Positions 1-64,000 of a DNA stretch of 64,000 nucleotides are shown in pieces. Source of the DNA: Gammaproteobacteria bacterium (lineage in GTDB: Bacteria > Pseudomonadota > Gammaproteobacteria > Pseudomonadales > Azotimanducaceae); contig QJYB01000061.1 in NCBI GenBank assembly GCA_003247835.1, positions 62,001 to 126,000 on the forward strand, in the 5' to 3' direction. Positions within the stretch are counted from its first letter, which is position 1; every line of letters begins with the position of its first letter. Both the position numbers and the translations under genes were made by a program. The notes beneath the pieces are model-generated. The model worked only from the letters and a program-made list of their open reading frames with translations. It was not told the origin of the DNA and made no database searches.

Positions 1-2
1 CC

Positions 3-437
3 CACTGGGATGAGGACATGCGCTTCCAGCACGATCTGACGAGCTTCGCGCTGGTGGGCCTGCACCGCGTGACGTCCTGCGAGCAGTGCCACGATACGCT
101 GGTATTCTCACCGCTCGGGCACGACTGCATGACATGTCACGCGGATGAGGACGTCCATGGCGGCGCAATGGGTGAACGCTGTGACAGCTGCCACAACCCG
201 GCGGGGTGGGAGCACTGGTCGTTCGACCACGCCGTGGCGACCGGTTTTGCGCTGGAGGGCGCTCATGCCTCCCTCGCCTGCGCCGACTGCCACCCTGCCA
301 ACCGCCCGGTCGGCAATCAGTCGCGCGCCTGCGTGGCGTGCCATCGCGGCGATGACGTGCACAATGGCCGTTTCGGCCAGAACTGCGACCGCTGCCACAC
401 CGGCACGAGCTTCGAGGAGTTGAAGGATGACCTCTGA
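3..437 (+). CDS. Multiheme c-type cytochrome, 5'-truncated at window edge
   Basis: Frame open from base 3 (HWDEDMRFQHD...); CxxCH motifs CEQCH, CMTCH, CDSCH, CADCH, CVACH, CDRCH; stop TGA 435-437 overlaps next start. Confidence 0.9.
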   Translation, partial: HWDEDMRFQHDLTSFALVGLHRVTSCEQCHDTLVFSPLGHDCMTCHADEDVHGGAMGERCDSCHNPAGWEHWSFDHAVATGFALEGAHASLACADCHPANRPVGNQSRACVACHRGDDVHNGRFGQNCDRCHTGTSFEELKDDL

Positions 438-1908
438 TCGCGCTCGCATGTCAGGCATTCGGACGCGCTGGTCCGGCGCGGCGCTGATCCTGGTGCTGGC
501 GATCACGGGAAAAACGGCGCTGGCCATGGAGCGCGCAGACCATTACGGGTTCGGCTTCGACCTGGACGGTGCGCACAGCGAGGTGGCCTGCGAGTCCTGC
601 CACGTGCGCGGCATCTTCAAGGGCACGCCGCGGGAGTGCGGATACTGCCATGACGGCACCGGCATCTACGCCAGCTCGTTCCGTTCGCTCAACCACCCGC
701 TGACGACGGAGAACTGCGAGGCCTGCCACACCACCACCAACTGGGTCGCCGTCAGCAACGTCGACCACGGCGAGGTGATCGGCAGCTGCTCGTCCTGCCA
801 CAATGGGCGCATCGCCGAAGGCATGCCCCCCGGTCATCTGCAGACGACGGATGAGTGCGACAGCTGCCATACGGACGTCGGCTGGCAGCTGGTGATGTTC
901 AATCACGAGGGCATCGTCGACGGCTGCGTGAGCTGCCACAACGGTGTACGGGCAACGGGTAAGCACCCACAGCACGTCGCGAGCTCCGATCTGTGCGAGA
1001 GCTGCCACAGCACCGCCGCCTGGATACCCGTGCTCTACTTCGATCACACCGGTGTCACCGGCGGGTGCGCGAGCTGCCACGATGGTGTCACCGCAAGCGG
1101 CAAGAATCCCCAGCACATTCAGAGTACGAACGTGTGCGAGGACTGCCACACCACCGAGTACTGGTCGCCCGTGGTCACCGTCGACCACGCCCAGATCCTT
1201 GGCTCCTGCGCATCCTGCCATGACGGGGTGACCGCAACCGGCAAGCATCCGCAGCACATCGCGAGCTCCAATGTCTGCGACGACTGCCATACCACGGATG
1301 CCTGGCTGCCCGCCGTCTTCGACCACGGCAGCGTCAGCCCCGGCACCTGCGCGACCTGCCACGACGGAGTGACCGCAACCGGTAAACATCCCCAGCACCT
1401 GGTGACCAACCTGTCCTGCGACGCCTGCCACTCAACGATCGCCTGGATTCCGGCGATCTTCGACCACACCAATGTCACCCCGGGGACCTGCGCGAGCTGC
1501 CACGACGGGGTGACGGCAACCGGACAGGATCCCGGCCACTTCATGACCAGCGCCTCCTGCGACGACTGTCACAGCACCACGTTCTGGACACCGGATCAGT
1601 TCGTGCACACCTCACCTGCCTATCCGGGAGACCACGCCGTCAGCCTGCAGTGCACGGACTGCCACGGCGGCAACAGCGAGATCGTCACCTGGACCGCAGC
1701 GGCCTATCAGCCCGACTGCGCAGGATGCCACGCCAACGACTTCACCCCGGGCCCGCACCGGAAGCACAACAATCCGGACACCAACTACACCGTCGACGAG
1801 CTTCGTGACTGCACCGGTGCCTGCCACATCTACACGGACAGCTCCCTGTCCACCGTCGAAACGTTCCGGCCCGGGCCGCAGCACAGCGTCCGCAGCATTC
1901 AGTTCTGA
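427..1908 (+). CDS. Multiheme c-type cytochrome (17 CxxCH + 1 CxxxCH), exported
   Basis: N-terminal hydrophobic signal (ALILVLAITGKTALA), 17 CxxCH counted plus CTGACH; 47-aa repeated di-heme modules. Confidence 0.95.
   Translation: MTSDRARMSGIRTRWSGAALILVLAITGKTALAMERADHYGFGFDLDGAHSEVACESCHVRGIFKGTPRECGYCHDGTGIYASSFRSLNHPLTTENCEACHTTTNWVAVSNVDHGEVIGSCSSCHNGRIAEGMPPGHLQTTDECDSCHTDVGWQLVMFNHEGIVDGCVSCHNGVRATGKHPQHVASSDLCESCHSTAAWIPVLYFDHTGVTGGCASCHDGVTASGKNPQHIQSTNVCEDCHTTEYWSPVVTVDHAQILGSCASCHDGVTATGKHPQHIASSNVCDDCHTTDAWLPAVFDHGSVSPGTCATCHDGVTATGKHPQHLVTNLSCDACHSTIAWIPAIFDHTNVTPGTCASCHDGVTATGQDPGHFMTSASCDDCHSTTFWTPDQFVHTSPAYPGDHAVSLQCTDCHGGNSEIVTWTAAAYQPDCAGCHANDFTPGPHRKHNNPDTNYTVDELRDCTGACHIYTDSSLSTVETFRPGPQHSVRSIQF
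808..1610 (+). repeat. Tandem 141-bp (47-aa) di-heme module repeats within the cytochrome gene
   Basis: Module starts at 808, 949, 1090, 1231, 1372 and 1513, exactly 141 bp apart; consensus TATGKHPQHxxSxxxCxDCHTTxxWxPxxxFDHxxVxPGTCASCHDGV; last copy partial. Confidence 0.92.
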
Positions 1909-1910
1909 CC

Positions 1911-4397
1911 ATGATGCGACGAATCCTCATCCTGCTGCTCCTGGTCGTGCCGCTCACCGCCAACGCTGCCGCGCTGCTGCGAGACGTCTTCTATCAGGAT
2001 CAGGAGGTCTGGGTGGACCTCGAGATCCGCCTCGGCATTCCTGTGCGGATCGATTCGTTCAACGCGGAGAAGAACGAGCTCGTCCTCGGCCTGACGGCGC
2101 TGACGAGCGAGTCCGGGGAGTGGAATGCTCAGGAGCTCCGCTTCGATGAGGACGACCGACTGCTTCAGACCGTGAGCCTGGAAGGCAGCGACCGCAAGGG
2201 CTACGTGCTGACGCTGCGCTTTGCCGCGCCGGTGAACGCGCAGCTGCTGCCCCAGTTCGACAGTAATCAGGTGCTGATGAAGCTCGCCCCTGAGCGGACC
2301 TGGGCGAGTCTGACCCGCTTCGCCAAGACCACGTCCGCGGACCCCTACACCATCAATCTGGAATCCCGACAGCGGAGCGTGCCGACCCTGGCCGACCTGC
2401 CGCGTGGCTTCGTCGAATCGAACGTCATCTACATCACCGACTTCGAGAAGGACGGCACGGTCTGGCACCGGCTGCGGCTCGGTTTCTTCGACAGCGAGCG
2501 GGAAGCAAACCGGGTCGCCGGCACCCTGCGCCGCTACTTTCCGGATGCCTGGATCGACCGGGCGAGCACAGAAGAGGTGAGCTTTGCGGAGGCGTTCCGG
2601 CTCAACCCGTCGCTCTACGTCGACAACGAGGTTGCGGCGGAAGAGACAGTCCCGGCCGCAGCCACGGAAGAGGACGTGCAGCTGACCATCGCGCTCACCA
2701 CACCCACCACCATCGACGTCGTCCCGGAACCAGCGCCGGAGCCCGTTGCCACGGACTGGACCCGGCGCGCGCCCGTCGAGCCCGAGCCGCCGGGAGAGGT
2801 GGAAGCGCTGCTGCTGGAAGCCAACCATGCCTTCGAGGAAGAGGACTGGCCCACGGCCATCAACCGCTATGGCGCGGTGATCGCCGCCGGTCAGGAGCCC
2901 TGGCGGCAGGAGGCACTGGAGATGCTGGGCGTTGCCCGCGAGCTCAACGATCAGAAGGCCCACGCCAAGCGCTACTACGAGATGTATCTGGACGACTACG
3001 CCGGTACCGAAGGGGCCGATCGTGTCGCCCAGCGCCTGGCGGCGCTGACTGCGTTCGACACCGCAAAACCGGCTGCCGCGCCGCGCAATCCGGCGGTGGC
3101 CTCCCGGCCCGCCTGGGATCTGGGCGTGCAGTTTTCCCAGTTCTATCAGCGCCAGAGCCTGAAGGTGGACAACCGCTCCGCGGTGCCGGTGAACGGGCTG
3201 TTCAACGACCTGAATCTCATGGCACGAAGGGACGGCGAGTCCGTCGACCAGGAGATGCGCGTCACCATGAGCTACCTCCTCGACTTCAGCAACAACGACT
3301 GGCTGAGCGGACGTGAGTATCAGGTGAGCGCCGCCTACTGGGACGGTTTCGTCGACCGGTTCAACGCCGGCGTCCGCATCGGCCGCCAGTCGAACTGGGA
3401 GACCGGGGCCCTCGGCCGCTTCGACGGCGCCGATCTCACCTACCGATTGAGTGACCGGATCGGTTTCGGTCTCACCGGCGGCTACCTGATCGACGCCTCC
3501 TACGACGCGCCGGACAGCAACCGCCCGTTCTTCGGACTGCGCGGCGAGTATCTGTCCGACTCCGGCAGGATCTCGCTGAAGCCGTTCTTCGTGCAGCAGT
3601 ACGCGGACGGCCAGCTGGACCGGCAGGCCATCGGCCTGCAGAGCCAGTACTACTCCGAGCGGCTCATGCTGTTCTCACTCGTCGACTACGACGTGCATTT
3701 CGCCGCGCTGAACAACCTGACGCTGACGGGTAACTTCACCTTCGGCCGTTCGCAGCTGAACGCGTCCTACGAGCACCGCAAGAACCCCTATCTCACCACC
3801 CGCAACGCGCTGATGGGACAGCCCTACGACGATCTCACGGAGTTCGAGGCGATCCTGCTCGACATGAACCTCGAGCAGATCGCCGATGACCGGACCGCCA
3901 CCAGCAACTCGATCCGCGTCGGCTGGAACCAGCGCCTGGGACAATCCTGGTCACTCAGCGCGGACGTGGTCGCGACGGATTTCTCGAGCACCGAAGCCTC
4001 CGTCGACGTTCTGGGTCTGGATTCGCAGAAGACCCTGTACACGTCCGTGCAGATCCGCTCCTCGGACATCTTCGGTCGCGGCAGCTACTCGGGTCTCATG
4101 CTGCGCGTAGCGGATTCCGAAACAAGCGACACCACGTCCCTGTACTGGGACAACCGGTTCGCCTTCGGCGGCAGCTGGTTCCTCTATCCACGGTTCCGCG
4201 TCGATCATCGTGCCTTCGTCCGTACCGACGACGAGCAGTGGACGCTGCGCCCGTCCGTACGTCTCGATTACCGCCTGAACCGCAGCATCCGCTTCGAGCT
4301 GGAGAGCGGCTACGAGTGGTCGACCCGTGACTTTGCCGACCGGTCGGTGGACATCACGGGCCTGTTCCTGCGCGCCGGCTATCGCGCCTTCTTCTAG
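1911..4397 (+). CDS. Outer-membrane beta-barrel protein with N-terminal AMIN-like, SPOR-like and TPR-like regions
   Basis: Signal peptide; YTINLESRQ...VIYITDFEKDGTVWHRLRLGFFDSEREANRVAGTLRRYFPDAWI resembles SPOR; helical repeats at about aa 295-375; C-terminal ~430 aa with alternating aromatic strands ending YRAFF. Confidence 0.82.
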   Translation: MMRRILILLLLVVPLTANAAALLRDVFYQDQEVWVDLEIRLGIPVRIDSFNAEKNELVLGLTALTSESGEWNAQELRFDEDDRLLQTVSLEGSDRKGYVLTLRFAAPVNAQLLPQFDSNQVLMKLAPERTWASLTRFAKTTSADPYTINLESRQRSVPTLADLPRGFVESNVIYITDFEKDGTVWHRLRLGFFDSEREANRVAGTLRRYFPDAWIDRASTEEVSFAEAFRLNPSLYVDNEVAAEETVPAAATEEDVQLTIALTTPTTIDVVPEPAPEPVATDWTRRAPVEPEPPGEVEALLLEANHAFEEEDWPTAINRYGAVIAAGQEPWRQEALEMLGVARELNDQKAHAKRYYEMYLDDYAGTEGADRVAQRLAALTAFDTAKPAAAPRNPAVASRPAWDLGVQFSQFYQRQSLKVDNRSAVPVNGLFNDLNLMARRDGESVDQEMRVTMSYLLDFSNNDWLSGREYQVSAAYWDGFVDRFNAGVRIGRQSNWETGALGRFDGADLTYRLSDRIGFGLTGGYLIDASYDAPDSNRPFFGLRGEYLSDSGRISLKPFFVQQYADGQLDRQAIGLQSQYYSERLMLFSLVDYDVHFAALNNLTLTGNFTFGRSQLNASYEHRKNPYLTTRNALMGQPYDDLTEFEAILLDMNLEQIADDRTATSNSIRVGWNQRLGQSWSLSADVVATDFSSTEASVDVLGLDSQKTLYTSVQIRSSDIFGRGSYSGLMLRVADSETSDTTSLYWDNRFAFGGSWFLYPRFRVDHRAFVRTDDEQWTLRPSVRLDYRLNRSIRFELESGYEWSTRDFADRSVDITGLFLRAGYRAFF

Positions 4398-6286
4398 GGT
4401 TTGTACCAGATGGGCGAGCTCCAGGCCCGATCCTGCAGCGTCGCATGCAGCTCCGGGTTGGGTGGCGTGCCCGCCCGGATCGCATCCCAGGTGGACCACC
4501 GGCACTTCGGGTTCTCCAGCACGCGGACGTAGTAGAACGCGCGCTGACCGGGATCGAACGCCGGATCGGTCCACACCACGGCCAGCTGCGAGGCGCCTAC
4601 GTCCTCAGACACCGCACAGGTGCTGAGGTCCACCGTCGCGCCGTTGTCCGGGCAACGGTGGTCCATGGGCGACGGGCTCATGCCGCCGGAACAGGCCACG
4701 TCGACGACCGTCTCCCGGGGCTCACCGTTCTCGATCCAGCCCTTGACGATCTGCAGCCGCTGCAGCGGCACGCTGTCCGCATCCCGGGCCGCCCAGATGA
4801 TGAAACGGGGAGCCCGGTCACCATCGGCGAGCAGGTCACCTCCCATGGGCACGCCACCGGCGTAGGCCTGCTCCAGGATGTCGTTGCGTGACAGGATTGC
4901 CGGATCGTAGTCGTAGCCGGCGAAGAACCGCACCCGGATGTGCGGTCCGCTGGTGGAGAAGGTTTCCTTGCGCCGGAACGCCTCGAAGATGGCGTCCCGC
5001 GTGTTCGACTCCGCCCACACGCCGGCGAGTCCGGACGCGCCCCAGAACCGGGCAGTCGACTCCGCGTACTGCGGGTCGTCCGGCGGTGAATCCGGCAGCG
5101 GCACCGAACCCCGCAGATAGGGCTCGATGTCGGTGATACCCGTCTTGCTCCAGTAGTTGTCCTCCTCGAACGATCCGGCGGCGTTGTGGGTGTCCGAAGA
5201 GCCGATGACGCCGAATCTGTATGGATTGAAGCCGCTCTCCGCTTCCATCTTCAGACCGTTCAGATAGGCCTCACGGACATAGCTGCCGTGGGGTCGGGAC
5301 TTCAGGTTCGAAGCGATCCGGTAGGGCATGATCTCGAAGTCCGCCCACTCGTCGTTGGGCGAAAGCAGCGGGTGCGTGTCCGAGGTGCCTTTCACCTGCG
5401 TGTTCTCCACCAGCGGCTCGTTGCGCATGCGCTGCTCGGCATAGGCCGCATCCATGGGTTCGCCGGCGAAGTTGGTGGTCTGGAACATCCAGCCATCCGA
5501 GCCGTTGGAGTTGTGCGGAATGGCGATGGCGTCCATGCCGTTGGCCCGGTTGTTGTCCATCCAGTCCCAGAGGTCTTCGGGATTCAACGAATCGAGGCGG
5601 ACGAATGGCTGCCGGGGGACATCGCTGCCGCGGAAGATGACGTTGCGGTGCAGGTTCTCGAACGCGGGGCCCGAGGACGTGTACTCGTAGCCGATGAATG
5701 CGGTGAACCTGCCCGGGTCGTTGTTCCGCTCCGCCGCCTCGATGATCTCCTGCCAGGCGGACCGGGCCACTTCCCGGTTGTCCAGGTCGTCTCCCCCATC
5801 CGGATTCGCCGCCACTTTCTGCAGGTGGGCGATGGCTGCGGCGAACGCCTTGCGTGAGCCATCCACGGTGGTCGAGCCGCGAACCGCATCGGCCAGCTCG
5901 TGCTGAATCCGGCCTGCCGCGATCTCACGCATCATGCCGAGATAGAAGCCGTGATCCGATACGGCGAGAAAGTCGAGCGGCTTCTTCATCTGCATCATGA
6001 AGCCCGAGGCGTGCTCGATGGCTCCGCCTTTGGCGAACGTGTACGCATCGTCCGGCGTGCGTCGCGTGCCCATCAGAAACGCATCGAACGACAGGATCGT
6101 GTGCACGTGCACGTCCCCGAAGTACGCGTCGCGAAGCTGATTGACCGGTACGGCCTCCGTGTCGTCTGCTTCGGCCACGGGCATCTCCGGTTCGGCTGCC
6201 GCCGAGGTCTGCGGCGTCTCACCGGTTTCCTGTCCGCAACCCCACAGTAGAAACGCCAGCGCCATCGCCAGTGTGCGAATGTGCAT
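4394..6286 (-). CDS. DUF3604 family lipoprotein (PHP-like metal-dependent hydrolase fold)
   Basis: Lipobox LLWGC; FGDVHVHTILSFDA; VSDHGFYLG; IGSSDTHNAAG; start trimmed from track ORF to MHIRTLAMALAFLLWGCG. Confidence 0.88.
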   Translation of the reverse strand: MHIRTLAMALAFLLWGCGQETGETPQTSAAAEPEMPVAEADDTEAVPVNQLRDAYFGDVHVHTILSFDAFLMGTRRTPDDAYTFAKGGAIEHASGFMMQMKKPLDFLAVSDHGFYLGMMREIAAGRIQHELADAVRGSTTVDGSRKAFAAAIAHLQKVAANPDGGDDLDNREVARSAWQEIIEAAERNNDPGRFTAFIGYEYTSSGPAFENLHRNVIFRGSDVPRQPFVRLDSLNPEDLWDWMDNNRANGMDAIAIPHNSNGSDGWMFQTTNFAGEPMDAAYAEQRMRNEPLVENTQVKGTSDTHPLLSPNDEWADFEIMPYRIASNLKSRPHGSYVREAYLNGLKMEAESGFNPYRFGVIGSSDTHNAAGSFEEDNYWSKTGITDIEPYLRGSVPLPDSPPDDPQYAESTARFWGASGLAGVWAESNTRDAIFEAFRRKETFSTSGPHIRVRFFAGYDYDPAILSRNDILEQAYAGGVPMGGDLLADGDRAPRFIIWAARDADSVPLQRLQIVKGWIENGEPRETVVDVACSGGMSPSPMDHRCPDNGATVDLSTCAVSEDVGASQLAVVWTDPAFDPGQRAFYYVRVLENPKCRWSTWDAIRAGTPPNPELHATLQDRAWSSPIWYKP

Positions 6287-6368
6287 ATCCCACCCCCCAT
6301 TCAAGGATGCAAGGGATTGTCGCCGAACCGTACAATGCGGGGCAAACCGTGAGGGGGAGGGGATCATC

Positions 6369-8396
6369 ATGCGGTGGATTCGACTGAGCGCTGCATTCGT
6401 TCTGGCCTTGCTCGCTGGCTGCGCAGAGCCGCCACCGACGGCGAATGACACGGCGGCGAACGCCACCGCCGAGCCCGAAGCGGCCGCTGAGGCGCCGGTG
6501 GGCCTGCCGAGCCAGACGCTGTTCGACCCGGCGTACGACTCGGTCGCGATCTCGCCGATCCGCGACTCGGAGCGGGTCGCCCTGTTCGGCGACCTGCACA
6601 TTCACACGCGCTACAGCTTCGATGCTTACGCCTTCGGCACCCTGGCGAGCCCGTCGGACGCCTACCGCTACGCCAAGGGCGAACCGATCCGCCATCCGGC
6701 GGGATTCACGCTGAAGCTGCCCGCACCGCTCGATTTTCTCGGGGTAACCGACCACGCCATGTTCCTCGGTGCCGTTGCCCAGGCGGCGGATACCAGTACC
6801 GCATTCTCGGAGCTGCCCATGTCGCAGCCGTTCCACGACCTCAACCGTCCGGACAACCTGACCCCGGCCAGCATCGCCGACCGGGCTCAGCGGTTCTCCA
6901 CCTTCATTCCCAGCGCGGTGCAGGGCGTGACGGATGGCTCCATTCCCCGCGGTACGTTCGACGGCATCGCCCGATCCGCCTGGGCCGACATCATCGCCGC
7001 CGCGGAAGCGAACAACGATCCGGGCAAGTTCACCACCTTCGTCGCCTACGAGTACACAAGCTCCACCGACGAACGGGGCAACCTGCACCGCAACGTCATC
7101 TTCCGCAGCGGTGACCGGGTGCCTGGCGCGCCGTTCTCGCGTTTCCACTCGCAGAATCCGGAAGGTCTATGGGCCTGGATGGACAAGCTGCGAGCCCAGG
7201 GGATCGAGAGCATCGCCATTCCGCACAACTCCAACGGCTCCAATGGCGCCATGTTCATGCTCACGGACTGGGCCGGTAATCCCATCGATGCCGCCTATGC
7301 CGACACCCGTTTGCGCAATGAGCCGCTGGTGGAGGTAACTCAGGTCAAGGGCACTTCCGAGACCCACCCGCTGCTCTCGCCCAACGACGAGTGGGCGGAC
7401 TTCGAGATCATGCCGTACCGGATCGCCACCACATTGCACAGCGAGGAGAACGGCAGCTACGTGCGCCAGGCCTATCTGCGTGGGCTCAAGATGGAAGCGG
7501 AGATCGGCGCCAATCCCTACAAATTCGGCCTGATCGGGTCTTCCGACACCCACGTTGCCGCCGGTTCCTTCGAGGAAAGCAACTTCTTCTCCAAGATCGG
7601 CCTGCTCGACGCCACGCCGGCGCTGCGCGGCTCCGTACCCCTGAGCGAAGAGGCGGTTCGCATGGCCGGCGCGAGCGGTCTGCAGCAGAGCCTGAAGGAG
7701 GTGGACGGCAAGTTCTACCGGGACGGCGCCCAGCAGACCTGGGGCGCTTCCGGCCTTGCAGCGGTCTGGGCCGAGGAGAACACCCGGGATGCCATCTTCG
7801 ATGCCTTCCGCAGAAAGGAAACCTTCGCCACCAGCGGGCCGCGCCTGAGGGTGCGTCTGTTCGCGGGCTACGACTATCCGGAGAGCCTGACCGACCGCCA
7901 GGACTGGGTGCAGCAGGCCTACGCCGGCGGCGTCACCATGGGTGGTGATCTCTACGGCCGGGGCCGCGATGCGCCGGTGTTCGCCGTCTGGGCCGCCCGG
8001 GATGCCATGAGCGCTCCACTGCAGCGGCTGCAGATCATCAAGGGTGCGCTGGTGGACGGCGAGATGCGGGAAACGGTCTTCGACGTCGCCTGCTCGGACG
8101 GCCTGACTGTGGATCCCGCGACCAATCGGTGCCCGGACAACGGCGCAACGGTGGATCTCAACGACTGCTCGTTCAGCACCGGCCTGGGTGCCGGGGAGCT
8201 CGCCGCCACCTGGCACGATCCGAGCTTCAATCCCGGCGAGCGGGCCTTCTACTACGTGCGGGCCCTGGAAAACCCGACCTGCCGGTGGTCGACCTGGGAT
8301 GCGGTCAGGAACGGCACCCCGCCGCGGCCGGACCTGAAGACCACCATTCAGGAGCGGGCCTGGTCGTCGCCCATCTGGTACGTGCCGTCTGCATAG
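6369..8396 (+). CDS. DUF3604 family lipoprotein, divergent paralogue of the preceding gene
   Basis: Lipobox LLAGC; FGDLHIHTRYSFDA; long near-identical blocks shared with the 4394-6286 product; start trimmed to MRWIRLSAAFVLALLAGCAE. Confidence 0.88.
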   Translation: MRWIRLSAAFVLALLAGCAEPPPTANDTAANATAEPEAAAEAPVGLPSQTLFDPAYDSVAISPIRDSERVALFGDLHIHTRYSFDAYAFGTLASPSDAYRYAKGEPIRHPAGFTLKLPAPLDFLGVTDHAMFLGAVAQAADTSTAFSELPMSQPFHDLNRPDNLTPASIADRAQRFSTFIPSAVQGVTDGSIPRGTFDGIARSAWADIIAAAEANNDPGKFTTFVAYEYTSSTDERGNLHRNVIFRSGDRVPGAPFSRFHSQNPEGLWAWMDKLRAQGIESIAIPHNSNGSNGAMFMLTDWAGNPIDAAYADTRLRNEPLVEVTQVKGTSETHPLLSPNDEWADFEIMPYRIATTLHSEENGSYVRQAYLRGLKMEAEIGANPYKFGLIGSSDTHVAAGSFEESNFFSKIGLLDATPALRGSVPLSEEAVRMAGASGLQQSLKEVDGKFYRDGAQQTWGASGLAAVWAEENTRDAIFDAFRRKETFATSGPRLRVRLFAGYDYPESLTDRQDWVQQAYAGGVTMGGDLYGRGRDAPVFAVWAARDAMSAPLQRLQIIKGALVDGEMRETVFDVACSDGLTVDPATNRCPDNGATVDLNDCSFSTGLGAGELAATWHDPSFNPGERAFYYVRALENPTCRWSTWDAVRNGTPPRPDLKTTIQERAWSSPIWYVPSA

Positions 8397-8401
8397 CAGA
8401 C

Positions 8402-8420
8402 GCGGACGCCTGACGTCCGC
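8402..8420. terminator. Hairpin between convergent genes, possible bidirectional terminator
   Basis: GCGGACG-cctga-CGTCCGC perfect 7-bp stem between stops at 8396 (+) and 8426 (-); no clear U-tract. Confidence 0.45.
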
Positions 8421-8425
8421 CCGGA

Positions 8426-10303
8426 TCAGCCGCTGCGCGGCCGGAAGGCCAGCAGGACGTTGCCCGGCGGCTGGCCGAAGCGGCCGTAGCCGGAGCCGAT
8501 AAAGACCATGCCGGCGCCGGCGGCGATGCTGTGGGCATCGATGGCGCCACCCTTGCCCGGCACCCCGTTCACCGTCTCGAAATCGCGCAGCGTGTCGAAG
8601 CCGAACCGAACCTCGCCGCTGTCCGCATCGAAGACGTAGAGGCGCCCGTCCACGGCCCCCGCAATGATGGCGTCGTCCACCACCAGCGGCAGCGCTGACA
8701 GGCCGTAACGGGTGTCGCAGGCGGCAAACCGGTCACGACGTCCGTCGCCGCAGTCCGCCGTCAGCGCCTGACGCCAGAGGACCTCTCCCGTCGCGACATC
8801 CAGCGCGTTCATGCCCGGCTCAGGCCGGGATCCGGGCTGCATGGCCGGATCGTTGATGGGCACGAACACCCGCCGCCCGTCCGTGGCCAGCCCCCAGTGC
8901 ACGCCGCCCAGCGGCGTACCTTCACCGAAGCGCCGGTTCCAGAGCAGGGTTCCGCCGTCCGGGTCGAGGGCCCAGACGTCACCGGACTTCTGGCCCGCAA
9001 GCAGCACGTCCCGACCATCGGCGAGGGTGACCAGCACCGCTGAGCCGCCGAAGTCGAAGTCCTTCAGCACACTATCCTCGGGACTCGGACAGTTCGGGCC
9101 GGACTGCGCCCACGCCGACCGGCAGCCGATGATCCAGACGTCGTTGGCCAGCGCCTGAAAGCCCCAGCGCAGGGTACCCGTCGCCAGATCGATGGCCAGC
9201 ACCGCGTCGGACGTCTTCGTCGCCGGCAGCGAGGTATTCTGGCCACTGGTGGCGTAAACCACCCCGCGTTGCCGGTCCACGGTGGGCGTGGACCAGATCG
9301 GCGCGCCGGACGGACCGCGCAGCTTCACGCCCACCCGGTTGGTCCTGCCGGTGTAGGTGGCGTCCGCCATGGTGTGCCAGGTCCAGAGCATCTCGCCGGT
9401 CACAGCGTCCAGCGCCACCACCGCACCGTGCTCCACGCAGCATTCGTACTCCGGGTCCGCTCCGCGGCCGACGCCGGAGCCGGACACGGGAACGATGACC
9501 CGGTCTCCGGCGAGTATCGGCGCGCCACTGATCGAGGTATCCGACGAGTGGCGACCCTCTGCCGTCCAGAGTCGCGTTCCGGTGATTGCGTCCACGGCAT
9601 GCACCTGGCCGCTGCGGTCGGCGAACACCAGCGTCGGGGTCCGGTCCGCTCCAGTAAGGCCATAGGACAGGGAGCTCGACAGTTGAGTGCCCGCGTCGTA
9701 GATCCACTGCACGCAGGGCTGGCGCACATCGAGCGCCAGTACCCGTCCCGTCTGTGGGGCGCTGTGGTAGAGGGTGGTGCCGACGATGACGGGCGCCGAG
9801 CGCATGACGCTGGTATCGGGAAAACCGATGGCCCAGGCCAGCTCCAGATTGGCGAGGTCCTCGCCTTCGAGACCGGCGGCTTCCGCAGTGAGGTGACGAC
9901 TGCCGTGCTCATCCACCCCGACCATCGGCATGGTCACCGGCGCGCGACTCACTTCACGCCGCTCCGGCGGGCAGAGCATCCCCGCATACCAGTCCGGATT
10001 GTCCGCTTCCTTCAGCGCCAGATAGTCGACCAGCTGCGCCAGCTCCCGCCGGGACAGGCTGCCGCCCTGCGCCTGCATCACACCGCGGGTGAGGGCCAGA
10101 AACAGGTTTTCCGCGTTCATCTGCCTGAGCGCATCGAACGACGGTGCCCGGGTCTCATCCGGCCGGTCGTGGCAGGCTGCGCAGTGCGCGGTGTAGAGCG
10201 CCCTGCCAGGATCGTCGTCGCCCGGGGCAGCCACGACCGGCACGGCCGCCGACAGCACAGCGACAAACAGGGCCACTATGACAAGGTACACGCTCTCTCT
10301 CAC
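8426..10303 (-). CDS. PQQ-binding beta-propeller dehydrogenase with N-terminal cytochrome c domain (polyvinyl-alcohol dehydrogenase-like)
   Basis: CAACH in N-terminal cytochrome domain; PQQ-propeller repeats (GxxLWxxxT / VxAxDxxTG); vicinal Cys pair YECCVEHG. Confidence 0.85.
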   Translation of the reverse strand: MRESVYLVIVALFVAVLSAAVPVVAAPGDDDPGRALYTAHCAACHDRPDETRAPSFDALRQMNAENLFLALTRGVMQAQGGSLSRRELAQLVDYLALKEADNPDWYAGMLCPPERREVSRAPVTMPMVGVDEHGSRHLTAEAAGLEGEDLANLELAWAIGFPDTSVMRSAPVIVGTTLYHSAPQTGRVLALDVRQPCVQWIYDAGTQLSSSLSYGLTGADRTPTLVFADRSGQVHAVDAITGTRLWTAEGRHSSDTSISGAPILAGDRVIVPVSGSGVGRGADPEYECCVEHGAVVALDAVTGEMLWTWHTMADATYTGRTNRVGVKLRGPSGAPIWSTPTVDRQRGVVYATSGQNTSLPATKTSDAVLAIDLATGTLRWGFQALANDVWIIGCRSAWAQSGPNCPSPEDSVLKDFDFGGSAVLVTLADGRDVLLAGQKSGDVWALDPDGGTLLWNRRFGEGTPLGGVHWGLATDGRRVFVPINDPAMQPGSRPEPGMNALDVATGEVLWRQALTADCGDGRRDRFAACDTRYGLSALPLVVDDAIIAGAVDGRLYVFDADSGEVRFGFDTLRDFETVNGVPGKGGAIDAHSIAAGAGMVFIGSGYGRFGQPPGNVLLAFRPRSG

Positions 10304-11205
10304 TGGTCCGGCAGCGGAATGAACTCGGCGTCTCCGGGTACCGGCGGGAATGCGCCCTCACGCCAGTCGCGCTTGGCGCGTTCGATGCGATCAGGGCTGG
10401 TGGACACGAAATTCCAGTACAGGTGTCGCGGACCGAGCGAGGTGCCTCCGACCACCATCATCCGGCTCGGCGCCTCGGCCGTGACGGACAACTCTGCACC
10501 GGGCCGGAGCACGGCCATCACGCCGGCATCGAGCGTCCTGTCGTCCATGCGCACCGAGCCCTCGACCACGTAACCGGCCAGCTCCTCCGAGGATCGGGGC
10601 AGGGTCAGATTCGCACCCGCCTCCAGATCCACGGCGAGATACAGCATGGGGGAGAGCACCCTGACGGGCGAGACGGCGTCGAAGGCCTGGCCGATGATCA
10701 CCCCGATCAGTACCCCGGGCAGTTTCACCTGCGGCAGGCGCTCCGCAGGATAGTGCTCGAATGCCGGCTCCACCTCCTGCTGGTCCGCAGGCAGCGCCAT
10801 CCAGGACTGGATCCCGTGCAGCCTGGAGGTCCGCGCCAGATCCTCCCCTGCCCGCTCCGAGTGGACGATGCCACGTCCGGCGGTCATCAGGTTCACGGCT
10901 CCCGGGCGGATCGGCTGCAGACAACCGAGACTGTCCCGGTGAATGATCTCGCCTTCGAACAGGTAGGTGATCGTGGCAAGCCCGATGTGGGGATGCGGGC
11001 GAACCTGGATGCCGCTTCCCGGTGCAAATTCCGCAGGTCCCATATGATCGAAAAAAACGAATGGGCCCACAGACTGTCGCTCCCGCGCCGGCAGCACCCT
11101 GCGGACGCTGAACTCCCCCAGATCCTTCCGCTGCGGCTCGATCAGCATTTCGATGCTGCCCTCGAGCTCACTGCATTCGGGATCCGGTGCTTCCAGATAA
11201 CTCAC
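10300..11205 (-). CDS. Pirin family protein (bicupin)
   Basis: FVFFDHMGPAEFAPGSGIQVRPHPHIGLATITYLFEGEIIHRDSLG...VNLMTAGRGIVHSER is the pirin signature. Confidence 0.93.
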   Translation of the reverse strand: MSYLEAPDPECSELEGSIEMLIEPQRKDLGEFSVRRVLPARERQSVGPFVFFDHMGPAEFAPGSGIQVRPHPHIGLATITYLFEGEIIHRDSLGCLQPIRPGAVNLMTAGRGIVHSERAGEDLARTSRLHGIQSWMALPADQQEVEPAFEHYPAERLPQVKLPGVLIGVIIGQAFDAVSPVRVLSPMLYLAVDLEAGANLTLPRSSEELAGYVVEGSVRMDDRTLDAGVMAVLRPGAELSVTAEAPSRMMVVGGTSLGPRHLYWNFVSTSPDRIERAKRDWREGAFPPVPGDAEFIPLPDQ

Positions 11206-11969
11206 TGACCGTTCTCCTGCACTGTGTCGTCCGCGCCGTCGAGAAACTCTATGGCTTCCGCCAACCGGGCGGGATCGGGATTCTCGTGGCCCATACCATC
11301 TATTTCCATGAGCTTCACGCCGCTCACCCCCGCCTTCCGATAGCGGCCGAATGTACGCCGTGTCGGCCGCAGCGCCTGGTCATGCTCACCCGTTACGAAG
11401 ACGTAGCGGTTGCGGCGGACACGGTCGAGCTGGCGGGGTTCCGCGTCCCAGAACTCTACCCCGCAGATGAAGATTGCACCGCTGAAGAGCTGCGCATGAT
11501 CGGTAGCCACCATACTCGCCATCTTGCCGCCGCCGGACAGTCCCGACACGTACATCCGATCCCGGTCGAGCGCGTATTGCGATCCGATCAGGGTTGGGGA
11601 GATGACGGCGAACAGCGCCCGACGCTGCACGTTTTCCGCGTTGCCGCCATCGTTCGCGCTCACCCAGATGAGGTTGTGCTCCGCGAGCACACGACCCCAG
11701 CGGTCCGGTAACCGGCCGCTGACCGTGGGAGAGATGTAAACCAGCAGACCCGCCGGTGCAGCTGCATCATAGGTCTCGGGCACGAACACGTCCCAGCGGA
11801 TCGGTTCACCCGGCGGATAGATCGCCTCCAGCTGAGCAGCACCCGGCGCACCCAGAATATCCGTGAGTGTGCTTGTCAGGACGAACTCGCCTGTCTGCTC
11901 CGCGGCCAGTGCCACCGGAGTGAGAAGCGCAACGGATACTGCGTACAGCAGTGCAAGCTGACGACTCAT
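11202..11969 (-). CDS. Alpha/beta hydrolase, PHB-depolymerase-like esterase, exported
   Basis: Signal peptide; VSGLSGGGKMASMVATDHAQLFSGA nucleophile elbow; C-terminal GMGHENP histidine. Confidence 0.75.
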   Translation of the reverse strand: MSRQLALLYAVSVALLTPVALAAEQTGEFVLTSTLTDILGAPGAAQLEAIYPPGEPIRWDVFVPETYDAAAPAGLLVYISPTVSGRLPDRWGRVLAEHNLIWVSANDGGNAENVQRRALFAVISPTLIGSQYALDRDRMYVSGLSGGGKMASMVATDHAQLFSGAIFICGVEFWDAEPRQLDRVRRNRYVFVTGEHDQALRPTRRTFGRYRKAGVSGVKLMEIDGMGHENPDPARLAEAIEFLDGADDTVQENGQ

Positions 11970-12034
11970 GGCGCCATTCTACGCCACGCGTCGCCGCACG
12001 ACCGCCCGAAGACAGCCTGTGCAGCCTACAGGAC

Positions 12035-12433
12035 TCAGTTCAGGCTGAATCCGCCACCGTAGGGTGTGGAAACCTTCTTGTACGCATAAAAACGGCACCA
12101 TTCCTGGGGTGCCGGTCCGGATCCACCCATGCGCATCCAGGTGTTGTACCCGGAGGCATTGCTGAACGGATAACGGAACTGCTGGTAAATGGCTTCCTGT
12201 TCGCTGCGCAGGTTGGTCTGTCTGAACAGGCCGTCAAGGCATGCCTGGTAGTGCGGCTCCATGGCGGCCTTGTGCAGGCAGCGGACTGTCGTGCACAGGC
12301 TTGTCGAGGCCGACGCTGACTGCTGCATGTCCGGTGCAGATCTGCCGGCGCAACCGCTCGCGAGGACGATAAGCACGGCGGAAAACAGGGGGAACGGGAA
12401 AGAGCGACTCCTTGCTCTGATGAGATGACTCAA
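12035..12433 (-). CDS. Small hypothetical lipoprotein
   Basis: Signal peptide with lipobox VLASGC; no recognised domain. Confidence 0.6.
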   Translation of the reverse strand: MSHLIRARSRSFPFPLFSAVLIVLASGCAGRSAPDMQQSASASTSLCTTVRCLHKAAMEPHYQACLDGLFRQTNLRSEQEAIYQQFRYPFSNASGYNTWMRMGGSGPAPQEWCRFYAYKKVSTPYGGGFSLN

Positions 12434-12592
12434 TGACTACTCCTGGGGCATGACCGCTACTGCAGGTTCAGCTACGGCTGTGCAAATCGCAGGCCAACTC
12501 CTCCACGCCCAGTCACCGCGAGGCCGCATCGGGTCAAGCCTGTTCCCGTCGCACCGGCCTGAAACACCTTCGCGCCGCAACGCACCCTCGTG

Positions 12593-12606
12593 ACGCATCG
12601 ATGCGT
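12593..12606. promoter_or_regulatory. Palindrome ACGCATCGATGCGT upstream of metY-like gene (candidate operator)
   Basis: Perfect 14-bp palindrome about 58 bp upstream of the 12664 start. Confidence 0.3.
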
Positions 12607-12663
12607 TGTGCTCCCGCCATGGGCAGTCCAACATGGGTCGATCGGGCAGGAACGGGGTAGGAC

Positions 12664-13956
12664 ATGACGGAAACCTCGAGGCCATTCGGCTTCCATACCA
12701 GAGCCGTGCACGCGGGCAGCCGACCGGACCCGGTGACCGGTGCGCGTGCGCTGCCCATCTACCAGACGACCAGCTACGTGTTCGAGGATTCGGCATCGGC
12801 GGCCGCCTACTTCAACCTGCAGGAGTACGGCAACACCTACTCGCGGATCATGAATCCCACCGTGGCCGCGTTCGAGGAACGGCTTGCGAACCTGGATGGC
12901 GGTGTCGGTGCTGTGGCATTCGCGAGCGGTCTGGCGGCCCAGTCCGCCGCCTTCTTCACGCTGCTCGAGCCGGGCGATCACGTCGTCGCCTCCTCGGCGC
13001 TCTATGGCGGCAGCGTTACCCAGCTGAAGCACCTGTTCCGCAAGCTCTCCATCGAGCTCACTTTCGTCGATCCGGATCGCGCGGATGCCTGGCGCGATGC
13101 GCTCCGACCCAACACCAAGCTGCTGTTCGCCGAGACCATCGGCAACCCGGGCGGCAACGTCCTCGATATTGCTGCCGTGGCAGGCATCGCCCACGACCAC
13201 GGCGCGCCGCTCATGGTCGACAACACCTTCGCCACACCCTATCTCTGCCGGCCGCTGGAATGGGGCGCCGACATCGTCGTGTACTCCGCGACCAAGTTCA
13301 TCGGCGGGCACGGTACCAGTATCGGCGGCGCGGTGGTGGACAGCGGCGACTTCGACTGGTCCAACGGCCGGTTTCCCGGGGTCGCCGAGCCGTCACCGGC
13401 TTACCACGGGCTGACGTTCCACGAGACCTTCGGAGTATTCGGCTATCTCATGAAGCTGCGGGCAGAGACCCTGCGCGATCTCGGCGCCGCGCTCAGTCCG
13501 TTCAATGCCTTCCTGCTGGCCCAGGGTCTCGAAACACTGCCCCTGCGGATGACGGCACACGTCGACAATGCGGTGGCGGTCGCGACGTTTCTGGACGGCC
13601 ACGGCGGCGTTTCCCGGGTCAGCTATCCAGGATTGCCCGGCAGCCCGTACCGGTCGCTGGTGGAACGTTATCTGCCGCTGGGTGCCGGTGCGGTGTTCTG
13701 CTTCGATCTGGTCGGTGGCCGCGAAGCCGGCATCCGCTTCATCGAGGCGCTGACACTGTTCAGCCATCTGGCCAACGTCGGCGACGCCAAATCTCTCGTC
13801 ATCCACCCCGCGACCACGACCCACCGGCAGCTCTCGGACGCCGAGCTGACCGCAGCCGGTATCGGTCCCGGCACCATCCGGCTGTCCATCGGCATCGAGG
13901 ACGCAGCGGACCTCATCTGGGACCTGGAACAGGGTCTAAGAGCAGCAGGAGGCTGA
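12664..13956 (+). CDS. metY: O-acetylhomoserine aminocarboxypropyltransferase / PLP-dependent Cys-Met metabolism enzyme
   Basis: FHTRAVHAGSRPDPVTGARALPIYQTTSYVFED; PLP-Lys region VVYSATKFIGGHGTSIGG. Confidence 0.9.
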   Translation: MTETSRPFGFHTRAVHAGSRPDPVTGARALPIYQTTSYVFEDSASAAAYFNLQEYGNTYSRIMNPTVAAFEERLANLDGGVGAVAFASGLAAQSAAFFTLLEPGDHVVASSALYGGSVTQLKHLFRKLSIELTFVDPDRADAWRDALRPNTKLLFAETIGNPGGNVLDIAAVAGIAHDHGAPLMVDNTFATPYLCRPLEWGADIVVYSATKFIGGHGTSIGGAVVDSGDFDWSNGRFPGVAEPSPAYHGLTFHETFGVFGYLMKLRAETLRDLGAALSPFNAFLLAQGLETLPLRMTAHVDNAVAVATFLDGHGGVSRVSYPGLPGSPYRSLVERYLPLGAGAVFCFDLVGGREAGIRFIEALTLFSHLANVGDAKSLVIHPATTTHRQLSDAELTAAGIGPGTIRLSIGIEDAADLIWDLEQGLRAAGG

Positions 13957-13957
13957 T

Positions 13958-14431
13958 ATGGATCTTTCCCGCTACCAGGATCCCAGGACCATCCAGCAGG
14001 CCCTGGCCTGCCGCCGGGTGGCCATCGTCGGCATGTCGTCGAACGAGCTGCGGGCCAGCAACTACGTCGGTTTCTACCTCGCCCGGCACGGCTACGAGGT
14101 GATCCCGGTCAACCCGCGGGAGACGGAAATCCTCGGTCGAACCTGCTTTCCCAGCCTCTCGGAGATACCCGGGCCCGTCGACGTGGTCGACGTGTTCCGC
14201 GATCCCGCGGCGGTACCCGCCATCGCCCGGGAGGCCGTCGCAATAAGGGCCAGGTACCTCTGGCTGCAGTTCGGTGTGATCAGTCACGACGGCATCGCCA
14301 TCGCCGAGGCGGGCGGCATGACCGTCATCGCCGACAAATGCATCAAGATCGAGCACGCCCGCTATCGCGGCCGGATGCACTGGCTGGGATTCAACCGCGG
14401 AACCGTCTCCGCCCGCCGCGAACCCACCTGA
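13958..14431 (+). CDS. CoA-binding domain protein (YccU-like)
   Basis: RRVAIVGMSSNELRASNYVGFYLARHGYEVIPVNPRETEILG; WLQFGVISHDG; CIKIEHAR. Confidence 0.88.
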   Translation: MDLSRYQDPRTIQQALACRRVAIVGMSSNELRASNYVGFYLARHGYEVIPVNPRETEILGRTCFPSLSEIPGPVDVVDVFRDPAAVPAIAREAVAIRARYLWLQFGVISHDGIAIAEAGGMTVIADKCIKIEHARYRGRMHWLGFNRGTVSARREPT

Positions 14432-14567
14432 TCCCACCGCCAGGCAGGATTGCCCGACTGACAGCTTTTTGCCGGGATTCACAGCTTATCCACAGGTGCG
14501 CGTCGTCCGTCGTCTCTAGGATGCCGTCGACGCACTGACAGACCGGACGCAGATCCGGAACGACCCG

Positions 14568-17174
14568 ATGAGAATCTCTTCCTCCCCCCTGAAGAGTGCC
14601 GGGCCCCGTGGGTTAAGCAGTACCACGGGGCTCGTCCTTTTTCTGGCCGCCTCCCTCGCGCTCACCGCCTGTTCGGGGGCAGTGGACGGTCGGAATATCA
14701 GCGGCGGCACCCAGACCCTGTCCGGATTCGTCGGCAGCCCCTCCCTCGCCGATGCCACGGTCACAGTGCTGGTCGACGACGGCGCCACCACCGTATCCGC
14801 CCGGTCTACGGACGATGCGAGCTACACCTTGAACCTGGACAAGACGCTGGCACCGCCGATCCGGGTCCAGGCCGAAGGTGGCACCGACCTGCTGACCGGT
14901 CAGCCGAATGAGACCACGCTGTCAGCCCTCTCCTTCGACACGGCACCCGGCCGGATGATCGTCAGCCATCTCTCCACCCTGGCCGCCACCATGGCCAGCT
15001 GTGCGGGTGCGGCCACCGAGGGCTCCCTCGACAACGCCTGGTCCCGGCTGGCAACGCGTACCGGGCTGGATTTCGTCGACGGGGCCGGCGATCTGTCGAG
15101 TGCGCAGCTCGGGGCGCTCATGCGGGCGGATCTGACCCTGGCCGAGAGCCTGGAGCGCGCCGGCTCGGCGCTGTCCGACAGCCGCGGTCCGCTGACCGCC
15201 AGCGAGGTCCTCACCGCCATCGCCTGCGATCTGGCGGATGACGGACAGTTGAATGACAGCACGCCGACCACGGATGCACGGCTCGTCGCCGTGTTCCGCA
15301 GTGCCGAGGCGGCCGTGATACTGGAAATGACTGCTGGAACACCATATCTGGACGGTCAGCGGGCAGACGTGCAGCTCGACGACACGCTGCGCCAGGTCAG
15401 CGGTGACACCCAGGCCAGCATCGCCACCGCACCGGTGCCTGCCGTCATGATCGAGCAGGCCAGCGCCAACCTGACGCTGCTCGATGAGACCTTCGACGAT
15501 CCGGCGCTGCTCGACCTGGCCATCGCCGTCTCCGGTTCGACCGCCGAGGCGACGGCCGGGGTGCAGAGCACGCTGGACGCCGCCCACCTGACGACGCTCT
15601 GGGCGCTGCCGGAGCGTGTCGCGCTGGCCGATGACACGCAGATCGACCAGCTCGCCGCGGACATGACCGCTCAGGCGAGCAGCAGCGTGCCTTTCGTATC
15701 CCTTTCAGCCGACCGGACCAGCATCAGCTCCGGCGAGGCGGTCACCCTGTCCTGGGCGAGCGCGGGTGCCCGTCGCTGCCGGTCGGCCGGTGACTGGCAC
15801 GGCAACCGTCCCCTCGAAGGCACGTTCAATACTGCACCCATCACTGCTGCTGCGGAGTTTCGCCTCTACTGCCGGGGTCTTGGCGGCGTCGGCGAAGCCA
15901 GTTCCCAGGTTGCCGTGGTGGACCCAACCCGGCGGCCGGTGGTCAGCCTGAGTGCCGACGACCCGACCCTGGATGCCAACCAGACCACCATCATCCGCTG
16001 GACCAGCAGCGACGCCACCGCCTGTACCGCCTCCGGTGCCTGGTCCGGCGCCCGGGCGGTGATCGGCAGCACGGGCATCGGCCCGCTTTCTCAGGATTCG
16101 GACTACACCCTGAGCTGCACCGGCCCGGGCGGCACTGACACCGCCACCCTGCGCGTCACCGTCGCCGCCGCCCCAGAACCGGCGCCCACCCTGTCCTTCA
16201 CCGCGTCACCGGGGACGATCACCAGCGGCCAGTCGGTGAATCTCAGCTGGAACGCGACGAACGCCAGCGGCTGTCAGGCCGGCAATGGCTGGTCCGGTAA
16301 CCGTCCCGTCTCGGGCACGGAAACCCGTGGCCCGCTGACCGCGAACACGAGCTTCTCACTGACCTGCGCAGGCCCCGGCGGATCGGTGACCCGAACCCGC
16401 AGCGTGACGGTGACCACGGCGCCGACCTCCCCGGCACCGACACTGAGTTTCAGCGTGACGCCTTCGACCGTCACCAGCGGCCAGTCCGTGAGCCTCAACT
16501 GGAGCACGACGGACACCACCGGCTGCACGGCCGGCAACGGCTGGACAGGATCCCGGGCCACCTCGGGCACCGAAACCCGTGGCCCGCTCACGGCAAACAC
16601 CAGCTTCTCGCTGAGCTGTACAGGCCCTGGCGGCTCGGTGAGCCAGAGCCGCAGCGTGACGGTGACCGCGGCGCCGACCACCCCGGTACCGACGGTGAGC
16701 CTCTCCGCTGCCAGCACGCTGGTGAGCTCCGGCAGTTCGACGACCCTGACCTGGAGCAGCACCAACGCGACCTCGTGCACGGCCAGCGGCGGCTGGTCCG
16801 GCAACCGGGCCATCAGCGGCTCCGCCAGTACCGGCTCGCTCGATCGGCAGACGACCTTCTCCCTTTCCTGCACCGGCGCGGGTGGTTCGGCGCTGGCCAT
16901 GGTTTCGGTGAGCGTTCAGGGCACCGTTACGCTCAGCTGGGTCGCGCCCACAGAGAACGTGGACGGCTCGCCGCTCACGGACCTCGCGGGCTATCGCGTC
17001 TACTACGGCACCAGCCCGCGCAACTACACGAACATGCGGGACGTGGCCAATCCCTCCGCAACGTCAGCCTCGTTCTCCCTGCCGTCCGGAGACTACCGGG
17101 TGGCCATGACGGCGCTGGACGGACAAGGCAATGAAAGTGCCTATTCCAATGAGGTAGTCAAAACGGTGCCGTAA
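14568..17174 (+). CDS. Lipoprotein with five Ig-like repeats and C-terminal fibronectin type III-like domain
   Basis: Lipobox LALTAC; five ~82-84-aa repeats each with two Cys; FnIII-like LSWVAPTENVDGSPLTDLAGYRVYYGTS. Confidence 0.85.
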   Translation: MRISSSPLKSAGPRGLSSTTGLVLFLAASLALTACSGAVDGRNISGGTQTLSGFVGSPSLADATVTVLVDDGATTVSARSTDDASYTLNLDKTLAPPIRVQAEGGTDLLTGQPNETTLSALSFDTAPGRMIVSHLSTLAATMASCAGAATEGSLDNAWSRLATRTGLDFVDGAGDLSSAQLGALMRADLTLAESLERAGSALSDSRGPLTASEVLTAIACDLADDGQLNDSTPTTDARLVAVFRSAEAAVILEMTAGTPYLDGQRADVQLDDTLRQVSGDTQASIATAPVPAVMIEQASANLTLLDETFDDPALLDLAIAVSGSTAEATAGVQSTLDAAHLTTLWALPERVALADDTQIDQLAADMTAQASSSVPFVSLSADRTSISSGEAVTLSWASAGARRCRSAGDWHGNRPLEGTFNTAPITAAAEFRLYCRGLGGVGEASSQVAVVDPTRRPVVSLSADDPTLDANQTTIIRWTSSDATACTASGAWSGARAVIGSTGIGPLSQDSDYTLSCTGPGGTDTATLRVTVAAAPEPAPTLSFTASPGTITSGQSVNLSWNATNASGCQAGNGWSGNRPVSGTETRGPLTANTSFSLTCAGPGGSVTRTRSVTVTTAPTSPAPTLSFSVTPSTVTSGQSVSLNWSTTDTTGCTAGNGWTGSRATSGTETRGPLTANTSFSLSCTGPGGSVSQSRSVTVTAAPTTPVPTVSLSAASTLVSSGSSTTLTWSSTNATSCTASGGWSGNRAISGSASTGSLDRQTTFSLSCTGAGGSALAMVSVSVQGTVTLSWVAPTENVDGSPLTDLAGYRVYYGTSPRNYTNMRDVANPSATSASFSLPSGDYRVAMTALDGQGNESAYSNEVVKTVP
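15690..16923 (+). repeat. Tandem Ig-like domain repeats (about 5 x 250 bp)
   Basis: Repeated SxxxxxSGxSVxLxWSxTxxxxCxAxxGWSGxRxxSGxxxxGPLTxxTxFSLSCTGPGG. Confidence 0.8.
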
Positions 17175-17293
17175 AAACTCCTCGTTCCCGCCCATGCATC
17201 GCGCGCCGAGCCCTGCTATCCTCCGCCCCGCAGGGAGTGTAAGCAGAATGTAAACAGGGAGAGCTTCGACAGGCGACGGCGCGGCGGAAACGA

Positions 17294-17908
17294 ATGGCAT
17301 TGCAGTTTGGTGTCTCCTACAAGGGTGGTGACTACGAGTACGTACGCGTCAGGCGCTGGCCTTTCAGCATCGGCCGCAATCCCGCCAACGACCTCTGCCT
17401 CGCCAACTCGCCGCTGATCTCCCGTCGCCACGTCCGCATCTGCAAGCAGTCCGACGGCTACTGCCTCATCGCCCAGGGCCGCAACCCGACTTTCCTCAAC
17501 GGCGACCGTGTCCGACCCGAGCATCCGGTGCTCATCCGACCCGGCGACCGCATCGAGCTGCCCGACTACCTGCTCGAGGTGCGCGATACAGCGGAGAAGG
17601 ACGAAATCGGCGCGACGGTGAACGTCGAGATGGTCACCAACAGCGTCATCATCACCCGCCGGATCGCTTCGGAGCTGGGACTGGCCAGCTGGTCCGCGAC
17701 CGCCATTCACGAGTGGCTGGCGACCCGTTCGGGGCGCGAGATCTGGGTACGCCATCAGCACGTCGCCCTGTGTCTGCCCGGGCGAATCGACCTGCCGGTG
17801 CTGGAGCAGCGTCTGGGTCTGTTCGATCAGCTCATCTCACACCTGGATCCCCGTGCACTGATCATCGAGCGCACCGATCCGCTGCGAGGGGCCGCCGGCC
17901 CGGTCTGA
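17294..17908 (+). CDS. FHA domain-containing protein
   Basis: FSIGRNPANDLCLANSPLISRRHVRICKQSDGYCLIAQGRNPTFLNGDRV. Confidence 0.85.
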   Translation: MALQFGVSYKGGDYEYVRVRRWPFSIGRNPANDLCLANSPLISRRHVRICKQSDGYCLIAQGRNPTFLNGDRVRPEHPVLIRPGDRIELPDYLLEVRDTAEKDEIGATVNVEMVTNSVIITRRIASELGLASWSATAIHEWLATRSGREIWVRHQHVALCLPGRIDLPVLEQRLGLFDQLISHLDPRALIIERTDPLRGAAGPV

Positions 17909-17915
17909 GCAGCTC

Positions 17916-19214
17916 TTACATCGCTGCCGTTTCATCCGCCAGATTGCGTGTGCTGAACATCAGCGCGGCGAGCCCGGCGAAGAGCACGGCTGTGCCGACC
18001 AGCAGGGCGAACGCCTCCAGCTGCAGCAGCACATAGAGCGTGCCATAGAGCCCGATGACGATGCCGATCAGCCAGGCCGTTACCGATACCGAACGCGTCA
18101 TCGACCAGACGTAGGCGCCCACCAGCGTCGACAGGAGCCCGGTGGCGATCGCGTAAGCCACGCCGAAGGGCACGTGTTCCGACAGTGACAGCAGCGCAAG
18201 ATAGAACAGCACCAGGCCGAGGCCGACCACGCCGTACTGAACGGGGTGAAAGCGCAGATCGAGCGTCAGCTCGAAGCAGACGAAGGCCAGAAAGGTGAGG
18301 GCGATGAACAGCAGTCCGTACTTGAGCGCCCGGTCGACGATCCGGTACTCGGTGACCGGCTGGAACAGACGGATGGTGGCGATACCGGAGGAGAGCGCAT
18401 CCGCACCTTCGGCGACGAAGCTGTCCGGCAGGCTGCGGGCCAGCGCATGCACCTGCCATTCGGCACTGAATCCGTCTTCACGGATCTCATGGCGCTCCGG
18501 CAGGTACTCGCCGTCGAAGCTCGGGTGCGGCCAGGAAGCGGCCAGTCCTGCTTCGGTGCGTCTGCCCACCGGCATGAAGCCGAACGCCTGAGAACCCTTC
18601 AGTGACAGCTCGAAGTTGAACGTGCTGCCGCCGTCGAACCCCGACACCGGCGCCTGGATACCGGTGCCTACCCAGCCGACGCCGGTTCCGGCACCGAAGG
18701 CGTTGGCGTCACCATTCCAGGTGAGTGGTGAGGCGTCACTGATGGCGCGGGTCTGCCTGATGCCGACAACGAGGCGCGCCTGGGCGAGCAGCGGGCGCAC
18801 GTCGTCCGAGGCGGAATCGGGCGGCGCGAACGATCCGCTGAATCGCGCCGTCGCGGTGTAGACCGGCACGTCGTAGATGGCACGCTGGCGATACTGATGC
18901 TGCACGTCGAGGACCAGCGACAGGCTCTCGGGCAGGTAGAGTCGCTGCCGCAGCACCGTTCTGCTGAGCGTCCGGCCGTCGTCGGCCTGGGTGGTGACGG
19001 TGTGTTCTTCGGGAACGACGAGGAACGGGCCGGCAAGTGTCTGCTCACCACCCCAGGCGAGTGCCACCGCTTCGAGGGCGTCATCGAAGTACGCCTGACG
19101 CTCGTCGGTCACGCCGCCCACCATCGACAGCGGAATCAGCATGGCCAGCGCGATGAATCCGATGAGACCGAATCGCAGCGTCGTTCGGGAGGGTCTGATC
19201 GTCGTAACGCTCAT
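17916..19214 (-). CDS. creD: CreD family inner-membrane protein
   Basis: IPLSMVGGVTDERQAYFDDALEAVALAWGGEQTLAGPFLVVP; VEWQVHAL-type CreD core, C-terminal TM helices; start trimmed to MSVTTIRPSRTTLRFG, ATGA overlap with uppS stop. Confidence 0.85.
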   Translation of the reverse strand: MSVTTIRPSRTTLRFGLIGFIALAMLIPLSMVGGVTDERQAYFDDALEAVALAWGGEQTLAGPFLVVPEEHTVTTQADDGRTLSRTVLRQRLYLPESLSLVLDVQHQYRQRAIYDVPVYTATARFSGSFAPPDSASDDVRPLLAQARLVVGIRQTRAISDASPLTWNGDANAFGAGTGVGWVGTGIQAPVSGFDGGSTFNFELSLKGSQAFGFMPVGRRTEAGLAASWPHPSFDGEYLPERHEIREDGFSAEWQVHALARSLPDSFVAEGADALSSGIATIRLFQPVTEYRIVDRALKYGLLFIALTFLAFVCFELTLDLRFHPVQYGVVGLGLVLFYLALLSLSEHVPFGVAYAIATGLLSTLVGAYVWSMTRSVSVTAWLIGIVIGLYGTLYVLLQLEAFALLVGTAVLFAGLAALMFSTRNLADETAAM

Positions 19215-19924
19215 CGTCCGAATCTCCTCACCCGCGTCGCATACCAGCCGAGTGCCGCCTCGAGCTGGTCCGCATCGAAGTCCGGCCAGAGGACATCGGG
19301 AAAGTAGAGCTCGGCATGGGCGCACTCCCACAACAGGAAGTCCGACAGCCGCTGCTCGCGTCCGGTGCGGATCAGCAGATCCACATCGCCACCGCCGAGC
19401 ATTTCGGAGAACGAACACGGATCGCCCGGAGTGCCCGCCCGGGCGGCGGTCAGAATGGCATCCCGGGAGGAGTAGTCGAAGGCGATCCTGAGATGCCGAC
19501 CGCCACCGGCGGTCGATCGCTCGACGCTATCGATGGCATCAACCAGGGCGTCCGGCAGGCGGTCACGCCGACCGATCACCGCGACGCTGATGTTCTGTGA
19601 GACACAACGGGCAGCACATCGCAGGAGCGTGGTGCGCGCCAGACGCATGAGTTGCGACACCTCCACCCGCGGTCGCTGCCAGTTGGCCGCGGAGAAGCCG
19701 AACAGGGTCAGGGTCCCGATGGACGTGCGCGCCAAAGCGGGCAGCAGCGCCTCGAGAGTCTGTGCGCCCTTCCTGTGGCCGGCAGAAGCCGTCAGCCCAC
19801 GCGACCGGGCCCAGCGGCGATTGCCGTCCATGATGATCGCTACGTGTCCTGGAGTACTTTGCATTGCAAAGTCAGAGGACGAATCAGAAGTGCGGCCCCT
19901 GGCCGGGACGATGGATACCGACAT
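19211..19924 (-). CDS. uppS: Isoprenyl transferase (undecaprenyl diphosphate synthase-like)
   Basis: HVAIIMDGNRRWARSRG; LTLFGFSAANWQRP; DLLIRTGREQRLSDFLLWECAHAELYFPDVLWPDF; AGGAG RBS upstream of start. Confidence 0.9.
   Translation of the reverse strand: MSVSIVPARGRTSDSSSDFAMQSTPGHVAIIMDGNRRWARSRGLTASAGHRKGAQTLEALLPALARTSIGTLTLFGFSAANWQRPRVEVSQLMRLARTTLLRCAARCVSQNISVAVIGRRDRLPDALVDAIDSVERSTAGGGRHLRIAFDYSSRDAILTAARAGTPGDPCSFSEMLGGGDVDLLIRTGREQRLSDFLLWECAHAELYFPDVLWPDFDADQLEAALGWYATRVRRFGR
19856..19872. promoter_or_regulatory. Palindrome ACTTTG-CATTG-CAAAGT (candidate operator, copy 2)
   Basis: Same half-sites and spacing as 20911-20927; overlaps the internal ATG of uppS (MQSTPGHVAIIMDGN). 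Confidence 0.5.
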
Positions 19925-19934
19925 GTTGGTTCTC

Positions 19935-20324
19935 CTAGCTGGACGTCGCCCTGAGCAGGGCTTCCATGTGTTTCAGGTAGCGGCTCAGCGCCGTGCGCCC
20001 GGCACGGGTGATCCGGTACTCCGTCTTCGGCAACCGTTCCGAGAAGGACTTGGAACAGTCGATGTAACCGGCTTCTTCCAGTCGGCGGGCATGGACGCTG
20101 AGATTGCCGTCACTCACTGCCAGAAGCTTCTTCAGCTCCGTGAACGACAGCCGCTCGCTCACCGCGAGGCTCGACAGAATGCCGAGCCGGACCCGATCGT
20201 TGAGCAGGCGATGAAAATCACCGCCCGGATCCTCCGCGACGAACCCGGAGATGGCTTCGAGCGATGCCCGGCGTTCTGTTTCCGCGCGGCGCGCGGCGCG
20301 CCTGTCGGAGCTCTTACCCGCCAT
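19935..20324 (-). CDS. Winged-helix transcriptional regulator
   Basis: LNDRVRLGILSSLAVSERLSFTELKKLLAVSDGNLSVHARRLEEAGYIDCSKSFSERLPKTEYRITRAGR; start trimmed to MAGKSSDRR. Confidence 0.85.
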   Translation of the reverse strand: MAGKSSDRRAARRAETERRASLEAISGFVAEDPGGDFHRLLNDRVRLGILSSLAVSERLSFTELKKLLAVSDGNLSVHARRLEEAGYIDCSKSFSERLPKTEYRITRAGRTALSRYLKHMEALLRATSS

Positions 20325-20892
20325 GGTGTCGATAGACCCGATAGCCGAAGGCGAGATGCGCACCACCGAACACCACGCCGAGGAGCACGTTGGACCAGGC
20401 GGCCGGCAGGGCGTGGGCGAAGAGTCCGGCCACAAAGACGACCGCACCCATGTACATCACCGGCGGGACAGCGTAGGTACCGGCAGCCAGCACGCCGGCT
20501 CCGTATAGCATCATCCACATGGACGGCAGCAGTGTGATCTGCCCGGTGCGCCAGAGCGCCGCGGTGAGAACGAGGCCGACGGCCAGCATCGGGATCAGAC
20601 AGAGCAGAAACCGTCGACCGGGATCCCCAAGCAGCGGCAGGCCGTTGGTTCGGGCTTTCTGCCAGCTGCCCAGCGCTCCCGCCAGCAGTGCAGCGACCGC
20701 CGCACAGATCCAGACTATGAGCTGCGCCTGAAGGCGCTCGAATCCCGCGGCGATCGCCATGGCGAGGAAGGCAACGCCGCCCATCACCATGGCGCCCACC
20801 CCGGAAGCCGACGACACCCGCTCTGCCCGCTCCATGGCGTCACGGATGAATCGGAGGTTGTCGCCCGCCTGTTCGCGGAGGTCTACCTGCAT
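20314..20892 (-). CDS. Polytopic membrane protein co-transcribed with the regulator
   Basis: About five or six hydrophobic helices; start overlaps GTG/ATG MFMQVDLREQAG; 11-bp overlap with the regulator. Confidence 0.75.
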   Translation of the reverse strand: MQVDLREQAGDNLRFIRDAMERAERVSSASGVGAMVMGGVAFLAMAIAAGFERLQAQLIVWICAAVAALLAGALGSWQKARTNGLPLLGDPGRRFLLCLIPMLAVGLVLTAALWRTGQITLLPSMWMMLYGAGVLAAGTYAVPPVMYMGAVVFVAGLFAHALPAAWSNVLLGVVFGGAHLAFGYRVYRHHGG

Positions 20893-20910
20893 GAACACAC
20901 CCTATCGACT

Positions 20911-20927
20911 ACTTTGTGATTCAAAGT
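20911..20927. promoter_or_regulatory. Palindrome ACTTTG-TGATT-CAAAGT (candidate operator, copy 1)
   Basis: Inverted repeat 18 bp upstream of the membrane protein/regulator operon start. Confidence 0.55.
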
Positions 20928-21011
20928 GCTTTAAAATCTAGCCGACCACGCCATCCTGTACAAGGGCGTGGACCGGATTCGTTACAATCCGCTGAAAAAC
21001 CGGAGACCCGC

Positions 21012-21488
21012 ATGACACGGATAGCAGGACTTCACCACGCAGCCTACCGGTGCCGGGACTCGGAAGAGACCAGGGCGTTCTACGAGGACTTTCTCGGTCT
21101 GCCTCTGACCCAGGCGCTGCCGATCGGGGAGACCAGATCCGGACGCAAGGCCCGCGTGCTGCATACCTTCTTTCAGATGGCAGACGGATCGTGCCTGGCG
21201 TTCTTCGAGGAGCCGGACGTGCCATTCGACTTCAAGGCGCAACGGGACTTCGATCTGCACATCGCACTCGAAGTCAGCCGGGAGACGCTGCTCGAGATGT
21301 TCGAGAAAGGCAAGGCGGCGGGTATCGAGACCCGTGGTATTTCCGACCACGGTTTCATCGACTCCATTTATTTCCGGGATCCGAACGGGTACGTCATCGA
21401 GCTCGCCGCCAGAAAAGCCGATACCGGCACGCCTGCCGACGCGCACCAGGTACTCGCAGACTGGTCAAGGACGCCCGGAACGGAGTAG
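21012..21488 (+). CDS. VOC family (glyoxalase-like) protein
   Basis: GLHHAAYRCRDSEETRAFYEDFLGLPLTQ; DFDLHIALEVS; IDSIYFRDPNGYVIELAAR. Confidence 0.88.
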   Translation: MTRIAGLHHAAYRCRDSEETRAFYEDFLGLPLTQALPIGETRSGRKARVLHTFFQMADGSCLAFFEEPDVPFDFKAQRDFDLHIALEVSRETLLEMFEKGKAAGIETRGISDHGFIDSIYFRDPNGYVIELAARKADTGTPADAHQVLADWSRTPGTE

Positions 21489-21489
21489 C

Positions 21490-22551
21490 TCAGGACAGCG
21501 ATTCAGCGTCCGTAGGTACGATCACCACGTCCCCGTCGGTGAGCCCCGAGATCACCTCCACCGTGCCCGGACCGCCGGGGCCGATGCGGACGGCACGCCG
21601 CTCCGGCCCTTTTTCACCCTCCACGTAGACGAAGATCAGCTGGCCGGAGCGAACCAGCGCCGCCTCCGGAATCAGAATCTGCTCGCGGACACCGAGCGGG
21701 ATATCGAGCCTCGCGAACATGCCGGGATAGAGATCCGCCTGCTTGGGCAGCAACGCCTTGATCAGAAAGCTGCGCGAACCGGGGTCCGCGCTCGGCACGA
21801 TCTCCTCGACGACCGCCGGCACCCGGATGTCCAGCGCGCCGATGCGGGCCTCGATCTCCTGACCCTGCTGGACCCGGCTGATGAGGGATTCGCGCAGCAG
21901 CGCCTCCACCCGCAGCCGACCGGGATTGAACAGCCGCAGCAGCGCCTGACCCGGCACCGCCGTATCGCCGGCTTCGGCGTAGCGGTCCACCACGGTGCCG
22001 CTCATGGGCGCCACGATCCGGGTGTAGTCGAGCTGTGCCTGAGCCTCTGCCACGGCCCGTCGGGCGCGTTCGTACTCTGCTTCCAGCACCCGGTGGCTTG
22101 TCAGGGCCCGATCGTAATCGGCCCGCGACAGGTTGCCGGATTCGAACAGCTTGATGGCACGATCCCGGGCGAGGCGCGCTTCCTCGAGGGCTGCGGCGCT
22201 ACTGGCTTCCGCCTGCTGGCGCTGCGCGAGCACCGATTTCTGAGCGGAGTCATCGAACTCCACCAGCAGGTCACCCTGCTCAACCCGGTCGCCGGCCCGG
22301 ACATGCATCTTGGTGATGGTGGCCAGGATCCGGGATCCCACCAGGGTTTCATCCGTGGCGTTCACCGTTCCCGGAACAGGTTCGAATACCGGCACTTCTT
22401 CCGCAGTGATCGTGACGTGCTCTCCGGCCACATCGTGCAGGGCGCGCACCGGCGACGCCGCGTCTTCGTGAAAAGCACCGGAAAAATAGGCCATCACAGC
22501 CACCAGAAAGGCCGTCGTTGCTGCGGCCAGCAGCCAGCTACGCCAGCTCAT
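21490..22551 (-). CDS. RND efflux periplasmic adaptor (membrane fusion protein)
   Basis: GTVNATDETLVGSRILATITKMHVRAGDRVEQGDLLVEFD; VAPMSGTVVDRYAEAGDTAVPGQALLRL. Confidence 0.9.
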   Translation of the reverse strand: MSWRSWLLAAATTAFLVAVMAYFSGAFHEDAASPVRALHDVAGEHVTITAEEVPVFEPVPGTVNATDETLVGSRILATITKMHVRAGDRVEQGDLLVEFDDSAQKSVLAQRQQAEASSAAALEEARLARDRAIKLFESGNLSRADYDRALTSHRVLEAEYERARRAVAEAQAQLDYTRIVAPMSGTVVDRYAEAGDTAVPGQALLRLFNPGRLRVEALLRESLISRVQQGQEIEARIGALDIRVPAVVEEIVPSADPGSRSFLIKALLPKQADLYPGMFARLDIPLGVREQILIPEAALVRSGQLIFVYVEGEKGPERRAVRIGPGGPGTVEVISGLTDGDVVIVPTDAESLS

Positions 22552-25500
22552 CGCGATCTTCCTCCTTTGCAGAGACATCGGTCCCGCCGTAAACAAGCCC
22601 GTAAACGACGGGTACCACGAACAGGGTGAACAGCGTCGATGCCGTTACGCCGAAGATGATGGCCCACGCCAGCCCGGAGAATATGGGGTCCAGCGTGATG
22701 ACCACGTTGCCGAGCAGGGTGGTGCCGGCGGTGAGCAGCACGGGCCGCGTCCGAAGCCGGCCGGCTTCGAGCAGCGCATGCTGCAGCGCCATGCCTGCGC
22801 CCCGCGCCTGCTGGACGAACTCCACCAGGATCAGCGAGTTGCGCACGACGATGCCGGCCAGGGCGATCATCCCGATCATGGCCGTGGCAGTGAACAGCAC
22901 CGGATCCGCGTAATCACCGACTTTCGTCGCGGTCAGCGCGTTCAGCAGCCAGAAGCCGGGCATGATGCCGATGACGGTCAGCGGGATGGCCAGCATGATG
23001 ATGAAGGTCAGCGCCGTCAGCCCGGTCTGCAGCCGGATGACGATGAAGAGTCCGAGCAGGGCGACGGCGAACGCGATGCCCAGATCCCGGAACACCCGCA
23101 GCGTGATGTTCCACTCACCTTCCCCCGACCAGCGCACCGTGATCGACTCCGGCAGCGCCCAGGGTATGCCGCCACCGGACGTGAAATAGGTGCGACCGGC
23201 GAGCGGACGCGGTTCACTGTCGTCCCCCGCGGCGTTCAGGTCCGCGTCCACGTCGTAGACCACAGCCGCGGGTACCCGGCCTGCGACTTCTGCGAATGCG
23301 TAGGTCACCGGCCTGAGATCCTTGTGATAGATGGGTTGTTCCCGCGTCGTCACCTCACGGGTCACGAGTTCCGCCATGGAAACCAGGGGCGTGGGCGCAT
23401 CTGTCACCGCACCCCGGTCGCGGATCTTGGTGATACCCGGCATACCCTTCACGAACAGCCGTCCGTATTCGGCACGCTCGTCGTAGGGTACCTGCAGGCG
23501 CACCGGCAGCGGTGAGGCCTCATCCGGTACTGCGGCATAGCCCGCGACCAGACCGCTCGCCAGGATGCTCAGGGCGTCACCGAGCGTGTCCGAGCCGATA
23601 CCGGACAGAGACGCTTTCTCCTGATCCGGCACCAGCACCCAGCGCCGGCTCTCCGACTCCGCGCTCACGTCCACGTCAACCACACCGGGCTCCCTGACAA
23701 GCCGGTTGGCCGTAATGCGGGCCGCGCGCACCAGGGTGTCGTAGGAAGTGGTCGGCGAGCCGTAGTGCTCCGCCACCACGGTCGCCACCACCGGCGGGCC
23801 GGGCGGCACCTCTACCACCTTGACGTTGGCATTCATCGCGCGCGCGATCCGCTCGATCTCCGGCCTGAGCCTCAGGATCAGCGCGTGCGACTGATCCTTC
23901 CTGGCCAGCTTGTCCGCCAGCACCACGTGCACCTCCCCCGCGTTCGGCTGCTGGCGCAGGTAGTAGCGGCGGATCATGCCGTTGAAATCCATGGGTGCAT
24001 GGGTGCCCACATAGGCGTTTGCCGCCAGCACCTCCGCCTCGTCCACCAGGTGGCTGGCGAGGGCGCGCGCCACCGCGTCCGTGGCTTCGAGCGTGGTGCC
24101 CTCGGGCATGTCGATGACGAGCTGGAACTCGTTCTTGTTGTCGTAGGGCAGGAGCTTCAGCGGCACGATCCGGAGCAGAGGCATGAGCGCGCTCAGCACG
24201 AACAGCACGCCGAGCACGGCAAGGAAGGTCGCCGCGTAACGACGCTCCTTGAGCAGCGGTGACAGCAGCCGGGCATACAGGCCTGTCCCTTCCGGCCCAC
24301 GGATCTCCGGTTCCCGTGTCGTCGATGAACGCAGCAGCTTGAGACCCAGCCAGGGGGTGACAACGATCGCTACTATCAGGCTCGTCACCACGGCGACCGG
24401 GACGTTGAACGCCATGGGCGACATGTACGGACCCATCATGCCCGTGATGAAGCTCATGGGCGTGAAGACGATGACCACCGCGATGGTCGACATGATGAGG
24501 GGCACCCGGATCTCGGCGATGGCGCTGATGACGGAGTCCCGCGGAGCCCGGCCATCCGTAAGGTGACGCTCGATGTTGTCCACACCGGTGATCGGGTCGT
24601 CCACCAGCAGACCCAGCGCCAGTATCAGCGCAAACAGGGTCACCCGGTTGATGGTGTAGCCGGCCGCGTAATCCAGGGCCAGCGTGATGCCGTAGCAGAC
24701 GGGTACCGCAAGCGCGACCACCAGCGCGGCCCGCCAGCCGAGCGTCATCCAGATCAGCGCCACGACGATGACGATGGCGACCGCCAGGCCTTCGATCAGG
24801 TCGTCGATCTTCTGGTTCGCCGTCGCGCCGTAGTTCCGGGTAATGGTGAAGTGGACGCCCTCCGGAAACAGATCCGCCTGCAGCTCGTTCAGCCGCTCCA
24901 CCACGTCGCCGGCCACGGTGACCGCGTTGGCCCCACGGCGTTTGGCCACCGCAATGTTCACGGCCGGATAGTTTTCCGATTCGCCCGTGAGCCGGATCCA
25001 GGTGTGGCTGGACGGTTCCGCCGGACCGTCGCGGATGGTTGCCACATCGCCGAGGTGGACGGGGTTCCCGTCCACAACGTTCACGACGAGGGCTTCCAGC
25101 GCCGCCGCGGAAGCGAGGCGCGCGTCCAGCTCCACCAGGATCTGCTCTCCTGCCCGATCAACACCACCCGCGATGCGGCGCACGTTGGAGCGGCCGATGG
25201 CCATGAGCACGTCATCCAGCGCCGTCAGCCGCCCCGCCAGATCCATGGGATGCAGCAGCACCTGAAACTCCCTCGGGCGACCGCCGATCACCTCGATGCG
25301 GTTGGTTTCCGGCACGGCCTGCAGCATGACCGCCACCTCTTCCGCCAGACGTCGGAGCTCGTAGCCACCCAGCGCAGGATTTTCGGAATAGATCGTCGCG
25401 GTGACGATGGGCACGTCATCCACTTCTATCGGCTTCACCACCCAGCCGGTGACCGCCGCCGGAACTTCGTCCTGGTGGGAGTAGATCTTGCTGTAGAGCT

Positions 25501-25822
25501 TGAGCAGCGAGTCCTCCCGATCCTCACCCACATAGAACGCGACCGAGACAACCGCCCGCCCCGTCTGTGAAACCGAGTAGACGTGCTCCACCCCGTCGAT
25601 CTGGGCGAGCAGCTTCTCCGCCGGTGTCGCCACCAGCCGCTCCACCTGCCGGGCGGACAGGCCGGGCGCCTGGATCAGCACATCGGCGCTGGGCACCACG
25701 ATCTGTGGCTCTTCCTCGCGCGGTGTAACGATCAGTGCGAACGCACCGGCGAGCAGCGCCACCAGCATCAGCAGGAGCGGCAGGCCGCCGTCCAGTGAGC
25801 GTTCTACGATCCGGTTCAGCAC
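22538..25822 (-). CDS. RND efflux transporter permease subunit
   Basis: 1094 aa; MLNRIVERSLDGG...PREEEPQIVVPSADVLIQAPGLSARQVERLVATPAEKLL; duplicated TM architecture. Confidence 0.93.
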   Translation of the reverse strand: MLNRIVERSLDGGLPLLLMLVALLAGAFALIVTPREEEPQIVVPSADVLIQAPGLSARQVERLVATPAEKLLAQIDGVEHVYSVSQTGRAVVSVAFYVGEDREDSLLKLYSKIYSHQDEVPAAVTGWVVKPIEVDDVPIVTATIYSENPALGGYELRRLAEEVAVMLQAVPETNRIEVIGGRPREFQVLLHPMDLAGRLTALDDVLMAIGRSNVRRIAGGVDRAGEQILVELDARLASAAALEALVVNVVDGNPVHLGDVATIRDGPAEPSSHTWIRLTGESENYPAVNIAVAKRRGANAVTVAGDVVERLNELQADLFPEGVHFTITRNYGATANQKIDDLIEGLAVAIVIVVALIWMTLGWRAALVVALAVPVCYGITLALDYAAGYTINRVTLFALILALGLLVDDPITGVDNIERHLTDGRAPRDSVISAIAEIRVPLIMSTIAVVIVFTPMSFITGMMGPYMSPMAFNVPVAVVTSLIVAIVVTPWLGLKLLRSSTTREPEIRGPEGTGLYARLLSPLLKERRYAATFLAVLGVLFVLSALMPLLRIVPLKLLPYDNKNEFQLVIDMPEGTTLEATDAVARALASHLVDEAEVLAANAYVGTHAPMDFNGMIRRYYLRQQPNAGEVHVVLADKLARKDQSHALILRLRPEIERIARAMNANVKVVEVPPGPPVVATVVAEHYGSPTTSYDTLVRAARITANRLVREPGVVDVDVSAESESRRWVLVPDQEKASLSGIGSDTLGDALSILASGLVAGYAAVPDEASPLPVRLQVPYDERAEYGRLFVKGMPGITKIRDRGAVTDAPTPLVSMAELVTREVTTREQPIYHKDLRPVTYAFAEVAGRVPAAVVYDVDADLNAAGDDSEPRPLAGRTYFTSGGGIPWALPESITVRWSGEGEWNITLRVFRDLGIAFAVALLGLFIVIRLQTGLTALTFIIMLAIPLTVIGIMPGFWLLNALTATKVGDYADPVLFTATAMIGMIALAGIVVRNSLILVEFVQQARGAGMALQHALLEAGRLRTRPVLLTAGTTLLGNVVITLDPIFSGLAWAIIFGVTASTLFTLFVVPVVYGLVYGGTDVSAKEEDRDELA

Positions 25823-25964
25823 GTCTCAATCAGCAGGAAATCGGGAACGCGCAAACTAGCATCTCTCCACCATCACGCCCATAGGGGTTCTCCCGAGGTG
25901 CGTCGTGGACCCGTCCGGACGTGAAAAGGTATAAAGAAACGCCACCCATCGGACCGTAACCACC

Positions 25965-27230
25965 ATGCGCTACAGACTGGCCACGCTGATCGTCCTCGCC
26001 GGCTACGCCGCACCCGCTCTGACGGCAGAGGGGGCGGCCTGGTACGTCGATCTGGGAATCGGCGCCAGTCTGGCCGACGAGCAGAAGCTGAACGACGACG
26101 GCGCGGATGCGGAGTTCGACCTGGGCGCACGCGCGTTTTCCGCAGCACTCGGCTACCGGCTAGGCCCGCACTGGCGTCTGGAGGCGGAGTACGCCCAGCG
26201 GGACAACGATCTGGAAACCGTCTACTGGCCCGATGCCGGGACCCTGCTGCATCAGGACGCGGACGATGGCGTGCGTACGTCGAGCCTGTCCCTCAACGTC
26301 ATCAGGAGCTTCCGGTTCGGCGCGTTCGCACCCTATCTCGGCGCCGGGATAGGCGCCGCGCACGTCGAGTGGCGCATGGGGGTAGCCCCCCGGGGGTTCG
26401 GCCCGAACCGCATTCCCCGGCGACCGATTCTCGACGACGCAACGGATACCCTGGCGCTGTCGTTCATCGCCGGGTTCGAGGTGCCACTCTCGGCACGGTG
26501 GGGCTTCAGCGCCGACTACCGCCTGCAGCACCTGCCCGACTTCTCGCTCACGGGAGAAGGCGGAGAGGACTACGATCTCAGTCACACGACCCATACGGCG
26601 ACCCTGCACCTTGCCTATCTGCTGTCGGGTCAGTGGGCGCCGACGGGCACACTGCCACGGAACCCTGACCGGGGCTGGTACCTCAGTACCGGCCTCGGCT
26701 CCGGCTTCGCCGTGGACTCGGAGACCGCAAACAGCATCGAGAACCTGGATGCGTTCAAAACCGGCCCCGTGTTCACCCTCGCCGCAGGCAAGGCGGTGTC
26801 ACCGCACTGGCGGTTCGAGCTCGCCTTCGAGCAACGCGAGAACAAGGTGGAGGTGGTGGACTTCAATCCGGAAAGGGGGCAGTTCCCGGCTACGGGCAAG
26901 GTGACCGCATCGAGCCTCATGCTGAACACCGCCTACCGCTTCCGCCCCTCGCGGTCCGTGCGCCCCTTTGTCGGCGCGGGGATCGGTGCAGCCTGGATGG
27001 ACTACCACGTCGAAACCCGGGGCAGCCTCTATCTCGACGACACCGCCACCTCTCCGGCCATCGAATTCGCTGCGGGCCTCGATATCGCCATCAGCGACCG
27101 ACTCGGCTTCGTCGCCGATTTCCGCAGCTGGTACACGAACCCTGTGAAGATGGACCGTCCCGACGGTACGCCCTTCGAGACCTGGCACTGGGTGCAATCG
27201 CTCGGCGTGGGGCTGCGCTACTCGCTCTGA
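25965..27230 (+). CDS. Outer-membrane protein with two tandem small beta-barrel domains
   Basis: Signal peptide; two ~200-aa units each with WYxxxGxGxxxA...PHWRxExxxxQRxN...FxPYxGAGIGAAxxxxxx. Confidence 0.8.
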   Translation: MRYRLATLIVLAGYAAPALTAEGAAWYVDLGIGASLADEQKLNDDGADAEFDLGARAFSAALGYRLGPHWRLEAEYAQRDNDLETVYWPDAGTLLHQDADDGVRTSSLSLNVIRSFRFGAFAPYLGAGIGAAHVEWRMGVAPRGFGPNRIPRRPILDDATDTLALSFIAGFEVPLSARWGFSADYRLQHLPDFSLTGEGGEDYDLSHTTHTATLHLAYLLSGQWAPTGTLPRNPDRGWYLSTGLGSGFAVDSETANSIENLDAFKTGPVFTLAAGKAVSPHWRFELAFEQRENKVEVVDFNPERGQFPATGKVTASSLMLNTAYRFRPSRSVRPFVGAGIGAAWMDYHVETRGSLYLDDTATSPAIEFAAGLDIAISDRLGFVADFRSWYTNPVKMDRPDGTPFETWHWVQSLGVGLRYSL

Positions 27231-27949
27231 GTATCGGATTCGTGCAGCATGCGCGCGATGGCTTCCTCGCCCAGCGGTTGAGGATCCTTGACTCTCAGAC
27301 TTTCCTGCCACTCCCGGGCAAAGTCCCGCTGCAGGCAGAGATTCACCGTCATGGTCACTGCCATGCAGACGACCGCGCCCAGGCTCGCCAGAGCCATGTC
27401 GCGGTGGCCGTCCCACTCGTCACCCTGAGTGCCCAGATAGTGCATGCCCAGGTCGCCGCCGAAGGTGACAGCGGCTCCCCACTCGATGAGCTCGTAGAGC
27501 ATCGAGAATGACATCATCAGCAGCACCGGCAGGAAATAGCCCCAGAATCCGCGAGCACCGGCAACCCGGATGAACCATTCCCGGCAGGGGTAGGCGAGCA
27601 GTGCCCCGAACAGGAAATGCACGAGCCGGTCGTAGTGGTTCCGGGAGAATCCCAGCGCTTCGTTCAACGAGCCGCCGAACACCGCGCGCCAGGCATCATC
27701 GTAGGGTACGAGGGAATAGGTGTAGTGAGCGCCGATGGCGTGCATGCAGAAGAAAACGGTCAGCAGCGTGTACGAAAGTCGCGAGAGCCTGAGATGGCGG
27801 TAACTCCATAGCAGAACGGGGACGCTGACGAAGACGAGCGCGTTCTCGAGCAGCCAGGTGTCGCGATCCGTCGGCGCCACCGCCAGCACCAGCCAGAACA
27901 CACCGAAGATGCCGGCGAGCGTCAGGTTGTAGCGATCGCGTGCGGACAT
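27218..27949 (-). CDS. DUF2238 (YjdF-like) membrane protein
   Basis: FSRNHYDRLVHFLFGALLAYPCREW; LYELIEWGAAVTFGGDLGMHYLGTQGDEWDGHRDM. Confidence 0.88.
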   Translation of the reverse strand: MSARDRYNLTLAGIFGVFWLVLAVAPTDRDTWLLENALVFVSVPVLLWSYRHLRLSRLSYTLLTVFFCMHAIGAHYTYSLVPYDDAWRAVFGGSLNEALGFSRNHYDRLVHFLFGALLAYPCREWFIRVAGARGFWGYFLPVLLMMSFSMLYELIEWGAAVTFGGDLGMHYLGTQGDEWDGHRDMALASLGAVVCMAVTMTVNLCLQRDFAREWQESLRVKDPQPLGEEAIARMLHESDTQSE

Positions 27950-27999
27950 CGACCGAGCATAGCCTTAAACTGCCGGACGATCACCGGAGGACACAGGCA

Positions 28000-28857
28000 A
28001 TGCGCATCGGCACCATACAGGGACTCTTTCGCTATCCGGTGAAGAGCATGGGCGGCGAAGCGCTCACCGCATTGGACATCGGGCCGAACGGCGTGCCCGG
28101 CGATCGGGCCTGGGCCGTTCGTGACGAAACCCTCGGCGGCATCCGTGGCGGCAAGCGGTTTCCGGAGCTCATGCAGTGCACCGCCCGCTACCCGGCCGAC
28201 CCGCCATCGACGGGCTCCGCGCCCGCCGAGGTCACCCTGCCCGACGGCACGAGTCTTTCGATCGGCGACCTGGACGCACCACAACGACTGAGCCGCCTGA
28301 TCGGCAGTCCCGTCACCGTCTGGCCGCTGCTGCCCGCGGAGAATCTCGACCACTACCGCCGCGGCGCGCCGGTGCTCGAAGACATGGAGGCGGAGTTCCG
28401 GCGCATGTTCGGCCGCACGGCGGAAGAGCCGCTGCCCGACGTCTCCCTCTTTCCCGAGTTCCTCGCCGAGTTCGAGTCCCCGCCCGGCACCTACTTCGAT
28501 GCGTTCCCCGTACTCCTCATGACCACCGAGTCGCTGGCCCATCTGCAGCGCCGGGCACCGGAGCGGGCTTTCGACGTACGCCGCTTCCGTCCCAACGTGC
28601 TCATCGAAACCGGCTCCGATGCACCCTTTCCGGAGCGGGACTGGGTCGGCCGCTCGGTCAGGCTCGGCACGGCCGAGCTGGCAGTGACGCTCGACTGTCC
28701 GCGTTGCGTGATGACCACACACGGATTCGACGATCTGCCCAAGGATCCAGCCATCATGCGCGCCCTGGTCCGGGAGTGCGGTGGCGAGTTGGGTGTGTAC
28801 GCCACGGTGACCACTCCGGGTCACGTGCAGGCGGGCGATGAGGTCACGCTTATCTGA
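28000..28857 (+). CDS. MOSC domain protein with N-terminal MOSC beta-barrel
   Basis: GLFRYPVKSMGGEALTALDIGPNGVPGDRAWAVRDE; FRPNVLIETG; LDCPRCVMTTHG. Confidence 0.88.
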   Translation: MRIGTIQGLFRYPVKSMGGEALTALDIGPNGVPGDRAWAVRDETLGGIRGGKRFPELMQCTARYPADPPSTGSAPAEVTLPDGTSLSIGDLDAPQRLSRLIGSPVTVWPLLPAENLDHYRRGAPVLEDMEAEFRRMFGRTAEEPLPDVSLFPEFLAEFESPPGTYFDAFPVLLMTTESLAHLQRRAPERAFDVRRFRPNVLIETGSDAPFPERDWVGRSVRLGTAELAVTLDCPRCVMTTHGFDDLPKDPAIMRALVRECGGELGVYATVTTPGHVQAGDEVTLI

Positions 28858-28871
28858 AGCGGAGCATCGGG

Positions 28872-29504
28872 ATGCACGTCACCTCCATCAATCTGGGTAA
28901 GCCCACCCGACTTTCCGGCAAGAGCTTTTCCGGGGAAACGGGCATCTTCAAGACGCCGGTCACGGGGTCGGTGCGGGTCGAAACCCTGGGCCTGCCCGGC
29001 GACGCCGTGCTCAACGAAAGGCACCACGGCGGCCCCGACCAGGCCATCTACGTCTACGCGTCCGAAGACTACGACTGGTGGTCGGTCAGTCTCGGACGGC
29101 CCGTGGCGGCAGGCACGTTTGGCGAAAACCTGACCATCTCCGGTCTGCCGGGATCGGATCTGGCCATCGGCACACGGCTTGCCTTCAATGAGGTGCTGCT
29201 GGAGGTGACGGCGCCCCGCATCCCCTGCAACACGCTTGCAGAGCGCATGAACGATGCAACGTTCGCCAGATTGTTCATGCGCGCGGAACGGCCCGGGTTT
29301 TACTGCCGGGTGCTGAATCCCGGCACCATGGCCGTCGGCGAGCCTTTTTCGCTGAACGCCGCTGCAGCGAGCGACGTCACCGTGCTTTCCCTGTTCCGGG
29401 CGGCCGGTCGCAAGCTCGAACAGGCCGAGCTCGAGTGGTTTCTGGCTGCACCCATCGACGAGCGGACGCGCCGCAAGTTCGAGGAGCGTCTCGGCGATCT
29501 CTAG
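28872..29504 (+). CDS. MOSC domain protein (YiiM-like)
   Basis: GLPGDAVLNERHHGGPDQAIYVYASEDYDWWSVSLGRPVAAGTFGENLTISGLPGSDLAIGTRL; APRIPCNTLAERM. Confidence 0.88.
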   Translation: MHVTSINLGKPTRLSGKSFSGETGIFKTPVTGSVRVETLGLPGDAVLNERHHGGPDQAIYVYASEDYDWWSVSLGRPVAAGTFGENLTISGLPGSDLAIGTRLAFNEVLLEVTAPRIPCNTLAERMNDATFARLFMRAERPGFYCRVLNPGTMAVGEPFSLNAAAASDVTVLSLFRAAGRKLEQAELEWFLAAPIDERTRRKFEERLGDL

Positions 29505-30076
29505 AGCATCAGCCGGACGATGGGGCGGGCCGGTTTGCGCCGCGCAATCACCTGGTAACCGGCACGTTCGAACTGGGCAAGCGTCCCCCGCCAGACCTGA
29601 TCCGCCGGTCTTCGCCCCTCACCGGTGTCGCTGGGATAGGCTTCCAGGCACTTCGCCCCCTTGCCGCGGGCGAACCGTACCGTCGCGGCCAGCAGCGCGT
29701 CCGCCACGCCCCGACCACGCTCCCCTCGTGCGACGTAGAAACAGGACACGCTGAACACGCCGTCCACATCGTCCACGGGTTTGTGAATCGGACTGCGCAT
29801 GACCCGCCCGTATTCCTCCCGCGGCGCTACGGCAACCCAGCCCACCGGATCCTCTCCGCGATAGGCGAGCAGTCCCGGCTCGCTGCCACCCTTGACGATG
29901 CGCCGGAACGCCTGACGGTTTGCCGTACCGCCGCCCCGACACCCGCTCTCGAAGTCCTTCGATCCAAGACGCAGGAACATGCACCAGCAGCCACTGTATG
30001 CGCCGTTGGGGCCGAACAGGGCTTCCAGATCCGGCCAGCGCTCCGCTGTCAGCGGATGGATGCTCAACCGGCTCAT
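29501..30076 (-). CDS. GNAT family N-acetyltransferase
   Basis: GWVAVAPREEYGRVMRSP...VSCFYVARGERGRGVADALLAATVRFARGKGAKCLEAYP. Confidence 0.85.
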   Translation of the reverse strand: MSRLSIHPLTAERWPDLEALFGPNGAYSGCWCMFLRLGSKDFESGCRGGGTANRQAFRRIVKGGSEPGLLAYRGEDPVGWVAVAPREEYGRVMRSPIHKPVDDVDGVFSVSCFYVARGERGRGVADALLAATVRFARGKGAKCLEAYPSDTGEGRRPADQVWRGTLAQFERAGYQVIARRKPARPIVRLML

Positions 30077-30492
30077 GCAGGAGATCTCCCTGACGGTCGC
30101 GGACGTTCCGGCGGTCCCTTGAGCTCGACGCGGTTGCCGTCGGGATCCCGTATGTAGACCGCCGGGCCGTAGCCGTCCGCGCCGAGCAGCAGCTGCTCAG
30201 GTGTTTCCACCTCGATGCTCTGCTCGCGGCAGAACCGCAGGATGCGTTCACGATCCCAGGGTTCCACACGCAGTGCGAAGTGGTCCAGGTTTCTGTCCGA
30301 AGGAGCGCTGTCCAGACCGATGATATCGATCATGGATTCCCCGGCGCCGAGCTGAACCATATTCATGCTCTCCACCTCGCGGATCACCGTGCATCCAAGA
30401 TCACGATAGAAGCCGACAAGACGATCCACGTCACCGGTGCGCAGCACCAGATGATCGAGCCTCGCCAGCGAAAAGGGGGCTGTTGCCGTCAT
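30073..30492 (-). CDS. VOC family protein
   Basis: RLDHLVLRTGDVDRLVGFYRDLGC...DHFALRVEPWD...AVYIRDPDGNRVELKG. Confidence 0.88.
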   Translation of the reverse strand: MTATAPFSLARLDHLVLRTGDVDRLVGFYRDLGCTVIREVESMNMVQLGAGESMIDIIGLDSAPSDRNLDHFALRVEPWDRERILRFCREQSIEVETPEQLLLGADGYGPAVYIRDPDGNRVELKGPPERPRPSGRSPA

Positions 30493-30503
30493 CGTTCATC
30501 TCC

Positions 30504-32123
30504 TCATCGCATCCGTTCGAGCATCACCGACTTGGTCGCCAGCCGCTCGATGAAGCGCGCGTCGTGCTCGACGAAGATCAGCGTCGCCGTCGACGCAACC
30601 AGCGCCTCCTCGATCCGCTCCCGGGTGTCCACGTCCACGTAGTTGAGCGGCTCGTCCCAGAGCAGCAGGTGCGCCGACTCGCCGATTGACCTGGCCAGCT
30701 CCACCTTCTTCAGCTGTCCCTGGGACAGCTGTTCCAGCGGCTGGTCGAGTACCGTTCCCCGCACACCCAACGCCGCCATTATCTGTCGGAATGCCCCTTC
30801 GTCCAGGTGCGCGTCATCCAGATGGGCACGCAGGCGGCCGCGGCGCCAGCGGGGCTGCTGGCAGACTCTGGAGACCTGCAGACGTTTCGGCAGCTCGAGC
30901 TCCCCGGCCAGTGGCACATCACGTCCGGCCATGGCATCGAGCAGGCTCGTCTTGCCGGCACCGTTGGGTCCGAGAATGGCTACACGCTCCCCGGGCCGCA
31001 CATCGAAGGACACCGGCGCGAACAGCGGCGTCTCCCGCACCACACTGAGCTTCGTCGCCCGAATCAGCGGACGATCACGAGACAGTGGCGTGTGCGGTTC
31101 CGCGAGCTTGAGCTCGTACACCTTCTCAACATCCTTCAGCGTTTCCCGACGATCTGCGGCTCTACGCTCGGCACGTTGCTCGGCCGCCAGCGCCCGCTTC
31201 ATCTGCCGGGCGGCCTGGGCGCCAACGAAGCCGCGGTCACTGACCCGCTCACTCGGTAACCGCCGGTGACCACCGGCCGTCTTGTCTGCTTCCCGGGCGA
31301 GCGCACCGGCGCGCCGTGCCTCCGCCGCGATCTCGAGCCGCCGGATGTCCTTCTTCAGATGCTCATTCGCCCGCGCCTGTGCGGCGAGCCGCGCTGCCAT
31401 GGATTCGCGCCAGTCGGAGTAGCGGAGCCGGTGGTGCTCCACCGAATCCTGATTCAACGCCACCAGATGCTCGGCCGCCGCGTCGAGGAGCGCACGGTCA
31501 TGAGACACGATCAGAAACCCGGTCTTGGCATTCAGATACTCAGCCAGCTGTTGGCGTCCTGCCAGATCCAGATGATTGGTGGGTTCATCGATCAGCGGAA
31601 AAGCCGCCGGTGCGGCGAACAGCCCGGCCAGCAGCGATCTTGTCTGCTCACCGCCGGAGAGAGAGATCATGGGCCGCAGTCTGTCCCGGTCCGAGAGACC
31701 CACGGCGTCGAGCTCCCGGTCGAGCCGGGCGTCGATCTCGTAACCACCGAGGGCACGATACTCCACCTCGAGTGCCCCGTAGCGGGCGAGCGCCGGCTCG
31801 TCACCCCGGGCAAGCAGCTGCTCGATCTCCGTTTCGAGGCGATCGAAAGGCCCGGCCATCTGCCGGGCCGCCTGCCGTGCCGCCATCGCGCTTACCGAGA
31901 CCGGTTCCGAGAAGAGCATGCACGAAACCGGCCGCTCGATCTCGCCGGTATCCGGCGCGAGCCGGCCGGCGAGCAGCTTCAGCAGCGTGGTCTTGCCCCG
32001 ACCGTTGCCACCCACCAGCGCCGTGCGCCAGCCGGTGTCGATGATCAGATTGAGATGCGTGAATACTTCTCGTTCACCGCCGGGATAGGCAAACGACAGA
32101 TTGCGGCAGATGAGATTGGGCAC
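30504..32123 (-). CDS. ABC-F family ATPase, Lsa-like
   Basis: Two NBDs; Walker A GGNGRGKTT and GPNGAGKT; LSGGEQTRSLLAGLF; interdomain ANEHLKKDIRRLEIAAEARRAGALAREADKTAGGHRRLPSERVSDRGFVGAQAARQMKRA resembles Lsa-type; GTG start with GGAGAA RBS. Confidence 0.85.
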   Translation of the reverse strand: MPNLICRNLSFAYPGGEREVFTHLNLIIDTGWRTALVGGNGRGKTTLLKLLAGRLAPDTGEIERPVSCMLFSEPVSVSAMAARQAARQMAGPFDRLETEIEQLLARGDEPALARYGALEVEYRALGGYEIDARLDRELDAVGLSDRDRLRPMISLSGGEQTRSLLAGLFAAPAAFPLIDEPTNHLDLAGRQQLAEYLNAKTGFLIVSHDRALLDAAAEHLVALNQDSVEHHRLRYSDWRESMAARLAAQARANEHLKKDIRRLEIAAEARRAGALAREADKTAGGHRRLPSERVSDRGFVGAQAARQMKRALAAEQRAERRAADRRETLKDVEKVYELKLAEPHTPLSRDRPLIRATKLSVVRETPLFAPVSFDVRPGERVAILGPNGAGKTSLLDAMAGRDVPLAGELELPKRLQVSRVCQQPRWRRGRLRAHLDDAHLDEGAFRQIMAALGVRGTVLDQPLEQLSQGQLKKVELARSIGESAHLLLWDEPLNYVDVDTRERIEEALVASTATLIFVEHDARFIERLATKSVMLERMR

Positions 32124-32306
32124 AACGTTCTCCGGAACAGATGGGGATCACACCACGTCCATCGATCGAACCATCGATGTGGTGATGCATCGCCTGCAGA
32201 GATCTGTCGGATCAGTTACGCAACGGCCTGTCCTCCATGGGTACCCGCGGAATTCTAGTCACATCGCGCCGGGCAGACCAGAACGCGACTCCCTCTAACG
32301 TTCGCT

Positions 32307-33311
32307 ATGATCGCCATCGATACGTTTATACGAGGCTCCCCAGTGGACTTTCTGGTGATCGCGCTCGGCCTGGTCGTGCTGATCGGCAGCGCCATTCTGC
32401 TGATCCGTGGCGCTTCAGCCATTGCGCTCCGGCTCGGTGTCTCCGAGATGGTCGTGGGCTTGACCATCGTCGCCTTCGGGACGTCCATGCCGGAGCTCGT
32501 GGTGAGCACTTCCGCCAGTCTCGACGGACACCCCGACCTGGCCATCTCCAACGTACTCGGCAGCAATATCGTCAACGTGCTCGGCATCCTCGGTATCGCC
32601 GCCCTGATCCGCACACTGCCGGTAGGCAGCGCCACCGTTCTGTCGGAGATTCCTTTTTCGCTCACCGCCGCGCTGCTGGTGGGATTTCTCGCCAATGCGG
32701 CGCTGTTCTCCGACCATACCGCCCTCGAGATCAGCCGCACGGACGGCATCATCCTGCTGTTCTTCTTCGCGCTGTTCATGGGCTATGTCTACGTCGTCGC
32801 GAAAACCGACTCCACCAGGTCCTCGAGCCCGGGCGGGCAGCCGCCTTCTCCCGGTCGGGGACTGCTGCGCGCAGTCGTGTTCGTTGTGCTGGGACTCATC
32901 GGACTCTTCGCCGGTGGAGCGCTGGTGGTCGAAAGCGCGGTGGAAATCGCTACCCGCATGGGTGTCAGCGAGGCGCTGATCGGCCTGACCATCGTCGGTG
33001 TTGGCACCTCTCTGCCGGAGCTCTCGGCCTCGGCGGTGGCGGCCTATCGGGGCAACACGGACATGGCCGTGGGCAACGTCATCGGCTCCAACATCTTCAA
33101 CCTGCTCTGGATCCTCGGCTGCTCTTCGCTGATCACGGAGCTGCCGTTCAACGTGCTCAGCAACTACGATCTCGCCATGGTGGTTTTCGCAACGGCACTC
33201 GTACTGGTCGCCATCGCCGCCGGCCGAACAGCCTGCATACATCGACTGCACGGCGTGCTGTTCCTCGCCGTTTACGCGGGTTATCTCATCTACGTCATCA
33301 ATCGAGGTTAA
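32307..33311 (+). CDS. Calcium/sodium antiporter (CaCA family, YrbG-like)
   Basis: Two alpha repeats: GLTIVAFGTSMPELVVSTSAS...NVLGSNIVN and GLTIVGVGTSLPELSASAVAA...NVIGSNIFN. Confidence 0.93.
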   Translation: MIAIDTFIRGSPVDFLVIALGLVVLIGSAILLIRGASAIALRLGVSEMVVGLTIVAFGTSMPELVVSTSASLDGHPDLAISNVLGSNIVNVLGILGIAALIRTLPVGSATVLSEIPFSLTAALLVGFLANAALFSDHTALEISRTDGIILLFFFALFMGYVYVVAKTDSTRSSSPGGQPPSPGRGLLRAVVFVVLGLIGLFAGGALVVESAVEIATRMGVSEALIGLTIVGVGTSLPELSASAVAAYRGNTDMAVGNVIGSNIFNLLWILGCSSLITELPFNVLSNYDLAMVVFATALVLVAIAAGRTACIHRLHGVLFLAVYAGYLIYVINRG

Positions 33312-33332
33312 ACGTCGGCTCGGACTGTGCTT

Positions 33333-34106
33333 TCAATAGTCCGCGTCGATCCCCACAGGGCAGTGATCGGAACCGGTGACGTCCGGCCAGATGAAGGCAT
33401 CCCGGACCCGTTTCGCCGCCGAGGGTGAGGCGAGCACATAGTCGATGCGCCAGCCCACGTTGTTTTCCCGCGCACCGCCGAACTGCCGCCACCAGGTGTA
33501 GTGGCCCGGCTCGTCCCGATGCTGGCGGCGAAACACGTCCACCCAGCCGGCCGACAGCCAGCGACGCATCTCTTCGCGCTCCTCCGGCAGGAAGCCGCTG
33601 CTTTTCTGGTTGGTCTTCGGTCGCGCCAGGTCGATCTCCTCCACCGCAGTGTTGTAGTCCCCGGTCACGAAGACCGGACCGCGGCGGCGCAGCTGCTCCA
33701 CCCGATCGAACACGGCACGGTAGAAGTCGAGCTTGTAAGGCACCCGGCTGTTGTCCCGCTCCTTGCCGCTGCCTTTCGGGAAATAGACGCTGGCTACTGC
33801 GAGCCTGCCGAAGTGAGCGATCAGGAGCCGGCCTTCGAGATCGAAGTGCGGATCGCCAAGCGACGTCTCGACCTTCTCCGGCGCGGTCCGGCTGTAGATG
33901 GCCACCCCGCTGTAGCCCGGACGCTCCGCCACCGAAAATGCCGTATGCCAGCCCGTCGGCTCGCGAACGTCGTCCGGCAGCTGCTCCGGAAAAGCACGCA
34001 CCTCCTGCAGCGTCATCACATCCGCTTTCGACCGCTCGAGCACGTCGAGGAATCCTTTCTTCGCGCAGGCCCGCAGGCCGTTCACGTTCCAGCTCACGAT
34101 CCGCAT
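33333..34106 (-). CDS. xth: Exodeoxyribonuclease III family protein (copy 1)
   Basis: MRIVSWNVNGLRACAKKGFLDVLERSKADVMTLQEVRA; GDYNTA; GWRIDYVLAS; SDHCPVGIDAD. Confidence 0.92.
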   Translation of the reverse strand: MRIVSWNVNGLRACAKKGFLDVLERSKADVMTLQEVRAFPEQLPDDVREPTGWHTAFSVAERPGYSGVAIYSRTAPEKVETSLGDPHFDLEGRLLIAHFGRLAVASVYFPKGSGKERDNSRVPYKLDFYRAVFDRVEQLRRRGPVFVTGDYNTAVEEIDLARPKTNQKSSGFLPEEREEMRRWLSAGWVDVFRRQHRDEPGHYTWWRQFGGARENNVGWRIDYVLASPSAAKRVRDAFIWPDVTGSDHCPVGIDADY

Positions 34107-34110
34107 GCTG

Positions 34111-34872
34111 TCATCCTTGTTCCCGCCGTGCCACGACGAAGAGGTAGCCATAGTGCGCTGACCAGCGGCGGTAGTAGTCCACTTCCTGCTGATGATTTTC
34201 GATAGCCGCAAGCGCGAGCGGATCAGACCGGTAGTGCTCGCGAAGCACGACCAGCCGCCGTTCCATCGGCTCGTAGTAGTCGGACCACCACGCCGCCTCC
34301 GGCAGCACGAAGTGCTCGACGACCTCGAACCCGCTCCCGCGCACGCTCTCGAGGCAGTCTTCGACTCCGCCCATCTTCGGATACGCCTCGTGCCACCAGC
34401 GATACAGTTCTTCCGGAGGCGAGTCGGTGAGCCAGACCGCTTCCGTGAAACCGATCCAGCCTCCAGGCTTCAACAGGTCGCGCCACGCAGCGAGCGCCTC
34501 CCGCACCCCCATGATGTAGATGGCGCCTTCGCACCAGAGCAGATCGAAGCTCTGGTCCGTGAAGTGGAGCCGGCGCATGTCCCCCACCTCGGTAACCACC
34601 CGATCAGCGAGACCGGCTGCCTGCAACCGCTGCGTCGTCACGGCAACGAAGCGCTCCTGGGCATCCAGGGCGGTGATCCGTGCCCCGGGCAGCAGGCGGG
34701 CCAGATCCAGGGTCTGTGTACCCGGTCCGCAGCCGATGTCGAGCACCGACGGTTCATCGGGCAGCACCACCGAAGTCAGCGCCCGGGCCGTGCAATCCCG
34801 ACTGCCCGGCGCTTCGCGCGGCAGGTCGGTGTGCACCTCGCGGAACACCCGCCGGGCGACGTCCGTCGGCAC
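34111..34872 (-). CDS. Class I SAM-dependent methyltransferase
   Basis: VLDIGCGPGTQTLDLARLLPGARITALDAQ; start taken as GTG (VPTDVARRV) just after upstream stop. Confidence 0.88.
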   Translation of the reverse strand: MPTDVARRVFREVHTDLPREAPGSRDCTARALTSVVLPDEPSVLDIGCGPGTQTLDLARLLPGARITALDAQERFVAVTTQRLQAAGLADRVVTEVGDMRRLHFTDQSFDLLWCEGAIYIMGVREALAAWRDLLKPGGWIGFTEAVWLTDSPPEELYRWWHEAYPKMGGVEDCLESVRGSGFEVVEHFVLPEAAWWSDYYEPMERRLVVLREHYRSDPLALAAIENHQQEVDYYRRWSAHYGYLFVVARREQG

Positions 34873-34877
34873 GGTCC

Positions 34878-35729
34878 TCAGGCCGCCAGTTCCCGCGCCC
34901 GACGTTCCCCCCGACGCGCGTGTCGACCGGCGCGTAACCGGTCCGGCATGAAGGGCAGGGTTTCCCTGAGCGAGCGACGCAGCAGCCGCCATGCGAACTG
35001 GCGCCGGGTGCTCCAGCGCAGCCCGTAAAGCTCGCGGACCGGCGCGGGCAGCAGGGCCGCCGTCGCCACAGACAGCGCATCACCCGCGATGCGCGGAAAC
35101 CAGGAGATAGGCGGATGGATGACATGCTCGGCCAGCGTCCGCACCGTCGGTGTCACTGCCAGCACGTCCGAGTGAAGCATCTCCTCGAAGTACGCATCGA
35201 ACGCCTGGGCGTCTACCGGCAGGTCGTCGGTCGTGAGCCCCAGCACGCCGGCAACTACCTTCGACTCCTCGTAGTAGGCGGCCCGTTCTTCCCGGTCCAG
35301 CACCGGCAGAAACTGCTCATAGGTGGTCAGCGCGGTGACGAGCAGCGTCGCGTGCACCCACAGCAGCAGGGCCGGATCGCTGGCCCGGTAAGGCGTGCCG
35401 GCGGGAAACCGTGGCGTTCCTTCGCTGAGCGTGCCCCGCACCTGTGCATGCACACGCTTGACCTGGAGCGCCGCCGCCCGGGCGGTATCCGCATCCTCGT
35501 AGAGGATGTCCTGCATCGTGCGGATAGTCCGGTACAGGCGCCGGATCGGCTCTTCGCGGAATCCGCTGTGGTCCGCGACACCGGCGGCGACCAGCGGATG
35601 CGCCACCTGCAGTAGCAGCGCCGCGCCCCCACCGAGCAACAGGAACGACTCCCGGTTGACCCGCCAGTAGACGCCGTCCGGGCTGAGCAACGTTCCGCCA
35701 CCGTGCGTTTTGATGGGCAGTGTCCTCAT
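34878..35729 (-). CDS. Oxygenase MpaB family protein (DUF2236)
   Basis: GAALLLQVAHPLVAAGVADHSGFREEPIRRLYRTIRTM; RASDPALLLWVHATLL; DPALL/WVH pattern; start trimmed to MRTLPIKTHGGG. Confidence 0.85.
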   Translation of the reverse strand: MRTLPIKTHGGGTLLSPDGVYWRVNRESFLLLGGGAALLLQVAHPLVAAGVADHSGFREEPIRRLYRTIRTMQDILYEDADTARAAALQVKRVHAQVRGTLSEGTPRFPAGTPYRASDPALLLWVHATLLVTALTTYEQFLPVLDREERAAYYEESKVVAGVLGLTTDDLPVDAQAFDAYFEEMLHSDVLAVTPTVRTLAEHVIHPPISWFPRIAGDALSVATAALLPAPVRELYGLRWSTRRQFAWRLLRRSLRETLPFMPDRLRAGRHARRGERRARELAA

Positions 35730-35846
35730 CTCGTCTCTCCCTTGCGCTTCTAACCTAGCAGATCGCGACGGCGCCGGCACCGTCCCACGTGCGCAGCGGC
35801 TGTACCCGGGGTATAAAGGTTGCTGTCCAGGGAGAGGAACCGCGTC

Positions 35847-37076
35847 GTGAAGGGAGCTCACGCCCTCGCCTTCATCTTCGTCACCGCACTGCTCGATTCC
35901 ATTGGCTTCGGCATCATCATGCCCGTCCTGCCGCAGCTGATCATGACCATCACCGGCGAGGACATCTCCTCGGCCGCCCGCTACGGCGGCTGGCTGATGT
36001 TCGCCTACGCCGGCATGCAGTTCGTCCTGGCCCCCGTGATCGGCAACGTGTCCGACCGCTTTGGGCGCCGACCCGTGCTGCTGCTCTCTCTGGCCGTGCT
36101 CACCGTCGACTACCTGATCATGTGGTGGGCGCCGACCTTCGCCTGGCTGCTGATCGGCCGTCTCGTTGCCGGGGCTGCCGCCAGCACGTTCAGCACCTGC
36201 AACGCCTACATCGCCGACATCAGCGAGCCCGAGAAGCGCGCTCAGAACTTCGGCCTGATCGGAGCCGCCTTCGGCATGGGTTTCGTGTTCGGCCCCGTGA
36301 TCGGCGGATTCCTCGGCGAGTACGGACCGAGAATGCCGTTTCTCGCTGCAGCCGCCCTGTCGCTGACGAACTTCCTCTACGGCGCTTTCGTGCTGCCGGA
36401 GTCCCTGGCCAAGGAACAGCGCCGCCGCTTCGACTGGCGTCGGGCCAATCCCACGGGCACCCTCGCGGCGCTGCGTCGCTACCCCGTGGTGTTCGGCCTG
36501 ATCGGCGCCTACGTGCTGTTCATGCTGGGTCACCAGTCACTGCCGGCGGTGTGGAGCTTTTTCGCCATCGAGCGCCTGGACTGGTCGCCGCGGGAAATCG
36601 GCTACTCCCTCGGCGCCGTGGGGGTGAGCATGGTCTTCGTGCAGGCCGTGCTGCTCCGCTTCGCCGTACCCCGACTCGGTCCCCGCCGGGCCGCCATGCT
36701 CGGCTTTTCCTGCTCCCTGCTGTCCTTTCTAGGCTACGCCTTCGCGACCCAGGGCTGGATGATCTACGCCTTCCTGCTCGTCGGTGCGCTGCAGGGTTTC
36801 ATCTCTCCCTCCATGCAGGGAATCATGTCCGGTCAGGTTTCGGCCTCGGAGCAGGGCGAGCTGCAGGGTGGCCTCGCCAGCATGTCCTCACTCACCGCCA
36901 TCATCAGCCCACCGTTCATGACCCAGGTCTTCGCCCTGTTCACCGGGCCGTCGGCGCCCATCTACTTTGCAGGCGCACCCTGGCTCGCGGCTGCGGTTCT
37001 GACGCTGCTCTCCCTGGCTCTGTTCATGCGCGCCACCACGACGCTGGCCACACCGGCACCCAGCCGCAGCGGGTGA
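35847..37076 (+). CDS. MFS transporter, TCR/Tet-like
   Basis: [62 protein letters not shown] start with GGAGAGG RBS. Confidence 0.88.
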
Positions 37077-37110
37077 CCACCGCTGCGGGTCATCGGTCAT
37101 ACTGCCCGTC

Positions 37111-37935
37111 ATGGATCTGATCGTCTTCGATCTGGACGGCACGCTGCTCGACGCATCGGCCACCATCTCGCCGTACACGCGGGAAACCCTCACTCGCCTG
37201 ACGGAACGCGGCATTCTCTACACGGTTGCCACGGGCCGGGCGCTCCACGCCGCCCGCGACATCCTGCAGGGCCACGGCTTCCGGCTGCCACAGGCGTACA
37301 AGAACGGCGTACTGATCTGGAATCCCACCGAGGAGGACTACACCCACCACAACTTCCTCACCCTGCCGGAGATTCAGCACGTGGTGGAAGCCGTGCTCGC
37401 CCGGGGTGTCACGCCCTTCCTGTTCACCCTGGAGCCTGGCAACCGCCACGCCATCTACCATCTGCCGCTGAAAACCGCGGCAGAGCGCGAGCTGGCCGAG
37501 GCGTTCCGGACCCGGCCCGACGTCTACGTGCTGCCCGCCGCCCGCATGCCGGCGGACGCAGAGATCACCAACGTCAGCGCGCTCGGCGCTGCTCTCGCCA
37601 TCGATGCGGTGGCGGACCTGATCCACGACGAGCCGGATCTGGTGGCCTACCACGGCCCTGCCATCGAGGGCGAGGAGCTGAAGTGGATCGACATTCACCA
37701 CAGACGCGCCAGCAAGGGCGGCGCGGTGGACGTGCTGCGCCAGGAGCTCAAGGCCGACCGGGTGGTGTGCTTCGGAGATTCCGACAATGATCTCAGCATG
37801 TTTGCCAGCGCCGACGAGGCCTATGCGCCTGTAAACGCCAGTGCCGAGGTGCGGGCCGCCGCAACGGCCGTGATCGGCCACCACGACGAGGACGGCATCG
37901 CCCGGTTCCTGAGAGATCGCTTCCACCTCGCCTGA
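37111..37935 (+). CDS. HAD-IIB family (Cof-like) hydrolase
   Basis: VFDLDGTLLDASATIS; TVATGRA; VCFGDSDNDLSMFASADEAYAPVNA. Confidence 0.92.
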   Translation: MDLIVFDLDGTLLDASATISPYTRETLTRLTERGILYTVATGRALHAARDILQGHGFRLPQAYKNGVLIWNPTEEDYTHHNFLTLPEIQHVVEAVLARGVTPFLFTLEPGNRHAIYHLPLKTAAERELAEAFRTRPDVYVLPAARMPADAEITNVSALGAALAIDAVADLIHDEPDLVAYHGPAIEGEELKWIDIHHRRASKGGAVDVLRQELKADRVVCFGDSDNDLSMFASADEAYAPVNASAEVRAAATAVIGHHDEDGIARFLRDRFHLA

Positions 37936-37958
37936 ACGGCGCTTAAGGGCTGCCGTCG

Positions 37959-38942
37959 TCAGAGATCGAAGTGGCAAGCGACCTGATGCAGCAAACCGTC
38001 GCTCGCGATCACGTCACGGAGCACCGGTTTTTCGGCCCGGCAGCGCGCCTCGGCATGCGGACAGCGGGTATGGAAGACACAGCCCGGGGGCGGATCGATG
38101 GGACTCGGCACCTCACCGTGCAGCACGGAACGTTCGCGATGCCGCCTTCCCGGGTCCGGCTCCGGGATCGCGGCGATCAGCGCCCGAGTGTAGGGATGAC
38201 GCGGTCTCTCGTAGACGGAGTCCGCGCCACCCAGCTCCATGATGTTGCCGAGATACATGATGGCGATGCGATCGCTGATGTGCTTCACCACTGCCAGATC
38301 GTGGGCAATGAATAGATAGGAAAGCCCCATCTCCTGCTGCAGATCCAGCAGCAGGTTCAGGATCTGGCTCTGGATCGAAACGTCGAGTGCGGAGACCGGC
38401 TCGTCGCAGATAATGAGCTTGGGCTCCAGTGCGATGGCCCGGGCAACACCGATCCGCTGGCGCTGACCACCCGAGAACTCGAACGGAAAACGGTCCGCGG
38501 CGGAAGCCGGCAGACCCACCTGGGACAGCAGCTCGCCGACTCTCTGGCGGCGCCACGCCGGATCTCCGATACCGTGAATGTCGAAGGCCTCGCCGATCAG
38601 GCTGCCGACGGTGTGCCGGCTGTTCAGGCTCTCCGCGGGATCCTGAAAGACCATCTGCACGTCCCGCCGGATGGGTTTCATCTCCTTACGGGACAGATGC
38701 GTCACGTCGTGGCCGTCGAAAACCACGCTGCCCTCGGTCGGCTCGAGCAGCCGCACCACCGCCTTGCCCAGCGTCGACTTGCCGCAGCCGGACTCGCCCA
38801 CGAGACCCAGCGTTTCACCTTCGCCGATGCTGAGGCTCACCCCGTCGACCGCCTTGTTGAAACCCCGGGCACGCATCAGCACACCACCCTTCACCGGAAA
38901 GTACACCTTGAGGTTGCGGACATCGAGCAGCGACCCGCTCAT
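37959..38942 (-). CDS. Oligopeptide ABC transporter ATP-binding protein (DppF/OppF-like)
   Basis: [35 protein letters not shown]-terminal oligo_HPY region. Confidence 0.93.
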   Translation of the reverse strand: MSGSLLDVRNLKVYFPVKGGVLMRARGFNKAVDGVSLSIGEGETLGLVGESGCGKSTLGKAVVRLLEPTEGSVVFDGHDVTHLSRKEMKPIRRDVQMVFQDPAESLNSRHTVGSLIGEAFDIHGIGDPAWRRQRVGELLSQVGLPASAADRFPFEFSGGQRQRIGVARAIALEPKLIICDEPVSALDVSIQSQILNLLLDLQQEMGLSYLFIAHDLAVVKHISDRIAIMYLGNIMELGGADSVYERPRHPYTRALIAAIPEPDPGRRHRERSVLHGEVPSPIDPPPGCVFHTRCPHAEARCRAEKPVLRDVIASDGLLHQVACHFDL

Positions 38943-39928
38943 CCGTGAGTCTCCAGCAGACGCCAGTGGTGACAGGCCACGTGGTGCCCGTCATCCACTC
39001 TCGTGATGTCCGGATACTGCTCCACGCACTGCGCGTCGGCATACGGGCAGCGGTTGTTGAAGCGGCATCCCTGTGGCATCTCGGTGAGCGCCGGCACCAT
39101 GCCTTCGATGGTGTTGAGGCGCGTCTTGCGCGGCGTGGACAGACGCGGAATGGACGCCAGCAGGCCCCGCGTGTATGGGTGGCGGGGACGCAGGAAAACG
39201 TCCTCCACCGTGCCCTGCTCAGCGATGCGCCCCGCGTACATCACCACCACGTCGTCGCAGGTTTCGGCAATCACGCCAAGATCGTGGGTGATCATGATGA
39301 TGCTGGTGCCCAGCTGATCCTGCATCTCCTGAAGCAGGGTCAGGATCTGCGCCTGGATGGTCACGTCCAGCGCCGTGGTAGGCTCGTCCGCGATCACCAG
39401 AGCCGGATTCAGGATGAGCGCCATGGCGATCATCACCCGCTGGCGCATGCCGCCCGAAAGCTGGTGCGGATACTCCGTCACCCGGATCTCCGGGCTCGGA
39501 ATACCCACCTTGTCGAGCATCTCCACCGCAGCGGCCAGCGCCTCGTCGTCCGGAAGGTCACGATGCAGTCTGAGCGCCTCCGTGATCTGACGCCCCACCC
39601 GTTGCACCGGATTCAGGGCCGTCATGGGTTCCTGAAAGATCATGCCGATACGGTTACCGCGCACGTGATAAAGGTGCTCGACCGGCGCGGACACCAGATC
39701 GGTGCCCTCGAACAGCACACGACCGGCGAGGATGCTGGCCGCCGGATGCGGCAGCAGACGGATGATGGACAGTGCGGTCACGGTCTTACCGCACCCGGAC
39801 TCGCCGACGATACCGAGTGTTCTACCCCGGCCGACGGTGAAGCTGACACCGTCCACGGCATGAATCTCACCACCCTCGGTATCGAAGGCGGTGACCAGGT
39901 TCTCCACGCTGAGCAACGGCTCCGTCAC
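38939..39928 (-). CDS. Oligopeptide ABC transporter ATP-binding protein (DppD/OppD-like)
   Basis: [35 protein letters not shown]; start taken as GTG ([11 protein letters not shown]). Confidence 0.92.
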
Positions 39929-39965
39929 GGCGCGAACTCCATCAGGCGCTTCAGGCGGCTCGGCA

Positions 39966-42065
39966 CTACTGCTCCCGGTACTGCTCGTAGACCTCGTCCA
40001 CCACCGGAAACTTTTCACCCTTACGGCGGGCGTCCAAGGTTTGCTCACGGATGCCGTCGTCGATCCAGAACAGGAAATATTCCGTCAGCGTCGTCGCCAG
40101 CTTGACGTTGAAATCTTCCGGCCACCGTACCCAGCGCCAGTAACCGACCCGCATGAACGGCACGACGAAGCCGGGCACGAAGGACCCGTCATCGTAGATC
40201 AGCTCTTCCATCCGGAAAGCGAGCCGCTTCATCTCCTCCACGTCGTCGCTCGCCTGATAGGCCTCGATCAGGGCATCGAGCTCCGGATTGGCGATGGACT
40301 GCAGGTTGTTGGTCTGGGGTTTCAGCTTGCGGTTCGGATTCACGCTGCCGTCCGGCAGCCAGGGTACGTCGTAGGCATTTACGGAGTGATAGGTCTCCCA
40401 GTAGCGCGGGTACATTTCCGGAGAGACGTTGAATGCCGAAAAGTGGATATCGTGCTGTTTCTCCTGCACTTTCTTCCAGGACGCGGTCGCATCCAGCACC
40501 TCGATGCGGAACTCGAGCCCTGCCTTCAGCGCCTCCTGGCGGAGGATGGTGAGCACGTCCTTCAGGCTTTCGTAGCCGGTGGAGAGCGTGAAAGAGAGCC
40601 GCTGGCCCTCCGCGTTGACCAGCACCCCATCCGGACCCCGGTTCGTGAAGCCTGCCTTCGCGAAGTGCTCGAGCGCCTTCTCCACGTCGAAAGGACGGGC
40701 ATGCAGGGTGGGGTGGGTGAACTCACCGTAACCATCCGCCGTGGTGCGCATCCGGGTGTAATCGCCGCGGAAGTATTCGGCGATCACCTTGTCCCAGTTG
40801 CTGGCGTAGTTGATGCCAACCCGGACTTCCCGGTTGTCGAGCAGCGGTCGGCCGCTGTTGATCCAGAGACCGTAGGTAGGCCGCGGGATCTGGTTGTAGA
40901 AAACGGCGCGGTCCACGTAACCGTCCGCCACCAGCGGGTCCGTCGCCGGCAGCTTCTCGTAGAAGTACTCGGGCAGACCCAACCCGAACATCGTCAGTTC
41001 GCCCTTGCGGAACGCCTCGAAGGTCTTGGCCGTGTCACGGATCACCGTCAGGTGAATCCGGTCCGTGTTGAAACGGTTGCGCCAGAACTTCAGATCCTTG
41101 GCCCACCAGTCATCCAGACGGGTGAGCGTGACGGAGCGGCCCTTCTTGAGGTCATCCGGTTCGATCACGTAGGGACCTGTCGTCGGCACGAACTCCCACT
41201 GGTAGCGCTGCACGTAGTCCTCGCCGAAGTCGGCGAAGAAATGCATGGGCAGCGGCTCGAGCTCCAGCACCCGGCCGAGCATGTTGGGCTTTGCTTCCGG
41301 CAGGGTCATGCTGAAAGTGCGCTCGTCGTAGCGGGTGATGTGCGTGAAGTTGCGCTTGAAGAAGTTGTTCGACCACGGGGCCTGAATGAACGGCTGGTGC
41401 CAGAAGTAGAGGCTGAACATCATGTCATCGGAGGTCACCGGCACCCCGTCGGAGAACCGGGCCTTGGGGTTGATACGCACAAACACCGTCCGGTTGGCCC
41501 GATCCACCGCCCAGGCTTCGGCGATGCCGGGGAAGTAGCGGAAGTTACCGTTGGCATCGATGCTGGTATCGTTGGGGTGACGCCGACCCAGCAGCATACG
41601 GGTGTCGTCCAGGATCCACGGCCGGAAGGAGCCGTTGGCGTCGGGTCCGAACAGGCGCAGGGTTCGGGGAAAGTCCGCCAGCGAGGCGTAAAGGGTGCCT
41701 CCTTTCTTCGCATCCGGGCTGCCCAGATCCGGCAGGTCCATGCCGTCTTCCCAGACCAGTCCCTCGGGCAGGTCGGCCGGGGTCTTGAACTGGAAGAACT
41801 TCGGGAACTCCCCCCTGGCCACCCGGGCGTCCACGTCCGCCTGGCTGATCTCGCCCCGTTCGATCTTTTCCACGAGCTCCGGTGGAAGTGACGGGAAGCT
41901 GTCGAAATGCGCCTGCATGTGGGCCCGCATGGCCGCGCCACGATCCGCATCCGGTGCGGTCTCCGTCTGCTCGGAACCGCCGCAGGCGCCCAGCGCGGCG
42001 AGCAAACTGATCAGCACCAGCCGTGCGGCACTGCCGAATAGAAAATCGGGTGAGCTGCTCGTCAT
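39966..42065 (-). CDS. Extracellular solute-binding protein family 5 (YejA-like), lipoprotein
   Basis: Lipobox LGAC; GLVWEDGMDLPDLGSPDAKKGGTLYASLADFPRTLR; ALMGEAF-type YejA core. Confidence 0.88.
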   Translation of the reverse strand: MTSSSPDFLFGSAARLVLISLLAALGACGGSEQTETAPDADRGAAMRAHMQAHFDSFPSLPPELVEKIERGEISQADVDARVARGEFPKFFQFKTPADLPEGLVWEDGMDLPDLGSPDAKKGGTLYASLADFPRTLRLFGPDANGSFRPWILDDTRMLLGRRHPNDTSIDANGNFRYFPGIAEAWAVDRANRTVFVRINPKARFSDGVPVTSDDMMFSLYFWHQPFIQAPWSNNFFKRNFTHITRYDERTFSMTLPEAKPNMLGRVLELEPLPMHFFADFGEDYVQRYQWEFVPTTGPYVIEPDDLKKGRSVTLTRLDDWWAKDLKFWRNRFNTDRIHLTVIRDTAKTFEAFRKGELTMFGLGLPEYFYEKLPATDPLVADGYVDRAVFYNQIPRPTYGLWINSGRPLLDNREVRVGINYASNWDKVIAEYFRGDYTRMRTTADGYGEFTHPTLHARPFDVEKALEHFAKAGFTNRGPDGVLVNAEGQRLSFTLSTGYESLKDVLTILRQEALKAGLEFRIEVLDATASWKKVQEKQHDIHFSAFNVSPEMYPRYWETYHSVNAYDVPWLPDGSVNPNRKLKPQTNNLQSIANPELDALIEAYQASDDVEEMKRLAFRMEELIYDDGSFVPGFVVPFMRVGYWRWVRWPEDFNVKLATTLTEYFLFWIDDGIREQTLDARRKGEKFPVVDEVYEQYREQ

Positions 42066-42072
42066 GTAGTCC

Positions 42073-43140
42073 TCATCGATAAAGCGTGAATTTGCGGGGA
42101 TCGAAGGCTTCCCGGATGGCCTCGCCGATGAACGTCACCACGGCGAGTATGAACACCAGCGCTACGAAGGCCGAGGTGACGATCCAGGGAGCGGTAGTCA
42201 GGTTGGCAGTGCCCTGCTTGAGGAGCTCGCCGATACTGGGCGTCGGTGGCGGCAGCCCCCAGCCGAGGAAGTCCAGCGCCGTGATGGCGGTGATGGCGCT
42301 CACCACGGTGAACGGCACGAAGGTCATCATCGTGGCGATGGTGTTGGGCAGGATGTGACGGAAGATCACCCGCGCCGTGCCGGCACCCAGCACCTGCGCC
42401 GCCGCGGTGTAGTCCCTGGCCTTTTCCTTGTAGGTCTCGGTACGCATGTAGTAGGTAAGACCCGTCCAGCTGAAGAGCACCATGATCACCAGCAGAATGG
42501 CAATCCGTGTACCGATGTCGAAGGCGCTGGGGATCACCGAGAAGACGATGATCACCATGTACAGGAAGGGGATGTTCGACCAGATCTCGATGATCCTCTG
42601 AAACAGGAGATCGAACACCCCGCCGAAGTATCCCATGGCACAGCCCACACTCACGCCGATCAGATAGGTGAGCGCGGTGAAGGCGATGGCGAAAAAGATG
42701 GCGGTGCGGAAGCCGTAGATCAGCCGCGAAAGCACGTCCCGGCCGGTACTGTCCGTACCCAGGTAGTGGTCCCGCCGGAAATCCGGCGCCTGGGGTTTGA
42801 GCACGCCGCCCAAGGCGTCGTTGAAATAGGGGCCCCAGGGAATCGGCGGCATGAGCACCCAGTCGTCGGTGCCTTCGAACCGTGCGGCCAGTGCCCGGTA
42901 GTCCACGGGAATGACGGCCTCGGTGCCCGTGAGACCGTACTCGGCGCCGAGCTTGACGTCCGCGTAGGTGGGAAACGTCCAGGCGCCCTGGTAGCTGACG
43001 ATGATGGCGCGATCGTTGACCAGGAGCTCGGCAAACAGGGACAGAAGGGTCAGGACGGTAAGCAGCACCGCCGAGTAGTAGCCGCGCCGGATCTCCCGGA
43101 ACCGTTTGAGCTTCTTGATTGTGAGCGGATTGAGCGCCAT
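42073..43140 (-). CDS. ABC transporter permease (YejE-like)
   Basis: HYLGTDSTGRDVLSRLIYGFRTAIFFA; IFRHILPNTIATMMTFVPF...TALDFLGWGLPP. Confidence 0.92.
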   Translation of the reverse strand: MALNPLTIKKLKRFREIRRGYYSAVLLTVLTLLSLFAELLVNDRAIIVSYQGAWTFPTYADVKLGAEYGLTGTEAVIPVDYRALAARFEGTDDWVLMPPIPWGPYFNDALGGVLKPQAPDFRRDHYLGTDSTGRDVLSRLIYGFRTAIFFAIAFTALTYLIGVSVGCAMGYFGGVFDLLFQRIIEIWSNIPFLYMVIIVFSVIPSAFDIGTRIAILLVIMVLFSWTGLTYYMRTETYKEKARDYTAAAQVLGAGTARVIFRHILPNTIATMMTFVPFTVVSAITAITALDFLGWGLPPPTPSIGELLKQGTANLTTAPWIVTSAFVALVFILAVVTFIGEAIREAFDPRKFTLYR

Positions 43141-43155
43141 GTCCTGGAAACAGCC

Positions 43156-44175
43156 CTAGTGGAAGCGCACCCGCGGGTCGACCAGCGCGACCAGCATGTC
43201 GGAGAGAATGTTGCCGATGAGCAGCAGCAGGCTCGCCAGCAGCACGATGCCCATCACCACCGGATAGTCGCGGTCGAAGATGCTAGTGAGTCCCAGCAGA
43301 CCGAAGCCGTCGATGTCGAAGATGGTCTCGATCAGAAAGGATCCACCCACCAGCAGCGTGATGTTCTGACCGAAGGTGGTGGCAATGGGAATCAGCGAAT
43401 TTCTGAGCGCGTGACCCGACACGGCCTTTCTGAACGGCACACCCTTCGCCACCGCCGTGCGCACGTAGTCGGCCGCCAGGTTGTCCATCAGGTTGTTCTT
43501 CATCAGCATGGTGGTGACCGCGAAGCTGCCGATGAGATAGCAGATGAGCGGCAGGGTCGCGTGGTGCAGCACGTCCGTTACCTTGCCCCAGGCGGAGAGA
43601 TCGTCGAAGTCGTAGCTGGTGAACCCACCCATGGGAAACCAGTCCACCTGCACCGCAAAGAAGAGCAGCAGCAGGGCACCGAGCACGTAACCCGGGACGG
43701 CATAACCGGCAAACACCAGCACGGAGGTGACGTTGTCCATGGTCGAGCGATGACCGATGGCCTTCACCACTCCCAGCGGAATGCAGACGATGTACGTGAT
43801 CACCAGGCTCACCAGGCCGTAGAACAGGCTGATGGGAAACCGCTGGCTGATGACATCCCAGACCGGCTCGTTGTAGCGGTAGCTGGTCCCCAGATCCCCC
43901 TGCAGCACCTTGCCGAGCCACAGGGCATAGCTCTGGTACCAGGGTTTGTCGAACCCGTAGTACTCCTTGAGCTGCTGCAGCTGCTCTTCCGAGAGCGCCA
44001 TCCCCTGACCGGACGTGCGCCTGCTCGAATCGCTCATGCTCGCCTGCTGAGCTTCCATGATGGCCCGCTCGAGTGGACCGCCCGGCACGAACCGGGTGAC
44101 CATGAACACGAGCATCGTGATACCCAGCAGCGTGGGAATGATCAGGAGTGCGCGGCGAATGAAGTAATCGCGCAT
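43156..44175 (-). CDS. ABC transporter permease (YejB-like)
   Basis: MRDYFIRRALLIIPTLLGITMLVFMVTRFVPGGPLERAI; VRTAVAKGVPFRKAVSGHALRNSLIPIATT. Confidence 0.92.
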   Translation of the reverse strand: MRDYFIRRALLIIPTLLGITMLVFMVTRFVPGGPLERAIMEAQQASMSDSSRRTSGQGMALSEEQLQQLKEYYGFDKPWYQSYALWLGKVLQGDLGTSYRYNEPVWDVISQRFPISLFYGLVSLVITYIVCIPLGVVKAIGHRSTMDNVTSVLVFAGYAVPGYVLGALLLLFFAVQVDWFPMGGFTSYDFDDLSAWGKVTDVLHHATLPLICYLIGSFAVTTMLMKNNLMDNLAADYVRTAVAKGVPFRKAVSGHALRNSLIPIATTFGQNITLLVGGSFLIETIFDIDGFGLLGLTSIFDRDYPVVMGIVLLASLLLLIGNILSDMLVALVDPRVRFH

Positions 44176-44391
44176 CGGGATTTGTGAAGTTTCTTTTACT
44201 GCTTTGATTTCCGGCGCCATTGGAGCACAACGGGCCGGAGGCCTCAAACCTTGCGTCCGACACTCTGTGAGCAGCTCGAGCCGGCTCGAGGCCCGACGCA
44301 CCACGCTAGAGCATTGGCGGCAGTTGCAGGGTAAAGTGGCCCGCCTGGGGGATGCCGGCCGAGCGGCATCTCACGACAAGAGGAGCAGCCC

Positions 44392-45060
44392 ATGACCCAA
44401 CTCGACCTGACCAACGACGAGCTTCTGTCCACCACCCGTGCCGTGCGCAAGCGTCTGGACTTCGACCGGCCGGTGGAGAAAGACGTGCTCATGGAGTGCA
44501 TGGCACTCGCCCTGCAGGCGCCGAGCGGTTCCAACGTCCAGGGCTGGCACTTCCTGTTCGTCACGGATCCGGCCAGACGCAAGGCCGTCGCCGATGTCTA
44601 TCGCAATCTCTTCAACAACGTCTACGCGGGGAGTCCCATGGCGGCTTCAGCGCAGCACGCGGACGACCCCACCATGAAGGCGACCCAGGAACGGGTCATG
44701 GCGTCCGCTCAGTACCTGGCGGACAACATGCATCGGGCACCCGTGCTGTTCATCCCCTGCATCAGCGGCAGGGTGGACCAGGTCACGGGGGAGATGGCCA
44801 ACGTCGGTCAGGCCAGCACCTTCGGCTCCATCATCCCTGCGGCGTGGAGCTTCATGCTGGCTGCCCGTGCCCGGGGACTCGGCACCTGCTGGACCACCAT
44901 CCACCTCATGCAGGAACGTGCGGTGGCCGAGATCCTGGGCATTCCCTATGAGGAGGTCACCCAGGTCGCCCTGGTGCCCGTGGCCTACACCAAGGGTACC
45001 GACTTCAAGCCCGGGCCCAGAAGATCCATGGACGGCATCATCCACTTCGAAAACTGGTAA
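44392..45060 (+). CDS. Nitroreductase family protein
   Basis: ELLSTTRAVRKRLDFDRPVEKDVLMECMALALQAPSGSNVQGWHFLFVTD; ARGLGTCWTTIH. Confidence 0.9.
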   Translation: MTQLDLTNDELLSTTRAVRKRLDFDRPVEKDVLMECMALALQAPSGSNVQGWHFLFVTDPARRKAVADVYRNLFNNVYAGSPMAASAQHADDPTMKATQERVMASAQYLADNMHRAPVLFIPCISGRVDQVTGEMANVGQASTFGSIIPAAWSFMLAARARGLGTCWTTIHLMQERAVAEILGIPYEEVTQVALVPVAYTKGTDFKPGPRRSMDGIIHFENW

Positions 45061-45067
45061 TAGAAGC

Positions 45068-45847
45068 TCAGTCGATCTCCACCACTACCGGTGCGTGGTC
45101 CGAGGCGGTGAGACCGTCCTGCTTCTTACGGTAGTCGCGATCGATGCCCGCGGCCACCAGCCGCTCGGCAATGTCCGGTGTGCCGAGCACCAGATCGATC
45201 CGCAACCCCTGTCGGCGGTGAAAGGCGCCGCCCCGGTAGTCCCACCAGGAGAACACCTGTTCCTCAGGATGCAGGTGCCGGTAGAGATCGACGAGTCCGA
45301 GCTCGAGCAGTCCCTTAAACCGCACCCGCTCCTCTGCCGTGTGAAAGAGCCGGCCGTCACCCTGCTCACCCAGCCAGCTGTCCAGCGGCGCCGGGACGAT
45401 GTTGAAGTCGCCACAGAGCACGGTGTGTGTGCGCGGCCGATCGGACAGATGCGCGAGCAGCGCATCGAACCACTCGAGCTTGGCCGGATAATCCGCGTGC
45501 TCCAGTGTCTTGCCATTCGGGCAGTAGACCGTGGTGAACTCGACCGCGCCGCCCGGTGCATCCACGGCCACCGAGAGCAGCCGCGATCCGAAGTCCTCCT
45601 GGCCGGGCAGGCCCACCTGCACCGGCTCCATCGGCAGACGCGACAGTACGGCAACCCCGTTCCAGCCCTTCTGACCGTGTGTGATGGCCTGGTAGCCGAG
45701 CTCCGCGAAAACGTCGTGCGGAAAGGTGTCATCGGTCAGCTTCAGCTCCTGCAGACCCACCACGTCCGGCGCACGTGCCTCGAGCCAGAGCCGCAGGAAA
45801 TCGAGCCGGGCCTTCAGACCGTTGACGTTCCAGGTGGCGAGCTTCAC
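45068..45847 (-). CDS. xthA: Exodeoxyribonuclease III family protein (copy 2)
   Basis: MKLATWNVNGLKARLDFLRLWLEARAPDVVGLQELKLTDD; GDFNIVP; LRIDLVLGT; ASDHAPVVVEID. Confidence 0.93.
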   Translation of the reverse strand: MKLATWNVNGLKARLDFLRLWLEARAPDVVGLQELKLTDDTFPHDVFAELGYQAITHGQKGWNGVAVLSRLPMEPVQVGLPGQEDFGSRLLSVAVDAPGGAVEFTTVYCPNGKTLEHADYPAKLEWFDALLAHLSDRPRTHTVLCGDFNIVPAPLDSWLGEQGDGRLFHTAEERVRFKGLLELGLVDLYRHLHPEEQVFSWWDYRGGAFHRRQGLRIDLVLGTPDIAERLVAAGIDRDYRKKQDGLTASDHAPVVVEID

Positions 45848-45860
45848 CGGGGAAACCTCT

Positions 45861-46724
45861 TCAAAGCTTCCGGAGCTCCGGTGCCTCGCCCGTGCTGCCC
45901 CGGGTGATTCCGCTCACACGGGCATTGCGCGCGGAGGAGCGCGGGAACCGTTTCGACAGCTCCGGACCGGCCGCGGTGAGCCCACCATCGACCACGAGTT
46001 TCTCGCCCGTGACGAACTCCGCGTCGTCGCTGGCCAGAAACAACGCCGCACCGGCGATGTGCTCGCCCCGACCGTAGTCCGGCCACGGCTGCGCTGTGAG
46101 AAACGCGTGCCGGGTGCCTTCCGGATCGCCGAGTTCCGCGAGCGGCGTGGCGATGAAGCCCGGGCAGATGGCGTTGACACGGATCCGATCCGGCGCGAGC
46201 TCCACCGCGGCCGACTGGGTGAGACTGATCACCGCCGCCTTGGCGGCGGAATAGACCAGCGGACCGCCGTCGCCGGAGAGACCGGCAATGGAAGCCGTAT
46301 TGATGATGGACCCACCCCGGCCAGCCTCACGCATGTGCCGCGCCGCGTGCTTGATGCCGAAGAACACACCCTTGGCCAGCACGTCGAAGGTGTAGTCCCA
46401 GTCTTCCTCGCGGGTTTCTGTCAGCGGCCCGATGGCCCCACCGACACCGGCATTGTTGAACAGAATGTCGAGACCGCCGAAGACATCCACGGCCTGGGTC
46501 AGCATGGCGGCGACGTCCGCCTCTTTCGCGACATCGGTGCGGACGAACGAGCAGGATTCTCCGTACCCCTCCGCCTCCAGATGCTCCATCAGCGCACGTC
46601 CGGTTTCCGCGTTGTAATCGGCGATCACCACGCGGGCGCCTTCGTGCAGGAAGCGCTCGACGGTGGCGCGTCCCATGCCGCTGGCGCCGCCGGTGATGAC
46701 GGCCACTTTGTGTTGAAGTCTCAT
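45861..46724 (-). CDS. SDR family oxidoreductase
   Basis: KVAVITGGASGMGRATVERFLHEGARVVIADYN; NNAGVGG; YSAAKAAVISLTQSAAVELAPDRIRVNAICPGFIATPL. Confidence 0.93.
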   Translation of the reverse strand: MRLQHKVAVITGGASGMGRATVERFLHEGARVVIADYNAETGRALMEHLEAEGYGESCSFVRTDVAKEADVAAMLTQAVDVFGGLDILFNNAGVGGAIGPLTETREEDWDYTFDVLAKGVFFGIKHAARHMREAGRGGSIINTASIAGLSGDGGPLVYSAAKAAVISLTQSAAVELAPDRIRVNAICPGFIATPLAELGDPEGTRHAFLTAQPWPDYGRGEHIAGAALFLASDDAEFVTGEKLVVDGGLTAAGPELSKRFPRSSARNARVSGITRGSTGEAPELRKL

Positions 46725-46805
46725 GGCATCGGTCCTCCTCAGGCAGAGTGTAGCCCACCAGCGGCGAGACGCTCACGGGTCGATGGTGCTAGTCTCGAGG
46801 CAGTG

Positions 46806-47807
46806 ATGAACCGAGCGATACAGGTCCGGCTTCCCCTCGTCTTCGCAGTTTCGGTCGGCGCCGCGCCGGTCGTTGCGATGGAATCTTCACCGCCCGCCGC
46901 TGAGCCTCCGAGAAACGTCGCCGACCGCATGCGCGATGGTGTCGACAACGCCCTGCAGCGCACGGTCAACCGGGTCGACAGCTTCTTCGCCACCAGTGAC
47001 GAGTCCACCTTCAACGAGCGGAAGAACCGGCTGAGGCTGCGTCTGGAGACCGATTACCTCCAGCATCACGGCTGGGATGTGTCACCCAAGCTCAAGCTGC
47101 ACGTGGTGCTCCCCGGTCTGAACGAGCGGTTGCGTCTGGTGATCAACGATGCTCAGGGATCGGACGATGCTGAGACGGCCACCGACGAAGAAGACAATGA
47201 CGTGGCGCTGCGCTGGGTCGGCAGGCAGAGTGCGGCGCTTGGTTACTCGTTCGACGTGGGGCTGCGACTGAAGAGTGGTCATCTGGATCCCTTCGTCCGC
47301 GCAAACGTCGGCACGGAGTACGAGCTCGCTCGCAAGTGGGTGGGTCAGACCACCAACAGGCTGTACTACTACAGCCGAACCGGCTGGCGGAACGACTTCC
47401 GTCAGTACTTCAACCGCGGTATCGATGACGACCTGCTCCTGCGCTCTAGGACACGCGTTCAGTACTTCGCCCAGTACGGCTACAACCCCTTTTTCGAACA
47501 GAAGTTCTCTCTGTATCAGTCGCTTTCCGATACCAGGAAGCTCGCCTGGGAAGTCCTCTACCGCAAGCAGACCGCGGAGATGTCTCCTTTCGACGAGGAC
47601 CAGATCCTGGGTTCTCCCCGGAGCAGCTACAACGAATTCATCGCCCAGCTCCGATACCGGCAGCAGTTCTGGCGCCCCTGGTTCTATGTGGAGTTCTGGC
47701 CCGTCGTCGGCTGGCCTGAGGAACGTAACTACGACACGACGCTGGCGTTCCGGTTCCGTGTGGAGATCAACGTCGGCAGTACGGGCGACCAACGTCTCGA
47801 CGAGTGA
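46806..47807 (+). CDS. Exported hypothetical protein, probably outer-membrane associated
   Basis: Signal peptide MNRAIQVRLPLVFAVSVGAAPVVAM; aromatic-rich beta-strand-like C-terminal half; start trimmed from long track ORF. Confidence 0.65.
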   Translation: MNRAIQVRLPLVFAVSVGAAPVVAMESSPPAAEPPRNVADRMRDGVDNALQRTVNRVDSFFATSDESTFNERKNRLRLRLETDYLQHHGWDVSPKLKLHVVLPGLNERLRLVINDAQGSDDAETATDEEDNDVALRWVGRQSAALGYSFDVGLRLKSGHLDPFVRANVGTEYELARKWVGQTTNRLYYYSRTGWRNDFRQYFNRGIDDDLLLRSRTRVQYFAQYGYNPFFEQKFSLYQSLSDTRKLAWEVLYRKQTAEMSPFDEDQILGSPRSSYNEFIAQLRYRQQFWRPWFYVEFWPVVGWPEERNYDTTLAFRFRVEINVGSTGDQRLDE

Positions 47808-47976
47808 GGCGGGTGGAAAAGAAAGTGCGAGGCGCGTACTGCAGAACCGCGCCCCGCAAGGACCAGTTTGTCGTCTTCCCTTGGTCTGATCGTTGTCGCG
47901 GGAAGCGGTTGGTTGTTGTTGTGGCCTCGGGTGCGCATTCTGCGCATCCACCACCGCCCGCGCCGGTTCCGGGAGG

Positions 47977-48411
47977 TCAACGACCGGTCAGCACGATCCG
48001 GATGTAGGCGCGTCGGCCGAACCGGCCGGTGAGCTTCGCGCCCAGATCCGCCAGCACCATCTGCCAGCCGTACTTGCGGCGCAGCGCCGACAGCGCACGC
48101 CGGGCGGACAAGGGCTCAACAATGAGCTCCGCCCGCGCTTCGTGCCAGGGTCCGAGCACCCGGCCGCGCACGTCACATATTGCCAGCCGCGCCCGGCTGC
48201 CATTCCTGAGTCGCTTCACCTTGCCCGCATCACCGGCTGAGAACACATAGAAGTCCGTATCGTCCGGCGCGCACCACACAGGTGTCGCGACTCCCTTCCC
48301 CGAACGCCGGAAGGTCTCCAGGCTCACATAGGGTGCGGTGCGCAACTGTTCGACTTCTGCCATGGACGCATCACCCGTCATGTCTGAACCTCCCGTGTCC
48401 CGCTGAGTCAC
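47977..48411 (-). CDS. PPOX class / pyridoxamine 5'-phosphate oxidase-like protein
   Basis: PYVSLETFRRSGKGVATPVWCAPDDTDFYVFSAGDAGKVKRLRNGSRARLAICDVRGRV. Confidence 0.82.
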   Translation of the reverse strand: MTQRDTGGSDMTGDASMAEVEQLRTAPYVSLETFRRSGKGVATPVWCAPDDTDFYVFSAGDAGKVKRLRNGSRARLAICDVRGRVLGPWHEARAELIVEPLSARRALSALRRKYGWQMVLADLGAKLTGRFGRRAYIRIVLTGR

Positions 48412-48416
48412 GAAGT

Positions 48417-50069
48417 CTACAGGCGGACCTGCGCACCCAGGTTGTCCAGGAACCGATGCACGGCGAGCACGTCACCCATGGTGCAGAAGTTGCGCGATGC
48501 GTAAGTCATGACCGCACCTTCCGGCGGTTCACCTTCGAGCACCCGGGCAAAACGCGGCAAGGCGTCCATGAGCACACACAGCACCACCACCGCCTCCGCC
48601 TCCAGCGCGATACCGAGGATCTTCAGCGTTTCCCGCGCATCCTCGAACTGACGTGCCGCCACCGTCGCCTCGAAATCCGGGACGCCAAGCAGCCCGTCGA
48701 CCTCGCGCAGCACCCAGGGCTTGGCCGCCAGGTGCGTTCGAATAGCGTCGTCGGCGAACAGCGCCGTGAGCCTCGCCGCTGCCATCTGCGGGAGGTCGGC
48801 CAGCAGATGCCAGCCGATCCGAAACAGCCGGACGAGGCCGGGCTCCTTCGAGAGCATCTGCTCCACGGCCGTCACCGCGTCTTCACGGTTGTCGAGCCAT
48901 AGATCGTGGCAGGCACCCAGGTTGCAGGTGGCGACCACCAGGTTGGCGGCATCGGCCGATGTCAGGCGGTCGCCACACATGTCCACCCCTTCCATCACCA
49001 GGTTGGACAGGTAGGTGAGCTCGTCCATGCGTCGATCGAACACCTCGGCGCTGGACTGCAACCGTCCGAGGGCGACTCTGAGCCAGTCGGAGTCACGCAC
49101 CTTTGCGTTCTCCGGGCCGGTGAGCAGCGCCACCGGCCGGACCTGGGCGCGGCGGTAGGCGGCAAGCTCCGCTTCCAGGCTGGCGAGCTCTGCCTGCTCC
49201 GTTGCGCTCAGCGTCTTCGACTCTTCAGGATCGCTGACCGACGGAGACTCATCACCATCGGTATCGGCGTTCGCCTCCTCCGCGTAGCTCCGGGAAGCCT
49301 GCAGCTGACTGCGCCGGCGGAAGTACTCCTGGGTCTGCAGGTCGTACGCGGTTTCTGCAGCGAGGGTGTCCACGTCCGCATCCTTGAGCGCCCGCAGGAA
49401 GGCGCCTGCCATGACCGAGGTCACGTAGCCCGCCGTCTCGCGTCCCTCCGCATGTGCATGGCTTGCATCCGCATCCAGCACGCCAGCGGTGTCGTCCTCA
49501 CCGAACAGATTCAGCATCGAGTGCCGGAAGCTCAGTCGACCGAACACGGCTTCACAGAAGTCCGGGTAGTCGCGCCACAGCGCGGTCACCGACGTCTGCA
49601 CCGCATCCCACTCGTCGTCCACCCGCACCCGGACAATGTAGCGGCCGATGGCGAGGGTGTGCTCGTCGAGCAGCCTCGGCGCCAGATCGTAATCCGCCAC
49701 GACCAGCAGCCGCGAGAATACGAGCGCGCAGAAGTCGTCGCCGAGCTCGTAGAGCTTGTCCGCGACGAAACCGGTGCCGAGCCCGTTCCAGAGGTCGAGC
49801 CAGCGGAGCAGTTCGGCCACGGAGAGCTTGTCCGGATCGCCGGGACGGGCACCGGTCCAGAGGGTTTCGTCCAGCAGGTGGACGAGCTGCGTCTGAGAGA
49901 CATGGGCGATCAATGGTCCCGCATCCTCCAGGCCGACGTCGTCCACCAGCGTCTTGAGCGTGTGTGGATCGATGGTCGGGACGAACGACGACAGCGCACG
50001 GCTGCCGCTCATGGATTCGATCAGGCTGCGGGCGGTGTGGTTGGACTTCGGCACGCTGGGGGTAGGCAT
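48417..50069 (-). CDS. Hypothetical protein, possibly DUF6178 family
   Basis: 550-aa uninterrupted ORF, Ala/Leu/Asp-rich helical; LVDDVGLEDAGPLIAHVSQTQLVHLLDETLW...LRWLDLWNGLG. Confidence 0.65.
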   Translation of the reverse strand: MPTPSVPKSNHTARSLIESMSGSRALSSFVPTIDPHTLKTLVDDVGLEDAGPLIAHVSQTQLVHLLDETLWTGARPGDPDKLSVAELLRWLDLWNGLGTGFVADKLYELGDDFCALVFSRLLVVADYDLAPRLLDEHTLAIGRYIVRVRVDDEWDAVQTSVTALWRDYPDFCEAVFGRLSFRHSMLNLFGEDDTAGVLDADASHAHAEGRETAGYVTSVMAGAFLRALKDADVDTLAAETAYDLQTQEYFRRRSQLQASRSYAEEANADTDGDESPSVSDPEESKTLSATEQAELASLEAELAAYRRAQVRPVALLTGPENAKVRDSDWLRVALGRLQSSAEVFDRRMDELTYLSNLVMEGVDMCGDRLTSADAANLVVATCNLGACHDLWLDNREDAVTAVEQMLSKEPGLVRLFRIGWHLLADLPQMAAARLTALFADDAIRTHLAAKPWVLREVDGLLGVPDFEATVAARQFEDARETLKILGIALEAEAVVVLCVLMDALPRFARVLEGEPPEGAVMTYASRNFCTMGDVLAVHRFLDNLGAQVRL

Positions 50070-50231
50070 GATGACGGTCCTCCATTGAGAGCTCGGGCAT
50101 CAGCGGTGCCCGACTCCCCGACGGGCACCATGACGGGGTCGCGCACCTTACGCCTCGGGCCCTGCCGCCACAATGTACAAATTTTCGCCGTGGCGTGAGA
50201 AAATACGGGCACGTTTTCGGGAAGCTGTGTT

Positions 50232-51110
50232 CTGAAGCTCCGATTTCTAACCCTCCTCGGCGTTCTGCTCCCGCTCGTCTGTTCCGCTTCCGAGGTCGAG
50301 CTCGCGTCGGTCCATGCCGCCATCGGCGACCTGACGGACGGCCGACTGCTCTACGAGAAGCATGCCGACCGGGCTGTGCCCATCGCCTCCGTCACCAAGC
50401 TGATGATGGCCATGGTGGTGCTCGACGCCCGTCAGCCGCTCGACGAATGGCTGCCGATTCTCGGCTGGGCGGAGAAAACGGAAAAGAACGGCTACTCGCG
50501 ACTCCGGGTGGACTCGGAAAGCCGCCGCGATCAGCTGCTGAAGATCGCGCTCATGTCCTCGGAGAACCTGGCTTCCCATACTCTTGCTCGACACTACCCG
50601 GGCGGCATTGACGCCTTCGTGGCCGCCATGAACGAGAAGGCCAGATCGCTCGGCATGACGCACTCGGCCTTCGACGACCCCACCGGGCTGTCCATCGGCA
50701 ATCAGGCCTCGGCCGGTGACCTGTGGCGGATGCTGTCCGCCGCCTGGCGCTACGAGCTGATTCGCGCCTTTTCCACCACCTATCAGTACCAGGCGAGCTT
50801 CCGCGGCCCGCGCTACACCCTGGCCTACGGCAACACGAACCCGTTGACCGCCTCGAGCCGCTGGGACGTGCAGCTTTCCAAGACCGGTTATCTCAAGGAA
50901 GCCGGGCGTTGCCTCGTCATGGTCGCCGACGTGGACGGCGACGCCATCGGCATGGTGTTTCTCAACAGCTTCGGCACGAAGACGCCGATCGGCGATGCGG
51001 GCCGCGTCCGGCGCTGGCTGACCACGGGTGACTCGGGGCGGGTAGCGGGCCTGGCCCTCGACTACGAACGGGCCACGGTGCGCGCGCTCTACGGGGACGC
51101 AGACGACTGA
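50232..51110 (+). CDS. pbpG: D-alanyl-D-alanine endopeptidase (PBP7 family), probable non-ATG start
   Basis: SxxK (SVTK), SxN (SEN), KTG (KTGYLKEAG) motifs; in-frame upstream signal peptide LKLRFLTLLGVLLPLVCSASEVELASVHAAIGDLTDGRLLYEKHADRAVPIASVTK. Confidence 0.85.
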   Translation: MKLRFLTLLGVLLPLVCSASEVELASVHAAIGDLTDGRLLYEKHADRAVPIASVTKLMMAMVVLDARQPLDEWLPILGWAEKTEKNGYSRLRVDSESRRDQLLKIALMSSENLASHTLARHYPGGIDAFVAAMNEKARSLGMTHSAFDDPTGLSIGNQASAGDLWRMLSAAWRYELIRAFSTTYQYQASFRGPRYTLAYGNTNPLTASSRWDVQLSKTGYLKEAGRCLVMVADVDGDAIGMVFLNSFGTKTPIGDAGRVRRWLTTGDSGRVAGLALDYERATVRALYGDADD

Positions 51111-51117
51111 CGTCGCG

Positions 51118-51139
51118 GTCTTCGACTTAAGTCGAAGAC
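51118..51139. promoter_or_regulatory. 22-bp perfect palindrome GTCTTCGACTTAAGTCGAAGAC
   Basis: Exact self-complement, between pbpG stop and the transporter start. Confidence 0.6.
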
Positions 51140-51140
51140 G

Positions 51141-51154
51141 CCGACTGAAGTCGG
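51141..51154. promoter_or_regulatory. Adjacent inverted repeat CCGACT-GA-AGTCGG
   Basis: 6-bp arms, 2-nt centre; shares the CGACTnAAGTCG core with the neighbouring 22-bp palindrome. Confidence 0.45.
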
Positions 51155-51201
51155 AGGTCGACTGTTATAGTCTGACCGCCGGGTCGGGCAGGAGGGGAGC
51201 C

Positions 51202-52572
51202 ATGCCGTATCTCGTGATCGTCAATCTCGCCGTTTTCTTCGGCGTCATGGTCGTGCTGTTCCGTCTCAGAAAGCCGGGGGTGGCGCTGTCACGGCAGATC
51301 CTGGCCGGTCTGGTGGCCGGTGCGATCTACGGATTCGCACTGCAGATCCTCTACACCGGCAACGCCGCCGTGGTCGCTGGCACCCTCGAGTGGACCAACG
51401 TCATCGGCTCGATCTACGTGAGCCTGCTGAAGATGATCGTCATGCCACTCGTGCTGGTGATGATGATCGCCGCAGTGGTCCGCATGCGTGACGTCGCGGC
51501 GCTCGGACGCATCGGCGGCAGCGTCATCGGCATCCTCATCGGCACCACCATGATCGCCGCGCTCGTCGGCATCCTCGTCGCGAGCGCCTTCGGCCTCAGC
51601 GCCGAAGGACTGACGGAAGGCGCCCGGGAGCTGGAGCGGGCGGAGGTGCTCAACCAGCGCTTCGAGAGCCTATCCGACCTCTCGCTCGCCGACATGCTGG
51701 TGCGCTTCGTGCCTGCGAACGTCTTCCAGGATCTGACCGGCGCGCGGGACACCTCCATCATCGCGGTGGTGATCTTCGGCATTCTGTTCGGCATCGCGGC
51801 CCTGGCCGTCGGCCGGGACAACCCGGCCCGCGGGGAAGCCATCGTCTCCTTCGTGGAGACCACTCAGGCCGTCGTCATGAAGCTCGTGCACATGATCATG
51901 GCGCTCACCCCCTACGGCATCCTGGCCCTGATCACCAAGGTGGTGGCGGGCTCCAACGCCGCGGACATTCTCAGCCTGCTCACCTTCATCATCGCCTCCT
52001 ATCTGGCCATCGCCATCATGTTCGGTGTGCACGCGGGCCTGCTTGCCATGACCGGGACGAACGTCCTCGATTACTTCCGCCGGGTGTGGCCCGTGCTGAC
52101 CTTTGCCTTCACGTCGAGAAGCTCCGCCGCCACCATCCCGCTGAACGTGGAAACCCAGGTGGAGGAGCTGGGCGTGAAGAGCTCCGTCGCCAACCTCTCG
52201 GCAACCTTCGGGGCGACCATCGGTCAGAACGGCTGTGCCGGTATCTATCCCGCCATGCTGGCGGTGATGGTCGCGCCCACCATGGGCGTGGACCCCATGA
52301 GCCCCTCCTTCATTGCGGCCCTGGTGCTCATCGTCGCCATCTCCAGCTTCGGCATTGCCGGTGTCGGCGGCGGTGCCACGTTCGCTGCACTGGTGGTGCT
52401 GCCTGCCATGGGTTTTCCGGTGACCATCGCCGCACTGCTCATCTCCATCGAGCCGCTCATCGACATGGCCCGCACCGCGCTCAACGTGAATGGCGCCATG
52501 ACGGCGGGTGTGATCACCAACCGTCTGCTCGGTCAGGCCTCCGGTGAGGCGCCCGCCGCGCAAACCGGATGA
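51202..52572 (+). CDS. tcyP: Dicarboxylate/amino acid:cation symporter (DAACS family, TcyP-like)
   Basis: VIGSIYVSLLKMIVMPLVLVMMIAAVVRM; FTSRSSAATIPLNVETQVEELGV; GATIGQNGCAGIYPAMLAVMVAPTMG. Confidence 0.85.
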   Translation: MPYLVIVNLAVFFGVMVVLFRLRKPGVALSRQILAGLVAGAIYGFALQILYTGNAAVVAGTLEWTNVIGSIYVSLLKMIVMPLVLVMMIAAVVRMRDVAALGRIGGSVIGILIGTTMIAALVGILVASAFGLSAEGLTEGARELERAEVLNQRFESLSDLSLADMLVRFVPANVFQDLTGARDTSIIAVVIFGILFGIAALAVGRDNPARGEAIVSFVETTQAVVMKLVHMIMALTPYGILALITKVVAGSNAADILSLLTFIIASYLAIAIMFGVHAGLLAMTGTNVLDYFRRVWPVLTFAFTSRSSAATIPLNVETQVEELGVKSSVANLSATFGATIGQNGCAGIYPAMLAVMVAPTMGVDPMSPSFIAALVLIVAISSFGIAGVGGGATFAALVVLPAMGFPVTIAALLISIEPLIDMARTALNVNGAMTAGVITNRLLGQASGEAPAAQTG

Positions 52573-53306
52573 AACGTCTGTCAGGTGCCATCATCGGCCT
52601 GGTGGCGATGGCCAGCGGCGTTGTCTATGTGGCCGGACTGCCGCTGTTCCGCGCAGCACCTTCCGACGCGGCACAGGTGGTGCTGCTGCACGGTCTCGGG
52701 CGCTCCGAGACATCCATGCTGATCCTCGAAAATGCGCTGGCAGGGGCAGGTTTCGAGGTGCACAACATCGGTTATCCATCGCAGGAAGAGTCACCGGACG
52801 CGCTGGTGGTGCGGATCACTGCAGCCATCGACGACTGCTGCGCCGACAACGGCCGCACGCTGCACCTGGTCGGCCACTCCCTGGGCGGGCTGCTGATCCG
52901 TGCCTATCTGGCGTCACATCATCCCGCCAACCTGGGTCGCGTCGTGCTCATCGGCACGCCCAACCACGGCAGCGAGCTGGCCGATCTGGACGCCGGGCTG
53001 CCGGCCACCCTGCTGGAGATGGCGGGACCTACGGCAGGGATGCTTGGTACCGGGCCGGACGACTTTCCCGCCTCCCTGCCGCCGCCCGACTACCCGGTAG
53101 GTGTCATTGCCGGAACCCGGGATGCCGTGGTCACCAACCAGTGGCTGCCACTGCCGAACGACAGCATGGTGTCCACTGCCAGCACGAGACTCGACGGCAT
53201 GACGGATTTCGTGACATTTCCGGTCACCCACTGGGGCCTGCGCAACGACGGTGACGTGGCTCGGGCCGCCATTACCTTCCTGAAGGAAGGTTCGTTCCCC
53301 CGCTGA
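52569..53306 (+). CDS. Alpha/beta hydrolase (lipase-like), exported
   Basis: VVLLHGLGRSETSMLILENAL; LHLVGHSLGGLLIRAYLASHHPANLGRVVLIGTPNHGSELAD. Confidence 0.9.
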   Translation: MKRLSGAIIGLVAMASGVVYVAGLPLFRAAPSDAAQVVLLHGLGRSETSMLILENALAGAGFEVHNIGYPSQEESPDALVVRITAAIDDCCADNGRTLHLVGHSLGGLLIRAYLASHHPANLGRVVLIGTPNHGSELADLDAGLPATLLEMAGPTAGMLGTGPDDFPASLPPPDYPVGVIAGTRDAVVTNQWLPLPNDSMVSTASTRLDGMTDFVTFPVTHWGLRNDGDVARAAITFLKEGSFPR

Positions 53307-53742
53307 TCGACCGTTCGAGCGCCACGGCGAGCCCATCGAGCATCGCCGACCAGGCCTGCCTGGCGCCGTCGACATACTCGGCCCATTCGGGCTGCAGCTG
53401 AGTGGTCAGGGTGACCTCGCAGCCGTCACCCGAGCCCTCGAACGTCAGCGTGACGACGTCCTGCTCGGCGGCAACAGCCGGGACCCCATAAGAAAAGACC
53501 AGCCGGTTGGGTCGCGCGATCTCGAGATAGCGTCCGTGGTGCTCCACGTCGCCTTCCGGTCGCCGGTCCGTCATGACGAATACCCCATCGGTACGCGCAT
53601 CGACGTCGCAGCGAACGAGCGGAGCGGCGGAGGTCGTAAAGATGAAACGGCGCAGCACTTCCCGATCGAGCCACCCGTCGAAGACCGCGGCCGGTGGCTG
53701 CGCAAAGCGTCGGCTTACCCGCACCGTCAGATCATCTTTCAT
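53272..53742 (-). CDS. SRPBCC / AHSA1-like protein
   Basis: LTVRVSRRFAQPPAAVFDGWLDREVLRRFIF...GRYLEIARPNRLVFSYG. Confidence 0.88.
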   Translation of the reverse strand: MKDDLTVRVSRRFAQPPAAVFDGWLDREVLRRFIFTTSAAPLVRCDVDARTDGVFVMTDRRPEGDVEHHGRYLEIARPNRLVFSYGVPAVAAEQDVVTLTFEGSGDGCEVTLTTQLQPEWAEYVDGARQAWSAMLDGLAVALERSISGGTNLPSGR

Positions 53743-53825
53743 CGAGCCTCTCCGATTGAGCCCCTCGCGACGAACACCGCAAGATTCGTCAGGCAGGTTC
53801 GTCCGCTATCCGCAATACTCCACGC

Positions 53826-54722
53826 ATGCACCCGGAAAACCAACCGCAGGCATCGACATCCGACCACAACGCGCGGCAGGCTTACGCCGCGCGCATCGAG
53901 CGGGTAGTGGACTACGTCAATGCGAATCTCGATGGCGACCTGTCGCTGGCGACGCTTGCCCGGATCGCGAACGTGTCGCCCTTCCACTTCCACCGCCAGT
54001 TCCGAGCGTGCACGGGCATGCCGGTGGCTAGGTTTATCCGCCTGCTGCGGCTGCGCCGCGCCGCGCTGCTGCTCGCGTTCAACCCGACCCGCTCGATTAC
54101 CGACATCGCGCTGGCGTCCGGCTTCGACAATCCGCAGTCGTTCAGCCGCGCGTTCAGACAGATGCACGGTCTGTCACCGGCCGGCTTCCGCCGCTCACCC
54201 CGCTGGGCGAGCGCCGAGCTCGTGCCCGCCATGGCCGCCCTGCAGGAGACCCAAATGAACACCGAAGTAGAGATCGTCGACTTCCCCACCACCCGTGTGG
54301 CCGCAGTGCCTTATCAGGGACCACCGGAACAGGAGCTGACCGCCGTCATGCGGCTCGTCGCCTGGCGTCGCGAGAACGGCGTGCCGCCCGATCGCGGCAT
54401 GACGCTCGGCATTCACTACAACGATCCCCTGTCGACCCCGGCCCATGAGTACCGGATCGACGTCTGCGTGAGCTACGACGGTGAGATCGGTCCCAATCCG
54501 CACGGCGTCGTGTCCGGGGAGATTCCCGGCGGACGCTGCGCACGGATCCGCCACCTCGGCACCCGGGAGTACATCGCCGAGGCCGACTGGATCTACCGAG
54601 ACTGGCTGCCCGGAAGCGGCGAGGTGCTGCGCGACTTTCCGCCGTTCTTCCACTACGTGAACGTGGGGCCTGACGTGCGGGAGGATGACATGATCACCGA
54701 CGTCTATCTGCCACTGGTCTGA
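53826..54722 (+). CDS. AraC family transcriptional regulator with GyrI-like effector domain
   Basis: AraC HTH: DYVNANLDGDLSLATLARIANVSPFHFHRQFRACTGMPVARFIRLLRLRRA...DIALASGFDNPQSFSRAFRQ; C-terminal VDFPTTRVAAVPYQGPPEQ. Confidence 0.92.
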   Translation: MHPENQPQASTSDHNARQAYAARIERVVDYVNANLDGDLSLATLARIANVSPFHFHRQFRACTGMPVARFIRLLRLRRAALLLAFNPTRSITDIALASGFDNPQSFSRAFRQMHGLSPAGFRRSPRWASAELVPAMAALQETQMNTEVEIVDFPTTRVAAVPYQGPPEQELTAVMRLVAWRRENGVPPDRGMTLGIHYNDPLSTPAHEYRIDVCVSYDGEIGPNPHGVVSGEIPGGRCARIRHLGTREYIAEADWIYRDWLPGSGEVLRDFPPFFHYVNVGPDVREDDMITDVYLPLV

Positions 54723-54882
54723 ACCGGTCCGGGCAGCCGCCACGCGCGGCGCGTTCGCCCGTGCCTGGGACTACGTGTGCAGGCATTCCCTCCCAGGAGA
54801 CACACCGGCGTCGCCTCAACGACGACTACGATTGTCCAGACGACGAATCCTGGGAGCCAGGTCTGTGATTCGAGCAAACCGA

Positions 54883-54912
54883 TCCTGGCGGCGGCCTGGG
54901 CCGCCGCCAGGA
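54883..54912 (-). terminator. Strong 13-bp GC-rich hairpin downstream of tautomerase
   Basis: TCCTGGCGGCGGC-CTGG-GCCGCCGCCAGGA, perfect stem; 11 bp past the minus-strand stop at 54924. Confidence 0.6.
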
Positions 54913-54923
54913 CGCACGTCCCG

Positions 54924-55148
54924 TCAAGCGGCCTTGCCGTGCTGCATCTGGTGGACGTCGACCGCCGTCAGCGCGCGTCCACCGATGCCCCAGTCACCTT
55001 CCTTGACGTCCTCGATCAGCACGAAGGTAACGCCGCGTAGGTTTTCTCCTTCGACCTCAACCATGGTGTCCGTGAGTTTACGGATGAGCTCCTTCTTCTG
55101 CTCGGGCGTAAAGACGTTCTCGATCAGCTTGACCGTGATGAGTGGCAT
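54924..55148 (-). CDS. Tautomerase family protein (4-oxalocrotonate tautomerase-like)
   Basis: MPLITVKLIENVFTPEQKKELIRKLTDTMVEVEGENLRGVTFVLIEDVKEGDWGIGG; catalytic Pro after Met. Confidence 0.93.
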   Translation of the reverse strand: MPLITVKLIENVFTPEQKKELIRKLTDTMVEVEGENLRGVTFVLIEDVKEGDWGIGGRALTAVDVHQMQHGKAA

Positions 55149-55176
55149 GATGTTTCTCCTGTGGATTTGCCGTTAC

Positions 55177-55194
55177 CGCATCAGTATTGATGCG
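55177..55194. promoter_or_regulatory. Inverted repeat CGCATCA-GTAT-TGATGCG in divergent intergenic region
   Basis: Perfect 7-bp arms, 4-nt centre, between tautomerase (-) and HxlR (+). Confidence 0.45.
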
Positions 55195-55242
55195 ACGGAT
55201 CAACGGTAGTCCGCGTTGCTTTCCTTTTCTGCTCCGCCAGGA

Positions 55243-55279
55243 GTAGTATCACGCTACGGAATCCGTAGCGTCTCGCTAC
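55243..55279. promoter_or_regulatory. Four phased half-sites GTAG-N7-CTAC-N7-GTAG-N7-CTAC
   Basis: Half-site starts at 55243, 55254, 55265 and 55276, exactly 11 bp apart, directly upstream of the HxlR gene. Confidence 0.55.
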
Positions 55280-55303
55280 GTGCTCGATAGTGAGGAGTGC
55301 ACC

Positions 55304-55987
55304 GTGGAATACAGGCAGTTCTGTCCGGTTTCCAAGGCTTCCGAAATCCTGGGAGAACGGTGGACGTTTCTGATCGTTCGCGAGCTGCTGATGGGTGCTC
55401 ACAGGTTCAACGAGCTGCAGCGTGGTCTGGCGTCCATATCACCAACGGTCCTGACCAGGCGGCTGAATGAGCTCACCTCCGACGGGCTGGTGATGAGGAA
55501 ACGAATCCCCGGCCAACGAGTTTATGAGTATCACCTGACCCTAGCCGGTAGGGATCTCGAGCCCGTGATTCGGGCGCTCGCTGGCTGGGGGATGAAGTGG
55601 GCACGTGGACGGATGACAGATGCCGATCTGGATGTCGAGCTGCTGATGCTCTACCTCGAACGCAGCATTCACCCGGACAGGCTGATCGGCGATGAAACCA
55701 TCGTCTGTTTCAGCTTCACGGATCTCGCGCAGCTGAACCGGTGGTGGCTGATCGTCCGGGGTCAGAGTGTCGAGGTCTGTCTGGACGACCCGGGCAAGGA
55801 AGTCGACGTGCGTTTCGACGTCGATCTTCGAACCATGGTCGAGATCTGGATGGGCGACCTTTCCTATCGCGCGGCCATACGGACCGGCAGGCTTAAGCTC
55901 TGGGGACCTTCTGCTCTGACGAGGAGCGTCACCGATTGGATGTCGAACAGCGCCTTGGCAGACGCGCCTTCGGCGGCAGGGATCTGA
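55304..55987 (+). CDS. HxlR family transcriptional regulator
   Basis: FCPVSKASEILGERWTFLIVRELLMGAHRFNELQRGLASISPTVLTRRLNELTSDGLVMRK; GTG start with GAGGAG RBS. Confidence 0.9.
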   Translation: MEYRQFCPVSKASEILGERWTFLIVRELLMGAHRFNELQRGLASISPTVLTRRLNELTSDGLVMRKRIPGQRVYEYHLTLAGRDLEPVIRALAGWGMKWARGRMTDADLDVELLMLYLERSIHPDRLIGDETIVCFSFTDLAQLNRWWLIVRGQSVEVCLDDPGKEVDVRFDVDLRTMVEIWMGDLSYRAAIRTGRLKLWGPSALTRSVTDWMSNSALADAPSAAGI

Positions 55988-56158
55988 CGTCCCGTTCGTT
56001 CAGAAGCCTGGTGTGCTCGCCCACAGCACGCAGGTCGCGCGCAGATTGTCGAAAGGCCTTGACGTCGATAGCGACTCGTCGGACATTCACCACCCGAGAC
56101 CCGACAGCCGGTTTCCAGCCCCCCGATCCGATGCCTTTGTCAGGTCCCGGTCGAAATC

Positions 56159-56232
56159 GCGGGTGTAGTTCAATGGTAGAACCTCAGCTTCCCAAGCTGA
56201 TGACGTGGGTTCGATTCCCATCACCCGCTCCA
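56159..56232 (+). tRNA. tRNA-Gly (anticodon CCC), CCA encoded
   Basis: Acceptor GCGGGTG/CACCCGC; anticodon stem TCAGC/GCTGA with loop TTCCCAA; T-loop GGTTCGATTCC; 3' TCCA. Confidence 0.95.
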
Positions 56233-56259
56233 CTGATCAATCCCCGCGGGAGGAGACCC

Positions 56260-56709
56260 ATGCGTTCTCTTTTTGCCGTGCTGCTCGTCATCATGCCCCT
56301 GCTGTTTGCGGCGTCGCCTGTCAGGGCAGCCGACGGCTACGATCCGGTCAGTACCGGCACCACCGAGCTCTACGGTGACGATGTCGTGATCAAGGTGCTC
56401 GTCGAGGCCGCCAACCTCGGCAGCAGTGACGTGGAGGTGGGCGAGATCACCTTCGCGCCCGGCTCGAAGAGCAGTGGCCACCGGCACGGGTCCATCGAGA
56501 TCTTCTACGTCGTCGACGGCACGCTGGACCACATCGTCAACGGTGAAAGCCACCCGCTGTCACCCGGTATGGTCGGCATGGTCCACCCGAGCGATACCGT
56601 CACCCACGAGGTGATTGGCGACGAGCCGGTCCGGGCCGTGGTGATCTGGGCACCCGGTGGGGAAGTCGACCGGTTGCGGCAGGTCTTTCCCGAGCGTCCC
56701 GTCGAATGA
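56260..56709 (+). CDS. Exported cupin domain protein
   Basis: Signal peptide; GEITFAPGSKSSGHRHGSIEIFYVVDGTLDHIVNGESHPLSPGMVGMVHPSDTVTHEV. Confidence 0.88.
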   Translation: MRSLFAVLLVIMPLLFAASPVRAADGYDPVSTGTTELYGDDVVIKVLVEAANLGSSDVEVGEITFAPGSKSSGHRHGSIEIFYVVDGTLDHIVNGESHPLSPGMVGMVHPSDTVTHEVIGDEPVRAVVIWAPGGEVDRLRQVFPERPVE

Positions 56710-56747
56710 CCGGTATCCGCGCACCCCACCGTAGTGCGCTGCGGGCA

Positions 56748-59165
56748 TCAGCCTGACTCGCCGAGCCGGGTTTCCAGCGCCAGTACCCGCCGCGTGGTCT
56801 CCAGCACCGAGTCCGGATTGAGCGACAGCGACTCGATGCCGAGCCGCACCAGGAACTCGGCCACCTCCGGATAGTCGGACGGCGCCTGGCCGCAGATGCC
56901 CGAGTAACGGCCGTTACGCTGCGCACCCTGCACCGCCAGTTCGAGCATCTTCATCACCCCCGGATCCCGCTCGTCGAAGTCGAAGGCGACGATCTCCGAG
57001 TCCCGGTCCACGCCGAGGGTGAGCTGGGTGAGATCGTTGGAGCCGATGGAGAAGCCGTCGAAGTGCTTCGCGAACTCGTCGATCAGGATCACGTTGTTGG
57101 GGATCTCACACATCACGTAGATCTCGAGACCGTTCTGCCCGCGGACGAGCCCTTCCTCCGCCATGCTGGCGAGCACGGATTCCGCTTCCGGCACGCGGCG
57201 GCAGAAGGGCACCATGATCTTCACGTTCGTGAGGCCGAAGTCATCACGCACGCGTTTCAGCGCCCGGCACTCCAGCGCAAAGCCGTCCCGGTAAGCCGGA
57301 TGACCGTAACGGGATGCCCCACGGAAGCCGAGCATGGGATTTTCTTCGACGAGCTCGAAGTCGTCGCCGCCGGTGAGCGCTTTGTACTCGTTCACCTTGA
57401 AGTCCGAGAGCCGGATCACCACGGGCTTCGGGTAGAAGGCGGCGGCGATGGTGGCCACCCCTTCCGCCAGCCGGGTGACGAAGAACTCCGCCGGCTCTTC
57501 GAAGTCCGCCGTCGCCTCCGCGATCCGCGCCCGCACGTTCGGGTTCGTCACACGTTCCGGGTGGGCGAGCGCCATGGGATGGATGCCGATGTATTCGGTG
57601 ATGATGAACTCGAGGCGGGCGAGTCCGACGCCGTCGTTCGGAATCATGGCCGCACGGAACGCCACGTCCGGATTACCCACGTTCATCATGATCTTCGTGC
57701 GGGGCCGCTCCAGCGTGTCCAGCGCCGTCACTTCCTTCTCGAAGGCGAGCTCGCCGGCGAAGACCTTGCCCGTCTCGCCGCCGGCACAGGTCACCGTGAC
57801 GATCTGCCCGTCGGTGATCCGGCGCGTGGCGTCCTCGCTGCCGACCACGGCCGGAATACCCACCTCCCGGGCGACGATGGCGGCGTGGCAGGTCCGGCCG
57901 CCGCGGTCCGTGACCACCGCCGCCGCCTTCTTGATCACCGTCCCCCAGTCGGGCGCCGTGGTCTCGGCGACCAGGACGTCTCCCGTCTGAAACCTTGTCA
58001 GATCCTTCGGATTCGTGATCACCCGCGCCGGGCCCACGGCCACCGCGGTGCCCACCGCCCGCCCCGTCACCAGCGGCTCGCCGCTCTCCTGCACCCGATA
58101 GCGGACCAGCTGATTCGGATCCTGCCGGGACGCCACCGTCTCCGGCCGGGCCTGGACGATGTAGAGCTCACCATCCATGCCGTCCTTGGCCCACTCCACG
58201 TCCATGGGCACATGCCGGCCTGCCAGGCGGCTGTAGTGATCTTCGATCACGAGCGCATACCCGTTGAGGGTCAGCACCTCCGCGTCGGTGAGCGAGAAAC
58301 GATGCTGCAGACGCTCAGGGGTCGGCTCGTTGATCGTCTCGCTGCCGAGGCGCCTGCGGCCACAGACCATGCGCAGCCGCTTGGAGCCGAGCTTGCGGCG
58401 CAGCACGTACTCGTGCCCCTGCCGGAAGGTCGCCTTGTGCACGTAGAACTCGTCAGGGTCCACCACCCCCTGCACCACGTTCTCGCCGAGCCCGTACGCC
58501 GACGTCAGCAGCACCACGTCCGGATGACCGGACTCCGTGTCGATGGTGAAGATCACGCCGCTCGCCGCCAGGTCCGCGCGCACCATCTTCATCACCCCCA
58601 CGGACAGCGCCACCTTCAGGTGATCGAAGCCGAGATCGTGGCGGTAGCGGATGGCCCGGTCGGTGAACAGACTCGCCAGACAGTGACGGCAGGATTCCAG
58701 CAGCGCCTGGGAACCGGAAACGTTGAGGAAGGAATCGTGCTGGCCGGCAAAGCTCGCCTCGGGCAGGTCTTCCGCCGTGGCCGAGCTGCGCACGGCCAGG
58801 CGTACGTCGTCACCGTACTCGGTCTGCAGGGCCTGGTAGGCGACCTCCACGGCCTCGGCCGCCGCTTCGGGAAACGGCGCCTCGTAGAGCAGCTCCCGGC
58901 AGTGGCGACCGGCATCGGCGAGCGAGGTGACGTTGGTCACGTCCGTACGGGCGAGGATCTTGGTCAGCGACCGGCGCACACCGGGTGCGTCGAGCAGCTC
59001 AAGATAGGCGCGGGTGGTGAGCGCAAATCCGTTCGGTATCCGTACTCCTGCCGCGGTCAGCTCCCGATACATCTCCCCCAGTGAGGCATTCTTGCCGCCG
59101 ACCAGCGGCAGGTCCCGATGGTCGATGTCCTTGAACCAGTGGACGTAGTCCGTCTCTCTGCTCAT
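56748..59165 (-). CDS. ppsA: Phosphoenolpyruvate synthase
   Basis: LVGGKNASLGEMYREL; VRSSATAEDLPEASFAGQHDSFLN; TDRGGRTCHAAIVARE; MCEIPNNVILIDEFAKHFDGFSIGSNDLTQLTLGVDRDS. Confidence 0.96.
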   Translation of the reverse strand: MSRETDYVHWFKDIDHRDLPLVGGKNASLGEMYRELTAAGVRIPNGFALTTRAYLELLDAPGVRRSLTKILARTDVTNVTSLADAGRHCRELLYEAPFPEAAAEAVEVAYQALQTEYGDDVRLAVRSSATAEDLPEASFAGQHDSFLNVSGSQALLESCRHCLASLFTDRAIRYRHDLGFDHLKVALSVGVMKMVRADLAASGVIFTIDTESGHPDVVLLTSAYGLGENVVQGVVDPDEFYVHKATFRQGHEYVLRRKLGSKRLRMVCGRRRLGSETINEPTPERLQHRFSLTDAEVLTLNGYALVIEDHYSRLAGRHVPMDVEWAKDGMDGELYIVQARPETVASRQDPNQLVRYRVQESGEPLVTGRAVGTAVAVGPARVITNPKDLTRFQTGDVLVAETTAPDWGTVIKKAAAVVTDRGGRTCHAAIVAREVGIPAVVGSEDATRRITDGQIVTVTCAGGETGKVFAGELAFEKEVTALDTLERPRTKIMMNVGNPDVAFRAAMIPNDGVGLARLEFIITEYIGIHPMALAHPERVTNPNVRARIAEATADFEEPAEFFVTRLAEGVATIAAAFYPKPVVIRLSDFKVNEYKALTGGDDFELVEENPMLGFRGASRYGHPAYRDGFALECRALKRVRDDFGLTNVKIMVPFCRRVPEAESVLASMAEEGLVRGQNGLEIYVMCEIPNNVILIDEFAKHFDGFSIGSNDLTQLTLGVDRDSEIVAFDFDERDPGVMKMLELAVQGAQRNGRYSGICGQAPSDYPEVAEFLVRLGIESLSLNPDSVLETTRRVLALETRLGESG

Positions 59166-59251
59166 ACGCGTCGTCCTGCCCCTGCCCCGTACCCTGCTCC
59201 ATGGGTGATACTCACCCGCTACGGTCAATCACCCAGCCAGGAGATTATGTC

Positions 59252-60370
<1,119 letters not shown>

Positions 60371-60442
60371 TCGTCAGGCAGGCGTGTCGCGTACACTCGA
60401 CAGGAAACGTCCCCAACAGCAACAACGACCAAGGAATCACTC

Positions 60443-60898
60443 ATGACGCTTCGACCACCCCGTTTTCTCGCCGCCCTCACACTGCTGCTGCCGGTGGGGC
60501 TCGTGACCGCACCTGTCGACGCCGCCGAGTACCTGACCTCGGAGCAGACCGAATCACTGGGTCTGCCCTTCTCGGATGCGGTGCGCGCCGGCGACCTGCT
60601 GATCCTCTCGGGCCAGCTCGGCAACCTGCCCGGCTCCCTGCAGCTGGCGCCCGGCGGTATCCGCGCGGAGGCACGTCAGGCTCTGGAGAACGTGAAGCGC
60701 ATTCTCGAGGCCAACGGCTCCAGCATGGACAAGGTGGTGAAGTGCACCGTGATGATGGCCGATATCGCCGAGTGGGGTGCGTTCAACGAGGTCTACGTGA
60801 CCTACTTCCCCGGTCACAAACCTGCCCGCAGCGCCTTTGCCGCCAGCGGCCTGGCCGCCGGTGGCCGGGTGGAGCTGGAGTGCTGGGCGGAGGCCTGA
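60443..60898 (+). CDS. Exported RidA family protein
   Basis: Signal peptide; PFSDAVRAGDLLILSGQLGNLPGSLQLAPGGIRAEARQALENVKRILEANGSSMDKVVKCTVMMADI. Confidence 0.93.
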   Translation: MTLRPPRFLAALTLLLPVGLVTAPVDAAEYLTSEQTESLGLPFSDAVRAGDLLILSGQLGNLPGSLQLAPGGIRAEARQALENVKRILEANGSSMDKVVKCTVMMADIAEWGAFNEVYVTYFPGHKPARSAFAASGLAAGGRVELECWAEA

Positions 60899-61012
60899 TC
60901 CGTCGGCCTGGGACCAGTCCCGTTCCAGTCGACGGGATGATCGCCAACGGTTTGCGATGACCGGAACCTTCTGAGAACCTTTCCCCTTTTCACCACTCTG
61001 GGGAAGCACCGG

Positions 61013-62791
61013 ATGTACCGGATCCGATTCGACCGGGCGCACCTCTCGCGCGCCTTTTTCCTGATCGTGACGACGACCGTCGCCCTGACCGGCTGCAGCC
61101 GGGACACGGAGGACGCCGCACCGGCCGCCAAACCCGGCGTCACCGCGGATCTGGTCCTGCGCGGCGGCACGGTCGCCACCGTCGATCCGGCCATCGGCAC
61201 GGCACAGGCCGTGGCCATCGCCGGCGCCGCGATCCTGGCGGTGGGCAGCAACGAAGAGATCTCGGCCTACATCGGTGACGACACCGAGCTGGTAGAGCTC
61301 GGCGGGCGTTTCGTCATGCCGGGTTTCATCGAGGGCCACGGCCACTTCATGGATCTCGGCCGATCCAAGCAGATCCTGGATCTCAACGGCGTGGCGAACT
61401 GGGACGAGATCGTCAACATGGTCGCCGTGGCGGTGGATCAGTCGGAGCCGGGAGAGTGGATCTTCGGCCGCGGCTGGCACCAGGATAAATGGAACCGCGT
61501 CCCGGAAGACGCGGTGGATGGGGTGCCGGTCAACACGACGCTGAACGCGGTTTCGCCCGACAATCCGGTGCTGCTCGAACACGCCAGTGGGCACGCGACG
61601 TTTGCCAACGATGCCGCCCTTGCCGCCGCGGGCGTCGGTGACGACACGCCCGATCCTGCCGGTGGAACGATCGTAAGGGACGCAGATGGCAAGGCGACCG
61701 GCCTGCTGCGCGAATCCGCCCAGGACCTGCTGGGCAGTGCTCTGAGCGCCTACGAAGCCCGACTCACCCCGGAAGAGCGCGACGCGCAGATGCGGGAGCA
61801 GGTCTTCCTCGCCGGTCAGGAAGCGCTCGCCCATGGGGTGACGTCGTTTCACGATGCCGGGTCTTCCTTCGCGACCATCGATTTCTTCAGGCGTCTGGAA
61901 GACGAAGCCACGCTGCCCGTCCGTCTGTATGTGATGGTCCGCTACGAAAGCAACGAGGATATGGATGCCATGCTGGACAGGTACCGGATGCTCGCCGAGG
62001 ACAACGACTTTCTCGCCGTTCGGTCCATCAAGCGTCAGATCGACGGCGCTCTGGGGGCACACGGCGCCTGGCTGCTGGCCCCTTACACCGACCTGCCCAG
62101 CACGTCGGGTCTCGTGCTCGAGCCCGTGGAGGACATCGAGGCCACTGCAGACATCGCGATCAGACACGGGTTTCAGGTGAACACTCACGCCATCGGCGAT
62201 CGGGCCAACCGGGAAACCCTGAATATCTATCAGCGCGCCTTCGAGCGCGCAGGCGTCGACGGCAGACCGCTGCGCTGGCGGATCGAGCATGCCCAGCACA
62301 TCGACCCCGCCGATGTGCCCCGGTTCGCCGGCCTCGGCGTGATCGCTGCCATGCAGGGCATCCACTGTACCTCCGACGGCCCCTGGGTACCCAGCCGTCT
62401 CGGGGAGGAACGGGCCGGGCTGACCTCCTATCCATGGCGGGATCTGATCGATTCCGGCGCGGTGATCGGCAACGGCACGGACGTCCCCGTGGAGCTCATC
62501 GATCCCATTACTTCCTATTACGCCTCCGTGTCGCGCATGACCAGGGACGGCACGCGATTTCATCCCGAGCAGGTGATGACCCGACAGGAGGCGCTCGAGA
62601 GCTACACGATCAACAACGCCTATGCGGCCTTCGAAGAGGATCTCAAGGGATCACTCACACCGGGCAAGCTGGCGGACCTGGTAGTGCTTTCCCAGGATCT
62701 GCTCACCGTGGCGGAGGACCAGATTCCACAGACCCAGGTGGACATGACGATTCTCGGCGGCGCCGTCGTCTACCGTCGCCAGGGAGACTGA
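61013..62791 (+). CDS. Amidohydrolase family lipoprotein (YtcJ-like)
   Basis: Lipobox VALTGC; VMPGFIEGHGHFMDLG; FQVNTHAIGDRANRETLNIY; AQHIDPADVPRFAGLGVIAAMQGIHCTSD. Confidence 0.9.
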   Translation: MYRIRFDRAHLSRAFFLIVTTTVALTGCSRDTEDAAPAAKPGVTADLVLRGGTVATVDPAIGTAQAVAIAGAAILAVGSNEEISAYIGDDTELVELGGRFVMPGFIEGHGHFMDLGRSKQILDLNGVANWDEIVNMVAVAVDQSEPGEWIFGRGWHQDKWNRVPEDAVDGVPVNTTLNAVSPDNPVLLEHASGHATFANDAALAAAGVGDDTPDPAGGTIVRDADGKATGLLRESAQDLLGSALSAYEARLTPEERDAQMREQVFLAGQEALAHGVTSFHDAGSSFATIDFFRRLEDEATLPVRLYVMVRYESNEDMDAMLDRYRMLAEDNDFLAVRSIKRQIDGALGAHGAWLLAPYTDLPSTSGLVLEPVEDIEATADIAIRHGFQVNTHAIGDRANRETLNIYQRAFERAGVDGRPLRWRIEHAQHIDPADVPRFAGLGVIAAMQGIHCTSDGPWVPSRLGEERAGLTSYPWRDLIDSGAVIGNGTDVPVELIDPITSYYASVSRMTRDGTRFHPEQVMTRQEALESYTINNAYAAFEEDLKGSLTPGKLADLVVLSQDLLTVAEDQIPQTQVDMTILGGAVVYRRQGD

Positions 62792-62836
62792 TCGCCCGGC
62801 ATCCGGAGTGCGCTTTCACGTGACAGGGAGTCCAAC

Positions 62837-64000
62837 GTGAAGATCGACAGGAAATGGTTCTACGCGGCAGCCGGCGTTGCTATCTACGCGCTGGCAGGCT
62901 TCCTGCTCGCGCCGTGGCTGCTGAAACGGTCCCTCGTCAGCACCCTCGATGAGCGGCTGGAGCTGAACGCGACACTCGAGTCGCTCGCCATCAATCCGTT
63001 CACGCTGACCCTGACGGCCGACGGACTGTCTGTGACCGAACGCGACGGCGCGCCGCTCCTCGCGTTCGAGCGCCTGTTCGTCAACTTCGAGCTGTCGAGC
63101 CTGTTCCACTGGGCGGTCTCCTTCGACGAGGTGCATCTGATCCGACCTGCGGTGCACTTCGAACGTCTGAACGACACCGAGAACACACTCTCGGGGCTGG
63201 CCGACACCTGGCGCCGGACGGCAGAGTCCACAGATTTGGAGCCTGCCTTGGAAGCCGACGTGAACGAGTCCACGGAAGGTCTGTTCCGGCTGATCGTGTC
63301 CGACCTGCGCATCGTCGAAGGCCGGTTGAGCGTCACGGATCGCTCTCGAACGGAACCGTTCAGCACCGAGTTCGGGCCCATCAATCTGGCGGTCACCGAC
63401 CTGTCCACCCTGCCGGATGACAGCGGTACTCAGCAGGTGACCATCCACACCGAATCCGGCGCCGAGCTCGCCTGGACCGGCGGCCTGGTCGTGAACCCGC
63501 TGTCCGTCACCGGCAATGTCACCATTCGGGGTGGTTACATGCCGCTGGTGTTCCGCTACTTCCGCGACGAGCTGAACCTGCCCATCGGCATCGAAGGCGG
63601 AGAGATCGATGCCAGGCTGGACTACACCGTGGCGCTCGACGACCACGGCGAGCTCTCGGTGCGGGTGGAGAACCTGGCAGGCACCCTGAGCGGGGTCACC
63701 GTCACTCAGCCCGATCATCCACCGGTGCTCGAGCTCGATACGTTCTCCGTGACCGGTGGAAGCTTCGCCTGGCCGGCGCAGATCGTGCACGTGGACGATA
63801 TCCTGGTCGCCGGCCTGTCCATCGATGCCTACCGGGCGGCCGATGGCAGCTACCTGCCGATGCCCCCGGGTTCATCAGAGGAGGTGCCAGCCGAAACGGC
63901 GGCAGCCGATCAGGACGAGGCGATCGAACCATCTGCCACCGACGAAAGCGATGCCCTGGCCGGCTGGTCGCTGACAGCCGACACACTGCGGCTGACCGGC
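62837..64000 (+). CDS. DUF748 / AsmA-like domain protein, 3'-truncated at window edge
   Basis: Not in ORF track (runs off end); GTG start after GACAGGGAG; VKIDRKWFYAAAGVAIYALAGFLLAPWLLKRSLVSTLDERLELNATLESLAINPFTLTLTADGLSV. Confidence 0.8.
   Translation, partial: MKIDRKWFYAAAGVAIYALAGFLLAPWLLKRSLVSTLDERLELNATLESLAINPFTLTLTADGLSVTERDGAPLLAFERLFVNFELSSLFHWAVSFDEVHLIRPAVHFERLNDTENTLSGLADTWRRTAESTDLEPALEADVNESTEGLFRLIVSDLRIVEGRLSVTDRSRTEPFSTEFGPINLAVTDLSTLPDDSGTQQVTIHTESGAELAWTGGLVVNPLSVTGNVTIRGGYMPLVFRYFRDELNLPIGIEGGEIDARLDYTVALDDHGELSVRVENLAGTLSGVTVTQPDHPPVLELDTFSVTGGSFAWPAQIVHVDDILVAGLSIDAYRAADGSYLPMPPGSSEEVPAETAAADQDEAIEPSATDESDALAGWSLTADTLRLTG

Follow-up and report, generated by a model that had tools for sequence, protein, structure and literature searches.

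The window, which is the whole stretch of 64,000 nucleotides that was analysed (bases 62001-126000 of the 159-kb contig C42, from a 3.47-Mb genome that is 88.8% complete), opens with two multiheme cytochrome genes (MHC1 and MHC2) followed by the gene of a putative outer-membrane barrel protein. The question is whether these genes encode an electron conduit of an undescribed kind, as an earlier note had proposed, or one of a type that is already known. The spacing given in that note was reproduced from the coordinates (Table 1): the end of MHC1 (437) and the start of MHC2 (427) make an 11-bp overlap, and 2 bp separate the end of MHC2 (1908) from the start of the barrel gene (1911). MHC1, which had been described as truncated, is indeed partial within the window, but it is intact on the contig, the window edge being the only cut. 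Recovery of the upstream contig, called for in the note, gave the full MHC1 gene as well as genes for an inner-membrane protein (IMP), an FAD/Fe-S protein and a Sel1/ankyrin protein; the IMP and MHC1 genes overlap by 11 bp, like MHC1 and MHC2. A misassembly of the locus was rejected because its GC content (0.659) is close to that of the window (0.654) and because the identical gene order is found in unrelated assemblies. The source genome also encodes CcmH (cytochrome c maturation).

Table 1. Features of the locus and related genes; positions without a prefix are those of the window.
Feature	Position	Strand	Size or residues	Remarks
Sel1/ankyrin gene	C42:56810-58651	-	613 aa	signal-like N-terminus; divergent, upstream of IMP
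FAD/Fe-S gene	C42:58581-59912	-	443 aa	two Fe-S motifs and pyridine-nucleotide reductase domain; divergent, upstream of IMP
IMP gene	C42:60058-60906		282 aa	directly 5' of MHC1
MHC1, 3' part	1-437	+	513 aa (full gene)	full gene G000:C42:60896-62437; 21 CxxCH, seven triheme units
MHC2	427-1908	+	493 aa	17 CxxCH and 1 CxxxCH; diheme repeat of about 47 aa
PCC3 outer-membrane barrel protein gene	1911-4397	+	828 aa	terminal residue F828
Signal peptide	1911-1991	+	residues 1-27	hydropathy and structure model
AMIN-like beta-sandwich	2013-2291	+	residues 35-127	Foldseek: PilQ B2, AmiC
SPOR domain	2343-2603	+	residues 145-231	Pfam SPOR, DamX profile, RlpA SPOR fold
TPR-like helices, YbgF/YfiO-like	2790-3062	+	residues 294-384	present throughout the family
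Predicted 22-strand outer-membrane barrel	3117-4394	+	residues 403-828	AlphaFold2, Foldseek
Free-standing AMIN-like module gene	L132:12640-13212
Free-standing AMIN-like module gene	L133:2756-3349
Free-standing AMIN-like module gene	L134:3093-3599
Free-standing AMIN-like module gene	L135:3609-4160
Free-standing AMIN-like module gene	L136:3232-3795
Free-standing AMIN-like module gene	L137:3366-3824

The PCC3 type of conduit has been defined as a porin with an extracellular cytochrome, a periplasmic cytochrome and an IMP (He et al. 2017, PMC5566968); its cytochromes have a median of 21 (periplasmic) and 34 (extracellular) hemes, with few residues per heme (PMC5566968). We found these features at the locus: a porin gene beside a cytochrome gene, the order IMP, periplasmic MHC, putative extracellular MHC and porin, an IMP of 282 residues with its motifs at 77, 118 and 257, and 21 + 18 hemes. 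S. lithotrophicus ES-1 has PCC3 clusters at Slit_0867-0870 and Slit_1446-1449, the latter in the order IMP (Slit_1446), periplasmic cytochrome (1447), extracellular cytochrome (1448) and porin (1449), and 17 and 21 hemes are given for the other cluster. Compared with the published description of ES-1, the locus is alike in gene order, heme numbers (21 + 17/18), residues per heme (24 and 27) and IMP motifs. We filed it as PCC3 because gene order, heme number and motifs match. Judged from its sequence, it is an intact, ordinary member of PCC3, a type described in 2017. The claim of an undescribed system was not supported, since every PCC3 feature that could be tested was present and other genomes have the barrel too, while a porin-cytochrome conduit, also proposed in the note, is the best reading of the modelled barrel together with the cytochromes and the IMP. 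No PCC3 complex has been demonstrated to move electrons in the open PCC3 literature.

The IMP of PCC3 was described as a protein of about 300 aa with five transmembrane helices, and WX3HX13H occurring twice together with SGXXG is the signature of PCC3/PCC4 IMPs (He et al. 2017, PMC5566968). A motif search placed WX3HX13H at 77 and 257 and SGXXG at 118 in the present IMP, and both histidine motifs are kept in 80 of 83 homologues. The hydropathy scan alone gave six peaks, one of which (179-197) lies between TM4 and TM5, and no Pfam family matched. By its sequence, the IMP has a four-histidine diheme-b signature. This histidine pattern is shared with NOX/ferric reductases (PMC5566968). IMP, MHC1 and MHC2 had no significant match among solved structures, and there is therefore no sequence-matched template for the complex.

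In MHC2 we found 17 CxxCH motifs and one CxxxCH (CTGACH), which agrees with the 18 heme motifs counted earlier; its 47-residue repeat carries two hemes. In MHC1, the motifs are spaced by about 17, 18 and 32 residues in a recurring pattern, which indicates that this protein is built of triheme units. Residues per heme amount to 24.4 for MHC1 and 27.4 for MHC2, and matches of the cytochromes to decaheme DmsE-family models were far below the cut-off. Members of the MHC1 family have 18, 21, 24 or 27 hemes (multiples of three in 67 of 69; mean 20.8, sd 2.8), while the number in the MHC2 family ranges from 9 to more than 90 (sd 13.5). The published PCC3 counts of 21, 24 and 27 agree with this triheme quantisation, which we did not find described in the open PCC3 literature. 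Because the heme number of MHC1 is near-constant and that of MHC2 widely variable, it would be simplest to assume that the length of MHC1 is constrained, as in a wire spanning the periplasm, and that of MHC2 free, as in an external wire. The triheme steps of MHC1 would then make a natural ruler relative to the width of the periplasm, and the free length variation of MHC2 would predict its location at the surface. Spanning of the periplasm by long PCC3 cytochromes has been proposed earlier.

Among loci L022-L101, MHC1 has 18 hemes in most Alphaproteobacteria, 21 in most Gammaproteobacteria and 27 in Methylophilaceae, and the CxxCH count of MHC2 is odd in 41 of 43 cases. The MHC2 of Bradyrhizobium sp. 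BR13661 (L049:12457-20799), which is open at the locus end, has at least 98 CxxCH in 2781 aa. This exceeds 85, the largest number known to He et al. 2017 (PMC5566968).

The earlier note had also assigned SPOR/AMIN/TPR modules and a transmembrane barrel ending in Phe to the third protein, and both assignments were borne out, the modules by fold, profile and homologue matches, and the barrel by its 22 predicted strands, its porin matches in Foldseek and its last residue, F828. AlphaFold2, run with 39 homologues, predicted a signal peptide, an AMIN-like sandwich, a SPOR-like fold and five helices, followed by the 22 strands of the barrel within residues 403-827. The mean pLDDT was 82.5, and ten-residue blocks from residue 400 on were mostly at 87-98; the relative placement of the domains is unreliable since the pTM of the full-length model is only 0.57. 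In Foldseek, the barrel matched porins of the outer membrane and the usher FimD, with a best E of 4.6e-10. With the N-terminal model alone, the two best PDB matches were domain B2 of PilQ (E 2.6e-4) and AmiC (E 6.4e-4), and a lower one was the SPOR domain of RlpA with bound denuded glycan (6i09; TM-score 0.65 normalised to the target). One homologue of the barrel protein matches Pfam AMIN, and an NCBIfam AmiC match was also found in a homologue. Pfam SPOR (PF05036) reached 19.8 bits in the window's protein, for a gathering cut-off of 21, and was above the cut-off at the same position in 7 of 10 homologues; a profile search matched the N-terminal region to the SPOR domain of DamX. The TPR match was weak in the window's protein alone and present in at least 28 of the 39 homologues.

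By alignment columns, a TPR segment of about 93 residues and a barrel of about 430 are present in 39/39 homologues, which have both the AMIN-like and the SPOR segments, either one, or neither. Thus, the TPR-plus-barrel core is the constant part and AMIN and SPOR are variable additions. AMIN domains of PilQ bind peptidoglycan (PMC5285504), which makes it plausible, by analogy, that AMIN and SPOR would anchor the conduit to the wall; since many homologues miss them, wall anchoring is no general requirement. Such anchoring, if it occurs, would account for a long thin wire being kept in register across the periplasm. The N-terminal region resembles in fold the AMIN domains of PilQ and AmiC and the SPOR domains of RlpA and DamX, and it differs from these proteins by the fusion of AMIN and SPOR, via the TPR segment, to a cytochrome-linked barrel. 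Several loci have a separate 150-200-aa gene, homologous to the AMIN-like N-terminus, between MHC2 and the barrel gene (Table 1).

To follow the distribution of the system, 80 relatives of the IMP, all in named genomes, were retrieved together with flanking sequence, in a survey that starts from IMP matches and in which ORFs were assigned mechanically. An initial contig scan with the barrel alone as query had given no matches, and the IMP then served as a better bait. A complete first cytochrome was directly 3' of the IMP in 69 of 81 loci (the window's own counted) and, where the locus sequence reached that far, it was usually followed by the second cytochrome and the barrel. This IMP-MHC-MHC-barrel order was seen in Alpha-, Beta- and Gammaproteobacteria. 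Methylotenera and Bradyrhizobium, both on the published PCC3 list, were among the surveyed genera, and no locus came from ES-1 or Leptothrix, the sources of the founding PCC3 proteins. An independent barrel-first search gave 30 class-wide loci, two of them without usable upstream sequence. A multiheme cytochrome was upstream of the barrel in 28/28 usable loci, the window's own included, with an extra small gene between the two in five. In the class, a strong barrel match was obtained for about 45 of the 369 genomes sampled. The system is patchy among 147 relatives, and the barrel is missing from all four genus mates.

A barrel occurring without any cytochrome neighbour would have told against a conduit, and one such case was found, in genome G106, which has the barrel gene but no cytochrome within 18 kb and no IMP. 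That case looks like a deletion remnant, however, because the barrel protein is shortened at its N-terminus, where neither the signal peptide nor the greater part of the AMIN module is left, and because its gene starts 39 bp from the Sel1/ankyrin gene, which is normally on the far side of the four genes missing from G106. This fits a loss of the system by deletion of the FAD/Fe-S, IMP and two cytochrome genes rather than a separate job for the barrel. In the remnant PCC3 locus L015:7095-13118, with an N-terminally shortened barrel and a Sel1/ankyrin gene 39 bp apart, the Sel1/ankyrin frame is broken near 11192-12481 by a reverse-transcriptase-like ORF, possibly a group II intron.

Two genes near the IMP are conserved, yet stand outside the published four-gene definition of PCC3. 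The FAD/Fe-S gene, usually divergent, is at most 5 kb from the IMP in 66 of the 77 loci with enough upstream sequence, and the Sel1/ankyrin gene is near the IMP in 51 of these 77. With a search model made from the protein of this locus and one other sequence, the FAD/Fe-S protein was found in 6 of 10 relatives with the barrel or a strong IMP and in 1 of 137 without (Fisher p 1e-7); in this single exception, the end of a contig holds its gene and, next to it, a Sel1/ankyrin gene. All of the 69 aligned FAD/Fe-S proteins contain CxxHxxCxxxCP as well as two dinucleotide-binding motifs, and a hydrophobic segment at the N-terminus was scored in 67, with the protein of this locus just below threshold. 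PDB matches of the reductase half were ferredoxin-NADP reductases and thioredoxin reductases. These data point to a divergent, membrane-anchored ferredoxin/NAD(P)H-reductase-like protein as the commonest extra neighbour of PCC3. It may not be essential, since no such gene was found near some clusters (G013/L016, L088, L098). In the second Fe-S motif (L003:12581-13912), which reads CxxHxxCxxxCP in 69/69, a histidine replaces the usual cysteine.

The open texts searched gave no link of PCC3 to TPR, SPOR, AMIN, ankyrin or ferredoxin reductase. Hence the AMIN/SPOR-bearing barrel and the FAD/Fe-S and Sel1/ankyrin partners appear to be unreported, family-wide features of PCC3; they set the locus apart from the open PCC3 texts, which do not mention them, and make the PCC3 mechanism testable. 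Published PCC3 porins also have up to 42 predicted transmembrane strands; our model has 22, other strands being in the soluble AMIN and SPOR parts.

Other known systems resemble the locus less. PCC4 shares the IMP motif pattern, and its subgroup II has an Fe-S gene near the IMP, but it combines three periplasmic cytochromes, of 4, 5 and 10 hemes (He et al. 2017), compared with two cytochromes here, of 21 and 18. MtrCAB, MtoAB and PioAB are analogous in combining a barrel and a multiheme cytochrome across the outer membrane. They differ in that neither the window's barrel nor its 39 homologues matched Pfam MtrB_PioB (PF11854), the only matches in the genome being on another contig, so the contrast with MtrB drawn in the note holds at the family level. 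A 619-aa outer-membrane-like protein on contig C52 (L144:6256-8115), with a weak MtrB_PioB match and no cytochrome neighbour, was set aside. OmbB-OmaB-OmcB of Geobacter, defined by an octaheme periplasmic and a dodecaheme outer-membrane cytochrome (He et al. 2017, PMC5566968), differs from the 21 + 18 hemes found here.

We consider it likely that the locus encodes a PCC3-type porin-cytochrome conduit between the b hemes of the IMP and an outer wire of 18 hemes. Electrons would pass between the two b hemes of the IMP and the 21-heme wire of MHC1, which would bridge the periplasm and enter the barrel, and then to or from the MHC2 wire outside. AMIN and SPOR would tie the barrel to the peptidoglycan, the probable sites being denuded glycan at the septum or the poles. 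The TPR segment would dock the cytochrome or another partner, and the Sel1/ankyrin protein may be a periplasmic assembly or scaffold factor. It is less certain that the FAD/Fe-S protein links cytoplasmic NAD(P)H to the b hemes. This protein could supply a flavin domain, because the IMP is too short to contain that of NOX/ferric reductases, and cytoplasmic NAD(P)H would then be the inner partner of PCC3. With such a link, flow would more probably be outward (reductive) than inward to quinone, the direction proposed for iron oxidisers. That PCC3 in general is a six-part, wall-anchored, NAD(P)H-linked machine with a triheme ruler and a surface wire, working as a reductase and not as an iron oxidase, is a tentative extension of this proposal, about which we are rather doubtful.

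PCC3 is widespread and often listed as a candidate iron oxidase, and the main alternative is an inward conduit, as modelled by He et al., in which an external donor (Fe(II), Mn(II) or a mineral) would feed the quinone pool through the IMP, the FAD/Fe-S protein being a side branch or making NAD(P)H by reverse flow. We regard this as possible, with some reserve. The model of He et al., the occurrence of PCC3 in iron oxidisers and the histidine spacing of the IMP, which is like that of quinone-active b cytochromes, speak for it (PMC5566968). On the other hand, PCC3 expression in ES-1 is down-regulated on Fe(II), which makes iron oxidation by this PCC3 doubtful and is compatible with NAD(P)H as the inner partner. 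The RuBisCO large subunit was not found in the source genome, which therefore gave no sign of Calvin-cycle autotrophy, a weak argument in view of its completeness. Moreover, the commonest extra neighbour is the ferredoxin/NAD(P)H-reductase-like protein, whose conservation offers a testable electron entry point and argues for considering outward flow.

The TPR-plus-barrel layout, which is like that of other TPR-barrel exporters and of Slam (with weak TPR_Slam matches in 3 of 39 homologues), raises the question whether the barrel is a secretion pore through which MHC2, or a polymer, reaches the surface, rather than the sheath of a conduit. MHC2, if outside, needs a surface route, and only 7 of 144 cytochrome ORFs have a lipobox-like motif. 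This export function is nevertheless unlikely, as the barrel gene is constantly paired with genes for a periplasmic wire of near-constant size and for a b cytochrome of the inner membrane, which export would not need. Even more improbable is a periplasmic electron store or oxidative-stress sink, with periplasmic cytochromes and the barrel as a mere anchor or an unrelated porin: the extracellular MHC2 of the literature is a prediction and many hemes could serve as a capacitor (suggested in PMC10734462), but the barrel adjoins MHC2 in nearly every locus, looks truncated in the only genome without the cytochromes (G106), and MHC2 varies widely in length while MHC1 does not.

On the 3' side of the barrel gene, the ORFs at 4394-6601 (-) and 6141-8396 (+) are long, clearly similar and on opposite strands, and look like a duplicated gene outside the conduit. 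The ORF at 8426-10303 (-), which has a CxxCH near its N-terminus and a repetitive, propeller-like sequence, possibly encodes a quinoprotein dehydrogenase.
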